DNA of 64,000 nucleotides from Chloroflexota bacterium. GTDB lineage: Bacteria > Chloroflexota > Anaerolineae > JAAEKA01. Under the pieces are notes generated by a model, which did not search any database, was not told the DNA's origin, and saw only the letters and a program-made list of their open reading frames with translations. Shown here one piece after another: positions 1 through 64,000 of the stretch (the first letter of the stretch is position 1; every line of letters begins with the position of its first letter). Where the stretch lies: assembly GCA_034717495.1 (NCBI GenBank), contig JAYELL010000040.1:8533-72532 (forward strand), given 5' to 3'. A program made the position numbers and the translations under genes.

Positions 1-1
1 G

Positions 2-1096
2 TCGGACATCGCGCCCGCACTGCTGGCCTGGGCCGATCAGGGGCATCTGCGCTCGCTTCCCTGGCGGGTGGATCCCCGTGATCCCTACGTGGTCTGGGTC
101 AGCGAGGTCATGCTGCAGCAGACGCAGGCTGGTACAGTGGGACCTTATCTGAAGCGCTGGCTGGCCCGTTTTCCTGGCATTGCAGCCCTGGCGGCGGCTG
201 GTCAGACCGAGGTGCTCAAGGCCTGGGAAGGGCTTGGCTATTACAGCCGTGCTCGCAATCTGCACAAGGCTGCCCAAATCGTGGCCACGGAGCATGACGG
301 CGTCTTACCGCAGGATCGGCGGGATTTGCTCGACCTTCCGGGCATCGGTCGCTATACGGCCGGCGCCATTCTCAGCATTGCATTTGGGCAACAGGAGCCC
401 GCGCTGGATGGCAATGTCAAGCGGGTGTTGACCCGTCTCTACGACATCGAGGATGATCTACGCGCTTCTGCCACAGAGACTCATCTTTGGCACCTGGCGG
501 GCGACCTGGTCGCCGCGGTGGAACCAGGTCAGGCCGGCCGGCTCAACGAGACGTTGATGGACTTGGGGGCAACGCTTTGTATCCCGCGAAACCCGCGTTG
601 TCTTCTCTGCCCCCTGCGTGATCTCTGTCTCTCCAGCGAACGGGGAACGCAAGGGCAACGCCCCGTGAAGTCCCGGCGAGGTCCATTGCCCCATTTTGAC
701 GTAACGGCAGGTGTCTTGCGCAGGCCGAAGTACCCCGACCAGTTTTTGATTGCGCAACGTCCAGCCGATGGCATGCTCGGCGGAATGTGGGAGTTCCCGG
801 GGGGCAAAAAAGATGAGGGCGAGAGCCTGGCCGGGTGTCTGCGCCGGGAGTTGTGCGAGGAACTGGGAATCGACGTGGCTGTTGGTCAGCACATCACCAG
901 CATTCGCCACGCCTACACCCATTTTCAGATAACCCTTCACGCCTTCGAGTGCCAGTTGGTCGCGGGCGAACCCAGGGCAATCGACGTTGCCGATTGGCGT
1001 TGGGTGACCATGGCGGAACTGGCGGCCTTTCCCTTCCCTGTCACCGACCAGAAGATAATCGCTGCGCTGCAAGTATTGGACGGGGCCGTATTCTGA
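2..1096 (+). CDS. mutY: A/G-specific adenine glycosylase MutY, 5' end cut by window edge
   Basis: Base-excision repair enzyme that removes adenine mispaired with 8-oxoguanine. The reading frame is open from base 2, so the start lies outside the window; about 364 residues are visible. Seen in order: the family signature PWR..RDPY..WVSEVMLQQTQ, a helix-hairpin-helix LPGIGRYTAG (about bases 345-375), the catalytic aspartate in LDGNVKR, and a [4Fe-4S] cysteine set spaced C-x6-C-x2-C-x5-C (about bases 578-628). A C-terminal NUDIX-like domain follows, with a complete Nudix box G-x5-E-x7-REL-x-EELGI (about bases 799-870). Most MutY C-terminal domains recognise 8-oxoG and have lost the full box, so hydrolase activity here is possible but unproven. 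The gene converges on rocD. Confidence 0.95.
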   Translation, partial: SDIAPALLAWADQGHLRSLPWRVDPRDPYVVWVSEVMLQQTQAGTVGPYLKRWLARFPGIAALAAAGQTEVLKAWEGLGYYSRARNLHKAAQIVATEHDGVLPQDRRDLLDLPGIGRYTAGAILSIAFGQQEPALDGNVKRVLTRLYDIEDDLRASATETHLWHLAGDLVAAVEPGQAGRLNETLMDLGATLCIPRNPRCLLCPLRDLCLSSERGTQGQRPVKSRRGPLPHFDVTAGVLRRPKYPDQFLIAQRPADGMLGGMWEFPGGKKDEGESLAGCLRRELCEELGIDVAVGQHITSIRHAYTHFQITLHAFECQLVAGEPRAIDVADWRWVTMAELAAFPFPVTDQKIIAALQVLDGAVF

Positions 1097-1141
1097 CCAC
1101 GGACCACCGACCGCGGACCGCCAGGTCGCCGCGTCCCCCTG

Positions 1142-2392
1142 TCACCGTGCTGTACCCACCGTGCTCTCCGAGGCGAGGCCATCTTCCGATTCGATCCGTT
1201 CGAACACTGCCTCGACGCGGTCTACCAGCCAATCGATCTCTTCCCGGGTGACGATCAGCGGCGGGGCGAAGCGGATGACCGTTTCATGGGTCTCTTTGCA
1301 CAGAACACCCTCTTCCGCCAGTTCCTCGGCAAAGCGACGGGCGCCACGCGCTGCTTCTGAAACTTCGAGACCGACGAACAAGCCGCGCCCCCGGACCTCT
1401 TTGACGAAGGGACTCTCGATGCGGCGCAGGCGTGCTGCCAGATAGGTGCCTTGCTTAGCGGCATTTTCGATCATGCCCTCGTCGACCAGAACATTCAGGG
1501 CCTCGCGGGCTATCGCCATGCCCAGCGGGTTCCCGCCAAAGGTGCTTCCATGGTCACCTGGATTGAACAATCCCAATATCTCCCGGTCGGCAAGGATGGC
1601 CGAGACGGGGTAGGCACCACCAGAGAGCGCCTTTCCCAAAATCACAATATCGGGACGGACGCCGTCGTGGTCACAGCCAAGCATTTTGCCGGTGCGACCC
1701 AGGCCAACCTGGATCTCGTCGGCCACAAAGAGAATCGTCTCTCGTTCGCAGAGTGTCTTTGCGAATTTCAGGTAGCCTTCGGGCGGGATATTGATGCCGT
1801 TTTCCCCTTGAATCGGCTCCACCATGAAAGCCACCGTGTTGGGGCCAATGGCGTCAATCAGGGCATCGTGGTCTCCAAAAGGTACGAGCTTGAATCCGGG
1901 GGTAAGGGGGCCAAAGTGTTTGCGGTACCTGGGCTCACTCGAGAAGCTAATGACCGTGGTTGTTCTTCCGTGGAAATTACCCTCACATACAATGATCTCT
2001 GCCTGGCCATCGGGCACGCCCTTAACCTCATATCCCCATTTTCGGGCGGTTTTCACGGCAGCTTCAACCGCTTCCGCGCCCGAGTTAAGTGGAAGCACCA
2101 TGTCGTAACCAAACAACTCGCAGATCTCTTCGCTGAAGGGGCCAAGTTGATCGCTTCTGAAAGCCCGCGAGGTCAAGGTGACTTTCTGCGCTTGCCGGAT
2201 CAGCGCTTCGGTAATTCGAGGGTGACAGTGACCCTGGCTGACCGCCGAGTAGGCACTCAGGCAATCCAGGTAACGTTTGCCGTTAACGTCGAACATCCAG
2301 ACACCTTCGGCCCGGTCGATAACGACGTCCAGGGGATGGTAGATATTGGCGACATGCTTGTTCTCGAGATTAATGTACTTTTCAGCGCTCAT
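1142..2392 (-). CDS. rocD: Ornithine--oxo-acid aminotransferase RocD
   Basis: PLP-dependent class III aminotransferase converting ornithine and 2-oxoglutarate to glutamate semialdehyde and glutamate in arginine/ornithine catabolism. About 416 residues, the usual length. The N-terminus (ENKHVANIYHPLDVV), QGHCHPRI, the GNFHGRT motif, the cofactor aspartate in VADEIQVGLGRTG and the Schiff-base lysine in LGKALSGGAYP all fit ornithine aminotransferase. The ATG at 2390-2392 is chosen because it is preceded by AGGAG with good spacing; the frame stays open upstream to 2461 but that part is unlike the family. A terminator-like hairpin lies in its leader at 2421-2452. Related class III aminotransferases (acetylornithine) are the alternative. 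Confidence 0.9.
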   Translation of the reverse strand: MSAEKYINLENKHVANIYHPLDVVIDRAEGVWMFDVNGKRYLDCLSAYSAVSQGHCHPRITEALIRQAQKVTLTSRAFRSDQLGPFSEEICELFGYDMVLPLNSGAEAVEAAVKTARKWGYEVKGVPDGQAEIIVCEGNFHGRTTTVISFSSEPRYRKHFGPLTPGFKLVPFGDHDALIDAIGPNTVAFMVEPIQGENGINIPPEGYLKFAKTLCERETILFVADEIQVGLGRTGKMLGCDHDGVRPDIVILGKALSGGAYPVSAILADREILGLFNPGDHGSTFGGNPLGMAIAREALNVLVDEGMIENAAKQGTYLAARLRRIESPFVKEVRGRGLFVGLEVSEAARGARRFAEELAEEGVLCKETHETVIRFAPPLIVTREEIDWLVDRVEAVFERIESEDGLASESTVGTAR

Positions 2393-2420
2393 CGAAGGCT
2401 CCTGTTGAACTGGATTTGCG

Positions 2421-2452
2421 GAAAAAAAAGACCCGGTGTTGGCACCCGGGCT
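2421..2452 (-). terminator. Terminator-like hairpin in the rocD leader (possible attenuator)
   Basis: Read on the minus strand, a GC stem CCCGGGTG / CACCGGG with a short CCAA loop and one bulge is followed directly by TC and a run of eight T. It lies about 30-60 bases upstream of the rocD start and no minus-strand gene ends just before it, because the next gene at 2666 runs the other way. That placement suits attenuation of rocD rather than termination of an upstream gene. The sensor, if any, was not recognised. Confidence 0.55.
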
Positions 2453-2628
2453 GCGATACATCGAGGCAGCGAATGATCCAGGGCGCCATCGGCCTGCTTT
2501 CTGCTGTTGCGAACAGATTGTAACTCAGAAGCGAGTTGGTAGAATATGGGTGATCTAACGGCTCGCGACGAATTGACTACTGTATTTTACCATAGATGGA
2601 ATCGGTTTCGAAATCTGCTACGGTGCAT

Positions 2629-2656
2629 TTGGCAGCGCAAGCGTCTGTGGTATACT
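2629..2656 (+). promoter_or_regulatory. Sigma-70-type promoter of the NUDIX gene
   Basis: TTGGCA (2629-2634), 16-base spacer, TATACT (2651-2656). Transcription would begin about 2663, only a few bases before the ATG at 2666, so the mRNA may be leaderless. Confidence 0.55.
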
Positions 2657-2665
2657 GTCGCAGCT

Positions 2666-3124
2666 ATGCCCGACAGAACTGTGATTCGCTATCGGTCCGC
2701 AGGTGGCGTTGTGATCGATGATCATGGGCGCGTATTGTTGATAGAGCGCCACATCGATGATCGCCACGAAGTCCGCCTGCCAAAGGGGCACGTCGACCCC
2801 GGTGAGACGGTAGAGGGGGCTGCCCTTCGAGAGGTTTGTGAGGAAACTGGCTATTGCGATCTGGAGCTTGTGGCTGATCTGGGTTGGCGCATGGTAGCGT
2901 TCGATTTGAATGCAGCGCACGTTATCCGAGAGGAACATTTTTTCCTGATGGCCCTTGCCAGCCAGCGTTGGCAAACGCCCGAATTCGCTGACGACAAAGA
3001 GGCGCTTTTCTCCAATCGCTGGTCACCCGATGTTAATGCCGCAGAAGCGGCTTTAACATTCGAGGCTGAAAAGGATGCTGTTCGTCGAGCAAAAACGGCT
3101 TATGAAAAAGACTTCGACACTTAA
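2666..3124 (+). CDS. NUDIX hydrolase
   Basis: About 152 residues of a NUDIX hydrolase, which cleaves nucleoside diphosphates linked to another group. A full Nudix box is visible (G-HVDPG-E-x7-REVCEETG) after the start of the fold [10 protein letters not shown]. The ATG at 2666 begins a sequence aligned with the fold; an open extension to 2546 has no family character and overlaps the promoter. No ribosome binding site is seen, in line with a possible leaderless transcript. The 3' end overlaps the next gene by 23 bases, so the two are probably co-transcribed. Substrate cannot be told; diadenosine polyphosphates or modified nucleotides are common for such short members. Confidence 0.85.
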
Positions 3125-4427
3125 TCTCATACTTCTTGCCTTGCTTGTAGCTATCCTGTGGCTTGCAGGCGCCTGTTACGCGCCCACTGTCCCTGCCCCC
3201 GCGGTCGATGCAACCGGCATCGCAGGAAAGACCGACAAGCCGATGCCGCCGGCGGAAGAGACGCCGATTGTCTCCCAGCCGGTCAAGATGAAAAAACCAA
3301 ACCCTGAGCTGGCATTGCCCCAATCACTCCCCACCGACGCGCTTCCCGGTCCCTTGCCGGAAGGGGTAGAATCGCAGGCGCCGCCAGCCTTGAGCGGGGC
3401 AGACCTGCTGTTTTTCAACGGTCGCCTGGGCACCTGGTCTCCGGGAGAGGAACAGGTTCATCCGGTCGAATGGCCTTCTGTTGCGATTCTGTGCCCCTGG
3501 CTCGCGCCTGATGGGCACACCCTCTATTTCTCCGATGGGGAGGGCGCAAAGGTTGTCGACCTATCCAATCCGCAACCTCCCCAACTCATAATCGCGCATC
3601 AGACCGAAGATGAGAATCCGGCTCGCCATCGCCGCTTTTGCGTGGTGGACCGGACTCCTGATGGGGAGCGCCTGCTTTTCCAGGGCCTCGATCGATGGTG
3701 GTACCTGCTCGGTATCATGGATCAAGAGCGGGGCGTGGGCGCTCTGGTGGAATCTCCCTTCGGTCCGCCGGGTGAACCCTGGCACTGTCCCGGCGATGGG
3801 GTCTGGGGCGATAATAGCACGGTTGTCCTTTCCGGCTACTCGACGGGTCGTTGCCGGCAGAATCCTGGCCTGTTCACTGTGCAGTGGGGCGAAGCGCTGG
3901 TGCCAACAGTGGTGCTAAGCGGGACATTGCCTGCCCTTGGCGATGAACCGGTGAAAAAAGCGGGTGCCTGGCAACTGGTACGCAGCCCGGACGACGGGAA
4001 GGTTGCCTTTTGGTTTGACGAGGATTGGGCTCGCCAGGATGGCGCTTTCCTGACCCAGTCCCTGAATGTCATCGACAGTGACGGTAACAACGTGCAACAA
4101 CTTGTCGAGTCTGTGCCCGGACGAAACGGACCTGTCGCGTGGGCAGAAGACAGCCAAAGCCTGTATTATCTAAGCTCTGAGCCGTTCGATACCCTGGACC
4201 CGCATCGCTGGCAGCTACATCGTTGGGACCTGGGTAAAAAAGAGGATGCGATTGTATGGGAATTCGAGGCGCGGCACGCCATTCTGTCTGGTCCGGTCCA
4301 GGGTAATCAACTGCTGGTGTCGACTCTCGCCGATGACATTGGTTCCAATGTCTATGCCTTTGATCTGACCAACGGTGATATCTGGGCTGGGCCCGCCAAC
4401 GCCATGATTCTGAGCTGGCTGGGCTGA
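3102..4427 (+). CDS. Putative lipoprotein with beta-propeller-like repeats
   Basis: About 441 residues. The N-terminus [20 protein letters not shown] is a signal sequence ending in LAGAC, a slightly non-canonical lipobox, so the protein is probably anchored outside the cytoplasmic membrane. A proline-rich linker (about residues 20-100) is followed by repeated blocks such as [15 protein letters not shown] and [13 protein letters not shown], which resemble TolB/WD40-like propeller blades. The start at 3102 is chosen because it gives the signal peptide; it overlaps the NUDIX gene by 23 bases. No enzyme motif was recognised. A role in sensing or binding at the cell surface would be a guess. Confidence 0.75.
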
Positions 4428-4442
4428 GCGGCTCCGCACATT

Positions 4443-4471
4443 TTGCCGAAATCCCATTCCTGCGGTATACT
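4443..4471 (+). promoter_or_regulatory. Promoter upstream of rpsP
   Basis: TTGCCG (4443-4448), 17-base spacer, TATACT (4466-4471), placing the start of transcription about 75 bases before the rpsP ATG. Good match to the sigma-70 consensus and correctly placed. Confidence 0.65.
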
Positions 4472-4552
4472 GACGTGTCGTTGGGACGGAAACGGACGAC
4501 GTTTTTCGTTTTGAACAAAAAAACATAGGAAGGTTACGGTAGGACAAAACTC

Positions 4553-4840
4553 ATGGTCAGAATTCGACTGCGCCGGGTGGGCGCCAAGAAACAGCCAAGC
4601 TATCGTGTCGTCGTGGCCAATTCGGAATCGCCGCGCGATGGTCGCTTCATTGAAAACATCGGTTTCTTCAATCCTCGAACAGAGCCTGAGACGGTGGAGC
4701 TCAAGGAAGATCGAGCCCTATACTGGTTAAGCGTCGGGGCTCAGCCCAGTGATGCTGTGCGCCGGCTCCTGGTTAACGCCGGTGTGATGGAACAACACGA
4801 AGCAGCAAAAACCGCGAACAAAGCTGCCGCTGAAGCATAG
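4553..4840 (+). CDS. rpsP: 30S ribosomal protein S16
   Basis: 95 residues, typical for S16, a small-subunit assembly protein. The N-terminus [20 protein letters not shown] and the block [12 protein letters not shown] are diagnostic. The C-terminus ends in an alanine-rich tail (TANKAAAEA). It opens a set with khpA and rimM, as in many bacteria; trmD and rplS, which usually follow rimM, are not here. Confidence 0.97.
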
Positions 4841-4851
4841 GATTGAATGCC

Positions 4852-5079
4852 GTGAAGGAACTTATCGAGTACATTGCAGAACATCTGGTAGACGCCCCCG
4901 CCAGTGTCAAGGTTCGGGAGCGGCGTACAAGCCGCGGGGTGCAACTGGAACTCCAGGTCGCGCGCCGGGATATGGGCAGGGTCATCGGAAAAGAAGGCCG
5001 GGTGGCCAACGCCATGCGTACGGTGTTGCGTGTCCCGGCAATGCGCCAGGGCCAGAACGTCTCCCTCGATATCGATTGA
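4852..5079 (+). CDS. khpA: KH-domain RNA-binding protein KhpA (YlqC family)
   Basis: About 75 residues covering a single KH domain. KELIEYIAEHLVD at the N-terminus and the GRVIGKEGRVANAMR loop (GxxG type) are family hallmarks. KhpA partners with KhpB to bind RNA and influences cell division in Firmicutes. The GTG at 4852 fits the usual family start, preceded by AGGA; a TTG at 4843 in the same frame is the alternative. It begins 11 bases after the rpsP stop, so the pair is co-transcribed. Confidence 0.9.
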   Translation: MKELIEYIAEHLVDAPASVKVRERRTSRGVQLELQVARRDMGRVIGKEGRVANAMRTVLRVPAMRQGQNVSLDID

Positions 5080-5105
5080 TTGTCGCGGGCCCGCGATTTG
5101 ACTGG

Positions 5106-5139
5106 AACGGGAGTATTGCCTTCGGGCCTCCCGTTTTTT
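5106..5139 (+). terminator. Rho-independent terminator after khpA
   Basis: Perfect eight-base stem AACGGGAG (5106-5113) / CTCCCGTT (5128-5135), followed by a T run. It separates rpsP-khpA from rimM, which begins 40 bases downstream, so it may act as a partial terminator within the cluster. Confidence 0.75.
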
Positions 5140-5176
5140 GCGTTAAGGGTAATATGGACAGCAGGAGTCGTGACGT

Positions 5177-5710
5177 TTGGAAAGCGTAAGAGAACAATCA
5201 TCGGAAATCGCCGATGGCTATGTTGCTATTGGGCGCATCGGTGGCTGCCACGGCGTTCGGGGCGATGTTAAGGTCACACTTCATACGGACCACCCCGATC
5301 GGTTCCTGAACATGGATCACCTGTTTCTGGGGCCAGAGGCCAGGCCCATCCGGGTGCTGGCAAGTAGACCCCATCAGAACAAGATGCTGCTGAAGTTGGA
5401 GGGTTATGAGGATCGGACAACGGCGGAAGAGTTGCGTGGCCTCTGGATCCAGATTCCTCTGGAGGAGGTAGCTCCTCTGGCCGAGGGTGAGCATTACATC
5501 TTTCAACTAGAGGGTCTTCGTGTAGCCACAACGGGCGGGGCGGAGTTAGGCGAAGTGCGCGACGTTCTTTTCACGGGCGCCAACCAGGTGCTTATCGTCC
5601 GCGGGGAAGGACGCGAGATATTGATTCCCTTTATTCAAGACGTTGTCCTCGAGGTCGATGTGGACGGGGGAAGGATTGTAGTCGAGCCGGTCGCCGGCCT
5701 TCTTGACTGA
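5177..5710 (+). CDS. rimM: Ribosome maturation factor RimM
   Basis: About 177 residues. RimM binds S19 in the pre-30S particle and helps process 16S rRNA. Seen: the N-terminal beta-barrel start YVAIGRIGGCHGVRGDVKV and the C-terminal PRC-barrel with EVRDVLFTGANQVLIV and ILIPFIQDVV, then VDGGRIVVEPVAGLLD. The start is a TTG at 5177 with GGAG about 9 bases upstream; no in-frame ATG fits. trmD would normally follow but is absent. Confidence 0.94.
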   Translation: MESVREQSSEIADGYVAIGRIGGCHGVRGDVKVTLHTDHPDRFLNMDHLFLGPEARPIRVLASRPHQNKMLLKLEGYEDRTTAEELRGLWIQIPLEEVAPLAEGEHYIFQLEGLRVATTGGAELGEVRDVLFTGANQVLIVRGEGREILIPFIQDVVLEVDVDGGRIVVEPVAGLLD

Positions 5711-5786
5711 TTCCTGGCAGGAAAAGGGCCCTCAAACGGGTCCTGAGTCCCTTGGGAAGAGCGGGGGTGGACCGTTTTCACACCGC

Positions 5787-5815
5787 TTGACAAAACGCGA
5801 CGGATAATGTATGCT
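5787..5815 (+). promoter_or_regulatory. Promoter upstream of dprA
   Basis: Perfect TTGACA (5787-5792), 17-base spacer, TATGCT (5810-5815). It lies about 95 bases before the dprA start and probably drives dprA-topA-xerC. Confidence 0.7.
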
Positions 5816-5909
5816 GCCTGACACCGACAGGCGGGTGGTCTCACCGGTACTACTGTATCGGCGATAAGACACGCCGTCGCACAACAGACTACGGTAGGGG
5901 AGGGGAACC

Positions 5910-7001
5910 GTGGAAGAACTGGCCTATTGGATCGGATTCAACAGAGTAATGGGCATTGGCGCTGTTCGACTCAAAGCTCTGTTAGATCACTTTGATGATG
6001 ATGTTGAGGCCGCCTGGTTCGCCGGCGCTACCGATCTGTTGGAAGCGGGACTCGATCGCCGCTCCGTCAGTAATCTTTTACTGGCGAGACAGCAGATGGA
6101 CCTGCAGGCCCAGATTGATCAGCTCAAACAATCTGGTGTGACTGCCCTCACGTGGCAATGTGAGGAGTACCCAATCAATCTGCGGAATATCGAGCAGCCG
6201 CCACCGGTGTTGTATATCAAGGGTGAGCTGATCCCGGAGGATGATTGGGCAGTTGCCGTTGTCGGTACCCGGCGAGCGAGCGTCTACGGGAAAGAGGTAG
6301 CGCGTCGCCTGGCAAGCGATCTTGTCCGCAATGGCATCACGGTAGTCAGCGGTCTCGCCACCGGCATCGACTCGATGGCTCACAGGGCAGCTGTGGATGT
6401 AGGTGGGCGCACTCTGGCCGTTCTGGGTTCGGGCGTCGATGTGATCTACCCGGCCAACAATCGGCAGCTGGCCACTGCGATCCAGGAGCAGGGAGCATTG
6501 ATCTCCGAGTTTCCGTTGGGTACGCATCCGGAGCGACGTAATTTCCCGCCGCGAAACCGCATCATTAGTGGGTTGTCCCTGGGTACGGTGGTCGTGGAGG
6601 CGGGTGTCCGGAGCGGCGCACTTATTACGGTGAAATCTGCCCTCGACCAGGGCCGGGACGTGTTCGCTGTTCCGGGCAGTATTTTGCAGAAGAGTTGCGA
6701 AGGTTCAAACCGTTTATTGCGAGATGGCGCCCGACCGGTGCTTTCGGTGGAAGATATCCTTGAGGAATTGCATCTGGCCAAGGTAACGCAGCAGGCAGAG
6801 GTGCGGGCCGCGGTCCCGACTACATTTATCGAGAGCACCCTGTTGGGACATCTCTCCGGTGAACCGACCTATGTTGATGAGCTGAGCCGGCTGACAGATT
6901 TGCCGGCAGCCACCATTGCGAGTACGCTGACTGTGTTGGAATTGAAGGGATTGGTCAGACAAGTCGGCGGCATGAGCTATATCCAGGTACGCGATTTTTG
7001 A
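5910..7001 (+). CDS. dprA: DNA-processing protein DprA (Smf)
   Basis: 363 residues. DprA loads RecA on incoming single-stranded DNA during transformation. An N-terminal helix-hairpin-helix-like region (YWIGFNRVMGIGAVRLKALL) precedes the Rossmann domain with VAVVGTRRAS, SGLATGID, SMAHRAA, VLGSGVDVIYP, FPPRNRIISGLS and EAGVRSGALITV, all conserved. A C-terminal winged-helix region (about residues 300-360) completes the long form. The start is GTG at 5910 after AGGGGAGGGG-like purine-rich sequence. topA follows after 38 bases, the usual dprA-topA pairing. Confidence 0.96.
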   Translation: MEELAYWIGFNRVMGIGAVRLKALLDHFDDDVEAAWFAGATDLLEAGLDRRSVSNLLLARQQMDLQAQIDQLKQSGVTALTWQCEEYPINLRNIEQPPPVLYIKGELIPEDDWAVAVVGTRRASVYGKEVARRLASDLVRNGITVVSGLATGIDSMAHRAAVDVGGRTLAVLGSGVDVIYPANNRQLATAIQEQGALISEFPLGTHPERRNFPPRNRIISGLSLGTVVVEAGVRSGALITVKSALDQGRDVFAVPGSILQKSCEGSNRLLRDGARPVLSVEDILEELHLAKVTQQAEVRAAVPTTFIESTLLGHLSGEPTYVDELSRLTDLPAATIASTLTVLELKGLVRQVGGMSYIQVRDF

Positions 7002-7039
7002 TTGTTTGATAGCGTCGAATACTCACAGTAAAGAGACTT

Positions 7040-9721
7040 ATGACTGAAGCATATTGCACAAAATGTAGAACGAAACGAGAAATGTTGAATCCTCAGCCGG
7101 TCTGGTTGAGCAACGGACGCGGCGCGAGCCAGGGCACTTGCACTGTGTGTGGCACGCGCATGACGCGCTTCGGTGAGACGCCTGCCCATGCCGGGCTGCC
7201 AAAACCGGAGATCCAGCCGAAACCGCGCAAAAAGAAAGTGCAACAGGATGGTCCTGCCCCTGAGGATATCTCAGCGCCTCTTGCCAGTGAGATGCAGGCC
7301 TACTGCGTGAAATGCAAGGAGTCGCGGACCATGCAGGATGGCCAGGCCGTCTTCATGGCTAACGGTCGACCAGCGGCAAGGGGGACATGCCCTGTATGTG
7401 GAACTGGCCTGTTCAAGATTGGTGCAACGCCGGAACATGACGCCTTGCCCAAACCTGTGGTACGGTCAAAGAAACGGCGTGGAAAAAAGGGCTCCAGCAG
7501 TACCCCGGTCAAAAAGCGATCGGGAAAGCTGGTGATCGTCGAATCGCCGGCCAAGGCCCGGACTGTCGGACGGTTCCTTGGCAAGGGTTACACGGTGCGG
7601 GCCTCCGTCGGACATGTGCGCGATCTGCTGCGCTCAAAGCTCTCGGTGGACATCGAAAACGACTTCGAGCCAACCTACCGGGTCCCCAACGACAAGCGTA
7701 AGACGGTAAAGGCTCTATCCCAAGAGGTGGAAAAGGCACGAGAGGTATATCTGGCAACCGATCCGGACCGCGAGGGAGAAGCGATTGCCTGGCACCTGGT
7801 CGAAGCAACCGGCGTCAAACCTGAGCAGAGCCGGCGGGTTGTTTTTCATGAGATTACCAGCGACGCAATAGCTGAGGCGTTTGCCCACCCGAGCGAACTG
7901 AACATGGATTTGATCAACGCTCAGCAGGCCCGACGGGTGTTGGATCGCCTGGTGGGTTACCAGATCAGCCCACTGCTATGGGATCGGGTTCGCGGACGAA
8001 CTTCGGCGGGTCGCGTGCAGTCCGTGGCGCTGCGACTGGTTGTCGAGCGGGAACGCGAGATCCAGGCATTTGTGCCGGTCGAGTATTGGGATGTACGCGC
8101 GCTGTTGGCACAGCAGGAGACTCGCCAGGAGGATCCGCGGCCCAGCTTTGAATCCAAGTTGCACCGGGTGCGCGGAAAAGAGGTCGATCTCAAGAACGAG
8201 GATGATACACAGGCCATCGTTCGTGACCTGGAGGATGCTCATTACCTGGTCACTTCGGTTCGTGAGGGAGAGCGAAGGCGCAGACCGTCAGCCCCTTTCA
8301 CCACGAGTACGTTGCAGCAGGAGGCTTCTCGTAAGTTGGGATTCGGTGCGCGGCGGACCATGCGGGTTGCCCAGCAGCTTTACGAGGGGATCAACCTGGG
8401 CGCCGATGGCCAGGTTGGTTTGATCACCTACATGCGAACTGATAGTGTGAATGTGTCGAAACAGGCTCAAAACGAAGCCAGAAGCTTTGTCGCTGAGAGC
8501 TATGGCCCCGAGTTCTTGCCTCCCAAGCCGCCTGTGTACAAGACCCGTGCCAAGAGCGCCCAGGAGGCCCACGAAGCCATCAGACCAACCTCGGTCATGC
8601 GAACGCCGGAGAGCGTTAGCCATGTCCTGGATCGCAGTCAGAGCCGGCTTTACCGGTTGATCTGGAGGCGATTTGTCGCCAGCCAGATGGCTGCAGCTGT
8701 CTTCGACACCCTGACCGTGGATATCGCTGCTCTGCCTCGCCGCAGTTATGCGACGGTTGGGTCTGGTGAGGCTGTTCGACTGGCCGAGACTCTCAAAAAA
8801 CCGGAGTATCATTTCCGCAGCAAGGGTTCCCGCGTGCGTTTTGCGGGTTATATGAGCGTGTACCAGGAGGGCAGGGATGAAAACGGCGGGCGAAATAACA
8901 ACGGCAACAACGGCAAGGACAAGTGGTTGCCTGCGTTAACTGCAGGTGAACTGCTAGACCTGCTGCAGTTGCTGCCCAAGCAACACTTCACTCAACCGCC
9001 ACCACGTTACTCGGAAGCCTCGTTGGTCAGGGCACTGGAAGAAAATGGCATCGGCAGGCCAAGCACCTATGCACCAACCATCACGACGATTCAAACACGG
9101 GGCTATGTGGAGCTTGAGGAACGGCGCCTGGTGCCAACGGAGCTCGGCTTCATCGTTATCGACGCGCTGGTGAAACATTTCCCGGACATCTTTGAGGTGG
9201 GCTTCACGGCGCGGATGGAAGAAGCGCTCGACGACGTTGCCGAAAACAAGCGCGACTGGGTCGAGGTGCTTCGGGAGTTCTATGAACCTTTTTCGGAAAT
9301 GCTCTCTGAAGCGGAACAGTCGATGGAGCGGACCCAGGTGCAGGACGAACCCATCGGCGAAGCTTGCCCCGAGTGTGGCCATGATCTGGTCCTGCGCTAT
9401 GGCCGTTACGGCAAGTTCATCGCCTGTTCACATTATCCCGAGTGCCGCTACACTCGTCCCTTCGTCATAAAAACCGGGGTGGCCTGCCCCAAGTGTCGCG
9501 AGGGAGAATTGGTCCAGCGCAGGAGCCGCAAGGGGCGCACGTTCTATGGCTGCAACCGCTACCCCGAGTGTGATTTCCTGGTGTGGCAGAAACCGCTGGA
9601 GACGCCCTGCCCCGATTGTGGCGGTCTTCTTACGCAAGGAGGGCGGGAAAGGGCCAAATGTACCAACTGCAGCCATTGGTTTGACGTCAAAAAACTGACG
9701 CCGGAGGCAGAGCCGGCCTAG
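7040..9721 (+). CDS. topA: DNA topoisomerase I with two extra N-terminal zinc-ribbon domains
   Basis: 893 residues; relaxes negatively supercoiled DNA. The N-terminal 90 or so residues hold two copies of a small four-cysteine module (AYCTKCRTKRE...GTCTVCGTRM and AYCVKCKESRT...GTCPVCGTGL) that resembles DUF5679, joined by a basic linker. The type IA core starts near residue 163 with the TOPRIM (LVIVESPAKARTVGRFLG; DPDREGEA near 240). NAQQARRVLDRLVGYQISP follows, and the catalytic tyrosine is in LITYMRTDSVN near residue 464. Three C-terminal zinc fingers (CPECG..., CPKCR..., CPDCG..., residues about 775-885) end the protein. The double N-terminal ribbon is absent from the E. coli enzyme. Confidence 0.96.
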   Translation: MTEAYCTKCRTKREMLNPQPVWLSNGRGASQGTCTVCGTRMTRFGETPAHAGLPKPEIQPKPRKKKVQQDGPAPEDISAPLASEMQAYCVKCKESRTMQDGQAVFMANGRPAARGTCPVCGTGLFKIGATPEHDALPKPVVRSKKRRGKKGSSSTPVKKRSGKLVIVESPAKARTVGRFLGKGYTVRASVGHVRDLLRSKLSVDIENDFEPTYRVPNDKRKTVKALSQEVEKAREVYLATDPDREGEAIAWHLVEATGVKPEQSRRVVFHEITSDAIAEAFAHPSELNMDLINAQQARRVLDRLVGYQISPLLWDRVRGRTSAGRVQSVALRLVVEREREIQAFVPVEYWDVRALLAQQETRQEDPRPSFESKLHRVRGKEVDLKNEDDTQAIVRDLEDAHYLVTSVREGERRRRPSAPFTTSTLQQEASRKLGFGARRTMRVAQQLYEGINLGADGQVGLITYMRTDSVNVSKQAQNEARSFVAESYGPEFLPPKPPVYKTRAKSAQEAHEAIRPTSVMRTPESVSHVLDRSQSRLYRLIWRRFVASQMAAAVFDTLTVDIAALPRRSYATVGSGEAVRLAETLKKPEYHFRSKGSRVRFAGYMSVYQEGRDENGGRNNNGNNGKDKWLPALTAGELLDLLQLLPKQHFTQPPPRYSEASLVRALEENGIGRPSTYAPTITTIQTRGYVELEERRLVPTELGFIVIDALVKHFPDIFEVGFTARMEEALDDVAENKRDWVEVLREFYEPFSEMLSEAEQSMERTQVQDEPIGEACPECGHDLVLRYGRYGKFIACSHYPECRYTRPFVIKTGVACPKCREGELVQRRSRKGRTFYGCNRYPECDFLVWQKPLETPCPDCGGLLTQGGRERAKCTNCSHWFDVKKLTPEAEPA

Positions 9722-9767
9722 TGACCCAAAACGGACCTGAGCTTCTCAGGCCTGGAGATGATACCGA

Positions 9768-10688
9768 ATGGAAGACGGGCTGGAGCGTTTCATCACACAC
9801 CTCATCGCAGAACGCAACGTCTCGCCCTATACGTTACGGAACTACCGAACGGAGATTCGTCAGTTCATAGCGTTCGCCAAGGACCAGGATGTGACCTCGT
9901 GGCAGCAGGTCGATAAGGCGCTGGTCCGCCGATGGCTGGCAGAACTTCGGGCGGCCGGGTATGTTCCTGCCAGTATGGCTCGCCGACTTTCCGAGGTGCG
10001 TTCCTGTTGTACGTTCCTGGTCCGTGAAGGTGACCTGGAACATAATCCCCTTTCAGGAATGGCATCGCCGAAACAGTCCCGGCGCCAGCCACGCGTGCTG
10101 AGTTACGACGAAGTCCTGGCGCTAATGCGGGGGCCGGACCAAAATCGGCCTCAGGGACAGCGCGACAAAGCGATCCTGGAGGTGCTATACGGCAGCGGCA
10201 TTCGCCTTGGTGAGCTGGAGGGCCTGGATATCTGCGACGTCAATCTCAGTCGTCGCGAATTGAAGGTGCTCGGCAAGGGCAACAAGGAACGGATAGCCCT
10301 GTTCGGCCAGGATGCTGAAACGGCATTGCGGCTCTATCTCTCCCAGGGTCGCTCTCAACTCAGCAACGACAAAACGGACGGTGCCGTGTTCCTGAACCGG
10401 TTTGGGAATCGGCTTGGAAGAGTCAGTATCACCCGGATGCTCGATCGTTACGCCAAACAAGTTGGGATCGAGCGGAAGGTAACCCCTCACGCCTTGCGCC
10501 ATTCCTTCGCCACCCACCTGGTTGACGAAGGAGTCGATATCCGTCTTATTCAAGAGCTGTTGGGTCATGAAAGCCCATCAACTACACAACGCTATACTCA
10601 CGTCAGCCAGGCACGACTTCACGAGGTGGTCCGCCAGGCCCATCCCCGCGGCAACCTGGAAAACGGCGGCGGTCAATCATCATTGTAA
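9768..10688 (+). CDS. xerC: Tyrosine recombinase XerC/XerD
   Basis: 306 residues, the normal length of Xer recombinases that resolve chromosome dimers at dif. The N-terminal SAM-like domain (FITHLIAERNVSPYTLRNYR) is followed by the catalytic domain with the first arginine in YGSGIRLGELEGL, the HALRHSFATHL box, LLGHESPSTTQRYTHV with the histidine and the nucleophilic tyrosine, about residue 275. It sits 46 bases after topA. XerC and XerD cannot be separated by eye; position after topA favours XerC. Confidence 0.93.
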   Translation: MEDGLERFITHLIAERNVSPYTLRNYRTEIRQFIAFAKDQDVTSWQQVDKALVRRWLAELRAAGYVPASMARRLSEVRSCCTFLVREGDLEHNPLSGMASPKQSRRQPRVLSYDEVLALMRGPDQNRPQGQRDKAILEVLYGSGIRLGELEGLDICDVNLSRRELKVLGKGNKERIALFGQDAETALRLYLSQGRSQLSNDKTDGAVFLNRFGNRLGRVSITRMLDRYAKQVGIERKVTPHALRHSFATHLVDEGVDIRLIQELLGHESPSTTQRYTHVSQARLHEVVRQAHPRGNLENGGGQSSL

Positions 10689-10724
10689 ACATCGTTCTCT
10701 GACGCCAAAGGAAGGAGCTTGTCC

Positions 10725-11810
10725 ATGGGAGACAACAACCGCACTCTGCTCTATGTTGCATTAGCTTTTCTTGTTGGGTTGCTTGTAGGGTGGTTCGTAC
10801 TGGGGTGGTGGTTAGCACCCGTCGAATACACCAATGCCTATTTGCAGGACGTTAGGTCCGAGCAGCAAAAGATCTACCTCACGGCCAGCGCTGAGGCTTA
10901 TGACCTTACGCGGGACCGGAACGCGCTGACCGCGCGGTTGCAAACATTAGGCGACCAGGAATACGTTGCCCAACTGGCAGCTGAGGTTGCCCAATCCGCG
11001 GAGGATGCCGGTGATCTGGTAGGCGCCGACCGCATGAAGTCGATGGCCGCCGACGTGGGACTGGACCTGTCGGCGTACCAGGTTTCCGGTGGTGCCGACC
11101 CGGGAGAAGTCCCAACCCCTGTGGAGGACGCCCCTCCCTCGAAGCCGCCTGGAGACGATGCCTCCGACAACCTGTGGGCGATCTGTCGTGCTGGTCTGGG
11201 CTTAGGGATCATTCTGGCGGGGATTGCTTTGGCCCTGTGGTTGCTAACGCGCCATCGGTCCGGCGACGACGAGGAAGATGAGGATTCCGTGCCAGAACCT
11301 GTGATCGAGCCACTGGAATCGCAAGATGAGGAAGTTTATGTAGAGGCTAGCGCGCCACCGGACGTGATCGTCGATGCGGTAGCTGTCCAGGATTTCATTG
11401 CGACCTTCCGCCTGGGCGACCTGTCCTACGATGAAAGCTTCGACATCGATGATTCCCACGGCAGCGGTTATCTGGGTGAATGTGGCATGACCATGTCGGA
11501 ACTGGTAAACGGAGATCCCAACCGGGTTACGGCACTGGAAGTGTGGCTCTTCGACAAGAGCGACATTCGAACGGTAACCAAGGTGCTGATGAGCGACTTT
11601 GCTTACGGCAATCCAGCGCTGCGTGAAAAACTCTCCTCCCGTGGTGAGGCCGTACTGTTGCAGCCGGGAATGGGTTTCGTTCTGGATGCCCAGACCCTGC
11701 GGCTCGAGGGCACGGTGATGGATCTGGAGTACGACGAGAGCGAGGCACCGGCTCGGAGTACGATTCGTCAGCTGATCGTGAATCTGCGGGTGCACCAGCA
11801 GCAAGCCTGA
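10725..11810 (+). CDS. Conserved-looking two-TM membrane protein of unknown function
   Basis: About 361 residues. Not recognised. A first membrane helix (about residues 6-28, LLYVALAFLVGLLVGWFVLGW) is followed by a charged, probably coiled helical region (EQQKIYL...QLAAEVAQSAEDAG). Next come a proline-rich linker, a second membrane helix (about 150-172, LGLGIILAGIALALWLL), a very acidic stretch (DDEEDED) and a folded C-terminal domain of some 150 residues. The C-terminal domain has ECGMTMSE and VTALEVWLFDKSDIRT. The ATG at 10725 has GGAG 7 bases upstream. It ends just before a strong terminator and may be the last gene of the dprA-topA-xerC unit. Confidence 0.75.
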   Translation: MGDNNRTLLYVALAFLVGLLVGWFVLGWWLAPVEYTNAYLQDVRSEQQKIYLTASAEAYDLTRDRNALTARLQTLGDQEYVAQLAAEVAQSAEDAGDLVGADRMKSMAADVGLDLSAYQVSGGADPGEVPTPVEDAPPSKPPGDDASDNLWAICRAGLGLGIILAGIALALWLLTRHRSGDDEEDEDSVPEPVIEPLESQDEEVYVEASAPPDVIVDAVAVQDFIATFRLGDLSYDESFDIDDSHGSGYLGECGMTMSELVNGDPNRVTALEVWLFDKSDIRTVTKVLMSDFAYGNPALREKLSSRGEAVLLQPGMGFVLDAQTLRLEGTVMDLEYDESEAPARSTIRQLIVNLRVHQQQA

Positions 11811-11844
11811 CGGTGCGTTGAGGTGCCAGATTTTTTCGAGTGCT

Positions 11845-11875
11845 AACTCCGGTTGTCCGCGACAGCCGGAGTTTT
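11845..11875 (+). terminator. Strong rho-independent terminator
   Basis: Stem AACTCCGG-(T)-TGTC / GACA-(G)-CCGGAGTT around a CGC loop, followed by TTTTG on the plus strand. The reverse strand carries AAAACTCC before the stem, so it is mainly a plus-strand terminator between the convergent gene at 10725 and dgt. Confidence 0.8.
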
Positions 11876-11977
11876 GTCATACACCACTCGCGCTTTCCCC
11901 GCGTCCGCCAGTATGTTTGCAGGAGTAACGTATGAACCCTGGCGGGGTGAAGTTGACAATTGATAATCGGCAATTAG

Positions 11978-13156
11978 CTAGACTCTGGTAGCAGGGTCGA
12001 AGAGTTTGCTGTACTCCTGAATGGCATACCGGTCGGTCATGCCGGCGATATAGTCGCAGATCAGGCGATGGGGTGAGTCTGCTTCGGTTTCGATCTTTTT
12101 CTGGGTGTCCGGAGGCAACTGGGAGGGATCCCCGCAATAGATGTCAAAAAGAGCTCGCAGGATTCGCTGTGCCTTGCCTGCCATGCGGTTGACCCGCCAA
12201 TGATGGTAGAAATTCACCATCAGGAAATCCTTCAACTCGCGGTTATAGGCTTCCATTTCGGGAGAGAAGCCGGCCAGGTTTTCGCCGAGCGCCCGGATGT
12301 CACCCACCGATCGGAAGTCGCCAGCGTCTAGTCGCATGGCCGTTGTGGTGACCGTGTCGGTGACTTCGGCGCCAATGAGCTTGCGTATTGCCCGTGCCCG
12401 CACCAGAGAGTCAAGAGGCGCGTCAATTGGCACCGGGTGGCCAGGGGACACGGACAGGGTCTCTCGAATCTTGCACCAGATTCCCAGTTGGGCAACGTCG
12501 TTCGGATCGAGGATACCACTTCGCAGGCCATCATCCAGATCGGCCGCGTTGTAGGCGATTTCATCGGCCAGGTTCGCGACCTGGCATTCCAATGTTCCCG
12601 CTTTTTCGGGCTCGTATCCGGTGGCATCGGTTTCGTCGAAGTCGGTATCGTGTTTGATCAAGCCCTCACGCACCTCGTAGGTCAGGTTGAGGCCAGGGAA
12701 ACCGGGATAGCGGTTCTCGAGCTTTTCCACAATGCGCATCGTCTGTCGCTGGTGGTTGAAGCCGCCATGTCCCGCCATGAGCTCATTTAGCTCCCCCTCG
12801 CCGGTATGCCCGAAGGGGGGGTGGCCCAGGTCATGAGCAAGGGAGATCGCTTCGGTGAGATCTTCGTTGATCCGCAACGCCCGCGCCAGGGTACGTCCAA
12901 TCTGGGCGACTTCCACAGAATGGGTCAATCGGTTGCGATAGTGGTCACCTTCGTGATAGACAAAGACCTGGGTCTTATATTCCAGGCGCCTGAATGCGGC
13001 GGTATGGATGATACGATCCCGGTCCTTCTGGTAGCTGGAGCGATAGAGGTGTTCTTCATCCGGGTAGATGCGCCCTCGGGTTTCCCCGCTTTTCATGGCA
13101 AAGGGAGCCAGGACCTCATACTCCCGCTGTTCAAATAATTCGCGCGTCAGGATCAT
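11978..13156 (-). CDS. dgt: dGTPase-like HD-domain nucleotide triphosphohydrolase
   Basis: 392 residues. Members split dNTPs into nucleoside and triphosphate and control dNTP pools. Seen: RDRIIHTAAFRRLEYKTQVF, the first HD histidine in RLTHSVEVAQIGRTLARAL, the HD pair in AHDLGHPPFGHTGE, and GFNHQRQTMRIVE with the later aspartate in LADEIAYNAADLDDG. This is the deoxyguanosinetriphosphate triphosphohydrolase-like family. The ATG at 13156 has GGGAG 7 bases upstream. The gene behind it (13213-13641) reads the same way 57 bases away and may share its transcript. Confidence 0.93.
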   Translation of the reverse strand: MILTRELFEQREYEVLAPFAMKSGETRGRIYPDEEHLYRSSYQKDRDRIIHTAAFRRLEYKTQVFVYHEGDHYRNRLTHSVEVAQIGRTLARALRINEDLTEAISLAHDLGHPPFGHTGEGELNELMAGHGGFNHQRQTMRIVEKLENRYPGFPGLNLTYEVREGLIKHDTDFDETDATGYEPEKAGTLECQVANLADEIAYNAADLDDGLRSGILDPNDVAQLGIWCKIRETLSVSPGHPVPIDAPLDSLVRARAIRKLIGAEVTDTVTTTAMRLDAGDFRSVGDIRALGENLAGFSPEMEAYNRELKDFLMVNFYHHWRVNRMAGKAQRILRALFDIYCGDPSQLPPDTQKKIETEADSPHRLICDYIAGMTDRYAIQEYSKLFDPATRV

Positions 13157-13212
13157 GGTAGAACTCCCTTCGGCAATGTCTCATGGGAAAAGCCCGGTTT
13201 CACGCGGCAGGT

Positions 13213-13641
13213 TTATTCAGCCTTTGGGGCATCCATGGAAGCCAGTTCCAGCAAGGCCCCAATCTGTTCCTGCAAAGTCGCGTATTGGCCAAGGTCGATA
13301 ATCTGTAAGTCGTCCGGACCAAGGCCGGTTTGCTGCACTACGTTCCAGATGGTGTTGTTCAATGTGTCTTCAGGAATCCCTTCACTGTATGCAAGCTGGC
13401 TTCTGATGGGATCCTGGTTTCCCGCCATGCGGATACTGTAGCTGACCAGGCCAAGCTTGCCGTCTTCCTGAAGTTTCGTGTAGATCCGATGTTCCACGGG
13501 TTCGTCCATCTCAGAGGTCGGACGAAGAAAATAAAGTTTCCACAACCTGTCATTCCTGGTCAGACCTAACAGGTTGTCTTCGAGTAAATCGGCCAGTACT
13601 CCGCCCAGGGGCGTCCTGGCAGGTTGCTCCATTGTAGCCAT
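13213..13641 (-). CDS. Hypothetical protein upstream of dgt
   Basis: 142 residues, acidic, with no signal peptide or membrane helix. Not recognised. Predicted as mixed alpha/beta: EPVEHRIYTKLQEDGKLGLVSYSIRMAGNQDP in the middle and a C-terminal helical part (YATLQEQIGALLELASM). A GAGGT motif about 9 bases before the ATG at 13639-13641 supports the start. It reads toward dgt with a 57-base gap. No enzyme motif is visible. It is counted as real because the frame is intact, has a ribosome binding site and fills an otherwise empty interval. Confidence 0.6.
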   Translation of the reverse strand: MATMEQPARTPLGGVLADLLEDNLLGLTRNDRLWKLYFLRPTSEMDEPVEHRIYTKLQEDGKLGLVSYSIRMAGNQDPIRSQLAYSEGIPEDTLNNTIWNVVQQTGLGPDDLQIIDLGQYATLQEQIGALLELASMDAPKAE

Positions 13642-13825
13642 ACCAAGTCAACCTCATGCCAATCAATTGGGTCGAGTTTAGCACCAGGTAGACTCCCTGT
13701 CAAGTCGATTTTGACAATCCAGCGTCTCAATGGCAGACTTGAATTGCACTGCTGGAAAACGTTTGATTGAAACATTCGTGTCTGTTGAATCGTCGCAGAT
13801 AAATTTTCCAAGGACAATCAAGATC

Positions 13826-16006
13826 ATGACATCCCGGACCATTGTGGAGACTATTGCAAGCGAACTCGCGATCAAAGCCGTTCAGACAGCGGGCGCGGTC
13901 GATCTCTTGAATTCAGGCAACACCATTCCGTTCATTGCCCGTTACCGGAAAGAGGCCACTGGCGGATTGGACGAAGTTGCTCTGCGGCGCATTGAGACCC
14001 GTCTTACCTACCTGAACAATCTAAGCGGGCGCAAGAAGACCGTGCTGTCGTCGATCGATGGGCAGGGTGAGTTGACGCCCGAACTGCGTTCTCGCATCGA
14101 GGCTGCGGCGACGATGCAGGAGGTGGAGGACCTCTATCTTCCCTATCGTCCGAAGCGCCGCACGCGGGCAAGTGTTGCCCGGCAGCGGGGCCTGGAACCT
14201 CTGGCTGATCAACTCATGGATCTGGGGCAGGAGGCACCGGAGGCACTCGCCAAATCCTTTCTGACCGACGACGTGCCCACGCCGGAGGATGCTCTGGCGG
14301 GTGCCCGGGACATCGTGGCCGAGAGGGTTAGCGATGATGCCGGCGTGCGCCAACTGGTCCGGGAGATGACATTGGAGGAAGGGCTCCTGACCTGCCGGCT
14401 CAAAAAACAGGCTGCGGATCCAGATGGCAAGTACCAGGTTTACCACGATTTTTCAGCCGCCCTGGACAAGATATCTCCCCACCAGATGTTGGCTATCAAC
14501 CGGGGCGACAAGGAAGGCGTGCTGCGGGTCAAGGTGGACGTATCGGAGGATCTCATCGTTGGACAGGTGGAGGATCGATACCTGCGGGATCAACGGTCGC
14601 CGCAGGCATCTCAGATTCGCGTTGCCGTCGAGGATAGCTATCAACGGCTGGTGGCGCCGGCCGTCGAGCGGGAGATCCGCGTCGGATTGACAGATTCTTC
14701 AGACGAACACGCCATACATGTCTTCGCAACCAACCTGATAGCATTGTTGCTTCAGCCTCCCTTTCGGGAAAAGGTTGTGATGGGGATCGATCCTGGTTAC
14801 CGGACTGGCTGCAAGGTTGCTGTGGTAGACGCCACCGGCAAATACCTGGCCAGTTCCACCATCTTTCCTCATAAGCCCCAACAGGAATGGCAACGCAGTA
14901 TTACACAGCTCCAGGCCATGGTAGAGCGCTTCCGGGTGAGCGTGGTTGCCATCGGGAACGGCACGGCCAGCCGGGAGAGCGAACGGCTGGTTGCGGAATT
15001 GATTGCAGCTAGACAGGAAGGGCTTTCCGGAGTGGGCCCCGGTGCTGCCGCTGACCTGGCCTACGTGATCGTCAATGAAGCCGGGGCGAGCGTCTATTCC
15101 GCCTCAGGATTGGCTCGCCAGGAGCTTCCTGGCCTGGATGTTTCAATGCGCGGCGCTGTCAGCATTGCGAGACGTTTGCAGGATCCGCTGGCCGAGCTGG
15201 TGAAGATCGATCCTGGCAGCATCGGTGTGGGCCTCTACCAACACGATGTGGACCAGAAGAAATTGCAGACCACGTTGGATGCGGTGGTTGAGGATGCCGT
15301 CAACGCGGTGGGGGTTGATGCCAACATGGCGTCACCTGCCCTGCTGCAGCACGTGGCAGGGCTTGGCCCCAAATTGTCACGAAATATCGTTGCCCACCGG
15401 GATGACCACGGTCCCTTTGGGCGTCGAAAGGAGCTGCTGGAAGTCAAGGGATTGGGTCCCAAGGCCTACGAGCAAGCAGCGGGTTTCCTGCGTGTGCCTG
15501 AGAGTAAAAACCCGCTCGATCGAACGGCGATCCATCCTGAAAGCTATCACGTGGTGGGGGACCTGCTGGAACTGGCGGGCTTGAATCTGCGAATGGCCGA
15601 TTTTGCCTCGCGCCTGCAGCGTTTTCAATCAGAGAACGACATTGCCGAGTTGGCGTCCCTGTTGGATGTTGGTGTGCCAACGCTTCAGGATATTTTTGGC
15701 GCGCTGATTCGACCCGGTCGGGATCCGCGTGACGCCCTGCCGGCGCCGATTCTGCGGCGAGACGTGCTGGGCATGGAAGATCTGAAAGAGGGAATGGTGT
15801 TGACCGGTACCGTGCGCAACGTGGTGGATTTCGGCGCATTCGTCGATATCGGCGTCAAACAAGACGGTTTGGTCCACGTGAGCCAGATGGCCGAACGTTA
15901 CGTTCGAAATCCCCATGAGATTGTCAGTGTCGGCGACGTGGTCAAGGTCAAGGTGCTCAAATTGGATCACGAACGGGGGCGTATCGGCCTCAGCATGCGC
16001 CTCTAA
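13826..16006 (+). CDS. tex: RNA-binding transcriptional accessory protein Tex
   Basis: About 726 residues. Tex is a conserved nucleic-acid-binding factor related to eukaryotic Spt6, needed for toxin gene expression in Bordetella. Seen in order: the N-terminal helical region with TIPFIARYRKEATGGLDE, a YqgF-like RNase H-fold centre (MGIDPGYRTGCKVAVVD), DVSMRGAVSIARRLQDPLAELVKIDP, the helix-hairpin-helix VAGLGPKLSRNIV...LLEVKGLGPKAYEQAAGF, and a C-terminal S1 RNA-binding domain (EGMVLTGTVRNVVDFGAFVD, about residues 650-726). The ATG at 13826 gives the family N-terminus MTSRTIVETIASEL; an open extension to 13730 lacks family character. AAGGA lies 12 bases upstream. Confidence 0.95.
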   Translation: MTSRTIVETIASELAIKAVQTAGAVDLLNSGNTIPFIARYRKEATGGLDEVALRRIETRLTYLNNLSGRKKTVLSSIDGQGELTPELRSRIEAAATMQEVEDLYLPYRPKRRTRASVARQRGLEPLADQLMDLGQEAPEALAKSFLTDDVPTPEDALAGARDIVAERVSDDAGVRQLVREMTLEEGLLTCRLKKQAADPDGKYQVYHDFSAALDKISPHQMLAINRGDKEGVLRVKVDVSEDLIVGQVEDRYLRDQRSPQASQIRVAVEDSYQRLVAPAVEREIRVGLTDSSDEHAIHVFATNLIALLLQPPFREKVVMGIDPGYRTGCKVAVVDATGKYLASSTIFPHKPQQEWQRSITQLQAMVERFRVSVVAIGNGTASRESERLVAELIAARQEGLSGVGPGAAADLAYVIVNEAGASVYSASGLARQELPGLDVSMRGAVSIARRLQDPLAELVKIDPGSIGVGLYQHDVDQKKLQTTLDAVVEDAVNAVGVDANMASPALLQHVAGLGPKLSRNIVAHRDDHGPFGRRKELLEVKGLGPKAYEQAAGFLRVPESKNPLDRTAIHPESYHVVGDLLELAGLNLRMADFASRLQRFQSENDIAELASLLDVGVPTLQDIFGALIRPGRDPRDALPAPILRRDVLGMEDLKEGMVLTGTVRNVVDFGAFVDIGVKQDGLVHVSQMAERYVRNPHEIVSVGDVVKVKVLKLDHERGRIGLSMRL

Positions 16007-16080
16007 GCTTTTCGGCGACCTGGTCCCATTTGCCCTCGATGCCTCTCTTTGGTTCGGGGGGGCAGTCAGTTTGACACCCA

Positions 16081-16845
16081 TCAGTAACCCAACCTGCGGC
16101 CCCGTTGTTGCATCCAGAGCGACGGCAGCAGGAACAACACGCCGCTCAGCAGCAGCACGGTCGCGTCCAACCAGGGGTTGAGCAGACCTACTCCCAGCAC
16201 AGCGTGGTTCATCAGGTCCTGGGCGTAGGTCAGGGGCGACAGATAGGCCACTGCCCGCGCCGCTGGGGCCATTTCGTTCAATCCAATGAAAATACCGCTG
16301 ATGAACAGCAACCCCCAGCGCAACAGCGTGCTCGGCATCTGCACGGCACCTGGGTTGCGGGTGGGGATGGAGCCAAAGATCACCCCCAGTGCCGAGAAAG
16401 AGAATGCCGCCAGCAGTACAGCGACTGCCAGCAGCCAGAGCTGAGCGACGCTCGCCCCAAAGACTACCACACCAACGATCAGGGCAAAGGCCGACGTGCC
16501 GATGGCAAAGAACGCTCCCACCGCCGTCTTGCTCAGCAACAGTGTCAGCAGCGACATCGGCGCGGCCAGCAGCCGGTCGTAGGTGCCCAGGCGCCGTTCC
16601 AGGGGGATGATGAACGGCCCGGCGGCAGCAGCGGTGAAAAAGACCGTCATAGCCAGCAGCCGGGCGACACCCTGGTTGGCGGCCATCTCCCGCTTAACTG
16701 AGAAGGAGAAGAACATGAAGAAGGGCATCAGAAAGCCGAACATGATCATTCCTGGCTGGAGATAGTAGACTTTCATGTCCTTGGCCGTCACGGTCCAGGC
16801 CTGTGTTACCTCGTCACGCAGTCGTTGCAGCCATCCGTCTTTCAT
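16081..16845 (-). CDS. ABC-2 type transporter permease
   Basis: 254 residues with about six membrane helices, typical of ABC-2 permeases that export drugs, lipids or polysaccharides. The central IPLERRLGTYDRLLAAPMSLLTLLLSKT block is characteristic of the DrrB-like subfamily, as is the SPLTYAQDLMNHAVLG segment near the C-terminus. Its start overlaps the end of the ATPase gene by four bases (ATGA), indicating translational coupling. Together with 16842-17861 it forms an exporter; the substrate is not evident. Confidence 0.9.
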   Translation of the reverse strand: MKDGWLQRLRDEVTQAWTVTAKDMKVYYLQPGMIMFGFLMPFFMFFSFSVKREMAANQGVARLLAMTVFFTAAAAGPFIIPLERRLGTYDRLLAAPMSLLTLLLSKTAVGAFFAIGTSAFALIVGVVVFGASVAQLWLLAVAVLLAAFSFSALGVIFGSIPTRNPGAVQMPSTLLRWGLLFISGIFIGLNEMAPAARAVAYLSPLTYAQDLMNHAVLGVGLLNPWLDATVLLLSGVLFLLPSLWMQQRGRRLGY

Positions 16846-17861
16846 CGTCCACCGCCCGTTTCACTTTTCATTCCCCGCCGCCGGGGCTTGCCTTCCTTCG
16901 CCTCGTGACGCACCGTGCCCACCTGTTGCCCGGTGATCTCAAGGAAAACGTCCTCCAGGCTGGGGCCGAGGGTGCTCAGACTGACCACCCGCAGTTCGCG
17001 CGAGTTAGCGTAGTCCATCACCTCTGGCAGGAGCGTCGACGGGTCCTTGGTGTACAGCCGCCATTTATCTCCCATCTTGACCGCTGTGGTCACCGCCGGC
17101 AAGGCGCCCAGCGCTTGACCGTGCGCCTGCCCGTCGGGATCCAACGCCACCTCCACCGACTGCACCCGCCGGAAGGCCGCCTTGAGGCGTTCCGGGGTGT
17201 CAATGGCCGCGATCTGGCCATGGTCGATGATAGCCACCCGGTCGCAGAGCTGGTTGGCCTCCTCGATCTGGTGCGTGGTCAGAAAGATCGTCGTTCCCTC
17301 GGTATTCAACTGGCGGATCAGGTCGCGGATGGCACGGGCGCTCTGGGCGTCCAGGCCCGGCGTCGGCTCGTCCAGGAAGAGCAGCGCCGGTTTGTGGATG
17401 ATGGCCATGGCGATGCTCAACCGGCGGCGCATCCCTTTGGAAAAGTTCTCTGCCTTTACATCCCGCTTTTCCCACAGGCCGAAGGTCTCCAGTAGTTCCC
17501 GCGCTCGCGCCGTCCGGTCAGCATGGCCCACACGATAAAGCTTGGCGGTGAACATCAGGTTGTCCCAGGCAGTCAGTTCGGTGTAAACGTTAGACTCCTC
17601 CGGCACCAGGCCCATCTGCCGCTTGACGGGGTAGGCATCGTGGGCAAGGTCGTGGCCGTGGATGGTGATGCGACCTTCAGTGGGCTCCAGCAGGGTGGTC
17701 AGCATCCGCTGGGTGGTCGTCTTGCCTGCCCCGTTGGGCCCCAGGAAGCCAAAGACCTCACCCTGGCGCGCCTCAAAGTTGATGTGGTCCACGGCCAGAA
17801 CGCCTGATTCCGGCCGGCCGTAGTACTTGGTCAGGTTGTTCACTTCGATGGCATTGTTCAT
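16842..17861 (-). CDS. ABC transporter ATP-binding protein (DrrA-like)
   Basis: 339 residues. Walker A GPNGAGKT is at residues 41-48, followed by the Q-loop, signature NFSKGMRRRLSIAMA, Walker B ALLFLDEPTPGLD and switch histidine TTHQIEEA. A C-terminal extension with LSTLGPSLEDVFLEITGQ marks the drug/daunorubicin-type ATPases, where it helps dimerisation. It overlaps the deacetylase gene upstream and the permease gene downstream by four bases each, a tight three-gene operon. Confidence 0.94.
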   Translation of the reverse strand: MNNAIEVNNLTKYYGRPESGVLAVDHINFEARQGEVFGFLGPNGAGKTTTQRMLTTLLEPTEGRITIHGHDLAHDAYPVKRQMGLVPEESNVYTELTAWDNLMFTAKLYRVGHADRTARARELLETFGLWEKRDVKAENFSKGMRRRLSIAMAIIHKPALLFLDEPTPGLDAQSARAIRDLIRQLNTEGTTIFLTTHQIEEANQLCDRVAIIDHGQIAAIDTPERLKAAFRRVQSVEVALDPDGQAHGQALGALPAVTTAVKMGDKWRLYTKDPSTLLPEVMDYANSRELRVVSLSTLGPSLEDVFLEITGQQVGTVRHEAKEGKPRRRGMKSETGGGR

Positions 17862-18631
17862 CTGTTGCTTTCCCCCACTCTCTCAAGAAAGCTACCTTCA
17901 GGGCCGATTGATAGAGCCTGTACTGAGCCCGTCGAAGGGTCCGACCGGGCCATTGCCAGTCGAAAGTGCTCTGTCCCCAGGAAAAGCTGTCGCTTCTCTT
18001 CTGGCTCGTTCAGGATAGGCGATCCGCCCATCTGGGTGCGGTGGCAGCGGATAGCCGCCAGTTTCTGCTCCCAGACAGGAGCCACGTCCACGGTGAGGGT
18101 AACCTGCTCATCGGGCACGTCATGCAGGTGAGACAGCCCCAGAGCTCTGGCCACCGAGCGAGGCACGGCCAGGTGGTAGAGGGCTGCCGGGGCGTCCGGC
18201 CCCAAGGTGGCCGCCTGCTGAAAGGCCAGAGATGTCCAGCGGCTCACGGCCACGTGGTCGGGATGCCCCGACAGGCCGTCGGGCGGCCAGGTGAGGAGCA
18301 CCTGGGGCCGCAATTCCTGGATGGCTGCCGATATCCGCGCCACGGCCTCTTCTTCGTCCACGTCGGTCAGCGTGCCGTCAAGGTAGTCCAGAAAGCGTGG
18401 AGGCTCGATGCCCAAGGCGGCACAAGCGCTGCGCAACTCGCGTTCGCGCACATCGGCCAGCTCGCCGGCGCGGCACAAGGGTGGATCGCCACGAGAGCCG
18501 GCTTCACCCCGTGTAGCCGTGAGTAGTTGCACACGAACACCACGCCGGGCCAGCAAGGCCAACGTGCCACCACAGCGGAATGACTCATCGTCGGGGTGGG
18601 CAGTGATGGTCAGTAATCTGCTATCGGTCAT
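17858..18631 (-). CDS. PIG-L family deacetylase
   Basis: About 257 residues. PIG-L/LmbE enzymes remove acetyl groups from N-acetylglucosamine-containing conjugates (mycothiol, bacillithiol, GlcNAc-PI, antibiotics) using zinc. The zinc motif AHPDDE is at residues 11-16, and the third ligand histidine is in LSGHPDHVAV. The region LTATRGEAGSRGDPP matches the substrate loop of MshB-type enzymes. The ATG at 18631 is chosen for its excellent AAGGAGGAG site; the frame stays open to 19489 but that extension crosses a tRNA and another gene and is not coding. It is the first gene of the operon with the ABC exporter, so the exporter may move a deacetylated or antibiotic-like product; this is inference. 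Confidence 0.92.
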   Translation of the reverse strand: MTDSRLLTITAHPDDESFRCGGTLALLARRGVRVQLLTATRGEAGSRGDPPLCRAGELADVRERELRSACAALGIEPPRFLDYLDGTLTDVDEEEAVARISAAIQELRPQVLLTWPPDGLSGHPDHVAVSRWTSLAFQQAATLGPDAPAALYHLAVPRSVARALGLSHLHDVPDEQVTLTVDVAPVWEQKLAAIRCHRTQMGGSPILNEPEEKRQLFLGTEHFRLAMARSDPSTGSVQALSIGPEGSFLERVGESNR

Positions 18632-18690
18632 GGCTCCTCCTTGGGCAGGACCGGTGGGTGCTGGACCCACTGTGTTCACCAGCGTGGAGG

Positions 18691-19182
18691 CTACGTAGGC
18701 GGTGGCCCCGCAGAGAGTGCCGCGCCAAAGCCGCTGAGCAATAGTACTCCGATCCCCAGAGCGATGTTGAGAAACAGCAGCCCGATCTTGAGCTTTTCCT
18801 GGGCCGGGCTTTGGGGTCCGCTCCGGTGGCCGAGCACCAGGCTGCGGATCAACGTCACCGCGACCATCACCAACACCAGGATATGTTTGAGGCTCAACAC
18901 CGTCGAGAAGGTGTTGCCGAAACTGAACAGTCCCTGGAAGGCCGGCGAGCGGTTGGACAGGAGTAGGCCGGTCAGTATCAGCCCCACGATACTCACATAG
19001 ACCAGCACACTCAGCCTCTTCTGGATGGCATCCATGAGTTCTTTGGTTTGTGGCCCCATCCCCAACACCTTTTTGACCGACGGCAGGACCGCGATTCCCA
19101 GGGTGATCAGGCCGCCGATCCAGACAGCGGTGAACAGGTCGTGCAGGAATGTTACGATGGCGAATACAGTCTGTTTTGGCAC
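18691..19182 (-). CDS. CopD-like four-helix membrane protein
   Basis: About 163 residues with four membrane helices. The start region AIVTFLHDLFTAVWIGGLITL, with a histidine and WIGG in the first helix, resembles the CopD/copper-resistance D domain and related DUF families, where histidines bind copper or haem. LKHILVLVMVA carries another membrane histidine. A GTG at 19180-19182 with GGAG upstream is preferred to the longer frame starting at 19221. It reads toward the deacetylase operon with a 59-base gap. Role unproven: copper handling or a cytochrome-like electron carrier. Confidence 0.7.
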   Translation of the reverse strand: MPKQTVFAIVTFLHDLFTAVWIGGLITLGIAVLPSVKKVLGMGPQTKELMDAIQKRLSVLVYVSIVGLILTGLLLSNRSPAFQGLFSFGNTFSTVLSLKHILVLVMVAVTLIRSLVLGHRSGPQSPAQEKLKIGLLFLNIALGIGVLLLSGFGAALSAGPPPT

Positions 19183-19313
19183 GTTGGCTTTTTCTCCGTT
19201 TCCCAAATGGCAAGATGCCATCTTGCGCTATAGCCGTCAGGACATAGTCCCAGCGGCTCCTGGACCGGCCATAAGGAGTCAAGACCGGGTCTGACAGAAA
19301 CCTCGCAGTAAAT

Positions 19314-19346
19314 GAAAAAAGGCAGCCGCTTGGCCGCCTCTTTTTA
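19314..19346 (-). terminator. Terminator after tRNA-Glu(UUC)
   Basis: Stem GGCGGCC / GGCTGCC with an AAGC loop, T-rich on both sides (six T after the stem on the minus strand). It lies just downstream of the tRNA read on the minus strand and could also act for plus-strand transcripts. Confidence 0.75.
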
Positions 19347-19351
19347 TTATG

Positions 19352-19427
19352 TGGTGCCCCCAAGGGGATTCGAACCCCTGTCGCAGGCTTGAAAGGCCTG
19401 AGTCCTAGTCCTCTAGACGATGGGGGC
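19352..19427 (-). tRNA. tRNA-Glu (anticodon UUC), CCA encoded
   Basis: Read on the minus strand: acceptor GCCCCCA pairs with TGGGGGC, the anticodon arm CAGGC-CTTTCAA-GCCTG shows anticodon TTC, and the T arm holds GGTTCGAATCC. The 3' CCA is encoded. All standard arms are present with no mismatch of note. Confidence 0.97.
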
Positions 19428-19561
19428 ATGGCCACCTTGTGGTTGACCAGGACAGCCGCCATTCTAACACCGTTGCCTGAGAGCGTCAAGTTTAACCCTC
19501 GTCAATCTGCGAAATATGTCAATATGCCAGGATGCGGAATGATGACATTCCGACATTCTGA

Positions 19562-20827
19562 CTAGCTGACAAGTGGAAGCAACAACAACGGAATCTCCAT
19601 CTCGGCGCGGGTCAGGCCACCGTGATGGCCGCGGTATGGCTGGTCGAATCTGCCCTCTTCGTACCACCAAACGTTTCCATTGTCGCGGGGCAGGATCACC
19701 AGGTTACCGACGCGGGAGAGGAAAGCATCGGATACTGGCAGTGGCCCGAAGTATCCCCGCTGGATCAACGTCGATGTCTGGACGATATCGGCAGTGTCTT
19801 GAAGGTCCTCCTGCAGGAGCGCCTGGGCACCGGCCAGAGCAGCGTCGTTGACATAGAGAAACATATCCCGACAGGAACCGCCAGGGATGAGCAGATGTCC
19901 TTGCGAATTGACCCGCAACATGGGCTCCAGCTTGTGGAACTGGGGTAGCTGATGCAGATAGACGGTCTCCTCCGGATCGACCGTGACCTGGCCGTGGTCG
20001 GCCGTCAGCAGCACCAGAGTGTCGCTGGGGAGTCGACCAGCGTCGCGCCGGAACCAGCGCTCCAACTCGGAAAAACAGCTCTCGATCTCGGCCTGGGCCT
20101 GTGGCGAGTCAGGGCCGTATTCGTGCATGATGCCATCGATCATACCGAAGTAAAGGGCTGCCAGCGAAGCGCCTTGCTGTCGATCCAACAGTTCGGTCAG
20201 GTTCACCAGCGCCTCGGCCAGGGTCTTGTAGGGCATGATATCGGCCCCGCGGCTGATCAAATCCGAATAGGTGGACCGGGCGAAGGGAGCTGGCTGAAGG
20301 ATGGTTGTGGTAACCCCGTATCCTGCCAACTGCTGGCCCAACGCTTCGCCGGTTGGCAGGATATCGGGGCCAGTGATCCCGGCCGTGCGCAACGTCTCTG
20401 GCTGGTGGTCGCCTGCGAACGAAAAGGGCAGGGGCCAGATCATGGTGTCCAGCTTGGGTTCATAGTAGCCCCACTCGAACACGCCATGTTGGCCCACAGG
20501 TAGGCCCGTGTAGAAGGTGGTAACGTGGGCTGCCGTCGTGGAGGGAAACTGGGAGGTCAGCCGGGTTGCGCTGCCCTGATCGGCGAAACGGCGCAGGAAG
20601 GGCAGATTGGACCGGTGTTGCTCGAAAAAACGCCATCCGAAAGCGTCGACGAACAGAACGATGACATTCTGGTACCGTTGCGGAAAGGGGGCAAAACCGT
20701 CGGGATGCAGATCGCTGGTTTCCTCTTCGACGAGCACAGCTTTGATGAACTGGGGGATCTGGCTGAAGCAGCCACCCTGGTAGTCGGGCGCAATGAATTC
20801 GTCGTGATCGAACAGGGTGTCTGGCAT
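19562..20827 (-). CDS. Alkaline-phosphatase-superfamily phosphodiesterase/nucleotide pyrophosphatase
   Basis: 421 residues. The sequence resembles type I phosphodiesterase/nucleotide pyrophosphatase family members. The first metal site is in VIVLFVDAFGWRFFE, followed by SQFPSTTAAHVTTFYTGLPVGQHGVFEWGYYEP with the nucleophilic threonine (PSTTAAH). Metal ligands are in YFGMIDGIMHEYGPDS and LLTADHGQ. The region near 360-420 ends RFDQPYRGHHGGLTRAEMEIPLLL, a typical closing histidine motif. No signal peptide is seen, so it may act in the cytoplasm. The start at 20827 was kept because MPDTLF is the first family-like residue set; no clear ribosome binding site. Substrate unknown. Confidence 0.85.
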   Translation of the reverse strand: MPDTLFDHDEFIAPDYQGGCFSQIPQFIKAVLVEEETSDLHPDGFAPFPQRYQNVIVLFVDAFGWRFFEQHRSNLPFLRRFADQGSATRLTSQFPSTTAAHVTTFYTGLPVGQHGVFEWGYYEPKLDTMIWPLPFSFAGDHQPETLRTAGITGPDILPTGEALGQQLAGYGVTTTILQPAPFARSTYSDLISRGADIMPYKTLAEALVNLTELLDRQQGASLAALYFGMIDGIMHEYGPDSPQAQAEIESCFSELERWFRRDAGRLPSDTLVLLTADHGQVTVDPEETVYLHQLPQFHKLEPMLRVNSQGHLLIPGGSCRDMFLYVNDAALAGAQALLQEDLQDTADIVQTSTLIQRGYFGPLPVSDAFLSRVGNLVILPRDNGNVWWYEEGRFDQPYRGHHGGLTRAEMEIPLLLLPLVS

Positions 20828-20857
20828 TGGATTCTTACTCCTGTGAGCGGGCTGTCG

Positions 20858-20990
20858 GCAAACGAACGATAGGTTCGGCTAGCAGCCGAAGGTTCCCTCA
20901 TGCAAACTAACCGTGGGCCCGGCGACCGGCCGAACGTTGCCTACTGCAAACGGACCGTAGGTCCGGCTACCAGCCCGACATGGCTTCGTT
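20858..20990 (+). repeat. Three tandem copies of a 44-base unit
   Basis: Units at 20858-20901, 20902-20945 and 20946-20989 each start GCAAAC and share (G/C)(A/T)A(A/C)CG(A/T)... followed by TAGGT(T/C)CGGCT with AGCCGA further on. Each contains an inverted repeat, most perfect in the first (TTCGGCT-AGC-AGCCGAA). A partial fourth (GCGCCCGAC) starts at 20990. They lie between the phosphodiesterase gene and the tRNA and are diverged at many positions. Confidence 0.8.
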
Positions 20991-21061
20991 GCGCCCGACA
21001 GTATAACACATGTGCCGCGGAATCCGCATAGGTGGGAGCTCGTTGGATCACATAGATTTTT

Positions 21062-21080
21062 GTCACGCTGGTAGCGTGAC
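21062..21080 (+). repeat. Perfect 8-base inverted repeat, possible dispersed palindrome
   Basis: GTCACGCT (21062-21069), loop GGT, AGCGTGAC (21073-21080). Flanked upstream by TTTTT, so it is not a plus-strand terminator; on the minus strand the stem is followed by A. It looks like a REP-type palindrome rather than a regulatory site. Confidence 0.6.
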
Positions 21081-21129
21081 CTACAGTTTGGTCATTTTTT
21101 GTTGTCACAGGGTAACCGGCGCTGACGCG

Positions 21130-21156
21130 AAAAACCCATGCCGTGGAGGGCATGGG
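21130..21156 (-). terminator. Terminator after tRNA-Glu(CUC)
   Basis: Minus strand: perfect eight-base stem CCCATGCC / GGCATGGG with a short loop followed by TTTTTC, eleven bases after the tRNA CCA end. Confidence 0.85.
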
Positions 21157-21166
21157 CTGTGATAGG

Positions 21167-21242
21167 TGGTGGCCCATACGGGACTCGAACCCGTGTCTCA
21201 GCCTTGAGAGGGCTGCATCCTAGGCCGCTAGACGAATGGGCC
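21167..21242 (-). tRNA. tRNA-Glu (anticodon CUC), CCA encoded
   Basis: Minus strand: acceptor GGCCCAT pairs with ATGGGCC, anticodon arm CAGCC-CTCTCAA-GGCTG gives anticodon CTC, T arm holds GGTTCGAGTCC. The 3' CCA is encoded. A second glutamate tRNA lies 1.7 kb away. Confidence 0.95.
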
Positions 21243-21295
21243 ACGCCAAGGATCATTTTATGTACGAGGTTCGATTTGTCAAGTTGCCGCGGTGG

Positions 21296-22744
21296 TCATC
21301 GATCGTTGGCGAGCCACTGATTCAGGGTGGTATAGGTTCTGGAGTTACCATTGATGCCGTCGCGCAACTCACCGAGCGTGCCGGCATGCTCGGCGTAGGC
21401 GTTGTGACGGTGGATACTCTCAAAGTTCTCCTGGCGAGCCATAACGAAATCGTCGTCTGGCAGATAAGCATAGGACTCCAGGGTCAGCCGAAGCATTTCG
21501 CGGACGACATCCTCGACGAAGCGAGGGTTGCGGTGGGCCTTGTTGACCACGAAGAATTCATCGGTCCGCTTCAGCAATTCGTATATCTCGGAACTCATGG
21601 ACTGCTCGACGATGTGCACCAGATCAAAGGCATGGATTTCCTGCCTGGTACCGATCATCAAGGTACCACGCCCTCGCTGGTTATGGGTCGCCAACGGGAT
21701 CAAGTCGAGGATTCGATCGGCCTCAGCCGGGCCCATGCCTTGCTCTTCCTGCAGAACCTGTTTTGAGTAACTGCGGACCATATCCTGGGCGCAGGGGCAG
21801 GCGGTCAGCCCATCGGCTTCTACGCCCACCAGCCGGCGCGTGCCCTGGCGGTCAGCCTCGGCCATGCCGATCAACGTGTAGATCGACTGGGTCCGTTTGC
21901 CCGACACAGGTGCCTGTTTTCGCATAGCAAACTTGGCGCGCACGTGCACCTCGGCTCGCAGCGCCTGCTGACTGCTTAGTACCTCTATAGCCAGTTTCTC
22001 CGCGAAGGTCTCGATGTCGGGCGCCTTGCGGACAATCATGCCCTCGATCACATTCTCCAGCTGGTCGCTGAAGCGGGACATATGGACTCCCGCCTGGGCT
22101 GGCGCCAGGTCCACAAAAAGATCCACGGTGGCATAAAAGAGGTTGTCGCCACCTTTTTCCGTAAGACGGATAATGCGTTCCAGGTTGGTAACACCGACCC
22201 GGCTGAGGCCAATTTCCACATGGGGAACACCGTTTTGAACATCGTGGTCGAGGGGCAGTTCCAAACAGCGGGTCGCCGGGAGAACGCCCTCAGTTTCGAC
22301 AAGATTGAGGTGTTGGCTGGCAGTGAGACCGGTAGCCGGGTGCAGAACATCCGGAGCGATCTCTGACAGCGGCACCAGCACGAAAGCCCGTTCGTTCATC
22401 TTTGGATGGGGAATCGTCAGGGCCGGGGTGTCGAGGATCAGGTCGTCGTAGAGCAGGATGTCGATGTCAATCAATCTTGGGCCATAGCGGAAGGAAGAAA
22501 GGCGCCCCATGCGCTGTTCAACCTGTTTGATGAACTGAAGCAGTTTTTCGGGTGACAGCTCGGTGACTCCCTGGACCACAATGTTGATGAAATCGGGTTG
22601 TTTCGTATAGCCAACCGGCTTTGTCTCGTAGCATGAGGAGATTGCCTCGATGTCGATCTGGCTGCGAAGCATCTGTACCGCTTGTGCCAGGTTGTTTTGG
22701 CGATCGCCCAGATTGGAGCCCAGGCCCAGGAGGAGGGAATGCAT
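21296..22744 (-). CDS. folK: Fused HPPK (FolK) and MptA-like GTP cyclohydrolase
   Basis: About 482 residues, two enzymes in one frame. Residues 1-165 are 6-hydroxymethyl-dihydropterin pyrophosphokinase: start LLLGLGSNLGDRQNNL, YETKPVGYTKQPDFIN, and the metal-binding RLIDIDILLYDD. From about residue 190 on the protein matches GTP cyclohydrolase of the FolE2/MptA group: GVSNxxR-type start, TACPCAQDMVRSYSKQ with the Cys that binds the iron/zinc, ATHNQRGRGTLMIG, and HRNPRFVEDVVREM, a pattern closer to archaeal MptA than to bacterial FolE2. FolK and a cyclohydrolase act at two steps of folate synthesis, so the fusion is chemically sensible. The ATG at 22744 is preceded by AAAGG; the longer open frame up to 22981 is not family-like. 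Confidence 0.9.
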   Translation of the reverse strand: MHSLLLGLGSNLGDRQNNLAQAVQMLRSQIDIEAISSCYETKPVGYTKQPDFINIVVQGVTELSPEKLLQFIKQVEQRMGRLSSFRYGPRLIDIDILLYDDLILDTPALTIPHPKMNERAFVLVPLSEIAPDVLHPATGLTASQHLNLVETEGVLPATRCLELPLDHDVQNGVPHVEIGLSRVGVTNLERIIRLTEKGGDNLFYATVDLFVDLAPAQAGVHMSRFSDQLENVIEGMIVRKAPDIETFAEKLAIEVLSSQQALRAEVHVRAKFAMRKQAPVSGKRTQSIYTLIGMAEADRQGTRRLVGVEADGLTACPCAQDMVRSYSKQVLQEEQGMGPAEADRILDLIPLATHNQRGRGTLMIGTRQEIHAFDLVHIVEQSMSSEIYELLKRTDEFFVVNKAHRNPRFVEDVVREMLRLTLESYAYLPDDDFVMARQENFESIHRHNAYAEHAGTLGELRDGINGNSRTYTTLNQWLANDR

Positions 22745-22953
22745 GGTGAAAGCCTTTCTCGCTTGGTATTGACTTGCTCTTGAGCGATTATACCTGAGCG
22801 AGGGGCGTTTGAGAAGAGGGATGAAACGAATGCCGATGGCCGGCGCATGGGGGATGGTGAGAGGGATGGAATAAGGCGGGACGGGATGGGCCGATGGAGG
22901 GTGATTGCCAGGGGGATTGCCGGTTCGTTGCAGGTCGGCTATAATCTGGCAGC

Positions 22954-23415
22954 ATGAGTGATAAGATGGACGATCCTGCAAACTCCACGGTTGACTTCGA
23001 ACTTATCGAGCCGCTGAACGAGCGCGAGCTGGACATCCTGGCGCTGTTTGCCGGGCACCGCACCAATCAGGAGATCGCCGACGCCCTGTTCCTCAGCCTG
23101 AACACCGTGAAATGGTATGCCCGCCAGATATGCGGCAAGTTGGCGGTGGCCAACCCGACGTGGGCTTTCGTTTCTATCAGGCCGACAGCACGCCCGAGGA
23201 ACAATTGGGCCAATTTCTGCGACGGAAACATATGTTGTTGGTGTTGGATAACTTCGAGCATCTGATCGGTGAGGCAACCCTGCACTTCGTGACCGACTTG
23301 CTGGCGACCGCGCCCGATGTCACGGTGCTGGTGACCTCACGCGTGCGATTGAACATCCAGGGCGAGCAGCTCTTTCCGTTGCACGTCCTCGATGTACCCC
23401 AGTCAGTCACACAAG
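22954..23415 (+). pseudogene. Broken LuxR-type / NB-ARC ATPase regulator
   Basis: Two frames together read as one decayed regulator. The first (from ATG 22954) holds a LuxR helix-turn-helix: LNERELDILALFAGHRTNQEIAD and LFLSLNTVKWYARQICGKL. Near 23140-23160 the reading passes to another frame that carries an NB-ARC/AAA-like Walker B LLVLDNFEHL and TVLVTSRVRL. The P-loop region between them is missing. The usual protein of this sort is over 700 residues, so this is a deletion and frameshift remnant. Confidence 0.65.
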
Positions 23416-23568
23416 GGGAAACGAAAGTCATCGCAACCGACATCACCACTGCGGCGGAAGCGTTGAGCGCGCAGCAACGGGCGGAGGCGGAAGAGAGAGG
23501 TCGGGTGCGGGATCTGTGGGAGGTTGCAGCGAAGCTGGCCGGGGATTTGGCTGAGCAAGGATAACTAG

Positions 23569-23673
23569 AACGATCACATCTTTGTCACCCCGGGCACGCG
23601 CGTCCTCGATGCAGCATTCGTGGACGATCCCGCTTCCGATCATCCGGCAGTGACGGCGACGATTGGGGGATAA
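23569..23673 (+). pseudogene. Fragment of an endonuclease/exonuclease/phosphatase C-terminus
   Basis: Thirty-four codons ending in TAA. NDHIFVTPGTRVLDA and DDPASDHPAVTATIGG match the end of EEP-family nucleases, where SDHxPV is a catalytic-site motif. An in-frame stop lies just upstream and nothing else of the enzyme is present. It is a remnant among other fragments. Confidence 0.45.
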
Positions 23674-23844
23674 GGGTTGTCAGCAAATCTTGATAGAATG
23701 AGACGCCAGACGCTTGTAACGCAAAGCGTCTGGCGTCGTCGGGATTGCCACACTGAGCAGCCGATGGCTGCTAGCGAACGGTTGACTGGGCGACGTGTAC
23801 ATCGAAGGGCAACCAACCGAAGGTCGGATCGTGTGTTCAGATGG

Positions 23845-23949
23845 TTCGAACTCCTGGGCCAGCTCCCGTGGCATGCATCCTGCTCGGGCCAACGCCATGA
23901 TCTGTTCACGAAATTCTGGCGGGTATGGTGGTCGCGTTCTCGGCATCAT
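23845..23949 (-). pseudogene. N-terminal fragment of an IS3-family transposase (OrfA)
   Basis: Minus strand: from the Met at 23949 the product reads PPYPPEFREQIMALARAGC and EFEPSEHTIR, the helix-turn-helix start of IS3-family OrfA. After HTIR the frame loses all similarity, so the transposase stops after about 35 residues. No OrfB follows directly. Confidence 0.7.
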
Positions 23950-24275
23950 GGACTCCTTTCACCGCTTGATTATCTCACAAGCGTTCAGATGTCCACAAAA
24001 CCAGGTCAACTCCACGACCATCACGCCTATTCTCACGTTTGCAGGAACAAATTTGCATTATCCGCCTTCTCTGCTGTAGGCAATATCCTTGAAGATGAAG
24101 GATATTAACCGGCTATTGAGCAGCGCAGTTAAGTATTTTTCGCTTTTCGTATTGGAGATACGAGCGCAGCGAGCGTCTCGCCTATCGGCTGAGTTAGCCA
24201 GATTTTTTGGGGAGTGACGTGGACTTGTTCAACTGCCTACACTACGAAATTACTCCCCTGATAATCTTTCAGCGG
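23950..24275. other. Gene-free stretch between fragments
   Basis: No gene was recognised here. A GC-rich imperfect hairpin lies at about 24157-24182 (GAGATACG...CGTCTC). AT content is higher than in the neighbouring genes. It may be the tail of an old insertion. Confidence 0.4.
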
Positions 24276-24452
24276 TTACCTTACTTTATAGTTGGCCCCT
24301 TTGTCAAGACCACGGATCGACGAATCTAAGGTGATAGACATAACGTTCTGGTCGTCGTAGTAGAGTCTGTTGAAATGTGGAAAACCCGGAGTGTCTGCCA
24401 CGGAGGCGCCGGGCGTCCATATTTCAATGGCCCAGTGCTGCTGATCAGGCAT
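24276..24452 (-). CDS. Short hypothetical protein, possible old cassette gene
   Basis: 58 residues from the ATG at 24450-24452 (MPDQQHWAIEIWTPG). Not recognised. Predicted as a small mixed protein with no signal peptide. It lies on the minus strand like the mazEF pair, between two IS remnants, and could be a leftover cassette gene, but no attC-like site was found next to it. No clear ribosome binding site. Weak evidence. Confidence 0.3.
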   Translation of the reverse strand: MPDQQHWAIEIWTPGASVADTPGFPHFNRLYYDDQNVMSITLDSSIRGLDKGANYKVR

Positions 24453-24523
24453 AGTGGACCTCAGCCGGCGTACATACAATAGTCCAGACGTTAGCTAGCT
24501 CTCGCGTCGCTGACCTCTCGGTC

Positions 24524-24739
24524 CGCCTACCTCTCGGATCGGTTGCTACCGTGCTGGCGTGGCGTGCTACCTCACGGTACGCCGCCCGAAAGGGCCGCCT
24601 CGCCAATAGGCGTGCTTTGCATCGGCGTGCTGGCGTGACGTCACACACCGCTTGCTGCCTCCCGGCACGCCTAGCTCACGCACCGCTTGCTGCCTCTCGG
24701 CACGCCTACCTCTCGGATCGGTTGCTACCGTGCTGGCGT
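24524..24739. repeat. Direct and tandem duplications beside the IS3 remnant
   Basis: A perfect 37-base direct repeat starts CGCCTACCTCTCGGATCGGT and occurs at 24524-24560 and 24703-24739. Between them lies a 35-base tandem duplication (24646-24680 and 24681-24715, three mismatches). The sequence is GC-rich and degenerate and follows the truncated end of an OrfB reading frame, as if slippage or recombination expanded the end of an insertion element. Confidence 0.75.
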
Positions 24740-24757
24740 AGCGTGCTGGCGTAGCGT

Positions 24758-25045
24758 GGTGTAGTCGCTCATCGTTGTAGAACTGGAAGTAGTTGCGCAA
24801 ACCGACTTCGAGCTCAGGAACCGAGGAGTAGTCCATGAGATAGATGTTTTCATACTTGACGGTGCGCCAGAGGCGTTCGACGAAGATATTGTCCAATGCT
24901 CGGCCTCGGCCATCCATGCTTACCTGAACGCCGGCGGCCTGGACCGTATCGGTGAATGCCTGGGCTGTGAATTGAGCGCCTTAACCGGAATCCAGGATAT
25001 CCGCCCTGCCTTGCTCCAGTGCTTGGTGCAGAGCGACCAAACAGA
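24758..25045 (-). pseudogene. C-terminal remnant of an IS3-family transposase (OrfB)
   Basis: Minus strand. The integrase core end is recognisable: MDGRGRALDNIFVERLWRT, YENIYLMDYSSVPELEVGL and FYNDERLH. An in-frame TAA at 24981-24983 interrupts the expected DSDQG..F motif (here DSG-stop-GAQF), and the C-terminus fades into the duplicated repeats. Upstream the frame is lost at about 25045, next to an attC-like half site. Not functional. Confidence 0.75.
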
Positions 25046-25060
25046 CGGGGCCAATTTATA

Positions 25061-25081
25061 CCCTTCAGCGACTGGTTATGC
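25061..25081 (-). other. Half attC-like recombination site after mazF
   Basis: On the minus strand, 42 bases after the mazF stop: GCATAAC (25075-25081, six of seven match to the R'' core RYYYAAC), a four-base spacer CAGT, then CGCTGAAGGG (25061-25070). This is the R''-spacer-L'' layout of attC sites. The L'/R' half is missing; the IS3 remnant begins in its place. Confidence 0.4.
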
Positions 25082-25122
25082 GGCCTCACAGTCTCAAGAA
25101 ACAACGAGTCAGTTGACCAAAA

Positions 25123-25464
25123 TTAGGTTTGCAGAACCGTATCTAGAAAACCGAGTTGTATCTTCACCACATGTTCTACCTTTCGCATGTCGGCATGTGT
25201 CAACCTGCCCGCTCGGTTGATTAAACGCTGTTTGCTCACTGTAGTCAGCTGGTCTGCCATTGCCTTGCTATGCCTATCCTTGAGCGTCACAACTGCCTCG
25301 CTGGGATAGACGTGACCTACCCGAGTTGTCAGGGGCACAACCTGTACACGGTTAAGGTGTTTGTTTGCTGCATCATTGCTGATGATGACCGCTGGACGCT
25401 TTTTCCTAATCTCACCGCCAACCGACGGGTCAAAGTTCACCCACCATACCTCACCGCGTTTCAT
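25123..25464 (-). CDS. mazF: MazF/PemK-family endoribonuclease toxin
   Basis: 113 residues, the normal size. MazF toxins cut mRNA at short motifs unless bound by the antitoxin. Seen: KRGEVWWVNFDPSVGGEIRK with the basic loop, RPAVIISND, VQVVPLTT, and ADQLTTVSKQRL before the C-terminal helix. All expected conserved residues are present, so the toxin may be active. It overlaps the antitoxin gene by 14 bases, and lies in a region of decayed mobile DNA. Confidence 0.92.
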   Translation of the reverse strand: MKRGEVWWVNFDPSVGGEIRKKRPAVIISNDAANKHLNRVQVVPLTTRVGHVYPSEAVVTLKDRHSKAMADQLTTVSKQRLINRAGRLTHADMRKVEHVVKIQLGFLDTVLQT

Positions 25465-25681
25465 CGCTCACGTCTCCAACAGTGGCTTCCGCCCATTCCA
25501 ATGCTTCCGCTTCGCGTTCTTCATCCTGAGCCATTTGCCTGTAGGCGGCTTCTAACTCTTGATAAAGCACATATGGGCGTACCAAGTCTTCGATGAAGCG
25601 ACTAATGCGACGGCGTCCTATGACTGCATACAGTCCATCATAGACCTGCTCATCAATGGTAATGGTCAGTTTCTTTTGCAT
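25451..25681 (-). CDS. mazE: Antitoxin of the MazEF-type module (ribbon-helix-helix-like)
   Basis: 76 residues. The N-terminal KKLTITIDEQVYDGLYAVIG is a ribbon-helix-helix-type DNA-binding start, followed by ISRFIEDLVRPY; the acidic C-terminus (AQDEEREAEALEWAEATVG) would wrap the toxin. Strong ribosome binding site GGGAGGTG before the ATG at 25681. It precedes and overlaps mazF, the standard antitoxin-toxin order. The operator upstream (25702-25722) indicates self-repression. Confidence 0.88.
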   Translation of the reverse strand: MQKKLTITIDEQVYDGLYAVIGRRRISRFIEDLVRPYVLYQELEAAYRQMAQDEEREAEALEWAEATVGDVSDETR

Positions 25682-25701
25682 TATGCACCTCCCTGCAAGT
25701 G

Positions 25702-25750
25702 TATACGTACATCACACGTATAATATAATGCCAAGCAGGGAAAAGATCAA
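25702..25750 (-). promoter_or_regulatory. mazEF promoter with an overlapping palindromic operator
   Basis: Minus strand: TTGATC (25745-25750), 17-base spacer, TATATT (25722-25727). Downstream, TATACGT (25716-25722 in plus-strand terms ACGTATA) and its perfect inverted copy (25702-25708) are separated by 7 bases, covering the start of transcription. This is the usual design for autoregulation by a ribbon-helix-helix antitoxin. Binding itself is inferred. Confidence 0.6.
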
Positions 25751-25784
25751 GCGGCGTAGGGAAGTATTGGCTGTGGAGCAGGCC

Positions 25785-25837
25785 GCCGAACGCCACCGTT
25801 CACCGGCCCGCGGCTCCGGTGCAACGGATTATTATCC
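25785..25837 (-). other. Degenerate attC-like site between the immunity fragment and mazEF
   Basis: Read on the minus strand: GGATAAT (R'' position), AATC spacer, CGTTGCACCGG (25816-25826), nine-base centre, CCGGTGAACG (25797-25806), GTGGC spacer, GTTCGGC (25785-25791, six of seven to GTTRRRY). The two inner boxes are complementary except for one extra G in the first, the extrahelical base typical of attC hairpins. R'' is poorly kept. It begins at the stop codon of the immunity-protein fragment and ends just before the mazEF promoter, exactly where an attC would separate two cassettes. Confidence 0.5.
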
Positions 25838-26092
25838 CGCCTTCTCGTCACAGCATGCATCAGTTTGTGGCACGAGATCCGAATACTGTTGGTTGAATGC
25901 GGACAAAACCAATTCCCGAATGTCGTCGGGAACGCGTTGGCGCTGCCAGTCATGTTCTTTGGCAACGGCATCAACGTCGTTTTCCCCGGATGCCGAGGTT
26001 ACGGTTTTGAGCGCATAAGCCGCTGCATTGATTGCATGATCAGCCATGTGGGTGGTTGCGACGGCATGCCCGGCAGCCGTCAGTTGGATCAA
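25832..26092 (-). pseudogene. Fragment of a putative immunity protein (Imm_5-like)
   Basis: About 86 residues. GHAVATTHMADHAI, AAAYALKTV, AVAKEHDWQRQRVPDDIREL and VLSAF resemble the C-terminal half of the alanine-rich putative immunity proteins that neutralise contact-dependent toxins. The N-terminal half is absent and the frame opens with TTG, so the gene is truncated at its 5' side. It reads away from the integrase remnant, like a cassette gene. Identification rests on short motifs. Confidence 0.4.
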
Positions 26093-26147
26093 ACGCTACA
26101 TTCAGTTTCAACAATGCCAGAACCGGGATGAGCTGTCATAAGCGCCG

Positions 26148-26591
26148 CGTGACGACTTCGAAGGCTTCCTCAATCATCTCGCCAATGACCTCAACCTTAG
26201 CGCTTCCTCGATCAATCAGGCGCTGGGGGCGCTCATTTATCTCCATTAATCGGTGCTTCGTGTCGAAATGCCCTATCTGGAAATACCTCGGCAAAAATCT
26301 GTCAAAACATTACAACATCCCCTTGATGATAATGAAGCCAAAGCATTGCTTTCACACTTGCATGGCAGAGACTATCTTCTCGCCGCTATCATGTATGGGG
26401 CTGGGCTGCGTGTTAAAGAAACTGCCTTCCCTTCACAGCGACTCAGCCGCCATCGCCGCGAACCGGACAACACGACCCTGTATCGTTTTCATGTCAGCCC
26501 AAATTTGGTTTCTCGCAGTGTCAAATCCGCTGCACAAGCCGCTGGCATCGACAAGCGAGTTACCCCACACATTTTACGACACAGCTTTGCC
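26148..26591 (+). pseudogene. Broken integron-type integrase (IntI-like)
   Basis: One frame reads FEGFLNHLANDLNLSASSIN and QALGALIYLH, then a stop (TAA 26247-26249), then SVLRVEMPYLEIPRQKSVKTLQH, YGAGLRVKE, a jump to FPSQRLSRHRREP, and SRSVKSAAQAAGIDKRVTPH followed by ILRHSFA. The N-terminal SAM-like domain, the first catalytic Arg region, the FPS...RR-x-H block and the HxxRHSFA box all match integron integrases. Lost are the segment between GLRVKE and FPS, the final His and the Tyr nucleophile. It is divergent from the mazEF and immunity cassettes, as intI is from its array. Confidence 0.65.
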
Positions 26592-26684
26592 GTTCCAACC
26601 AGACTCCCAAGACCTGAGACCGGTTTACCCAATATCCAATGACCAACCCGAGCCACTAGGCCCAAGGGAAGAGTAGCGAAGTGT

Positions 26685-28604
26685 TCAGGGGAAAAACTGG
26701 GACCCCAGGTATTCCACAAGAGCTGGATCGAGCTCTTCTCCGGCCGCGCCCAACTGGAGTGACTGGAGGCGAGATTCAAAGCGCGTCAAGGCACCCGGAT
26801 TGTTGCATCCTGGACCGAGCAGCACGACATCACCATCGAAATAACAGACGTCCAGGTCACGTTCCTCTGTAATCCAACGCATTAGCCCATAGTACAGCCG
26901 CGGCTGCACCCCGTAACGGTGATCGTTCAGATCGACCAAGACCCAGTCGACACGGTCGGCAATCCTGAGTATCCGCGGGTCGTGCAGCAAATAGAGGTCC
27001 TGCCGGTTGGCAAGATGGGGCGCGTAGGCCTCAGTCGTCGCGACCGAACCGTCAACCGGAAGAAGCTTCTCGGCCTGCCAGAAGTGTTCTCCTTCGATCT
27101 GCCCTTGCAGGCTATAGTTTTCCCAGTCGGACGGGCCTGCATCAGCCTGCCAGAACTGGTCGAAAAGGCCTGCCAACAGGGCGCAGGCGATCATCCACGA
27201 CAGGACCAGGACCAGCCAGGAGTAACGGGGAGAAGAAGCGACTTGCGGAATGCGATCTGCGAAACCAGGTGAAGCGGGGGCCTGCTCCGCTGCCTCGAAT
27301 CGCAGAAACCTGCGTGTTGCAGCCATACCGTAGACGGCCGCAGCAAAGACGATGGCAATCAACGGGGCGGCATAGTGGAAATAGATGGACGACTGGTATA
27401 AATTGCCTGCCAGCCAATTGATCGCCAGCGATGGCAAGGCCACAAGAATGGCGGGACTGAGCAGGGAGAGAAATCCGACGGGCAACAGGAACTTGAAAAG
27501 CATCCAGAGGCGTCGCGGATCGCTGACAGTGTGGCTCAGCAGGAGTTCAGGGTTTCGAATCAATCCTGACACGATGTCCGCCGGGCTGGCACCCAACCAG
27601 GCGTAGCGAGCCAGGGTGTCGGATGGGGCGCTGCGGAAGAGAGGGATGACGAAAAACAGAGCCAACAGCGACCAAAGCAGACCCGCGATCGTCCAGCCTA
27701 TTCCCAGGGAACGATACGGGCGTTTGCGCCACCAGACGAAAAGCCCGAATGCGGCCACGGTGAGGCCGATATCCTCCTTGCAGAGCAGGGAAAGGAACAG
27801 GGAAACGCAAAGAATTCCTGGCCTCTCGGCCTCAAGCGCCCAAAAGGCCAGCAGAAGCAAGGGCACCACCAGTACTTCCTCGTGGAATTCAAAGCGATTG
27901 ACGAAACCCAAAGCGGGATAGGTCAAAAAGAGCGCTGCCAGGACCAGGGAACTTACCCGGGATCCCCGGGGCCAGAGGGGTGTCAGGATCTGGCGGGCCA
28001 GGGCTACCAGAGGAATGGCTGCCAATGCCAGGGCCGCTGCCTGAAGGATCAGCAGGGCCCTGGGATCGGGCCAGAGCCAGTAGATGGGCGCCAGGATCAG
28101 GATGATTGGCGAGACATGGTCGCCCAGGTAATTCTCCACTTCGACCGATGAGGCAAAGGGGCGTCCCTGGCTGGTGTTCCAGAAGACCTGGCTGTGCAGC
28201 CCCAGGTCGTATGCCTTGGAGTTGAATGCCTGGTGCCGGGCGATGCTGAATGCGGCGAGGATCAACGTGGAACCAATCACCATAGCCACGATGATTATCA
28301 GCGTTCGTTTGCCCTGTGCCAGCCAGTCATCCAGCCTGACAAGATAACCGGCCAACCATCCCGCAACGCGGCTCAACGGCTGCCGGAGCAGCAGAAGGGC
28401 TATGAGGGCGGCTGCCAGAAATGCCAGGCTGATGCGCACTTCCGACAGCAGGCTCAGGTTGAATTCGGTTGCGGGTGTGCCGGCAGGAACCAGGGTGCCC
28501 AGCCATCGCTGGGGTGTCAGGGTGAACCAGGAAAGGACCACCAGGGCAAAAACAGCTGCTGCCAGGAGCATCCGTTGCCAGGGTAGGCGGTCCGCTGGGT
28601 TCAC
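26685..28604 (-). CDS. DUF2079 multi-pass membrane protein
   Basis: 639 residues with about twelve membrane helices. The DUF2079 hallmarks HQAFNSKAYDLGLHSQVFWNTSQG and SSVEVENYLGDHVSPIILILAPIYWL are present, as is FEFHEEVLVVPLLLLA and KEDIGLTVA. The fold resembles GT-C glycosyltransferases, but activity is not known. Its start overlaps the asparaginase gene upstream by four bases (ATGA), so the two are coupled. The C-terminal 150 residues are outside the membrane. Confidence 0.9.
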   Translation of the reverse strand: MNPADRLPWQRMLLAAAVFALVVLSWFTLTPQRWLGTLVPAGTPATEFNLSLLSEVRISLAFLAAALIALLLLRQPLSRVAGWLAGYLVRLDDWLAQGKRTLIIIVAMVIGSTLILAAFSIARHQAFNSKAYDLGLHSQVFWNTSQGRPFASSVEVENYLGDHVSPIILILAPIYWLWPDPRALLILQAAALALAAIPLVALARQILTPLWPRGSRVSSLVLAALFLTYPALGFVNRFEFHEEVLVVPLLLLAFWALEAERPGILCVSLFLSLLCKEDIGLTVAAFGLFVWWRKRPYRSLGIGWTIAGLLWSLLALFFVIPLFRSAPSDTLARYAWLGASPADIVSGLIRNPELLLSHTVSDPRRLWMLFKFLLPVGFLSLLSPAILVALPSLAINWLAGNLYQSSIYFHYAAPLIAIVFAAAVYGMAATRRFLRFEAAEQAPASPGFADRIPQVASSPRYSWLVLVLSWMIACALLAGLFDQFWQADAGPSDWENYSLQGQIEGEHFWQAEKLLPVDGSVATTEAYAPHLANRQDLYLLHDPRILRIADRVDWVLVDLNDHRYGVQPRLYYGLMRWITEERDLDVCYFDGDVVLLGPGCNNPGALTRFESRLQSLQLGAAGEELDPALVEYLGSQFFP

Positions 28605-29692
28605 AACCAGGCCTCCTGGGGCAGCGGTGGGTCGAAACGGTCCACCGACATTGCGGCGCGGATCTCCCCGACGGTGGTACCGCGATGGTTTTTGACCGGG
28701 GGGTTACGAAGGGGCTGCAGGCGTTGCATTGTCCCGGCGTCCACGAGATCGAGGCTCTCCAGCAGGGAGACGATAACAGCTCCCAGGGCGCGGGGATTGC
28801 CGTCGGCGACCTTCAGGGCGATGCCGAGCGAACGATCATTACCTGCTTTGATGGCAATGCCCTGATATCCCTCGGCGCCCCCCTTGCAAACAATGGCACC
28901 TTTGCCTGCTTGCATCAACTGGTCATCCAGCGCACCGTGATTGGAGACGAGATGGGGATAGGCTTGCATTGCGCTCACGACGCGCCGGCACTCAGGAGGT
29001 GCATCGGGGGCACTCAGACGGGCGAAGGCCAGAGCGGCATTAGCCAGTGGCACAGCGAAGGTGGGGAGGGAGCAGCCATCGCTGGCAGTAATGATGGCAG
29101 CCATCGGATAGGAGGCCATCTCCGAAAAACGGGCCAATATCGCTCGCTGCACAGGATGATCGAGCCCGGTGTAATCCAGGTCCTGGCTCGCCCAGAAGCG
29201 AGCCAGGGTCAACATGCCAGCGTGTTTGCCTGAACAGTTATTGTGGCGCGCATCGGCCTCTTGCCCTGCCGCCGCCAACCTGCGGTGAGCCTCCTGATCG
29301 ATAGGCCAATGGGTGCCGCAGCGCAGGAATGATTGATTGAGCCCTATGGCATCCAGAATGTCCTGAACGGCTGCAACATGGGTTTCAGTGCCATGGTGGG
29401 AGGCGCACATGATGGCCAGGGCTTCCTGGTCAAGGTCATAGTGGTCCAGTGCGCCGCTTGCAACTGTGGGAAGGGCCTGAAACGGTTTTGCGGAGGAGCG
29501 GAGATAGGTAACGTATTTGGGATTGCCCGCGGCCGCCAGCAGGGCTCCCCGATTGTCGACTACAGCCAATGCCCCGAGATGGCTGCTTTCAACTATCTCG
29601 CCGCGTGTAACCATTGCCAAAGGTGTCATATCCATCGTGTTGGGCGAAGGGTCTGCGCCGTCAGTGGCGAGAGAGGGGTGGCCTGTTGTCAT
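28601..29692 (-). CDS. Asparaginase II-type (AnsA-like) protein
   Basis: About 363 residues. The sequence resembles the rhizobial-type thermolabile L-asparaginase family (asparaginase II), which hydrolyses asparagine to aspartate and ammonia. Seen: VTRGEIVESSHLGALAVVD, TYLRSSAKPFQALP, MCASHHGTETHVAAV, CSGKHAGML, DGCSLPTFAVPL, and VCKGGAEG. The catalytic Ser-Lys pair of this family lies in RSSAKPF. The start is uncertain: ATG 29692 is 59 bases after the stop of the upstream gene, but no clear ribosome binding site is visible; ATG 29635 or 29629 gives the usual family N-terminus. Coupled to the DUF2079 gene. Confidence 0.85.
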   Translation of the reverse strand: MTTGHPSLATDGADPSPNTMDMTPLAMVTRGEIVESSHLGALAVVDNRGALLAAAGNPKYVTYLRSSAKPFQALPTVASGALDHYDLDQEALAIMCASHHGTETHVAAVQDILDAIGLNQSFLRCGTHWPIDQEAHRRLAAAGQEADARHNNCSGKHAGMLTLARFWASQDLDYTGLDHPVQRAILARFSEMASYPMAAIITASDGCSLPTFAVPLANAALAFARLSAPDAPPECRRVVSAMQAYPHLVSNHGALDDQLMQAGKGAIVCKGGAEGYQGIAIKAGNDRSLGIALKVADGNPRALGAVIVSLLESLDLVDAGTMQRLQPLRNPPVKNHRGTTVGEIRAAMSVDRFDPPLPQEAWL

Positions 29693-29750
29693 GGGAGCAG
29701 GATCAGAACTGACTGATGTGGGACTGGAAGGGCAGTCCGGCCAAAATGGT

Positions 29751-30746
29751 TCAGGGGGTGTCGGTCGTTGCTTCCCCGGCCTTAGCATCTTCGCTATCGA
29801 TCGGCGCCTTGCCCGATTCGCCCGGTTCACCCTTGGCCTCCGGTGATTCCGCCGGTTCGGGCGGTTCTGCCGGTAGCAGTTTGGCTGCCGCCTCGGCTGC
29901 TGCCAAGGCGGCTTTCTTGTTTTCGTTGTAGACCCGATTGATTCCCTGCTTGATTTGAGCCTCGATCTTGCTCTGGCGTTCCTGAGGAATCGGGAAATAG
30001 GGAACCAGGCCTTTGACCAGTGCGCTGGCCGTTTCCTGTTTGGTGTATCCCTTGTTGAAGAGGGTTCGTACCTGGCGTCTGACGAGACGAATGTACTCAG
30101 AGAGAGGTGTGGTTGAATCAGCGGTCGTCAGGGGGCCGTGCCCGGGTACGATGATAGCAGGTTTCAATCGGCGAATATAGCTGAGCGCGTCCAGCCACTG
30201 TTTGCTGTTAGATTGGGCCATGTAGGGATGTTGATCGAACCAGACAGTGTCGCCGGCAAACAGGATTTTCGATTCTGGCAGCCATGTCAAGATCGTTGCC
30301 TCGGTGTGACCACCCACATGGATGAGGCGCACAGTTGGACCTCCATGCTCGATATCAAGGCGGTTATCGAAGGTGATCGTCGGCCGAACGATGGTGAGAT
30401 TGGTGAACTCCGCCTGGATCTTCGGTTCCCGTTTGAATGAATCGATGACCCGCTGGCAGAAATTGGCGCCGTATCCGCGCATGTTTTTCCAGGCCAGCTC
30501 ATGCGCGATGACCGGGGCATTGTAGAACTGGTTCCCCAACACATGACCACGGTGGTGATCGGTGTTGACAATGTAAAGATTGGGCTTTTTCCTCGTGACG
30601 CGGCGGATGTACGCCAGCCACTTCGCGTTGTCGGAGGGCAGCATGGGCGTGTCGATGATGATGTTTCCGTCACGGGTCTCGACCAGGCCAACGTTCGACC
30701 CTCTGAATCCCTGATGGATGTGAATACCACGAGCGATCTCTTCCAT
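29751..30746 (-). CDS. Metallo-beta-lactamase-fold hydrolase with acidic tail
   Basis: About 331 residues. The fold is visible as GSNVGLVETRDGNIIIDTPML, NTDHHRGHVLGNQFY (metal-binding HxHxxH, here THH variant with D-H-H), HVGGHTEATILTWLPE, and LFAGDTVWFDQHP. The C-terminal 60 residues are rich in Pro, Glu and Ala (LPAEPPEPAESPEAKG) and are probably disordered. The ATG at 30746 has AAGG upstream. Substrate not known. It precedes the asparaginase gene by 59 bases in the same direction. Confidence 0.8.
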   Translation of the reverse strand: MEEIARGIHIHQGFRGSNVGLVETRDGNIIIDTPMLPSDNAKWLAYIRRVTRKKPNLYIVNTDHHRGHVLGNQFYNAPVIAHELAWKNMRGYGANFCQRVIDSFKREPKIQAEFTNLTIVRPTITFDNRLDIEHGGPTVRLIHVGGHTEATILTWLPESKILFAGDTVWFDQHPYMAQSNSKQWLDALSYIRRLKPAIIVPGHGPLTTADSTTPLSEYIRLVRRQVRTLFNKGYTKQETASALVKGLVPYFPIPQERQSKIEAQIKQGINRVYNENKKAALAAAEAAAKLLPAEPPEPAESPEAKGEPGESGKAPIDSEDAKAGEATTDTP

Positions 30747-30906
30747 GTTTGCCTTCTTACTTCCAGTTGATCTCCGATCCGACCGTTTTGTTCGGTGGGA
30801 CGCCAAATTATAGCATATCCCCATTCCTTTTGCCAGCAGATTCACGAATTCGGCGGCTACTGGCTTCGGCGGAACGTCTCTCCCGGGAATCTGGATGATC
30901 GGAGGC

Positions 30907-31731
30907 CTAAATCTGTTCCCCGATGGCCTCTCGAAGCTGCTGGGTGATACGGGCAAACCGGGGGCTGCCCATGATGTCGACATTTCGTGGCCGTGGCAGA
31001 TCGATAGGAATCTCAAGAACGATCCGGCCCGGCCGTTGGCTCATCACCAATACCCGATCGGCCAGAAAGACGGCTTCAGGAATGCTGTGGGTTACCATCA
31101 CGGCCGTGTAGTCATAAGTTTGCCGGATGCGCAGCAACTCCATGTTCATCCGTTCTCGGGTGATGGCATCCAACGCGCCAAAGGGTTCGTCCAGAAGCAG
31201 TACTTCCGGTTCGTGGACCAAGGTTCGCGCCAGCGCTGTCCGTTGCGCCATGCCGCCCGAAAGCTGGCGTGGATAGGCGTGTTCAAAGCCATCCAACCCT
31301 ACCAGATGAAGTACTTCCAGCGAGCGTTGTTCCATCTCAGCGGCAGGCATGTGCTGAAGCTCCAGAGGCAGGGCAACGTTGCGCAGCACTGTGCGCCACG
31401 GCATCAGGTTGGCATGTTGGAAGACGTAGCCTACCTCGGAGCGCGGTTCTGTCAGTTCCTGATTTTTCAAGAAGACGTGACCCTGCGAGGGAGTAAGAAG
31501 ACCACCAAGAATGCGCAGCAAGGTTGTTTTTCCGCAGCCCGACGGCCCCACCACGCAGACGAATTCGCCGTCCAGGACGCTCATGTTTGTTTTTGCCAGA
31601 GCAGCGGTCGGGCGACCGCCATTCGCCGGCGGGTAGGTCAACGCCACCTCTTCGGCTTGCAGCAAAGGGGCGGGGGACACAGGGCGCGCTCCTGAACTGG
31701 CCGTAGGCATCGGGACAGAGAAAAAAAGCAT
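30907..31731 (-). CDS. ABC transporter ATP-binding protein of the FMN-riboswitch operon
   Basis: About 274 residues of the nitrate/sulfonate/taurine/thiamine-precursor importer ATPases. Walker A GPSGCGKTTLL, Q-loop VFQHANLMPW, signature LSGGMAQRTALAR, Walker B VLLLDEPFGALD and switch H in VTHSIPEA are all intact. It lies after the binding protein and the permease in one direction behind the FMN riboswitch, so its probable cargo is riboflavin. The start is unsure: ATG 31731 (MLFFSVPMPT) or 31710; neither has a clear ribosome binding site. Confidence 0.9.
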   Translation of the reverse strand: MLFFSVPMPTASSGARPVSPAPLLQAEEVALTYPPANGGRPTAALAKTNMSVLDGEFVCVVGPSGCGKTTLLRILGGLLTPSQGHVFLKNQELTEPRSEVGYVFQHANLMPWRTVLRNVALPLELQHMPAAEMEQRSLEVLHLVGLDGFEHAYPRQLSGGMAQRTALARTLVHEPEVLLLDEPFGALDAITRERMNMELLRIRQTYDYTAVMVTHSIPEAVFLADRVLVMSQRPGRIVLEIPIDLPRPRNVDIMGSPRFARITQQLREAIGEQI

Positions 31732-31762
31732 GGTCTGTGGTCGCTGGGATCCGATAATCAGG

Positions 31763-32806
31763 TTAATCCATCGTGGCCGAGTCCACGAACTGATTGGTGA
31801 ACAGGTCTTCCGGCACAACCGCCCGGTCGATCAGTCCCACCTCCAGCATGAATTCGGCGGCTTCCTGCCATGATTGGGGATCGCTTTGCCCTAAATCCTC
31901 GGCTGAAGCTTGCCACATCTCCAGGGTGGCATCGAACACGGCCCGGTTGATCGCCCTGGCGTCGCCGCCTGCTTCGGGCACGGCTCTCAGGCTCATTTCA
32001 AAGGCTTCATCCGGGTTGTCGAGGGTATAACGAATCGCCTTGAGCAGGGCGGTGACCGTCTTTTGAACCACCTCAGGCTGCCTGGCAATCAGACGATCGC
32101 TGACCACCAATCCGTTGGATGGCAAATCGATATACTCGGAGACGGCGATGACGCTGACCGGTTCGCCGTTCATCTTGAGTTGCACCGGCCCATTGGCGAT
32201 GTAATCGATGGCAGCATCGACCCGTCCCTGGCTGACGGCTGCAGCCTGGCTGAAACCGATGGTCTCCAGGGTCACCTCTTCCTCCGGTATTCCTGTGGCA
32301 TAGACCATGGCCTTCCAGGCCACCAGGCTTGCGCCAAACATGCCAGAGATGCCAACCCGGCGACCAGCCAGGTCTGCCGGTCCGGTGATATTCTTGTCTT
32401 CGAGGGCGAAGATCCCGACCGGAAATTCGCGGTACCAGGCCATCGCATAGGTCACAGGAAGTTCCTGAGCCCTGGCCAGAATGACCTGTTCACCGCTGGC
32501 AACAACAAAGGGCATAACATCGGTGGCGACCAGCTTGAGGAAATCGGTCTCGGAGCCATGTTGGAAGGTCACTTCCAGGCCCTGCTCCTCAAACAGGCCC
32601 ATTTCCTGGGCCACGTAGAAAGGTGCAAATTGAACACTGGGGATGTAGCCGAGGCCCATGACCAGCTCGACCGGTTCGGTCCCGGAGGGCTGTTCCGCGA
32701 CCTGTTCACCGGCTATCGTCAGCGGTTCGGCTGGAAGGGTGCAGCCGGCGACAAGTAAGATAAACAGGAAAAGGCTCGTGAGCAGCGTGCTGAGTTTATT
32801 GTTCAA
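31763..32806 (-). CDS. ribY: Riboflavin-type ABC substrate-binding lipoprotein (RibY-like)
   Basis: 347 residues, NMT1/THI5-like. The signal peptide ends LLVAGCTLP with a canonical lipobox (LVAGC), so the protein is anchored outside the membrane. Further family marks: GYIPSVQFAPFYVAQEMGLFEEQG, LVATDVMPFVVASGEQVILARAQ, GRRVGISGMFGASLVAWKAM and DAAIDYIANGPVQLKMNGEP. NMT1/THI5 proteins often bind thiamine precursors, but its operon is governed by an FMN riboswitch, and the RibXY system known from Chloroflexus uses this same type of binding protein for riboflavin. Hence the assignment, which is by context. Confidence 0.88.
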   Translation of the reverse strand: MNNKLSTLLTSLFLFILLVAGCTLPAEPLTIAGEQVAEQPSGTEPVELVMGLGYIPSVQFAPFYVAQEMGLFEEQGLEVTFQHGSETDFLKLVATDVMPFVVASGEQVILARAQELPVTYAMAWYREFPVGIFALEDKNITGPADLAGRRVGISGMFGASLVAWKAMVYATGIPEEEVTLETIGFSQAAAVSQGRVDAAIDYIANGPVQLKMNGEPVSVIAVSEYIDLPSNGLVVSDRLIARQPEVVQKTVTALLKAIRYTLDNPDEAFEMSLRAVPEAGGDARAINRAVFDATLEMWQASAEDLGQSDPQSWQEAAEFMLEVGLIDRAVVPEDLFTNQFVDSATMD

Positions 32807-32865
32807 GATGGTGCCTCGCTTTCTTTGTTGCTATGTGGCGGGACTACTGGTGTACTGTCCCAGGA

Positions 32866-33696
32866 TTATTGAATCCGCTGCCATGCCAGCAGCCTGTGTT
32901 CCAGCCAGTTCACAACGCCGTACAACGTCACCGCGATGACAACCAATGTGCCCAGGGCGACAAAGAGCAGTGGCGTATCAAGAATGCCGCGGGAAAGATT
33001 GATCAGGAACCCGAGTCCGCGATCGGCGCCCACGAACTCGGCCACGACGGCACCAATCACCGCCAGGGTTACTCCAATCTTCAGCCCGCCGAAGAGTACC
33101 GGCAGCGCGGCAGGGATCTCCAACTTGGTGAAGGTCTGCCAGCGCGAAGCCCGCAACGACTGCATAAGTGCCATCAGATCTGGCTCCACCGATCGTATGC
33201 CGACGATGGTGTTTATCAAGGTCGGGAAGAAGATGGTCAATGCGCAGATCAACACTTTGCTGAGACCAGGTGATCTGATCCAGATCACCAACAGGGGGGC
33301 CAGCGCGATAATCGGTATTGCCTGTGAGGCGACCAGGTAGGGCGAGAGCAGCCGTTCCAGCCTGCGAGACTTGGCGAGAAAGTATCCCAGTACTGTAGCA
33401 GCGCTCAAACCAAGAAGCAAACCGGCGAAGATCTCCAGGACCGTGATCTGCATGTGGTACCACAGCGAGCCGTCGCCAATCACGGCAAACATCTTTTTGC
33501 CAACGACCGACGGTGCTGGCAGGATGAAGGTAGGATAATCACCCCACTTGACCAGTTGATCCCAGAGTACCAGCACGATTACCGCTGCCACCGGGGCCAG
33601 AAGCAGTTCCGCGTGTAAGCGCTCATGCCATGTCCGGGCGACTACTGCACCTTCGTCGGTGGTGTTGGAGATCGTTTGATCAGAAGTCCACATCAT
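32866..33696 (-). CDS. ribX: Riboflavin-type ABC permease (RibX-like)
   Basis: About 276 residues with six membrane helices, of the SsuC/TauC/NitT permease class. The EAA-like loop (about VEPDLMALMQSLRASRWQTF) and ALPVLFGGLKIGVTLAVIGA are typical. The ATG at 33696 follows GAGG with six bases between. It is the first gene after the riboswitch, then ribY and the ATPase; the 5' region from the riboswitch runs through a strong hairpin at 33798-33848. The operon context indicates riboflavin uptake. Confidence 0.88.
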   Translation of the reverse strand: MMWTSDQTISNTTDEGAVVARTWHERLHAELLLAPVAAVIVLVLWDQLVKWGDYPTFILPAPSVVGKKMFAVIGDGSLWYHMQITVLEIFAGLLLGLSAATVLGYFLAKSRRLERLLSPYLVASQAIPIIALAPLLVIWIRSPGLSKVLICALTIFFPTLINTIVGIRSVEPDLMALMQSLRASRWQTFTKLEIPAALPVLFGGLKIGVTLAVIGAVVAEFVGADRGLGFLINLSRGILDTPLLFVALGTLVVIAVTLYGVVNWLEHRLLAWQRIQ

Positions 33697-33797
33697 AACC
33701 TGCCTCGATAGGCGGCACAGTCGAATCGATGCCCGACCAGTGCCGTAGGGGGCAAGGCGCGCGCGGAAGGGGGACATCTGTGTCACTGTGGGTCGAT

Positions 33798-33848
33798 CAA
33801 AGGTCATTCCCGAACGCAGAAGCCCCCGCGGTCGTGGAATGACCTTTG
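33798..33848 (-). repeat. Perfect 13-base inverted repeat in the rib leader
   Basis: CAAAGGTCATTCC (33798-33810) and GGAATGACCTTTG (33836-33848), 25-base loop, between the FMN aptamer and ribX. There is no T run after it on the minus strand, so it is not a plain terminator. It may shape the expression platform. Confidence 0.7.
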
Positions 33849-33927
33849 GGGGATCTTACGACGCAACTCAGATGCGTATCGAGCAGATTCCACCGGGAAC
33901 TCCGCGGAGTCCAGGCAAAAACGCCCT

Positions 33928-34102
33928 GCCTTCTCCCATCCGGACTTTACCGTCGGCTCTGGCTTTGATAGGATCGTACCAGATCCACCGCAGAATGCGG
34001 GTCACGGGCTCGAAACGGTGTCACAGACCGTCCCACACCGCCGGTCGGGAATTGAAAGATCCCGGGTACTTTCGCTGATCTCTCTCACCCTGCCCCGAAG
34101 GC
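33928..34102 (-). promoter_or_regulatory. FMN riboswitch (RFN element)
   Basis: Minus strand. The hallmark blocks are present in order: CCTTCGGGGCAGGGTGA, ATTCCCGACCGGCGGT, GAGCCCGTGACCC, GGTGGATCTGGT, AGCCGACGGTAAAGTCC and GGATGGGAGAAGG. The closing stem is GCCTTC (34097-34102) with GAAGGC (33928-33933). The FMN aptamer represses its operon when FMN is plentiful. It is followed by ribX, ribY and the ATPase gene, all in the same direction. Confidence 0.96.
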
Positions 34103-34126
34103 TCAACCTGCTATCTAATTGTGAGC

Positions 34127-34155
34127 ATTATAACATGGGCAATTCGGTGGGTCAA
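34127..34155 (-). promoter_or_regulatory. Promoter of the FMN riboswitch / rib operon
   Basis: Minus strand: TTGACC (34150-34155), 17-base spacer, TATAAT (34127-34132). Transcription would begin near 34120, about 18 bases before the aptamer. Almost consensus. Confidence 0.85.
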
Positions 34156-34215
34156 GGAACCTGGATTCCTTAATCCGGGGAATGCACACTGCCTGACGAA
34201 GTGTGGAAGATTCGA

Positions 34216-34881
34216 TCAGTGGCCCAGCAGAGCCACGCTTTTTTCCCGTGGTTGATGGACCAGGACGCTCTCTCCAAACCGCTCCAGGAGTTCCTGGATG
34301 CCGGCGCAGCGGGGCTTCAGCCGAGGCTCCTTGACGCGCCATTTTCCCGTGACCTGATTGATGACCAGCAAGCTGTCGCCCAGGATCTGTAGCTCAGTAG
34401 CCGCGGGATCGATTCCCATGTCTTCTAATTCAGCGAGAACGGCTTCCAGGGCGGCGGTCAGCGTGTCGTATTCAGCTTCGTTGTTGGTCATGTCGGGTCC
34501 GAAGTCGAGGCGAACTACAGGGTCGACCTCGCCATCCCAACTGATGAGGTAGCTTCCGTAGCCCTGTCCCGGATTGCCCTTGCTGCCACCATCGAAAACC
34601 AGTTCCATGTGGACGCCTGGTGGGGGATCCGTGACCGGCGCCTCCTGTTCCAGCGCAGAGACCTCTTCTTCGATCAAGGCCGGGGTTGGTTCGCCGGCGG
34701 TTTCAGCACCGGGGATCACACTGCGGGGAACTGCGTCGAGGCTTAAAAGATCTTCTTCTTCAAGGCCGGCAAAGCTCTCTTCGGGAAGCAGATCCATCTG
34801 TTGAGCACGACGCAACAGGCGTTCCCGTTGTTTAGGTTCAAGCTTTGCGATGGCTGCTAAAAGATCATCCAGTGCAGTCAT
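34216..34881 (-). CDS. RNase H-fold protein
   Basis: About 221 residues. The C-terminal half is a ribonuclease HI fold (reverse-transcriptase-like): VFDGGSKGNPGQGYGSYLI with the first metal aspartate, MTNNEAEYDTLTAALEAVLA with the catalytic glutamate, and LQILGDSLLVINQVTGKW with the third aspartate. The last active-site acidic residue expected near the end is not obvious. The N-terminal half starts with LDDLLAAIAKLEPKQRERLL and is helical and acidic. The ATG at 34881 follows AAGGG. It is adjacent to the MBL gene, with an 11-base gap. Confidence 0.8.
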   Translation of the reverse strand: MTALDDLLAAIAKLEPKQRERLLRRAQQMDLLPEESFAGLEEEDLLSLDAVPRSVIPGAETAGEPTPALIEEEVSALEQEAPVTDPPPGVHMELVFDGGSKGNPGQGYGSYLISWDGEVDPVVRLDFGPDMTNNEAEYDTLTAALEAVLAELEDMGIDPAATELQILGDSLLVINQVTGKWRVKEPRLKPRCAGIQELLERFGESVLVHQPREKSVALLGH

Positions 34882-34891
34882 GGTGTACCCT

Positions 34892-35737
34892 TCAGGACGG
34901 TTGCTTGCCCTGTTTCTTCTGATACAGGTAATAGAGATTTGCCTGGTGGAGACGCTGAACCATGCCATCAAGCGGAATGCGCGACTTTCCACATTCCTCA
35001 ATACTCATTTCCAGCAGGCTCTGGGCCGGCGCGTCGATCGCAATATGTTCATCGACCGCCTTCTCGATGCAATCCAGATAATCAAGACTTGATTGAATGG
35101 TTCCCCTGATCTCGCCACGCAGCAGCACATCGCCGTGCCCCTGGACCACGTTATCCAGTCCCTGAACTTCGATCGCGTTCAGTGACTTGCGAAGATCTGC
35201 CATGTTGCCGCCTACCTGAAAATCGATGTAGGGTACTGGCAGGATCGTGTCACTGGCAAAGAGTACCTTATCCTCCTTGATTCGTACCGTGATCACATCG
35301 GGACTGTGGCCAGGCGAGTGGTGCAAAGTGATTGTTTTTCCCCCGATGCGAAGCACCAGGGAGTTGTCAAAGACAATTCTTGGCATGCGCAGTTGCACGG
35401 CCGACAGCTGGGGGGACTGGCTCTGGGCAAGTGCCAGGTTGTCCTCACCAGATCGCAGCAGATAATCGCGGCAGCGGCGATGGCCGATTAACTCGGCTTC
35501 GGGGAAGAGGTAGCTTCCCATGATGTGATCAGCATGGGCGTGGGTGAGGATGAGGTAACGAATGCCCTGGGGACAACGGCGAAGGGCAAATTCCCGCATT
35601 CGTTGGGTCTCCGAAGGAAAGGGCAACGTGTCAATAATCACCGCACCTTCGTCGGTTACGATCACACCTGCCATCACCTGCAGGTATATTTCACTGCGAA
35701 ATACGTAAATGTCGAGGGCAACCCGCTCTCGCAGCAT
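34892..35737 (-). CDS. Metallo-beta-lactamase-fold hydrolase
   Basis: 281 residues. The zinc motif LTHAHADHIMGS (HxHxDH) is complete; HHSPGHSPDVITV and VLFASDTILPV give further ligands. VVQGHGDVL is near the end. The fold hydrolyses many substrates; none can be named. A GAGG lies before the ATG at 35737. The leader contains a terminator ending the structured RNA upstream at 35762. RNase H-like gene follows. Confidence 0.85.
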   Translation of the reverse strand: MLRERVALDIYVFRSEIYLQVMAGVIVTDEGAVIIDTLPFPSETQRMREFALRRCPQGIRYLILTHAHADHIMGSYLFPEAELIGHRRCRDYLLRSGEDNLALAQSQSPQLSAVQLRMPRIVFDNSLVLRIGGKTITLHHSPGHSPDVITVRIKEDKVLFASDTILPVPYIDFQVGGNMADLRKSLNAIEVQGLDNVVQGHGDVLLRGEIRGTIQSSLDYLDCIEKAVDEHIAIDAPAQSLLEMSIEECGKSRIPLDGMVQRLHQANLYYLYQKKQGKQPS

Positions 35738-35761
35738 ACGACCTCATATCCTTTCGTCAAG

Positions 35762-35790
35762 AAAAAACCGCCGGCCATACGGCCGCCGGC
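35762..35790 (-). terminator. Terminator of the structured RNA
   Basis: Minus strand: stem around GGCCG-TATGGCCGG with a run of six T right after GGCGG. One C-C mismatch in the stem. It ends the small RNA and lies 25 bases before the MBL gene start, so some readthrough into that gene is likely. Confidence 0.7.
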
Positions 35791-35802
35791 CTGAGCATTC
35801 TA

Positions 35803-36003
35803 TGTTCCCCGCCATGCCGTGTGTCTCCGAGTTTTGAACCTGCTTTCGCAGGTGGGAAACTTATCGGCGGCGTTCACCTTGCCAGTCCCGAAGGCAAGCC
35901 TCCGGGGGCTATCGTGTTTTCCGTCGAAATCTCGAAACCCTTCTTCTAGGTGTTGGCTCAAAACGTTAGAACGACATCACGTACACGGCAGGGTACGATG
36001 ACA
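35803..36003 (-). ncRNA. Structured small RNA, possible 6S RNA
   Basis: A promoter at 36011-36039 and a terminator at 35762 bracket an RNA of about 200-240 bases with no reading frame. The 5' TGCCGTGT can pair with 3' ACACGGCA; a hairpin ACCTGC-GAAA-GCAGGT has a GNRA loop; a second is CCGGAGGC-TT-GCCTTCGG. The layout of a closing stem, a bubble and a 3' hairpin followed by GTTCAA is like 6S RNA, which binds sigma-70 polymerase. A riboswitch or other leader RNA of the MBL gene remains possible. Confidence 0.55.
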
Positions 36004-36010
36004 TTAGTGT

Positions 36011-36039
36011 AGCATAGCTGGTGGATTTCTGCAAGTCAA
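36011..36039 (-). promoter_or_regulatory. Promoter of the structured RNA
   Basis: Minus strand: TTGACT (36034-36039), 17-base spacer, TATGCT (36011-36016). It lies about eight bases before the proposed RNA start near 36003. Confidence 0.7.
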
Positions 36040-36193
36040 ATGCAAACATCCGGCAGGGCAATCGCGTGTAGAAGAGAGTGCCGCAAACAGCCGGTAGCAA
36101 CTCAATCTCGCATCCGGGAGCTCTGCGAACGCGCCGATTCCCCGGGTCGGCGCCGGGTGTTGTCAGGCTGCCATCGGGAGGGGCACAGACATT

Positions 36194-36499
36194 CTACGAT
36201 TGTCCTACGACCTCGTAATGTACGACCCCAGGCTCAAATTCGAGCAAAAAGTCTTGGTCTTCAGGGTAGTATTTTGCCAACTCTGCATCCTCTCCGGCGA
36301 AACCCTTGATCACATCCAGATTCTGCCAAAACGTCATAGTAATGAAATGGGTGACTTCACCTTCTTTGCGCTCCAGAATGTGGACGCTGATATTGCCCAC
36401 AACCGAGTGATAATCGAGAATAGCCCGTTCGTTCAGAAACGCTCGATATGCCTGTGCCTTTTCCGTTGGCACGCGCCCATGCCACATACGTACAATCAT
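36194..36499 (-). CDS. Antibiotic-biosynthesis-monooxygenase-like (ABM) protein
   Basis: 101 residues. IVRMWHGRVPTEKAQAYRAFL, a ferredoxin-like beta start, and VTHFITMTFWQNLDVIKGFA are features of ABM-domain proteins, small dimeric enzymes or haem oxygenases. The ATG at 36497-36499 follows AAGGAGACAAA. Whether it is catalytic cannot be told. The next upstream stretch is a decayed fragment. Confidence 0.7.
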   Translation of the reverse strand: MIVRMWHGRVPTEKAQAYRAFLNERAILDYHSVVGNISVHILERKEGEVTHFITMTFWQNLDVIKGFAGEDAELAKYYPEDQDFLLEFEPGVVHYEVVGQS

Positions 36500-36514
36500 T
36501 TTGTCTCCTTACTG

Positions 36515-36661
36515 TCAGGCAGCTTTGTGAACCTCAATTGGTCTCTCTGTCACGATAACAATGGGTGGATCATGGTTCACGGAAAGCACATTGAACTGGC
36601 TCGCCTCGATCATTTGCTGAAGTTCTCCGGCGGTCCAGTACCGGGCATTGCTCTCCACGGT
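36515..36661 (-). pseudogene. C-terminal fragment, methyltransferase-like
   Basis: An open stretch on the minus strand reads ARYWTAGELQQMIEASQFNV and LSVNHDPPIVIVTERP, ending in a TGA. The pattern RYWTxxELxxMIExxGF resembles the end of SAM-dependent methyltransferases. The rest of the enzyme is missing. It lies between the ABM gene and the orphan antitoxin. Confidence 0.4.
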
Positions 36662-36691
36662 GCTTTCTGTGCATCCCATACGAAGCGTCCA

Positions 36692-36934
36692 TCATGGCCG
36701 CCCCATCATCTTTGCCTGATTGAAATCATCGTCGCTGATAGGATATTCCGCCGTTTTCTCCCGTAGGTGACGTGCTCTTATCAAAGAGGTTTCCGGAGGA
36801 ATTCTGTTGCTACGAATCGCTTTCTCAATGCATACAAGAATTTCGCTATAGAGACTTCGGCGATTCATTGCCGCGTATCGCTTTAATTGAGTGTAAAGCT
36901 CCTCATGAATATGCTGTACGGTCAGTGTAGGCAT
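36692..36934 (-). CDS. Orphan ribbon-helix-helix antitoxin (FitA-like)
   Basis: 80 residues from the ATG at 36934. PTLTVQHIHEELYTQLKRYA and NRRSLYSEILVCIEKAI look like an Arc/FitA-type DNA-binding antitoxin. Such genes normally precede a VapC toxin, but the next bases downstream hold a methyltransferase fragment instead, so the toxin is absent. It may be a leftover. Confidence 0.6.
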   Translation of the reverse strand: MPTLTVQHIHEELYTQLKRYAAMNRRSLYSEILVCIEKAIRSNRIPPETSLIRARHLREKTAEYPISDDDFNQAKMMGRP

Positions 36935-37023
36935 ATCACAACCTCCATAGTGGTTTCGTTTCGACATCATTATGGAGGAACTGCTGCGCTTTGTCAAGCA
37001 TTTTTCAAGAAGGCGGCTAACGG

Positions 37024-37152
37024 TTACATCAGGCGCTCGGCGGCGGCGTAGCGTCGTACTTTGACAACGTAAGCTGCCGCCGGTTTTTCGCGCACCAGCC
37101 CGCGACTGAAGCCCAGGTTTGGGTCGCTCTCATCGAGCGGGCGGTTGGGCAT
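37024..37152 (-). other. Unidentified short frame, possible C-terminal fragment
   Basis: From the Met at 37152 the frame reads MPNRPLDESDPNLGF, SRGLVREKPAAAYVVKVRRY and AAAERLM then TAA. It looks like the end of a real protein and has an in-frame stop just upstream. Not recognised. Confidence 0.3.
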
Positions 37153-37242
37153 GTTTTGCGCCAGGCATCAACCGCAGGAAACGCCGTCGCAGGCCCACAA
37201 GCCTGGGTGCCGGAGTGGAAACATGCCTGAAATCCAACCTGA

Positions 37243-37271
37243 TGGACGCTCGCATGGTTTTCGTGTATAAT
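37243..37271 (+). promoter_or_regulatory. Promoter upstream of the amidase gene
   Basis: TGGACG (37243-37248), 17-base spacer, perfect TATAAT (37266-37271). About 45 bases before the ATG at 37320. Confidence 0.6.
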
Positions 37272-37319
37272 CGACAAAATCGGTCAACCGGGTGACAGGC
37301 TATTTCGCGGAGGTCCAAC

Positions 37320-40300
37320 ATGACACGTCCCCTGAACGATACCGAATACATTTTTGGATTACACGATCCCGGCGGTGAGGAGCTTATGCTGGATGCAAAG
37401 CGTCCCGGCTGGATCGTATTCTCCGAAACCATCGGTCGAGATCCGGATGATGAGACTGGCTTCGACTATTCCTATTGGTCTGAACAGGGGTTGGGGATCA
37501 TCGTACGGCTCAACCATGGCCACGATCCGGATGGCACCATCCCTCTCAGCCAGCACTACGAGGACTTTGCCCAACGCTGCGCCAACTATGTGGCCAACAG
37601 CCAGAGTTGCCACATCTGGATCATTGGCAACGAGATGAACTTCCCGGCCGAACAGCCGAAGTTGGAGGCCCGCAATGTTGAGCCGGTCCAGGTTCGGGCG
37701 GCTGATGATGCCTCGGATCAGCCAACGCCAACCATCAGGGAGCAGCCGCAACGATTCAGCGCGCTGGGCTCCGACCAGGCTGGTAATCGTTCTGTTGAAG
37801 AACGGGAGTCGATTACACCGGCCCTTTACACCCGCTGTTATCGACTCTGTCGCAAGGCAATCGGCAGCAAACCAGGGCACGAGAGTGATCAGGTTCTGGT
37901 GGGCGCAGTGGCGCCGTGGAACAACCAAACCAGGAGCGATGAAAACCAAATCGGTGATTGGGTCCGCTACTTCGAAGCGATTCTCAGCAGGCTGGGACCC
38001 GATGGTTGTGATGGCTTCGCTCTGCACGCCTATACCCACGGCGCGGATCCCGATCTGGTTAGCAGCGATACCAAAATGGAGGCTCCCTTCGCCGACCGCC
38101 ACTATCACTTCCGGGTCTACCAGGATTTTCTTGCGGCGGTCCCACTCAATATGCGTCATCTGCCAGCCTACATTACGGAGACTGACCAGGATCAGGCCTG
38201 GCAAAATGAAAACTCCGGCTGGGTGCGTAAGGCTTACGGCGAGATAAATCGATGGAACAAGGACGAGGGGCATCAGCAGGTAAGGGCCCTGGTGCTGTTT
38301 CGTTGGAGGCGCAAGGACAAATGGTATATCGAGGCCAAAAAAGGTGTTATCGATGATTTCCGCAGGGCCATGCGCTGGCGTCATCGATGGCAGCAGTACC
38401 GGCCGGCCTACATGGCAGTGTTCCAGGAGGGAGGGGACATCAAGCGTGCCAGGCCGGGAGAGTTATTGGCGGTATCTCTGAAGATTCGCAACGGGGGCAG
38501 CAAAACGTGGCGTCGCCGCGGCTCGAAGCCGGTGCGCATCGGTTTCCGTTGGACGACCCTCGAAGGTGAGCCGGTGCCGGTAGATGATGCCAGGGAAAGC
38601 CGCACACCACTGCCTCGAGATGTCAAACCGGGCCAATCGGTTACCATCGATGATGTGCCGTTGGCGGTGCCCAACAGAACCGGTCAATTCGAATTGCGAT
38701 GGGATCTGGTCGAAGAGGGCGTCAGTTGGTTTCGCGATCAGGGTAATCCGGAATATGTTCATCGGGTCACTGTCGAGCCGGATCCCTCGGAGCAAGGCCT
38801 CTATATTGAGATCACCGAGAAGTGGATCCGGGGACCCTTTCTGGAACGATATCGGGCGGCAGGACTGGACATCGTTGGCCTGCCGATTACCGAGCAATAT
38901 GTGGACCCGGTAACTGGTTTCAATACCCAGTATTTCCAGCGGGTATCCATGGAAGAGACCCCTCCCGGCCAGGTTCGCTTTCGCCTGGCTGGCCAGGAGG
39001 CGTTGGAGGCCCAATCCAGGATCGCTCAGCTCACTCAGGAGATTGAGCAGCTCAAGCACCAGGTAAAGGAGTTAATCGCAAGTGCCGGGAAGGTGGCCGC
39101 GGCCGCTGCTGCGATCTCTCCTGTTCCACGCCCACAGGTGACAAATATCGCTGATCAGCTGCCGCGCGATCCTTCCGGATATGCACAGAGGGAGAGGCAA
39201 CAGATTCGCCATGTAGTGATCAACCATACTGGCGGTCCCGCTTCACTTTCTGTGGAGCGCCTTGCATCCTACCACCAGGAGCGGGGGTATCCTGGCATTG
39301 CCTATCATTACATCATCGACGGCGAGGGCGGGATTTTGCAGTCCAATGCATGGACCGATACAGTGAGCAACGCCGGCTACCTGGGTCAGGGACTCAACGT
39401 CGCAATCGCCGGAAAATTCGACGACGCGGCGCCGCCGGCCAGCCAGATCGAGGCGACGGCCAGGCTCTGTGCCTGGATTCTGCAGGAACTGGGCCTGGAT
39501 ATGGACGATGTCAAGGGAGTGACGGAGTTTGTCAACCATGGTTCGCCCGGTTGGCAGTGGCTCCATGGCCAGCGCTACAAAGATGATCTGATCGAAGGCA
39601 TTCGGTCAGTCCGGGTTCAGGCGACGCCCGAAGAGCCGGACCGCGATCCCGATCAGGAGGGAGACAGCGCCCAACAGGAGGAGCGCATCCTGGAGTTGGA
39701 GACAAAGCTACGTGCTCGGGAGGATGAGCTTGCCGACACCCAGATCCACCTTGGGCGCATGGAAGAGCAATTGGCCGCCCGCGACCGGCGCATTGCCGAT
39801 CTGTTAGGGCAATTGGGTGGTGCGGCACCCAGTGCCATCGAGAAGCCGAATATCCACGACGTGGTCGACGACCTGAAAAAACATCCTGCCAAGTCCTACA
39901 GGACTCGATCTGTGGAGGAAATCACCCATATCTGTATTCACCACAGCGCTGTTTCGGGCACTATCCCTCTTGAAAGCGTGGCGGACTATCATGTCGATTC
40001 CCGCGGCTGGCCCGGAATCGGCTATCATTATTACATCAAACCCGACGGCACCATTTACCAGGTAAATCGGCAGCAAACCGAGTCCTATCATGTCGCTCAC
40101 AACAATCATTACACTGTGGGGGTTTGCGTGGCGGGCGACTTTACGTACGCCATTCCTCTGGAAACTCAGTTGGATAGTGCGGCTCAACTTGTGGCCTGGT
40201 TGATGCAGGAGCTGAACGTGTCGGAAGAACACATCATGGGGCACAAGGAGTTCCCGCGAAACGATACCAGCTGTCCGGGCGTGACCTGGCTCAAGAACAA

Positions 40301-40667
40301 ACAATGGAAGGCACTGCTTCTGCAGCAGGTACGGTCCCTTCAGGGAATCGCGCGGAGCAAGGGTATCTATCACTACCTGTTGTTCTGGCAGAAGCAGGAT
40401 GATTGGGCCAGACAGGATTGGAACGCCGCCCAAAAATATATCGGGCGTTTCCGTCCCTCGGCCGGATTCTCGGTGGACGACGCCGCCAATGCTGAGGTTG
40501 TCACCATTGTTGGTGGTGTTGCGGGTGTTCCCTACGAAACGGAAGTGATCTTGAGAAAAGCAGGCAGCCGGGTAGAACGGCTGGAGGGCAGGGATTTTGC
40601 CGATACCAAACGAATTCTGGATGACCTTGCTGCCAGGGGAGAGCGTTTTTTTGGCGAGCCTGCGTAG
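37320..40667 (+). CDS. Large protein with two amidase_2/PGRP domains and a glycosidase-like N-terminus
   Basis: 1115 residues, no signal peptide. Residues 1-340 resemble a TIM-barrel (IGNEMNFP, GFALHAYTHGADPD, YITETDQDQAW). A beta-sandwich-like region (about 360-480) and a short coiled coil (about 560-580, IAQLTQEIEQLKHQVKELI) follow. The first amidase_2 domain (about 610-760) has VVINHTG, but its later ligands are replaced (TEFVNHGSPGW), so it may be non-catalytic. A second coiled coil (about 775-825) leads to the second amidase_2 domain (about 850-1000). That one has HICIHHSAV and GHKEFPRNDTSCPG, an intact zinc site for cleaving N-acetylmuramoyl-L-alanine. GGAGG lies seven bases before the ATG. 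Lack of a signal peptide leaves its location open. Confidence 0.85.
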   Translation: MTRPLNDTEYIFGLHDPGGEELMLDAKRPGWIVFSETIGRDPDDETGFDYSYWSEQGLGIIVRLNHGHDPDGTIPLSQHYEDFAQRCANYVANSQSCHIWIIGNEMNFPAEQPKLEARNVEPVQVRAADDASDQPTPTIREQPQRFSALGSDQAGNRSVEERESITPALYTRCYRLCRKAIGSKPGHESDQVLVGAVAPWNNQTRSDENQIGDWVRYFEAILSRLGPDGCDGFALHAYTHGADPDLVSSDTKMEAPFADRHYHFRVYQDFLAAVPLNMRHLPAYITETDQDQAWQNENSGWVRKAYGEINRWNKDEGHQQVRALVLFRWRRKDKWYIEAKKGVIDDFRRAMRWRHRWQQYRPAYMAVFQEGGDIKRARPGELLAVSLKIRNGGSKTWRRRGSKPVRIGFRWTTLEGEPVPVDDARESRTPLPRDVKPGQSVTIDDVPLAVPNRTGQFELRWDLVEEGVSWFRDQGNPEYVHRVTVEPDPSEQGLYIEITEKWIRGPFLERYRAAGLDIVGLPITEQYVDPVTGFNTQYFQRVSMEETPPGQVRFRLAGQEALEAQSRIAQLTQEIEQLKHQVKELIASAGKVAAAAAAISPVPRPQVTNIADQLPRDPSGYAQRERQQIRHVVINHTGGPASLSVERLASYHQERGYPGIAYHYIIDGEGGILQSNAWTDTVSNAGYLGQGLNVAIAGKFDDAAPPASQIEATARLCAWILQELGLDMDDVKGVTEFVNHGSPGWQWLHGQRYKDDLIEGIRSVRVQATPEEPDRDPDQEGDSAQQEERILELETKLRAREDELADTQIHLGRMEEQLAARDRRIADLLGQLGGAAPSAIEKPNIHDVVDDLKKHPAKSYRTRSVEEITHICIHHSAVSGTIPLESVADYHVDSRGWPGIGYHYYIKPDGTIYQVNRQQTESYHVAHNNHYTVGVCVAGDFTYAIPLETQLDSAAQLVAWLMQELNVSEEHIMGHKEFPRNDTSCPGVTWLKNKQWKALLLQQVRSLQGIARSKGIYHYLLFWQKQDDWARQDWNAAQKYIGRFRPSAGFSVDDAANAEVVTIVGGVAGVPYETEVILRKAGSRVERLEGRDFADTKRILDDLAARGERFFGEPA

Positions 40668-40693
40668 GTTCTTTTATTGCGAGGATATCTCTG

Positions 40694-41464
40694 TTGTCTA
40701 CCGAACCGTCAGTTGCTGAAGCAACCCCTTTCCAGCGGGCCTACATGGTCAGGTTGCCTCTATTCGAGGGACCGCTGGATCTGCTTCTGCATCTCATTGA
40801 AAAGAACGAGCTCGATATCACCGCCATTTCTCTGGCCCTGGTTGCCGATCAGTTTGCAGCCTACTTGCGGGAGCTCCAGGAAGTACGGGCGGACATTATC
40901 GCCGATTTCCTGGTTGTCGCTGCCAGGCTCTTGCTGATCAAGTCCAGATGGCTTCTTCCCAAGCCGGAGATGGACGACGAGGAGTTAGAGGAGGATCCGG
41001 GCGAGGCCCTGGCGCGGCGGCTGCGGGCCTACAAACGATTCAAGGAGCTCTCTGAGTTCCTTCAGGGTCTGGAGAAGGAGGAGCGCCACAGCTACGTTCG
41101 GGTGGCGCCACCGCCGCCCATGGAAACCCGTCTCGATCCCGAGGGTCTTTCGGTTGACCAGCTCCTGGCAGCCTTGCAGGACTTAATGTCGCAGGAACCA
41201 GATCTGCTGGCAGTCGATCCCATCGTGTCGCGCCGTAAGGTCACTGTGCGCGAAAAAATCGAGTTGATCGAGGCCCTGGTGCGCCAGGGACAACCGGTGC
41301 CATTTATGCAGGTTGTTGGCCGAGGGGCAGCGCGGATCGACATTGTCGTGAGCCTCTGGGCCGTTTTAGAGATGATCAAACAGGGCCGCATTCAAGCTCG
41401 CCAGTCCCAGCTTTTTGGCGAGATCGTTTTGATCAACGCTCCCCAGGCGGCAGGAGAGGACTGA
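40694..41464 (+). CDS. scpA: Segregation and condensation protein A
   Basis: 256 residues; the kleisin subunit of the SMC-ScpAB complex that organises chromosomes. The N-terminal LPLFEGPLDLLLHLIEKNELDI, DFLVVAARLLLIKSRWLLP and a C-terminal winged-helix part with SLWAVLEMIKQGRI, QARQSQLFGEIVL are diagnostic. The start is TTG at 40694 with GAGG upstream. scpB, normally next, is not here; the following gene is a TPR protein. Confidence 0.95.
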   Translation: MSTEPSVAEATPFQRAYMVRLPLFEGPLDLLLHLIEKNELDITAISLALVADQFAAYLRELQEVRADIIADFLVVAARLLLIKSRWLLPKPEMDDEELEEDPGEALARRLRAYKRFKELSEFLQGLEKEERHSYVRVAPPPPMETRLDPEGLSVDQLLAALQDLMSQEPDLLAVDPIVSRRKVTVREKIELIEALVRQGQPVPFMQVVGRGAARIDIVVSLWAVLEMIKQGRIQARQSQLFGEIVLINAPQAAGED

Positions 41465-41465
41465 C

Positions 41466-42428
41466 ATGGCAAGAACTGTCGATTCTGGCACATCTACACC
41501 CGCAGACCAACTGCGTGATCTTCTCGACCGGTGCGAACACCGCGTAGTTAGTCCGATGGATGGCGGCGGCGTGCCTGAGCTGTTCCAATGGATGGACCAG
41601 ATTGCTGATAGCTGGTCTGAGTTGGAGGCCATTGGCGTAGATTTAAGAGCGGAGAAGACTCGCTGGCAGGGCCTGCAATCAAAGGTGCAAACGCGGGGCT
41701 CTATACTGCTGCGGGCCTGGCCTGACGAACCATCGCTGGCCGAGGTCCGTGCGGCGGTCAAGCCGGGACAAGATCGCAGCTGGTGGTGGATTGACGAGTA
41801 TGTGGCCGCGTCGCGTCGAAGCCGCCTGATTCGGAGCCTTGCCATCCTGGCAGCTGTCGCCGCTGTGATCGGCGGCGGAATCTTTCTGTTTGAGAAGCTC
41901 TTCCCTGTGGATCCGATCGTCAAGCAGGTGTATGAACTGCGATCGCAAGCAGAATTGGCCATGTTCGATGGGGATCTCGAAGCCGCCCGGCAGGCTTTTG
42001 CCGAAGCGGTAGCAGTTGACCCGACGGATATCGATCTACGCCTGATGTTTGGCGCGATCCAGGAGTCGTTGGGTGAACAGGCTGACGCAGACGAATCGTG
42101 GCGGGTTGCCCTTGATCTGTTGGACGGGGATGAGGCAGCCTTTTACGTGCAGCGAGCCAGCGCCTTTGGCAAGGTTGGCCAGGCCGACAAGGCGCTTGAG
42201 GATGCCCAGGCAGCCGTGGAACTCGATCCTGAATCTGCGGAAGCATTTATGATAATGGGTATCGCCTACGAGTTGGCCAGCATGGATTTCGAGGCGCTTC
42301 AGGCCTATCAGATCGCCAATGAACTTGTCGACGACGGCAATGCCCAGTTGACCGTACTGATTAGAACCCGGATGGCTTCGCTCCTGCAGAGGCCTGCGTC
42401 GGCACCGCCCACGGAGGCTCCGCCGTAG
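41466..42428 (+). CDS. TPR membrane protein
   Basis: 320 residues. One membrane helix (about residues 122-141, SLAILAAVAAVIGGGIFLFE) is followed by tetratricopeptide repeats: QAELAMFDGDLEAARQAFAE with AVAVDPTDIDLR, and QRASAFGKVGQADKALEDAQ with AVELDPESAEAF. The N-terminal 120 residues are helical and unrecognised. It begins one base after the scpA stop, so it is coupled to scpA. Role unknown; protein-protein contact is likely. Confidence 0.75.
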   Translation: MARTVDSGTSTPADQLRDLLDRCEHRVVSPMDGGGVPELFQWMDQIADSWSELEAIGVDLRAEKTRWQGLQSKVQTRGSILLRAWPDEPSLAEVRAAVKPGQDRSWWWIDEYVAASRRSRLIRSLAILAAVAAVIGGGIFLFEKLFPVDPIVKQVYELRSQAELAMFDGDLEAARQAFAEAVAVDPTDIDLRLMFGAIQESLGEQADADESWRVALDLLDGDEAAFYVQRASAFGKVGQADKALEDAQAAVELDPESAEAFMIMGIAYELASMDFEALQAYQIANELVDDGNAQLTVLIRTRMASLLQRPASAPPTEAPP

Positions 42429-42480
42429 GGCCGCGTTATGCTACGGCAGGAAAGTCAGATTATCTGGCTGGGGTAAACTA

Positions 42481-42489
42481 TGGTATAAT
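42481..42489 (+). promoter_or_regulatory. Extended -10 promoter upstream of prfA
   Basis: TGGTATAAT (42481-42489) is an extended -10 (TGnTATAAT). The -35 region is weak, as is common with this type. It is 240 bases before prfA. Confidence 0.6.
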
Positions 42490-42598
42490 TACGACAGCGG
42501 TTGCTTCGCTTGGCAGCCGCTGAATTTCGTCTGATCTGACTTACCGATGCAAACATGGGCGGGGCGTAAGAGATTCCACTTGCTCGCCATCTATAGAT

Positions 42599-42738
42599 AT
42601 GAAGACTAAAAAAAACAGAACGTGCCACAATCTGGCTTTCTGGTAGCTCCGGTCGAAGTGACCATAGAGAAGAACGTCACTGTCGAATACTGTGCATTTG
42701 AGTGCCAGTGCAAGCTGGAGGACCCCTTAGATGAATGA
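42599..42738 (+). other. Possible small frameshifted gene before prfA
   Basis: From ATG 42599 the frame reads MKTKK and then crosses a run of eight A. In that frame it stops after 15 codons. In the -1 frame it continues: NVPQSGFLVAPVEVTIEKN, then [20 protein letters not shown] and a TGA at 42736-42738, overlapping the prfA start. A combined product of about 45 residues with three cysteines would result from slippage on the A run or an extra A. The homopolymer could also be a sequencing error. Family not recognised. Confidence 0.35.
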
Positions 42739-43819
42739 AAGCCTGAAAAGCGCCGAAAAAAGATATGAAGAAATACTGCGGCTGATGGCGGAACCGGAGA
42801 TTGCCGCGGATTATGAAAAGATGGTCGAACTGGCCAAGGAGCGGGCTGAGCTTCAGGGCCTGGTGGAAACATTTCGAAGATACCAGGCACTCGAACAAGA
42901 ACTGGCCGACGCTCAAGAGTTGTTGGATGAGGATGGCCAGGATCCTGAGCTCGTCGAATTGGCGAGAGAGGAAATCGAACGGCTTCTGCCTGAGATCGGG
43001 CAGCTGAAAGAGACGCTGAAGGTCATGCTGCTGCCATCGGATCCTAACGATTCGAAGGATGTGATCGTCGAGATTCGTGCGGGCACCGGTGGCAATGAGG
43101 CCGGTTTGTTTGCAGCCGATCTGTTTCGCATGTACTCTCGTTGGGCTGAGGCTCATCGCCACAAGGTGGAGATGCTCAGCCACAACGAGACCGGAATCGG
43201 TGGTTTCAAAGAGGTGATATTTTCGGTTAAGGGACAGGGCGCCTACTCGCGGTTAAAACATGAAAGTGGCGTCCACCGGGTTCAACGAGTCCCGGTTACC
43301 GAGTCACAGGGCCGAATTCATACGTCGACGGCGACTATTGCCGTATTGCCCGAGATGAGCAACGTGGAAGTTGAGATCAAACCCCAGGATATCCGTATCG
43401 ATGTCTTTCGTGCGGGTGGGCCAGGTGGTCAGAGCGTCAACACCACCGACTCGGCGGTGCGAATCACCCATAGCCCCACCGGTCTTGTGATTTCCTGCCA
43501 GGACGAGAAGTCGCAGCTCCAGAACCGGGCGCGCGCCCTGCAGATCCTGCGTGCCCGACTCTATGCCAATGAGATGGAGCGTCAAAGGGAAGAACAGAGT
43601 GCGACCAGACGGAGTCAGGTGGGCTCTGGCGAACGGAGCGAAAAGGTCCGAACCTACAACTTTCCGCAAAACAGGGTCACCGACCACCGCGTTGGCATCA
43701 CGCTGCATCGGCTGGATTCGGTTTTGGAGGGTGACCTGGATGAGCTGATTGAGGCCCTGATCGCCAAGGAACAATCCGATCGAATGGCTCGCCTCAACGA
43801 AGAGGCGGTAAACCAATAA
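42731..43819 (+). CDS. prfA: Peptide chain release factor 1
   Basis: 362 residues. RF1 ends translation at UAA and [12 protein letters not shown] (GGQ motif, about residue 233) and the PVT stop-codon anticodon-like tripeptide ([14 protein letters not shown], about residue 188) identify it as RF1 rather than RF2. The N-terminal helical part and the C-terminal [11 protein letters not shown] are also typical. GGAGG lies nine bases before the ATG. prmC, whose product methylates the GGQ glutamine, follows 20 bases downstream. Confidence 0.97.
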
Positions 43820-43839
43820 TCGCAAGGGAGCGATAACCT

Positions 43840-44844
43840 GTGTGGAGTACAACTCTGGGAGACGCCCTGGGCGGCAACGGCCATGATTCCGATGGTGGGC
43901 GCGCCGTCCCTGTATCTTATTTCAACTGGCAATTGGATGCCGAGGTAACCGTCGGTTTGGCACTGGTGGCAGCAACGCGTCGCCTGAAAAGTGCCGGGCT
44001 GGATACGCCGCGATTGGACAGCGAGGTGTTGCTGGCTGAGGTGATGGGTTGGGACCGGACCAGGCTTTTCACCGATCCGGATCGCCAACTCAGCGACGCT
44101 GAACGGCAGAGATTTGAAGAGCTGGTGGAGCGGCGCTTCAGACATGAGCCCGTGGCCTACCTGATCGAAAGAAAGGCCTTTTACAACCTGGAGTTGTTTG
44201 TCGATCACCGTGTGCTGATTCCGCGACCCGAAACTGAGTTGTTGGTGGACTTAGCCCTGGACCTGGCTTCGCAGCTGTTGCGCCTCAGGCAGGAAGAGGC
44301 GGGCGGCAACGGCCATGGACCCGGCTCATCTGTCGAGCGGATAACCGTTGCCGATATCGGCACGGGCAGTGGTGCGGTCGGCCTGGCGATAGCCCTGAAC
44401 GCCTCGATGACCGATGTCTACGCTGTCGATATCTCCGACGATGCTTTGGCCGTGGCGAGGGAGAACGCTCGTCGCTGCCAGGCCGAAAATCTGGTAACGT
44501 TTTTCAAGGGGGATCTGCTTGAACCCCTGCCTGCTCCGGTGGATATCGTTGTAGCCAATCTGCCCTACATTGCCCTGCATGAGCTTGATGAGCTGGCGCC
44601 GGGGATCACAGATTTCGAACCGACCCTGGCCCTTACTGGCGGCGCCGATGGCCTGAGTCTCATCCGCCGTCTTTTGGTCCAGTCCCGAGCTTGCTTACGG
44701 CCTCAGGGTGCCGTGTTGCTGGAGATCGGTGCCCAGCAAGGAACTCAAGTGGCAGCTATTGCACGGGAGCAGTTTCCCGAAGCATTCGTCGAGGTGTTGA
44801 GTGATTATGGCTACCGGGATCGTATCGTTCGAGTTCAGAGCTGA
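43840..44844 (+). CDS. prmC: Release-factor glutamine methyltransferase PrmC
   Basis: 334 residues. PrmC (HemK) methylates the GGQ glutamine of RF1 and RF2. The N-terminal helical domain, RRFRHEPVAYLIERKAFY, the SAM-binding VADIGTGSGAVGLAIAL, and VVANLPYIA are present. The usual NPPY catalytic motif reads NLPY, seen in several Chloroflexota. About 50 residues of extra sequence precede the fold (MWSTTLGDALGG...), so the true start may lie downstream. Order prfA-prmC-tsaC is common. Confidence 0.92.
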   Translation: MWSTTLGDALGGNGHDSDGGRAVPVSYFNWQLDAEVTVGLALVAATRRLKSAGLDTPRLDSEVLLAEVMGWDRTRLFTDPDRQLSDAERQRFEELVERRFRHEPVAYLIERKAFYNLELFVDHRVLIPRPETELLVDLALDLASQLLRLRQEEAGGNGHGPGSSVERITVADIGTGSGAVGLAIALNASMTDVYAVDISDDALAVARENARRCQAENLVTFFKGDLLEPLPAPVDIVVANLPYIALHELDELAPGITDFEPTLALTGGADGLSLIRRLLVQSRACLRPQGAVLLEIGAQQGTQVAAIAREQFPEAFVEVLSDYGYRDRIVRVQS

Positions 44845-44922
44845 ACCGGATTTCGGGCGAACATCGAGGAATCTGCAGCGCCCATCAGGGCGCTGTGTCG
44901 CGGGAAAAGTGGATAGCGAGTA

Positions 44923-45573
44923 GTGAGCTCTCAAGCAGATATGCCCGCCAGATTAACGACGATTTTGCCAGCAGATGGCCCACAGGCGATCGAACGGGCG
45001 GCGGCAGCTCTGCAGCTGGGAGAGCTGGTGGCCTTTCCCACCGACACGGTTTATGGCGTTGGGGCAGTTGCCTGGAATGCCACCGCTGTTGCAGCTCTTT
45101 TCCGGGTAAAAGAAAGATCGGTTGACAAGGCCATTCCAGTTTTGATCAACGGCCAGGAAATGCTGGAGTCCATCGCGGACCGGCTGCCGGTTGGCACGAT
45201 CAGACTGATCAAACGTTTCTGGCCCGGGCCATTGACTCTCATCGTGCCAAGGGGACCGGCGGTTTCCGACATCGTGACAGCGGGCGGGGAAGGGGTAGCG
45301 GTCCGGGTGCCAGATCACCGGGTCGTTCTCGACCTTATCGATCTGCTGGGTAAACCGCTGGCGGCAACGAGTGCCAACATTTCCGGACAACCCAGCCCCG
45401 TCTCAGCGTCGCAGGTTCTTGAGCAATTGGGAGGGCGGATCAAGTTTCTGCTGGATGGCGGAAGCAGTCCGGCGGGAGTCCCATCGACGGTTGTGGACCT
45501 GACAGGCAGCAGATGGCGAGTGCTGCGTCCGGGGCCAATTGAATTGAGTCAACTGAAAGAGACGTTGGGTTAG
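44923..45573 (+). CDS. tsaC: L-threonylcarbamoyladenylate synthase TsaC
   Basis: 216 residues. TsaC/Sua5 makes the intermediate for the t6A modification of tRNAs. YrdC-fold marks: LVAFPTDTVYGVGA, LFRVKERSVDKAIPVLI, FWPGPLTLIVPRG, VRVPDH and LAATSANISGQPSP. The start is GTG at 44923. The protein has the short YrdC form without the Sua5 extension. It follows prmC in the same direction, 78 bases apart. Confidence 0.95.
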   Translation: MSSQADMPARLTTILPADGPQAIERAAAALQLGELVAFPTDTVYGVGAVAWNATAVAALFRVKERSVDKAIPVLINGQEMLESIADRLPVGTIRLIKRFWPGPLTLIVPRGPAVSDIVTAGGEGVAVRVPDHRVVLDLIDLLGKPLAATSANISGQPSPVSASQVLEQLGGRIKFLLDGGSSPAGVPSTVVDLTGSRWRVLRPGPIELSQLKETLG

Positions 45574-45652
45574 ATTTTCCTCTTTCGCGTAGTGGTTTAA
45601 GACGGGTTTCTCAGGGAAAGCGAGAGTTTTCTCACCGATTTAGGGTGCATTG

Positions 45653-47020
45653 ATGGCTGACGTGACGGTAATCGGCGCTGGCTTGGCTGGCTCGGAAGCA
45701 GCCTGGCAGATAGCCCAGCGGGGACTGACAGTTGATTTGTACGAGATGCGGCCCGTGCGGCAGACTGAGGCCCACGTTTCCGATGGGTTCGCGGAACTCG
45801 TTTGTAGCAACAGTTTTGGCTCGACGCGCATCGACCGCGCCTTGGGGCTTTTGAAGGAAGAGATGCGGCAACTGGGCTCGATGGTTATCGCCTGCGCGGA
45901 CAGGCATGCCTTGCCGGCCGGTGGCGCGCTGGCGGTGGACAGGGAGATCTTTTCCAGGTCGGTGACGGCGCTGGTGACTTCGCACCCCAACATCACAGTC
46001 CAGCGGGAGGAAGTAACGGAGATTCCGGACGGATTGGCGGTCGTTGCCACAGGCCCTCTGACTTCCGGGTCTCTGGCAGAATCCATCGGACGAATCACCG
46101 GGCAACAACACCTCTTTTTTTACGACGCCCTGGCGCCCATCGTATCCTATGAGAGTATCGCGTCCCCGCCAGCCTGGCGGCAGAGTCGCTACGACCGGGA
46201 CAGCGGAAGTGGGCAAGGGGACTACATCAATTGTCCCTTGGACAAGGACGAGTATGAGACATTCGTCGAGGCGATCAGGTCTGCCGGGCGCATTGAACTA
46301 CGCGCCTTCGAAGAAGAGGATGGGGAGGCGCAGCGTTTCTTCGAGGGATGTTTGCCGATCGAGGTGTTGGCGGAGCGGGGCGTGGATGCCCTGGCATTTG
46401 GTCCGATGCGGCCGGTAGGGCTGCGCGATCCGCGCACTAATCGGCGTCCACATGCCGTTGTGCAGCTGCGCCAGGATAACCTGGCTGGGACCCTGTACAA
46501 TATGGTAGGGTTTCAGACCAACATCAAGTGGCCGGAGCAGCGCCGAATCCTGCGCTTGATTCCAGGCCTTGAAAATGCCCAGTTTGTGCGACTTGGCCAA
46601 ATGCACCGCAACACATTCCTGAACTCCCCGACTCTTTTGCTGCCCACGCTGCAATTCAAGAATCGCACCGATCTGCTTTTTGCAGGGCAGATCGTGGGAT
46701 CAGAAGGCTACGTGGGCTCGGCGGCCGGCGGTCTGCTGGCTGGCATTAACATGGCCCGCATTGCCCGACACAGTTGGCCATTGATCGTGCCAGAGGATAC
46801 CATGATGGGCGCATTGTTTCACTATGTGACCCAGGCCGAGCCGAACAGCTTTCAACCGATGAAGGCCAACTTTGGTCTGCTGCCGCCCCTGGCGAAAAGA
46901 GTCAGAAACAAGGGGGCGCGCTATCAGGCTTACGCAGACCGGGCGCAGGCATCGCTGCGAGCATTCATCGTTGCCCGTGAGATCTTGCCTGTGGCGGTAT
47001 CTGAGGTCTCTGGGCGCTAG
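45653..47020 (+). CDS. trmFO: tRNA (uracil-5-)-methyltransferase TrmFO
   Basis: About 455 residues. TrmFO uses 5,10-methylene-THF and FAD to methylate uridine 54 of tRNA. The FAD-binding [19 protein letters not shown] at the N-terminus, [13 protein letters not shown] and [26 protein letters not shown], and [14 protein letters not shown]-type segment (here [16 protein letters not shown]) are hallmarks. The ATG at 45653 is preceded by AGGGTG; an in-frame TTG at 45650 is the alternative. Confidence 0.95.
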
Positions 47021-47146
47021 TCAGTCAATTTCCTCTCCTCCTTCCTTCCAGTATTCTCCTCCTTCCGACTTTCTCGCTGCTCCAATCTTATTTCTTGCTG
47101 CGAAGCCGGAACCAATAAGATGGACAACCGTCATCATAGTTAGTAG

Positions 47147-47276
47147 CTGTTTGAAAAGGGGTTAAAGGTTTCCCCAGGCTGGTCGAAAGCTGCAATTCAG
47201 GCCTGGAAACCCGCCTGATGCAGCGAAGCACACTTTGAAGACCCAACAAGTTCCATAGACAAGACTTTTCAAACAG
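47147..47276. mobile_element. MITE-like element with 12-base terminal inverted repeats
   Basis: CTGTTTGAAAAG at 47147-47158 and its exact inverse CTTTTCAAACAG at 47265-47276 bound a 130-base stretch with no reading frame of note. The size and terminal repeats suit a MITE. No clear target-site duplication is visible. The gene-free interval (47021-47796) otherwise holds a hairpin at 47504-47551. Confidence 0.55.
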
Positions 47277-47503
47277 TTTCTTGGCCGGTGGCGGCGTCTT
47301 TTCCACCCGTTTACCGAGGGAAACCTGGGGCTGCCAAACGTTTATATGGCAGGGCCGGGTTGAGGGACTCCGGGATTTTCTCGAGGCGCTGGTTGGCTAC
47401 AACAGAACTTCTGGGCAGTGGGGCGTTGACAGGGAGGCAGGAGCGAACCCCCATCATTCCCCAGCTTAGAGCCGTTTCAGCCTGGGATTTTGCATACACG
47501 AAA

Positions 47504-47551
47504 CGTTTTTCCGATGAAATCCAACTTTTTTTAAGATTTCGCCGAAAAACG
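47504..47551 (+). repeat. Imperfect inverted repeat in the intergenic stretch
   Basis: CGTTTTTC...GAAATC and GATTTC...GAAAAACG can pair over about 14 bases with a small bulge, around an AT-rich loop with eight T. No poly-T after the 3' arm, so it is not a terminator in itself. Confidence 0.5.
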
Positions 47552-47659
47552 AGACCTTAAAAAACTTCATATAGTCACGATAGGACTGGAATCGGTTGTC
47601 TGCACGTACAACTATACGAAAACCAGCCTGGTTTTAAGACCTGTTGCCCTCTGGAAGGC

Positions 47660-47689
47660 TTGAAGTGGCTACCTGGCACGTGCTACAAT
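47660..47689 (+). promoter_or_regulatory. Promoter of the first LysM gene
   Basis: TTGAAG (47660-47665), 18-base spacer, TACAAT (47684-47689). A leader of about 100 bases precedes the ATG at 47797. Confidence 0.6.
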
Positions 47690-47796
47690 AAACAGGCCAG
47701 AACGACGTCAGGGATTTTTCGAGATGGCAAGAGACGTCCGAGAGAAAAACAGGTGAGCCGGAAGTGCCACCGAAATTTGTTTAGGAGGAACGGCAA

Positions 47797-49887
47797 ATGG
47801 TAGCTCGAAAACCTCGAATCCTGATCGCTGCTCTGATCGTGGCCGTCATGATCAGTGTGGTTCCCGCCAGCGGAGGGCCTATGGCATCGGTTGGCGACCT
47901 ATTATATAATGGCGGTTTCGAACATGGCTTCGTGGCGAACCAGGCCTGCGGAGGCATGGTTGGTGCCGGCTGGGGATGTTTCAATAATGGTGGTGTGGCT
48001 GAGTATGGGTACTACGACGACATGTGGGATCCAGTGGTTTACGCCGGGGAACACTCCCAGCTTATCGAGATCAACACAAAAGAAATGGGCGGCGACAACG
48101 ACCGCAACGCTGGTATTTTCCAAAGGGTTGCCGTATGGCCAGGAACCGAGTATGAGCTTTCGCTCAAGGGTATGATCCGCGCCGATGACCATGGCGGGGA
48201 TCCCTGGCGCTATCGGGTGTACGTAGGGTTTGACTACTATGGAGGCACCGACTGGCAAGCGGTCACCGACTGGCGCGAGATGCCCTGGGATGATTATTAC
48301 GATCGCCTGAGCCCCGGCGCCTGGAGCGGCTATAGCACCAAGGTGGCACCATCGACCGACCAGCTGACCGTATTCGTGCGGGTCCAGCGCAAGTGGGGCA
48401 CCTGGTACGAGGAGACCGACGTCAACCTGGACGCCATCAGTCTTTTCGGTCCTGTAGCAGCGGTACCTTATCAGAAACCCTACCATGATGGCGGTTATCA
48501 CGGCGATCCAAAACCTGTGCATCCTCCGGCTGCCATGCATCCTCCGGTTGCTCAGCCGCCGATCGCTCATCCGCCGGTTGATCCGGGCTGGGGAGTTCAC
48601 CCGCCCAAGCCGCACCCGGAACCGGCCATCGTATGTGATGGTCCCAACCTACTGATGAACGGTGGGTTTGAGTATGGCTTCCAGGCCAACGGCGTGGCCA
48701 ACTACTGGATGGGCTTCAACAACGGTGGGCGAGCCAACTACGGTTACTACGATGAACAGTGGCCGCCAGTGGTGTCGGAAGGTACCCACGGCCAGTTGAT
48801 CGAGATCAACACGCTGGACGTGGGAGATCAGACCGATCCCGACCGGATGTCAGGGATCTACCAATGGTTGTGGCTGAAGCCAGGAGCGACGTACGAGTTC
48901 TCGGTGGATGCGATGATGCGGGAACGGAACGATCATTCGGACGAGGATTTCTACCGCTACATGGTGGAATGGGGCTACTCGGCCAATGGGTGGACGGATC
49001 CTGCCAACATGACCTTCCGGGAACGGGTGCCGTTGGACAACATCTATCTGCGGACGGAGCCGGGAGAGATGCAATCCTACACCACGCGGTTCGCGGCACC
49101 GAGTGAGACGACGACGATCTGGCTGTTTGCGTTGAAGAAGTGGGCAACGCTGGAGCGGGAGTTGGATGCAAATCTGGATAACGTGGCGATACGGATGTGT
49201 CGTACCCCCGAGCCGGTGCACCCCATCTACCCGATACCGCCGATCGTGCATCCAATTAAGCCGATACCGCCGGTGTATCCGAAGCCCTGCCCACCCCAGG
49301 TGGAGCAGCCGACCTACCCGCCCGACCCGGGCTGCCCCGTTAAGCCGGTGCACCCGATTGAGCCGGGCGTGCCAGGATGCACCACCTATCACCAGGTGCA
49401 GCGGGGAGATACACTCTCGGGGCTGGCACAACAATACGGTACGACGGTTCAAGCCATTATGGCAGCGAACAATCTTACCAATCCCAATTACATCTACGTC
49501 GGCCAGAAACTGTGTATTCCTGGTCAGTCCAGCTGGGACGAAAGCGGTGGAACGAGCGGCCAGGCTGGATATCAAGACCAGGGTTCATACAGTGAACAAG
49601 GCGGCGCTGATGCAAATAGTGGCGACGGAAGCTACGACGGGCACGGTGGTCAAACGGACCACCAATACTCCGAACCTCAACAGAGGTCAGATTCGGGTCC
49701 TGTGCCCACGGCAACCGAAACCACAGTCGAAATTCCCGGTTCCCCGACTTCATATCGGGTACAAAGAGGCGACACGTTGAGCGGTATTGCTCAACAATTC
49801 AACACGACTGTAGAGGCACTGATGGCTCTGAACGACATCGCCAACCCCAACTTCATCTATGTGGGGCAGAGCCTGCGCCTCGGTTGA
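47797..49887 (+). CDS. Secreted protein with two jelly-roll-like domains and two LysM domains
   Basis: 696 residues. A signal peptide ([20 protein letters not shown]) is followed by two similar domains, about residues 33-225 and 282-468. Each starts [11 protein letters not shown] or [11 protein letters not shown] and has a YGYYD motif and SQLIEINT or GQLIEINT. They look like a duplicated carbohydrate-binding beta-sandwich. Pro/His-rich linkers separate them and lead to LysM 1 (about 531-573; [17 protein letters not shown]). A Gly/Ser/Gln-rich linker and LysM 2 (about 652-695) follow. LysM binds peptidoglycan or other glucosamine polymers, so the protein is probably held at the cell surface. 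AGGAGG site before the ATG. Confidence 0.9.
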
Positions 49888-50032
49888 GCAGTCCTAGTAC
49901 ATCATAGCTAACATCGATACGCAAGGAGGTCTTGGGTCCGGAGCCCAGAAAATGGCTGGACTTTGGCTCCAGGGCCGCCGGGAGGTTGCGATGCCATGAG
50001 AGGGTTGGCTCCCCACAAGAGTATTGGCCAGT

Positions 50033-50048
50033 CTGGCGCTTGCGCCAG
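50033..50048 (+). other. Perfect hairpin in the leader of the second LysM gene
   Basis: CTGGCGC-TT-GCGCCAG (50033-50039 and 50042-50048). It lies 92 bases before the start of the next gene. No T tract; it may stabilise the mRNA or pause ribosomes. The interval 49888-50139 holds no recognised gene. Confidence 0.4.
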
Positions 50049-50139
50049 CAAGTGTTCGAAGAAGATCGGAAGTACGTGCCCAAGGTCAATCGAGACCCGC
50101 GGGCGAGTAGATATAGGTTAATGAAGAAGGAGGATTTCA

Positions 50140-51834
50140 ATGATAGGAAAGAAGGGTCGAAGAGTATGGTTGGTGGTGGCTGTTGTGGCAGCGTTCTCAA
50201 TGGTTCTCACCATGACCAGCGTGACCTTCGCTGGAGGCGATGATTACGACGGAGCGACCACCTGTGTGGACGGCTGGGTAATCAACCACCGCGAAGTTCC
50301 CGTGGATGGCACCGAGTTCGATCCAACCATGAAGGTCTATGCCTTTGGCATGCCTGGTAACACCGATGCTGCTAACCTGCCCGACATGGCGACTCTGGCC
50401 TCCAACGCTGCTGAACTGGATGCTATGGGTGCGCCTGCCGGCGGCGACCGCAGCTCCTTCGTCATGGAGATGGCAGAAGTAGGCAGCGATGGATACTTCA
50501 AGTTCGAAGATCTGCCTGCCGACTACTACTACACCTTTGCGATGCAGTTGCCGCCGGACTGGGACGGTATCGTTCCCCAGGCCGCTCGCAATGGCATCGC
50601 CTGGACTGGTTGGGCCAAGCTCAGCGAGGTCGACCAGGACAAGGAAAAATGCCATCGTATCGTTTTCAAGATCCGCCGCCTGTTCGACGTCACTGTCATC
50701 AAGTGGGAGGAACTTCTGGACGGCACGGTGCAGCCTGGCGAAGGCTGGAAGATCGACGTCATTCCCCAGGGTGATCCCTTCGTTCACCCCCAGAATGGCA
50801 CCACCGGCGCGGATGGCACCGTTGTATTCACCATCACGCCCGGCAAGTGGATGATCAAGGAAACCGTTAAGCCTGGTTGGCAACCTGTCACGCCGCCCCA
50901 TGTGTATCTAACACTCGATCAGTATGCACCTCCTGGAGCGACGGATCCGGTCATCTTCAAGAACCGGGAACCCGCCTGCTACGGTGAGATCATCGTTGAG
51001 AAGAACGGCCTGGGAACTGATGCTGAGACCGGTGACCTGGTCTGGCTCGGACCGCTGGCCGGCTGGAAGATTACACTCACGCGGACTGACGGCAGCATGT
51101 ATCCTGTGTCCAAGTACACGGATGCCTCCGGCAAGGTGACCTTCAAGGACCTGCGCCCCGGCGTCTACGAGGTGCAGGAATACGTCCAGAGTGGTTGGAA
51201 GGCTGTGAGCGACAATCCTCAGGTTGTCGTCCTGGAGAACTGTGAGACTGCCCGTGTGCTCTTCGAGAACGAGGAAATCGCTGGCAAGTTGCAGATCAAA
51301 GGCAAGAAACTGTACAACGCATGGGTGCCCCCGTACAAGGGCCAGACCGTTGGTCTCTCCGGTTGGGAGATTACGGCGACCCTGAAGGGCTCCGATCCTG
51401 AGCGCAGTGTCACGACCTACACCAATGCTCTTGGTGAGTATGAGTTCACCCAGCAGATGTTGGATGATGCAGGCATGGCCATTCCTGGCGCCACGATCAC
51501 CGTCTGTGAGGAAGATCGGGATAACTGGATCCACATCACGCCCGACTGTGTCGACGTGACCTTCCCTTATCCCGTGCCGCCTGACTATACGGGTGTGACC
51601 GTGAACTTCACGAACATCCAGGATCCGCCACTGCCTGGCACGGGTGCTGCCATGAGCAGCAGCAGCGCTGCCTACACGGGCAGTTCCTGCAGCAGCACTC
51701 ACGTGGTGCGACCGGGAGAGAACATGTCCTCGATCGCCGCCCAGTACGGCACGTCGGTTCGCGCCATCTCCTCCGCGAGTGGCGTTAGCAACCCCAACTA
51801 CATTCGTGCCGGCCAAACGCTCTGTGTACAGTAG
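50140..51834 (+). CDS. Secreted surface protein with prealbumin-like repeats and a C-terminal LysM
   Basis: 564 residues. A signal peptide (LVVAVVAAFSMVLTMTSVTFA) leads to several SpaA/collagen-binding-B-like beta-sandwich modules. Repeating cues are YFKFEDLPADYYYTF, GTVVFTITPGKWMIKETVKPGW, KVTFKDLRPGVYEVQEYVQSGW and LGEYEFTQQMLDDAG, each ending in a Trp or Val turn typical of this fold. The C-terminus is a LysM (about residues 517-563; HVVRPGENMSSIAAQYGTS). No LPxTG sorting signal is seen, so anchoring would be through LysM. AAGGAGG before the ATG. It follows the other LysM gene by 250 bases in the same direction. Confidence 0.88.
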   Translation: MIGKKGRRVWLVVAVVAAFSMVLTMTSVTFAGGDDYDGATTCVDGWVINHREVPVDGTEFDPTMKVYAFGMPGNTDAANLPDMATLASNAAELDAMGAPAGGDRSSFVMEMAEVGSDGYFKFEDLPADYYYTFAMQLPPDWDGIVPQAARNGIAWTGWAKLSEVDQDKEKCHRIVFKIRRLFDVTVIKWEELLDGTVQPGEGWKIDVIPQGDPFVHPQNGTTGADGTVVFTITPGKWMIKETVKPGWQPVTPPHVYLTLDQYAPPGATDPVIFKNREPACYGEIIVEKNGLGTDAETGDLVWLGPLAGWKITLTRTDGSMYPVSKYTDASGKVTFKDLRPGVYEVQEYVQSGWKAVSDNPQVVVLENCETARVLFENEEIAGKLQIKGKKLYNAWVPPYKGQTVGLSGWEITATLKGSDPERSVTTYTNALGEYEFTQQMLDDAGMAIPGATITVCEEDRDNWIHITPDCVDVTFPYPVPPDYTGVTVNFTNIQDPPLPGTGAAMSSSSAAYTGSSCSSTHVVRPGENMSSIAAQYGTSVRAISSASGVSNPNYIRAGQTLCVQ

Positions 51835-51883
51835 CGATAGCCGGTCGGGGAGCCAATGCTCCGACGTGTAGGTAGATAAACCT

Positions 51884-51914
51884 GGCGGGTGGTTCTCTTC
51901 GGAGGCCACCCGCC
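51884..51914. terminator. Bidirectional terminator between the LysM gene and miaB
   Basis: Perfect nine-base stem GGCGGGTGG (51884-51892) / CCACCCGCC (51906-51914). T content after it is weak on both strands. The convergent genes on either side support a shared terminator. Confidence 0.65.
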
Positions 51915-51917
51915 GTT

Positions 51918-53375
51918 CTATTCTGCGGAGATTGCCGGCGGCCGGTGGGCAGGACGACCCTGCATGGAATAGGGTCCGGTCCACGTGATGTAGATGTCGA
52001 CCAGTCGTCCTCGCCAGTCCTCCGGGGCACTGAAAAACACCAACTTGTTCTGGCGCGTCCGTCCCCGCCACTTGCCCTTGTGCAAATTCTCCACCAGTAC
52101 CTCCACGGTTTCGCCCAGAAGTCGGCCGTTGATCTCATTCTGAACCTGTGCCTGCAATTCGTCCAGAGCTCGGTGGCGGTCTACCTTGACATCGTTGGCA
52201 ATGTCATCCGCCATTCTGCGGGCACTGACTGTGCCCGGCCGCGGTGAATAGCGGGCCAGGTGCGCCTTATCCAGCTTGAGCTCCTCCAGGATATCGTAGG
52301 TGCGCCGGAACTGGGTATTGTCTTCACCTGGAAATCCGACGATGATATCGGTGTTGATGGCGGCGCCGGGAACAATCTCCCGGATCTGTTCAACCAGCCG
52401 GCGGTAGTCGTCGGCAGTATAGCCCCGCCGCATTGCTTCGAGAACCTGGTCATCCCCTGCCTGGATGGGTACCTCGATATGTTCGCAAACCTTGGGCAGG
52501 TCGTGCACGGCGTGTAGAATTTGCTTCGACATGTAGTTGGGGTGGGAGGTGAGAAACCGAATGCGGTAGAGTCCATCGATCTCGTGGACAGCCTGCAACA
52601 GGTCTGCAAGATCGGGCCGCTGTTGCGGGAAATCGTAGCCGTAGCGATCGACGATCTGCCCCAGCAGGGTTACTTCCCGCACGCCCTGATTGACCAGATC
52701 GCGTAGCTCGGCGACAATCTCGGGCAGTGGCCGGCTGCGCTCGATGCCCCGGCGAAGGGGGATGATGCAGAAGGTACAGGCGTGGGAGCATCCATATACT
52801 ACTGGCACGTTGGCTGACACCGGCGTCTGTCCATCGCGCCCGAGATGCCGGACCGACTGTAACACGGTTCCGCTGCGTCCGGGCAATTTCCGCTGAGATC
52901 CCTGGAAGGGGATCACTGGTTCGCCGATGGGGTCTGCAGGTGCCTGGCCCTGCTGATCCTGCAAAGCGTAGCGCGCCAAAACCTGGCTTTGTTCGAGCGC
53001 ACGTGACTCGCGCCCGATTTCTTGCGACATGAGATAACCAATCAACGGCCCCGGTTCCGATGGCGGCATGAAAACATCCACCCAGGGGTAGCGCTCGACC
53101 AGGGCGGGATTGGGCTTCACACCCACCATGCAGCCCATTAGGCCGATCACCGTTTCCGGCTTGTGTCGTTTGATCGGCAACAGCGAACCCAGCTTGCCGA
53201 TAGCTTTGTCCTCGGCGCTCTGGCGCACGACACATGTGTTGACCACAATGACGCCGGCGTCGTCGGGGCGATCGGTGGCGTGAAAACCCAGGGCTTCCAG
53301 CTCGGCAGCGACATGGCCACTGTCGGCGACATTCATCTGGCAGCCAAATGTATGAATGTGATAGGTCTTGCGCAT
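51918..53375 (-). CDS. miaB: tRNA-2-methylthio-N6-dimethylallyladenosine synthase MiaB
   Basis: About 485 residues. MiaB adds the methylthio group to i6A37 in tRNA. N-terminal iron-sulfur domain: YHIHTFGCQMNVADS, NTCVVRQSAEDKA. Radical SAM motif: VYGCSHACTFCIIPLRRG (CxxxCxxC). TRAM domain near the end (GRLVDIYITWTGPYSMQGR). Between the first two domains an insertion of about 50 residues (YALQDQQGQAPADP, GRSGTVLQSVRHLGRDGQTP) is longer than usual. ATG at 53375 after GGAGG. The gene reads away from the regulator at 53844. Confidence 0.95.
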   Translation of the reverse strand: MRKTYHIHTFGCQMNVADSGHVAAELEALGFHATDRPDDAGVIVVNTCVVRQSAEDKAIGKLGSLLPIKRHKPETVIGLMGCMVGVKPNPALVERYPWVDVFMPPSEPGPLIGYLMSQEIGRESRALEQSQVLARYALQDQQGQAPADPIGEPVIPFQGSQRKLPGRSGTVLQSVRHLGRDGQTPVSANVPVVYGCSHACTFCIIPLRRGIERSRPLPEIVAELRDLVNQGVREVTLLGQIVDRYGYDFPQQRPDLADLLQAVHEIDGLYRIRFLTSHPNYMSKQILHAVHDLPKVCEHIEVPIQAGDDQVLEAMRRGYTADDYRRLVEQIREIVPGAAINTDIIVGFPGEDNTQFRRTYDILEELKLDKAHLARYSPRPGTVSARRMADDIANDVKVDRHRALDELQAQVQNEINGRLLGETVEVLVENLHKGKWRGRTRQNKLVFFSAPEDWRGRLVDIYITWTGPYSMQGRPAHRPPAISAE

Positions 53376-53494
53376 AAAAAAACCTCCATCGATAGCCGTG
53401 ATCAACGGGGGCGCGCATAAAACCCTCCGTCGTCTTTCCCTTGTACCAGGGGGCAACGGGTTTCTGTTTTGAACTCGATAGTCTTCTGGCTGCA

Positions 53495-53523
53495 ATTATG
53501 GAACAGAGCAGGTAGTTTGGCAA
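53495..53523 (-). promoter_or_regulatory. Promoter of miaB
   Basis: Minus strand: TTGCCA (53518-53523), 17-base spacer, CATAAT (53495-53500). The leader is about 110 bases long. Confidence 0.6.
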
Positions 53524-53765
53524 ATCCGATCCAATGACACCTTTGGAGCCATATGAGCAAGTGCGTTGCACCTTATACCTGAGCAGTTACAAAAGCTCAG
53601 AGAAGATCAGCGACCATCTGCACCGTAGGTCTGCGTAAATCAGCGTTCCTCTGCCTTGTCTTGGGGAAAGGTCAGAAATGAACCGCAGCGATGTCCTGAA
53701 CGCTGCCGAAGTATCTGTTCCGGCATGTCCAGGTTGAGGCGTACTCGCAAATCGAGGACCGCGGA

Positions 53766-53794
53766 TTGACAGCGGTTTCGAAATGTGCGATAAT
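53766..53794 (+). promoter_or_regulatory. Promoter of the DeoR gene
   Basis: Perfect TTGACA (53766-53771), 17-base spacer, GATAAT (53789-53794), about 50 bases before the ATG at 53844. Between miaB and this promoter (53524-53765) nothing was recognised. Confidence 0.75.
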
Positions 53795-53843
53795 GAAAGA
53801 AGACGAAAGTACTCATAAGTTAACGAAAGGCCGGCAGCGAAGA

Positions 53844-54623
53844 ATGGCAGTGTCCAGGGATCTTTATCTGGAAGAGCGACGCCAACACATTCTCGAGCAG
53901 GTCCAGCAGGATGGCAGGGTCTCGGTGACGCAGCTCAGTGAGCTGTTGGGCGTTTCCGAGGTGACCATTCGAAACGACCTTCGGGCGCTGGAAGGCCGGG
54001 GATTGTTGGTCAGAACCCACGGCGGCGCGGTGGCTGCCAACGCGAGCGTGATCGATATTGCCCTGTCCCGGCGGCGCCAGCGCCAGATCAGAGAAAAGGT
54101 CGACATCGGTATCGCCGGCGCCAATCTAATCGCCGACGGGGACGCCATCTTCCTGGACAGCAGCAGTACCGCACTGGCGATCGCGCAGCAGTTGAAGCAG
54201 CGAAACCGCATCACGGTAGTAAGCAATAGCCTTGCCGTGGCCCAGGATCTTCTAACCGTTCCCGGCATTACCGTGGTGATGCCAGGAGGACGACTGCATC
54301 CGGATACCGTGTCTCTTATTGGCACCGACGGGCTGGCCTTCCTCAAACAGTTTAATATCCAGATGGGCTTTTTTGGCGCCCATGGCATTGCCTGCCAGGA
54401 AGGCCTGACCGATATAAGCGTCGATGAGGCAAACGCCAAACGATCGATTGTCGAGCTGTGCCGCGAGGTGATCGCCGTGGTGGATGCGACCAAGTGGGGA
54501 CAGGTTGGCCTGGCCTCCTTCGCTCAATTGGACGAAATCGATCTTGTGATCAGCAATCTTGATGCGCCGGCTGACCTGGTTGCCCAGGTGAGGGCCGCCG
54601 GGGTCAAGGTTGTCCTTATATAG
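53844..54623 (+). CDS. DeoR-family transcriptional regulator
   Basis: About 259 residues. The N-terminal winged helix (ERRQHILEQVQQDGRVSVTQ, VSEVTIRNDLRALEGRG, THGGAV) and the DeoR sensor domain (DAIFLDSSSTALAIAQQL, VVSNSLAVAQDL, MPGGRLHPDTVSLIG, VVDATKWGQVGLASFA) are clear. These domains usually bind sugar phosphates or related ligands. The ATG at 53844 lies after the promoter; an open frame from 53766 covers the promoter and is not coding. It precedes the E2 gene by 22 bases and probably controls the whole block. Confidence 0.93.
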   Translation: MAVSRDLYLEERRQHILEQVQQDGRVSVTQLSELLGVSEVTIRNDLRALEGRGLLVRTHGGAVAANASVIDIALSRRRQRQIREKVDIGIAGANLIADGDAIFLDSSSTALAIAQQLKQRNRITVVSNSLAVAQDLLTVPGITVVMPGGRLHPDTVSLIGTDGLAFLKQFNIQMGFFGAHGIACQEGLTDISVDEANAKRSIVELCREVIAVVDATKWGQVGLASFAQLDEIDLVISNLDAPADLVAQVRAAGVKVVLI

Positions 54624-54645
54624 ATTGTCATAACGAGGAGTGTTT

Positions 54646-56013
54646 ATGGCTGTTCCCGTAATCATACAAAAACTCGGCAACAGCGTCGAGAGCTGCCTTC
54701 TAATAGAATGGAAGAAGGCTATCGGCGATGCAATCAACGAGGGTGAACCGCTGGCGGACGTAGAGACCGATAAGGCGGTGATGGAAGTGGTCAGTCCTGC
54801 CTCGGGGACGCTGTTGGCGCTATTTGCCAGCGAGGGCGATGAGGTTCCGGTCCTGAGCAATGTGGCCGCCGTCGGTGAACCAGGCGAGGATGTCGAACAC
54901 CTGCGGCCTGCTGGCGGCGAGGCAGAAGGTACTATCGACCTGTCTGCGCCATCCTCTGAGATGGCAGCAGCTGGGGAACCTGGTACCCTGGCCCACGAAA
55001 CCACGCCGGCCCCGGAGGCAGGAGTAGCGGCCGGGATATCACCTCGAGCGAAAAATCTGGCACGGGACAAGGAAGTGGATCCGGCGAATCTTCTGGGTAG
55101 CGGTCCTGGTGGTCGCGTTATCGAGCGGGACGTGGTTGCCGCGCTTGCCCTCCAGCCACGGCTCAGTCCCGTGGCACAGGCCATGGTAGATACCGGCGAA
55201 TTCCAGGCGCCCGATCGGGGCAGCGGTCCTGGCGGGCGGGTCATGAGCAATGACCTGATGCCAGCTGAAACGCCGCAGGTTCAGGCAACCATGCCAACAC
55301 CACAAGCGACTGCCGCCGACGACATTGAGATCATTCAGCTGAAGGGTATGCGCAAGCTGATCGCCGAACGGATGTTAAGCTCGCTGCAGACCACGGCTCA
55401 GCTTACCCTCAATGCCTCGGCCGATGCTCGAACGATCCTTGATTACCGCAAACGATTCAAGGCCAGCGATGAGAGGCTGGGCCTGCAGAAGATCACGATC
55501 AACGACCTAATTCTCTTTGCAGTCTCTCGAACATTGCCCGAATTCCCGTCGCTAAACGCGCTTTTCCTGGAAAATGAAGTCCACCGCTATCGGCCTGTCC
55601 ATCTTGCCGTTGCGGTGGATACGCCTCGGGGCCTGGTGGTGCCGGTGATCCGGCACGCCGACAGCCTGAGTTTACAACAGCTCTCGCAGGAGGCAAAACG
55701 CCTGGCGCAAGCCACCCTGGACGGACGGATCAGCCCCGATGAATTGACCGGTGGCACTTTCACAGTCACCAATCTGGGCAGTTTGGGCGTAGAAAACTTC
55801 ACGCCGGTGCTCAATCCACCGCAAGTGGGTATCCTGGGCGTCGGCAACATCAATCTGAAGCCGGTCCAGGTGGATGATAAGGTGGAATTTGTGCCTCATA
55901 TTGGACTTTCGCTGACCATCAATCACCAGGTGGTTGATGGGGCGCCGGCAGCCCGGTTTCTGCAGGCACTGTCGGCCGGGTTGGCCGATATTGGGCTGCT
56001 GTTGGCGCTATGA
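54646..56013 (+). CDS. 2-oxoacid dehydrogenase E2, lipoyl acyltransferase
   Basis: About 455 residues. N-terminal lipoyl domain with the lipoylated lysine in VETDKAVMEVV (about residue 43). It has two peripheral subunit-binding domains, PRAKNLARDKEVDP with GSGPGGRVIERDV, and a second, weaker one (LSPVAQAMVDTGEF with GSGPGGRVMSNDL). The catalytic domain ends with the active histidine in NHQVVDGAPAARFL. Linkers are rich in Ala, Pro and Glu. GAGGAG before the ATG at 54646. The second binding domain could hold a second E1 or E3. No E3 gene is in the window. Confidence 0.93.
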   Translation: MAVPVIIQKLGNSVESCLLIEWKKAIGDAINEGEPLADVETDKAVMEVVSPASGTLLALFASEGDEVPVLSNVAAVGEPGEDVEHLRPAGGEAEGTIDLSAPSSEMAAAGEPGTLAHETTPAPEAGVAAGISPRAKNLARDKEVDPANLLGSGPGGRVIERDVVAALALQPRLSPVAQAMVDTGEFQAPDRGSGPGGRVMSNDLMPAETPQVQATMPTPQATAADDIEIIQLKGMRKLIAERMLSSLQTTAQLTLNASADARTILDYRKRFKASDERLGLQKITINDLILFAVSRTLPEFPSLNALFLENEVHRYRPVHLAVAVDTPRGLVVPVIRHADSLSLQQLSQEAKRLAQATLDGRISPDELTGGTFTVTNLGSLGVENFTPVLNPPQVGILGVGNINLKPVQVDDKVEFVPHIGLSLTINHQVVDGAPAARFLQALSAGLADIGLLLAL

Positions 56014-56070
56014 CATAAACGATTTCGGATAGCCATTTAAAGGGTTTTTAACCTAAATCAGAGGGTAATC

Positions 56071-58536
<2,466 letters not shown>

Positions 58537-58639
58537 GACCGTGGACTGATTTCGTTTGCGCCAATCTGGCAACCGGGATTATAATCAACGCGCGCGTCCG
58601 CTGAGCTTCAGCTATCATTGATTCCCAGGGAGAAGAAAC

Positions 58640-59755
58640 ATGGATAAACCCAATGTAGCCATCATCGGTCTTGGCTTCGGTGCCGAGTTCATTGCCATTT
58701 ATCAGGCGCACCCCGATGCCAACATGTATGCTATCTGTCAGCGAAATGAAGAAAATCTGAACAAGATCGGCGACGCTTTTGGCATCGAAAGACGTTATGC
58801 CAACTATGAGGATGTGCTGGCCGATCCCAGCGTCGATTTTGTTCACATCAATTCACCCATCTCCGACCATGCCTGGATGTCCATCGCCGCGCTCGAGGCG
58901 GGCAAACACGTCTTCTGCACCGTGCCCATGGCTACCACCATCGCCGAGTGTGAGCAGATCGTCGATCTGGTGAAAAAAACCGGCTTGAAGTATATGATGG
59001 CCGAAACCGTGGTCTACAGCAGGGAGTTTCTCTTCATTAAGGAACTGTACGAGAAGGGCGAACTGGGCAAAATACAGTACATGCAGGCATCGCATCCGCA
59101 AGATATGGAGGGTTGGCCTGAATACTGGGAGCGCATGGTGCCCATGCACTATGCCACCCACGTGGTCTCGCCCGTGCTGGGGCTGGTGGATGGCCTGGCC
59201 GAGTACGTCTCTTGCTTCGGTTCCGGGACCATCGATCCGCGCCTGTCTGCGAAATCGGGCAGCGCCTTTGCCGTGGAATCCTGCCACATCAAGGTCATGG
59301 AATCGGATGTCGCTGCCCATATCTGGCGCACTCTCTTCGACACTGCCCGTCAATATCGCGAATCCTTCGACGTGTATGGCACGAAGAAGAGCTTTGAGTG
59401 GGCGCTAATCGAGGGCGAGCAGCACGTGATTCACACGGCAAAGAAGCCTGAGCCAGAGATTCCCGAACGCGTATCGGTACCCGACTATGCCCACCTGCTC
59501 CCGCAGGAGATTCAGCCTTTCACCTCCACCATCGAAGACGCCGAACATCTCTCCTTCATCCAGGGCGCTGGGCACGGCGGCTCCCACCCTCATCTGGTCA
59601 ATGCCTTTGTCTCGGCCCTGGTGGAAGACAAGCAGCCCTGGCCGAACGCTGTCACCAGCGCCAACTGGACCTGCGTCGGCATCTGCGCCCACCAATCGGC
59701 CCGCAAGGGGGGCGAGATCGTTCAATTGCCCGAATTCACGCTTGAAGGAGTTTGA
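58640..59755 (+). CDS. Gfo/Idh/MocA-family oxidoreductase
   Basis: 371 residues. N-terminal Rossmann NAD(P)-binding site VAIIGLGFGAEFIAIYQ, the DFVHINSPISDHAWMSIAALE and GKHVFCTVPMATT segment, and the EYVSCFGSG...C-terminal beta domain are typical. The usual catalytic EKP reads VPM here. Members oxidise sugars, inositols and related polyols. It lies between the E1 and the lipid kinase and ends four bases before the next start. Substrate unknown, but a polyol or sugar fits the neighbourhood and a DeoR regulator. Confidence 0.88.
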   Translation: MDKPNVAIIGLGFGAEFIAIYQAHPDANMYAICQRNEENLNKIGDAFGIERRYANYEDVLADPSVDFVHINSPISDHAWMSIAALEAGKHVFCTVPMATTIAECEQIVDLVKKTGLKYMMAETVVYSREFLFIKELYEKGELGKIQYMQASHPQDMEGWPEYWERMVPMHYATHVVSPVLGLVDGLAEYVSCFGSGTIDPRLSAKSGSAFAVESCHIKVMESDVAAHIWRTLFDTARQYRESFDVYGTKKSFEWALIEGEQHVIHTAKKPEPEIPERVSVPDYAHLLPQEIQPFTSTIEDAEHLSFIQGAGHGGSHPHLVNAFVSALVEDKQPWPNAVTSANWTCVGICAHQSARKGGEIVQLPEFTLEGV

Positions 59756-59757
59756 GC

Positions 59758-61170
59758 GTGAAAGGGAAAACGATCCACCTGCACCTGGCCGTCTTCAATG
59801 GCAAAAACAGCGCTGAAGCGGCGCTGGGGCAGGTGCCCAAGCGTGATCCAGATATCGCATCTGCCGTGGTCATGGAGAAGGACGCAGATGAACGTGTCCA
59901 ATTCCGCGACGTGGGCCTTACGCCCAAGAAAGGTGCCGTGGGCGGTATCGTCCTGGGTGGTATGATCGGTCTGCTGACCGGAGGTGCGGGCCTGGCGCTG
60001 GCGGCTGCGGGCGGGATACTGGGAAGTCACCTGGTCCAGAAGAAACAGGTCGAACAGCTGGAGCCCGAGCGTCTCAGCCAGGTGGCCGGTTCTCTGGGGC
60101 CTGATTCTTCGGCCATAATCGGCATCAGCAAAAATCGCCTGGACGTCCAAATCGCCGAAATGCTGGAAGCCATGGGGGCGGAACTCTATGAAACCACCAT
60201 TTCCGGTAATGCGTCCGGAGAAATGGAAGAGCACGCCGACGAGGCGTATGATGCCCTGTTGGCTGCGTTGGCCAAAACGACCGGCGGCCAGACCAGGTTA
60301 TCCATTCCCTACCCGAAAATCCATGTGGTCCTCAACCCGGTCTCCGGCAAAGATGAGCCGGTCATCAACGTTTTGAACAGGGTATTCAACAAGTATGGAG
60401 TTGATTGGGATATCAGCATCACGCGCAAGTATGGCGATGCCACCGAGTTCGCCCGCCAGGCCGCGGAGAGTGGGTTTGATCTGGTGGCGGGCTATGGAGG
60501 GGATGGCACCCAGCACGAGATCGCCAATGGCGTGATGGGAACGGGGGTAACCATGGGCGTGTTGCCGGGAGGTACGGGCAACGGCTTCGCCAATGAATTG
60601 GGCATCCCCAAGACACTGGAACCGGCGGTGGAACTGCTTTGCACCAGCCACAACCAGCGCAAGATCGATGTGGCGCAGTTGGAGGATGGTTACTTCATTC
60701 AGCGGCTTTTCACTGGCATTGAGCCAGACGAACAGACCAGTCGGGAGGACAAGGACAAGTATGGCACGCTGGCCTACTTGAAACGCGATATCAATCGTTT
60801 GAGTGAGATCCAGGACATCCCCTATCGCCTGACGATAGATGGCGAAGTGATTGAAGTGATGGGACACAAGTGTTACGTGGTCAACTCGGCCAAGGCGGGT
60901 ACCGGACTTTCACTGGCCGCCGGCTTCACGGTTGATGACGGGATTTTGGATGTGTTCATTCTCAGCCAGGACCTCGATAGCATTGACGCTGCACTGACGC
61001 GTTTTCTCGACCTGGACAACCCAAAGGCGGGCGAATACTACTGGCGCGGGCAGGAGATTCGCATCGAGGTGGAGCCGGACCAGCCGGTGTGGACCGACGG
61101 CGAGTACACCGGTCGCACGCCTGTTTCTATCAAGGTGCTGCCTGCCGCATTGACGGTGGCAGTGCCGTAA
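59758..61170 (+). CDS. Lipid kinase (diacylglycerol-kinase type) fused to a DUF1269-like N-terminus
   Basis: About 470 residues. The C-terminal part from about residue 185 is a diacylglycerol/sphingosine kinase catalytic domain: VVLNPVSGKDEP, the nucleotide-binding GYGGDGTQHEIANGVMG and LPGGTGNGFANELGIP, VDDGILDVFILS and WTDGEYTGRTPV. The N-terminal 180 residues carry a glycine-zipper hairpin (GGIVLGGMIGLLTGGAGLAL and AAAGGILGSHLV), a probable membrane insertion, with a fold like DUF1269. The GTG at 59758 has GGAG seven bases upstream. Lipid kinases with this N-terminus are not familiar to me. Activity on diacylglycerol is inferred. Confidence 0.85.
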   Translation: MKGKTIHLHLAVFNGKNSAEAALGQVPKRDPDIASAVVMEKDADERVQFRDVGLTPKKGAVGGIVLGGMIGLLTGGAGLALAAAGGILGSHLVQKKQVEQLEPERLSQVAGSLGPDSSAIIGISKNRLDVQIAEMLEAMGAELYETTISGNASGEMEEHADEAYDALLAALAKTTGGQTRLSIPYPKIHVVLNPVSGKDEPVINVLNRVFNKYGVDWDISITRKYGDATEFARQAAESGFDLVAGYGGDGTQHEIANGVMGTGVTMGVLPGGTGNGFANELGIPKTLEPAVELLCTSHNQRKIDVAQLEDGYFIQRLFTGIEPDEQTSREDKDKYGTLAYLKRDINRLSEIQDIPYRLTIDGEVIEVMGHKCYVVNSAKAGTGLSLAAGFTVDDGILDVFILSQDLDSIDAALTRFLDLDNPKAGEYYWRGQEIRIEVEPDQPVWTDGEYTGRTPVSIKVLPAALTVAVP

Positions 61171-61236
61171 ACGTGACGCGTGGTTCGTTTTCCGTTGGCA
61201 AGTCAAAAGTTCGATCTTTTTTCAGAGGGGACATCC

Positions 61237-61944
61237 ATGAGAGAACCAGATCCGCACCGCCCGGGACAGGTACTAAAAACGCCGGGAGCGGCGGCCGTTG
61301 CCGGCATCATATTCGCTGTATTGATGATCACAAGCTATGTGTTACTTTTCATTGCAGTGCCACTGGATCCTTTCGCGTCGATGGAGCAATTTCAGAGCCA
61401 GTTGGACCTGGTTTCCCTGTCATTGGGCCTGGTGCCCTTCGCCGGGATAGCGTTTCTGTGGGTCATGGGAGTCATCCGTGACCGATTGGGCCAGTTCGAG
61501 GATCAGTTTTTCGCCACCTTATACCTGGGAAGCGGTCTTTTATACCTGGCGATGACGTTTGCCGCCGCAGCCACAGCCGGTGGGTTGTTATTAGTCTACG
61601 GTCATGATCCAGGAATGGTGCTCAATAGCGACGCCCACTATTTTATCCGGGCCATCACCTACAAGTTCAGCAACGTGTTTGCTATTCGTATGGCAGGCAT
61701 GCACATGCTGGTGTTGGGCACGATCTGGTTCCATACAAGGACCATGCCCCGCTGGATGGCATTCGTGACTTACGCGCTGGCCCTGGTGCTGATCGTCGGC
61801 ATTGGGTATTGGCCCTGGGTGACGTTGGCCTTTCCTGCCTGGGTGCTCGTCACCAGCCTCTACATCCTGTTTTTGGACCGGCATGGCCAGGGAGTGTTGG
61901 AAGAGGTGGATATCAGCGCCGATCGTATTTCAAAAACCAGTTGA
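61237..61944 (+). CDS. Six-helix membrane protein, unknown function
   Basis: About 235 residues with six membrane helices, the first being AVAGIIFAVLMITSYVLLFI. Conserved-looking loop features are LRQ-like LGQFEDQFFATLYLGSGLLY and RTMPRWMAFVTYALAL. The ATG at 61237 follows AGAGGGG. It begins 67 bases after the lipid kinase and ends 8 bases before the sulfatase remnant. No family was recognised. Confidence 0.7.
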   Translation: MREPDPHRPGQVLKTPGAAAVAGIIFAVLMITSYVLLFIAVPLDPFASMEQFQSQLDLVSLSLGLVPFAGIAFLWVMGVIRDRLGQFEDQFFATLYLGSGLLYLAMTFAAAATAGGLLLVYGHDPGMVLNSDAHYFIRAITYKFSNVFAIRMAGMHMLVLGTIWFHTRTMPRWMAFVTYALALVLIVGIGYWPWVTLAFPAWVLVTSLYILFLDRHGQGVLEEVDISADRISKTS

Positions 61945-61952
61945 GGAGAACC

Positions 61953-63250
61953 ATGACGAACAACGGCTCATCTGGATTCCCGCTACATATCGATCGTAAT
62001 CACTTGCCTGAACCAGAGTGGGACTATCCCAATGCAAAGATTGAAGTCCTTGCCAAGGACTCGACGCCCGACTTCCCACCGGAGAAGGAGGCGCCGGAAG
62101 GGGCGCCCAATATTCTGCTTATCCTGCTGGATGACGTGGGATTCGGTTGGCCCAGTGCCAACGGCGGATTGGTGCGCATGCCGGTGGCCGAACGATTGGC
62201 TGAGAATGGCCTGTTCTACAACCAGTTTCATACCACGGCGCTCTGCTCGCCGACACGCGCAGCCATGCTGACCGGGCGCAATCACCACTCCGTGGCTACG
62301 GGCATTATCCAGGAGATGGCGACCGGCTATCCCGGCCACAGCGGCATTATTCCCAAGAGCTGCGCCACCTTCTCCGAGCTGCTGAAGCAAGCGGGGTACA
62401 CCAACGCCTGGTTCGGCAAAAACCACAATGTGCCCGATAACCAGACCAGCGCGGCCGGTCCGTTCGGAAACTGGCCCACCAACCAGGGGTTTGATTATTT
62501 CTATGGTTTCATTGCCGGCGAGACCGACCAGTTCTACCCCTCGCTGATCCGCAACACGACGCCGGTCGAGCCGCCCTATGGACCGGAAGAGGGCTACCAA
62601 TTGACGCGCGATCTGGCTGACGAATGCATTGGCTGGATCCGCGAGCAGAAGGCGATTGCCCCGAAACGGCCGTTCATGGCTTATTTCTCCACAGGCTCCG
62701 CCCACGCACCGCACCAGCCGCCTTTGGACTGGCGCGGACGCAATGAAGGGCGCTTCGACATGGGCTGGGACGAGTATCGCCGCATCGCCTATGAAAAGCA
62801 GTTGGAGATGGGCATCATTCCTCCTGGCACGCAGTTGACCGAACGCCCAGAGCAGATTCCCGCCTGGGACGACTTTTCGGAAGAGGAGCAACGGCTCTTT
62901 GCTGTTTAAGCTGAGAATTTCGCAGACTTCCTGGAACATACCGACTATGAAGTCGGCCGTGTTGTCGATGTGATTGAGGAGATCGGCGAACTTGATAACA
63001 CACTGGTGATTTACATCCTGGGCGACAACGGCTCCAGCGCTGAGGGATCGCTGGTAGGCACGCCCAACGAACTCATGAACCTGAACGGCTCGAGGTCAAT
63101 GGTTACCAGCAGCGGCCGATCGAAGGCACAAGCATGGCCTACACATTTGCCTCCGAAAACGCCGGGACGCCGAGCACACGCACGAACCAATATTTCGAAA
63201 TGCTGGGCAACCGCGTCGAGTGCTCCCTTCGGTCGCACTCAGTACACCTG
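61953..63250 (+). pseudogene. Arylsulfatase broken by a stop, deletion and frame loss
   Basis: The frame from ATG 61953 reads as a sulfatase: NILLILLDDVGFGWPSANGG, the formylglycine motif CSPTRAAMLTGR (C-S-P-T-R), HSGIIPKSCATFSELLK and FMAYFSTGSAHAPHQPP. A TAA at 62907-62909 cuts it; in the same frame it resumes AENFADFLEHTDYEVG and DNTLVIYILGDNGSSAEG up to NELMNLNG. Then the C-terminal part, RPIEGTSMAYTFASENAG with TRTNQYFEMLGNR, is in another frame, and the stretch between is deleted. GTT-TAA-GCT is the stop context. The protein is truncated and surely dead. Confidence 0.85.
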
Positions 63251-63291
63251 CGCAGGGCCATAGGCGCAGTGTGCAAACTGCGTGACTCCAG

Positions 63292-64000
63292 TTAGAAAAA
63301 ACGGGTGAGACCCAGCGCGCCGATCCAGAGGAAGTAGATGCCGATGAGGGAAAGTGAAAGGGTAATCACGTGACGCAATGCGCCATTGACCCATCTGTCG
63401 GCTGCTTCCAGGTGAGTGCGAGCGCTCTCCGGACGGATAAAAACGAAAAGGATTGGCAGTAGTAGCATCAGGCTGGAGAGAAGCAGAAACAGGCCGAAAC
63501 CGAAAACCTTGGTTGGGGGCTGAACTGGCATCGCCATGAGCTGGCTTACACCGGCGATGGTGAGAATCCATTGGTTCATGCCCCCGGCGGCCCAGACAAC
63601 GCTGAACACAAGAACACTTCCGGCGCCGATGCCGGCGACCCTGTTGGAAATCCCTTTCGCAGCGCTATTGCTTTTGGAGTTGACGCTGCGCAAGCGGCGA
63701 CCCGTGTAATACAGGAGCAGGATGGCGGCAGCGATCAGGAACAGGTTAACCAACCCGTGCCGGCCCGAGCTGATATCTGTGCCGATTTGTGCCACTGCCG
63801 ATTGCACCGTGCCGGCAATATCGGTCACCAGATCACCCATGGCTGCCGCCGCGCCTGCAAAAAAAACGACGAACACGGCCGCGACCAGGACCCGGAACAA
63901 CGCAACGCCTCCCACCAGACCGGAGGCTTTTTTTGTGCCGTCATCCTGGCCCAGCAGGAATACTGTGACACCAAACTGTAGAGGCAGGAAGCCCACGGTA
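63292..64000 (-). CDS. GAP-family membrane protein, cut by window edge
   Basis: At least 235 residues, open to the window end; a GTG at 63994-63996 could be its start. About six membrane helices. The first, FLPLQFGVTVFLLGQD, and the pattern of SapB/GAP-family proteins (linked to lipid export in actinobacteria) are suggestive. It ends with SLIGIYFLWIGALGLTRFF. It converges on the sulfatase remnant. Function not certain. Confidence 0.6.
   Translation of the reverse strand, partial: TVGFLPLQFGVTVFLLGQDDGTKKASGLVGGVALFRVLVAAVFVVFFAGAAAAMGDLVTDIAGTVQSAVAQIGTDISSGRHGLVNLFLIAAAILLLYYTGRRLRSVNSKSNSAAKGISNRVAGIGAGSVLVFSVVWAAGGMNQWILTIAGVSQLMAMPVQPPTKVFGFGLFLLLSSLMLLLPILFVFIRPESARTHLEAADRWVNGALRHVITLSLSLIGIYFLWIGALGLTRFF

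What the first reader, a model, noticed from the sequence alone, without database searches (positions are those of the whole stretch)
21296..22744. Fusion of HPPK (FolK) with an MptA-like GTP cyclohydrolase
One frame joins FolK to a cyclohydrolase whose motifs (TACPCAQDM, ATHNQRGRG, VEDVVREM) look more like archaeal MptA than bacterial FolE2. The bacterial folate pathway is thereby linked to an enzyme usually seen in archaea, in one polypeptide. MptA-type products are cyclic phosphates and need a further phosphodiesterase, so the pathway here may differ.
Basis: partly seen in the sequence, partly recalled or inferred. Interest (0 to 1): 0.65.

Follow-up and report, generated by a model that had tools for sequence, protein, structure and literature searches.

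The report
FolK–MptA two-enzyme pterin fusion protein
A bacterial gene joins two enzymes of vitamin-like pterin synthesis, one of them of the archaeal MptA type; the fusion is real and shared by many bacterial phyla, where it often sits in operons for the one-carbon carrier tetrahydromethanopterin, although this genome shows no sign of that pathway and has a normal folate set as well.

Summary
One uninterrupted 482-codon frame (22744→21296, minus strand) encodes HPPK/FolK (residues ~4-145) joined to a GTP cyclohydrolase (168-464) that passes the NCBIfam MptA equivalog cut-off (300 vs 220 bits), fails the FolE2 one (155 vs 215), and falls in a bacterial MptA clade, 100/100 apart from FolE2. The fusion is neither unique nor confined to Chloroflexota: the same polypeptide was found in 57 loci (some fetched twice) from Chloroflexota, Synergistota, Caldisericota, Thermodesulfobacteriota, Spirochaetota, Acidobacteriota, Eremiobacterota and others. 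In many it lies inside tetrahydromethanopterin/methanofuran C1 operons, so it is best read as the first and third enzymes of the bacterial H4MPT pterin branch. The middle enzyme is a PTPS with the hybrid CExxHGH motif, or FolB: of 16 fusion genomes tested, 12 have PTPS and no FolB, 4 have FolB and no PTPS. The window genome (Caldilineales family) shows no Mch or beta-RFAP synthase but has FolE, FolB, a second FolK and FolP; its copy is an extra entry to folate or an orphan. The cyclic-phosphate product is unproven. I found no paper describing the fusion in the held library.

The parts
21296..22744 (-). folK-mptA fusion gene, 482 aa, ATG start, single frame
   Evidence: 57 loci with the same architecture
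22310..22735 (-). HPPK (FolK) domain, residues 4-145; GPRxxDxD motif intact
   Evidence: PF01288 E=5e-41, TIGR01498 144 bits vs cut-off 54; S. aureus HPPK structure 5etq at TM 0.94 of target
22244..22309 (-). short inter-domain linker, residues 146-167
   Evidence: domain bounds; lower model confidence around residues 161-170
21353..22243 (-). MptA-type GTP cyclohydrolase domain, residues 168-464
   Evidence: TIGR00294 300 bits vs cut-off 220; FolE2 equivalog 155 vs 215; tree
21791..21799 (-). CPC motif (C316-P-C318), aligned with the Cys147 region of N. gonorrhoeae FolE2
   Evidence: alignment; invariant in 38 fusions
21674..21685 (-). HNQR motif (H354), aligned with FolE2 His159; preceded by an MptA-type insert of about 30 residues that is short in FolE2
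22753..22759 (-). possible ribosome-binding site AGAAAGG, 8 bases before the ATG
   Evidence: read from sequence
22787..22815 (-). promoter-like site TTCTCA-17-TATAAT upstream of the gene
   Evidence: consensus match only

Best explanation
The gene encodes a bifunctional pterin enzyme: an N-terminal HPPK (FolK) and a C-terminal MptA-type GTP cyclohydrolase. It carries the first step (GTP ring opening and reclosure to a dihydroneopterin phosphate) and the third step (pyrophosphorylation of 6-hydroxymethyl-7,8-dihydropterin) of the pterin branch. The step between is made by a separate protein: PTPS-I/III (CExxHGH) in most fusion genomes, FolB in the others including this one. The family's main setting is tetrahydromethanopterin synthesis in bacteria; in lineages with no sign of H4MPT (Ktedonobacteria, Thermobaculum, this Caldilineales-family genome) the same protein most likely feeds folate. 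In Thermogemmatispora it is the only GTP cyclohydrolase I-type enzyme found; in the window genome it is a second entry beside FolE-FolB-FolK2. Shown: architecture, family, conservation, neighbourhoods, presence and absence of partner genes. Inferred: both activities, the product, and the pathway served in this genome.
For: Domain and equivalog calls; all aligned active-site residues kept and invariant in 38 fusions; MptA clade distinct from FolE2 and next to archaeal MptA (46, 67); the fusion sits inside H4MPT/methanofuran clusters with FhcA, FhcB, Mch, FTR, MptN-like, DHPS-like TIGR00284 and AfpA/dihydromethanopterin-reductase-like neighbours; unfused mptA occupies the same slot in Actinomycetota, and Halanaerobium has mptA plus a FolP-FolB-FolK trio in the cluster; PTPS/FolB mutual exclusion, 12 and 4 of 16 fusion genomes, with CExxHGH in the PTPS beside fusions, a motif reported as a PTPS-I/III hybrid able to serve folate (PMC5041015); 12 of 19 fusion genomes in the phylum sample lack FolE against 50 of 381 others; the window genome lacks Mch, beta-RFAP synthase and PTPS (28) but has FolE, FolB, FolK2, FolP (9, 23, 24, 27); purifying selection on both halves against the nearest relative: codon position 3 differs at 53-57%, position 2 at 14-17%.
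Against: No activity has been measured for any fusion protein here. The window genome already has a full canonical folate pterin branch, so the fusion may do something else there. Two genomes of the same family (G002, G004) keep a closely related FolK without MptA, so the MptA half is dispensable in close relatives. The genome is a draft (95.6% complete), so Mch or beta-RFAP synthase could be missing by chance.
Confidence: 0.62

Rival explanations
1. The MptA half works like FolE2: it releases 7,8-dihydroneopterin triphosphate, which PTPS-I/III, or phosphatases plus FolB, use directly; no cyclic phosphodiesterase is needed. (This rival concerns the product only and can hold together with the main explanation.)
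For: Metal-site residues are identical to FolE2; the recurrent partner is a PTPS whose bacterial relatives use the triphosphate (PMC5041015); no recurrent HD-type phosphodiesterase was seen beside the fusions.
Against: It clusters with MptA, for whose M. jannaschii member the next pathway step is a cyclic phosphodiesterase, MJ0837 (PMC8305020); the review says archaeal PTPS-III in H4MPT synthesis may use the monophosphate; a phosphodiesterase elsewhere in the genomes was not searched for.
Confidence: 0.45
2. In the window genome the fusion is a condition-specific backup for zinc-dependent FolE, as FolE2 is in bacteria with both enzymes: a cyclohydrolase using another metal (Fe or Mn) takes over when zinc is short.
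For: FolE and the fusion coexist in G000 and G001; M. jannaschii MptA is Fe2+-dependent (title cited in PMC8305020).
Against: No Zur gene or Zur box was tested; the gene stands alone next to a tRNA; a backup would not need its own FolK.
Confidence: 0.2
3. The window copy is a remnant of a lost H4MPT pathway, kept mainly for its FolK half or on the way to loss.
For: No Mch or beta-RFAP synthase in G000; G002 and G004 keep only the FolK half.
Against: Open frame with every invariant residue; both domains 67-71% identical to G001 with third-position-biased changes; persistence in two genera, G000 and G001.
Confidence: 0.2
4. The fusion is an artefact (frameshift, mis-assembly or read-through).
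For: In one metagenome genome (L004/L148) an in-frame TAG interrupts the FolK half.
Against: 57 loci, isolates included (Thermogemmatispora, Ktedonosporobacter), carry one open frame.
Confidence: 0.01

Closest known systems
Archaeal GTP cyclohydrolase MptA (TIGR00294; M. jannaschii MJ0775, H. volcanii HVO_2348)
   Same: Passes the MptA equivalog cut-off; archaeal MptA lie next to the bacterial clade in the tree
   Different: Bacterial clade, with archaeal sequences 36-43% identical to it; fused to FolK
Bacterial GTP cyclohydrolase IB, FolE2 (NF010200; PDB 3d2o/5k95, 8g6c)
   Same: Same fold (TM 0.75-0.82 of target) and same metal-site residues
   Different: Below the FolE2 cut-off; separated by a long, fully supported branch; other Chloroflexota carry true, unfused FolE2
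Bifunctional folate fusions (HPPK-DHPS, DHNA-HPPK)
   Same: HPPK joined to another enzyme of the same pathway
   Different: The partner here is the entry enzyme of the pathway, not an adjacent step
Bacterial H4MPT/methanofuran C1 operons (Fhc, Mch, FTR, MptN, AfpA)
   Same: Many fusions lie inside such operons
   Different: The window copy does not, and its genome shows no Mch or beta-RFAP synthase

Membership tests
GTP cyclohydrolase MptA (TIGR00294) | Score over the curated equivalog cut-off | tested here: met
   300.3 bits vs 220; of the control genomes five ring and three pass the cut-off, presumably the three archaea
GTP cyclohydrolase MptA (TIGR00294) | Groups with archaeal MptA, not FolE2, in a tree | tested here: met
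   FolE2 split off at 100/100; bacterial MptA clade 99/100
GTP cyclohydrolase MptA (TIGR00294) | Makes 7,8-dihydroneopterin 2',3'-cyclic phosphate, Fe(II)-dependent | not testable with these tools
   Needs an enzyme assay
GTP cyclohydrolase IB, FolE2 (NF010200) | Score over the curated equivalog cut-off | tested here: not met
   154.8 bits vs 215
HPPK/FolK (TIGR01498) | Score over cut-off and GPRxxDxD motif | tested here: met
   144 bits vs 54; motif GPRLIDID
Bacterial H4MPT biosynthesis gene set | Fusion lies with H4MPT/methanofuran genes | tested here: not met
   Not met for the window copy (tRNA-Glu and PF01663 neighbours); met for 15 of 34 fused named bacterial loci
Bacterial H4MPT biosynthesis gene set | Genome encodes Mch and beta-RFAP synthase | tested here: not met
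   Neither over cut-off in G000; draft genome, 95.6% complete
De novo folate pathway | FolE, FolB, FolK and FolP present in the same genome | tested here: met
   FolE C19, FolB and FolK2 C51, FolP C57

The most novel reading that the evidence does not exclude
An undescribed bifunctional enzyme family, FolK-MptA, is a standard pterin entry of bacterial H4MPT operons, works with a hybrid PTPS that removes the need for both FolB and a cyclic phosphodiesterase, and has been taken over for folate in lineages without H4MPT, such as Thermogemmatispora, where it replaces FolE and (with the PTPS) FolB.
Probability: 0.4. Interest if true: 0.6.

Novelty: new variant of a known kind. Interest (0 to 1): 0.45.

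Why it matters
It supplies a candidate for the pterin branch of bacterial tetrahydromethanopterin synthesis, explains how several bacteria without FolE and FolB could still make folate, and points to cultured organisms (Thermogemmatispora, Ktedonosporobacter) in which the product of a bacterial MptA (cyclic phosphate or triphosphate) can be tested directly. It also warns that an MptA call in a bacterium is not by itself a sign of archaeal gene transfer or of methanopterin.

Tried and rejected
Artefact by frameshift: rejected, the frame is intact in many loci. FolE2 membership: rejected by cut-off and tree. H4MPT role in the window genome itself: tested through Mch and beta-RFAP synthase, not supported. 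A phosphodiesterase partner: a PF01663 phosphodiesterase lies downstream in the window and another beside the gene in G001 and G002, but the family has 22 matches in G000, the window copy does not match the G001/G002 neighbour, and similar copies (424-466 aa, near-equal scores) in the related genomes lie on other contigs; I treat it as coincidence. Riboswitch upstream: none. Literature: ten searches found no description of the fusion; the library holds open-licence papers only, so this is weak evidence of absence. MptB was not searched for because I had no family accession for it. Whether the fusion arose once and split, or repeatedly, is not settled: four state changes on the tree, deep bacterial forks unresolved.

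Full report
Observation. The minus-strand frame 22744→21296 is one open frame of 482 codons. Pfam finds HPPK at residues 6-131 (E=5e-41) and the GCHY-1 cyclohydrolase family at 168-451 (E=7e-69). Among curated NCBIfam models the second half passes MptA (TIGR00294, 300 bits, cut-off 220) and fails FolE2 (155, cut-off 215); the first half passes FolK (144, cut-off 54). An AlphaFold2 model from 38 fusion sequences has mean pLDDT 86 and pTM 0.66. It matches solved GTP cyclohydrolase IB structures at TM 0.75-0.82 of the target and HPPK structures at up to 0.94. The modest pTM leaves the relative placement of the domains uncertain.

Active sites. Aligned with N. gonorrhoeae FolE2 (3d2o/5k95), the window keeps the residues at FolE2 positions Cys147, His159, Glu201, Glu216 and His246 as C316, H354, E396, E411 and H445 (positions counted from the alignment, their metal and catalytic roles from my own knowledge). 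All are invariant in 38 fusions. They are common to both subfamilies, so they do not tell the product. A segment of about 30 residues between CPC and HNQR, short in FolE2, marks the MptA type here.

Spread. Among 60 relatives, five genomes besides the window's carry the fusion (one of them with an in-frame TAG) and many more carry only FolK. In 400 phylum genomes, 19 have an MptA-type enzyme; all are linked to FolK, two of them with a broken frame. The whole-collection scan added Synergistota, Caldisericota, Thermodesulfobacteriota, Spirochaetota, Acidobacteriota, Eremiobacterota and others; 57 loci of the combined set are fused in one frame, some of them the same record fetched twice. Names of metagenome bins are taken as given.

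Trees. In the careful MptA tree (88 rows) Chloroflexota FolE2 stand apart at 100/100, bacterial MptA form one clade (99/100), and archaeal MptA lie outside it (quick version). The window pairs with G001 (100/100). Deep bacterial forks are unresolved. Fused and unfused states need four changes. Unfused forms include Halanaerobium and Solirubrobacterales, a set of Actinomycetota, and some Synergistaceae. In the FolK tree the unfused FolK of G002 and G004 falls with the window and G001 (SH-aLRT 98), so the MptA half was lost or gained within this family.

Neighbourhoods. In G052 the fusion lies between formylmethanofuran dehydrogenase subunits B and A on one side and, on the other, a PTPS, a flavoprotein related to dihydromethanopterin reductase/AfpA, a dihydropteroate-synthase-like protein, FTR, methenyl-H4MPT cyclohydrolase and an MptN-like ligase. 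Similar layouts recur in Syntrophobacteraceae, Synergistota, Desulfobacteraceae, Desulfocapsa and others, and Actinomycetota hold unfused mptA in the same slot. Of 34 fused named bacterial loci, 15 have at least two H4MPT-type neighbours and 10 have a PTPS nearby; the flanks are at most 6 kb and often cut by contig ends, so these are lower bounds. Halanaerobium has mptA, a 4-HFC-P synthase and a FolP-FolB-FolK trio in its cluster. H4MPT/methanofuran genes in Chloroflexi were noted before (PMC5020050).

Middle step. The PTPS proteins beside fusions carry CExxHGH. A review reports ExxHGH as the folate-type PTPS-III motif, CxxxHGH as QueD, and CExxHGH as a hybrid that can serve both, and notes that archaeal PTPS-III in H4MPT synthesis may use the monophosphate (PMC5041015). 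Of 16 fusion genomes tested, 12 have a PTPS and no FolB, and 4 (G000, G001, G210, G349) have FolB and no PTPS. This complementary pattern is the best evidence that PTPS stands in for FolB; the genomes are related, so it is not 16 independent cases. Thermogemmatispora lacks FolE, FolB and Mch and keeps the fusion, the same PTPS subfamily (elsewhere in the genome) and FolP.

The window genome. G000 (95.6% complete) has FolE, FolB next to a second FolK, and FolP. It has no PTPS, no Mch and no beta-RFAP synthase above cut-off. The fusion gene stands alone, some 54 bases before a tRNA-Glu(CTC) on the same strand. Against G001, 53-57% of third codon positions differ but only 14-17% of second positions, in both halves, so both look to be under purifying selection. 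What the extra entry enzyme does here is not settled: folate from a second cyclohydrolase, metal-dependent backup, or an orphan kept for its FolK half.

The fusion and the MptA assignment stand. The idea of an archaeal enzyme newly tied to bacterial folate does not: bacterial MptA-FolK fusions are widespread and are seen with H4MPT genes or, without them, in bacteria that carry folate genes. The cyclic phosphate and the phosphodiesterase are open questions.

Noticed in passing
window 19562-20827 (-): PF01663 type I phosphodiesterase/nucleotide pyrophosphatase downstream of the fusion; one of 22 matches to this family in the genome.
   Followed up: yes
window 19352-19427 and 21167-21242 (-): Two tRNA-Glu genes with different anticodons (ttc, ctc) within 2 kb.
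   Followed up: no
window 5174-10685 (+) and L078:1-6155: A gene block near the fusion is shared with the neighbourhood of the unfused FolK in G002 (54-74% protein identity), at a different distance and orientation relative to FolK.
   Followed up: partly
window 24567-24917 (-) and 25123-25464 (-): By eye, an IS3-type integrase fragment and a MazF/PemK-like toxin frame.
   Followed up: no
L004:1852-1854 (+): In-frame TAG inside the FolK half of the fusion in genome G038; sequencing error or a real split was not decided.
   Followed up: partly
L241:2600-4613 (-): FolK and FolP in one frame beside a PTPS with the pure ExxHGH (PTPS-III) motif in G015: a FolB-free folate set in the same class.
   Followed up: partly
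L153:8760-10273 (+), L158:3743-4345 (+): A DUF447 protein and a GHMP-kinase-fold protein recur near the fusion in H4MPT-type clusters; functions not known to me.
   Followed up: no
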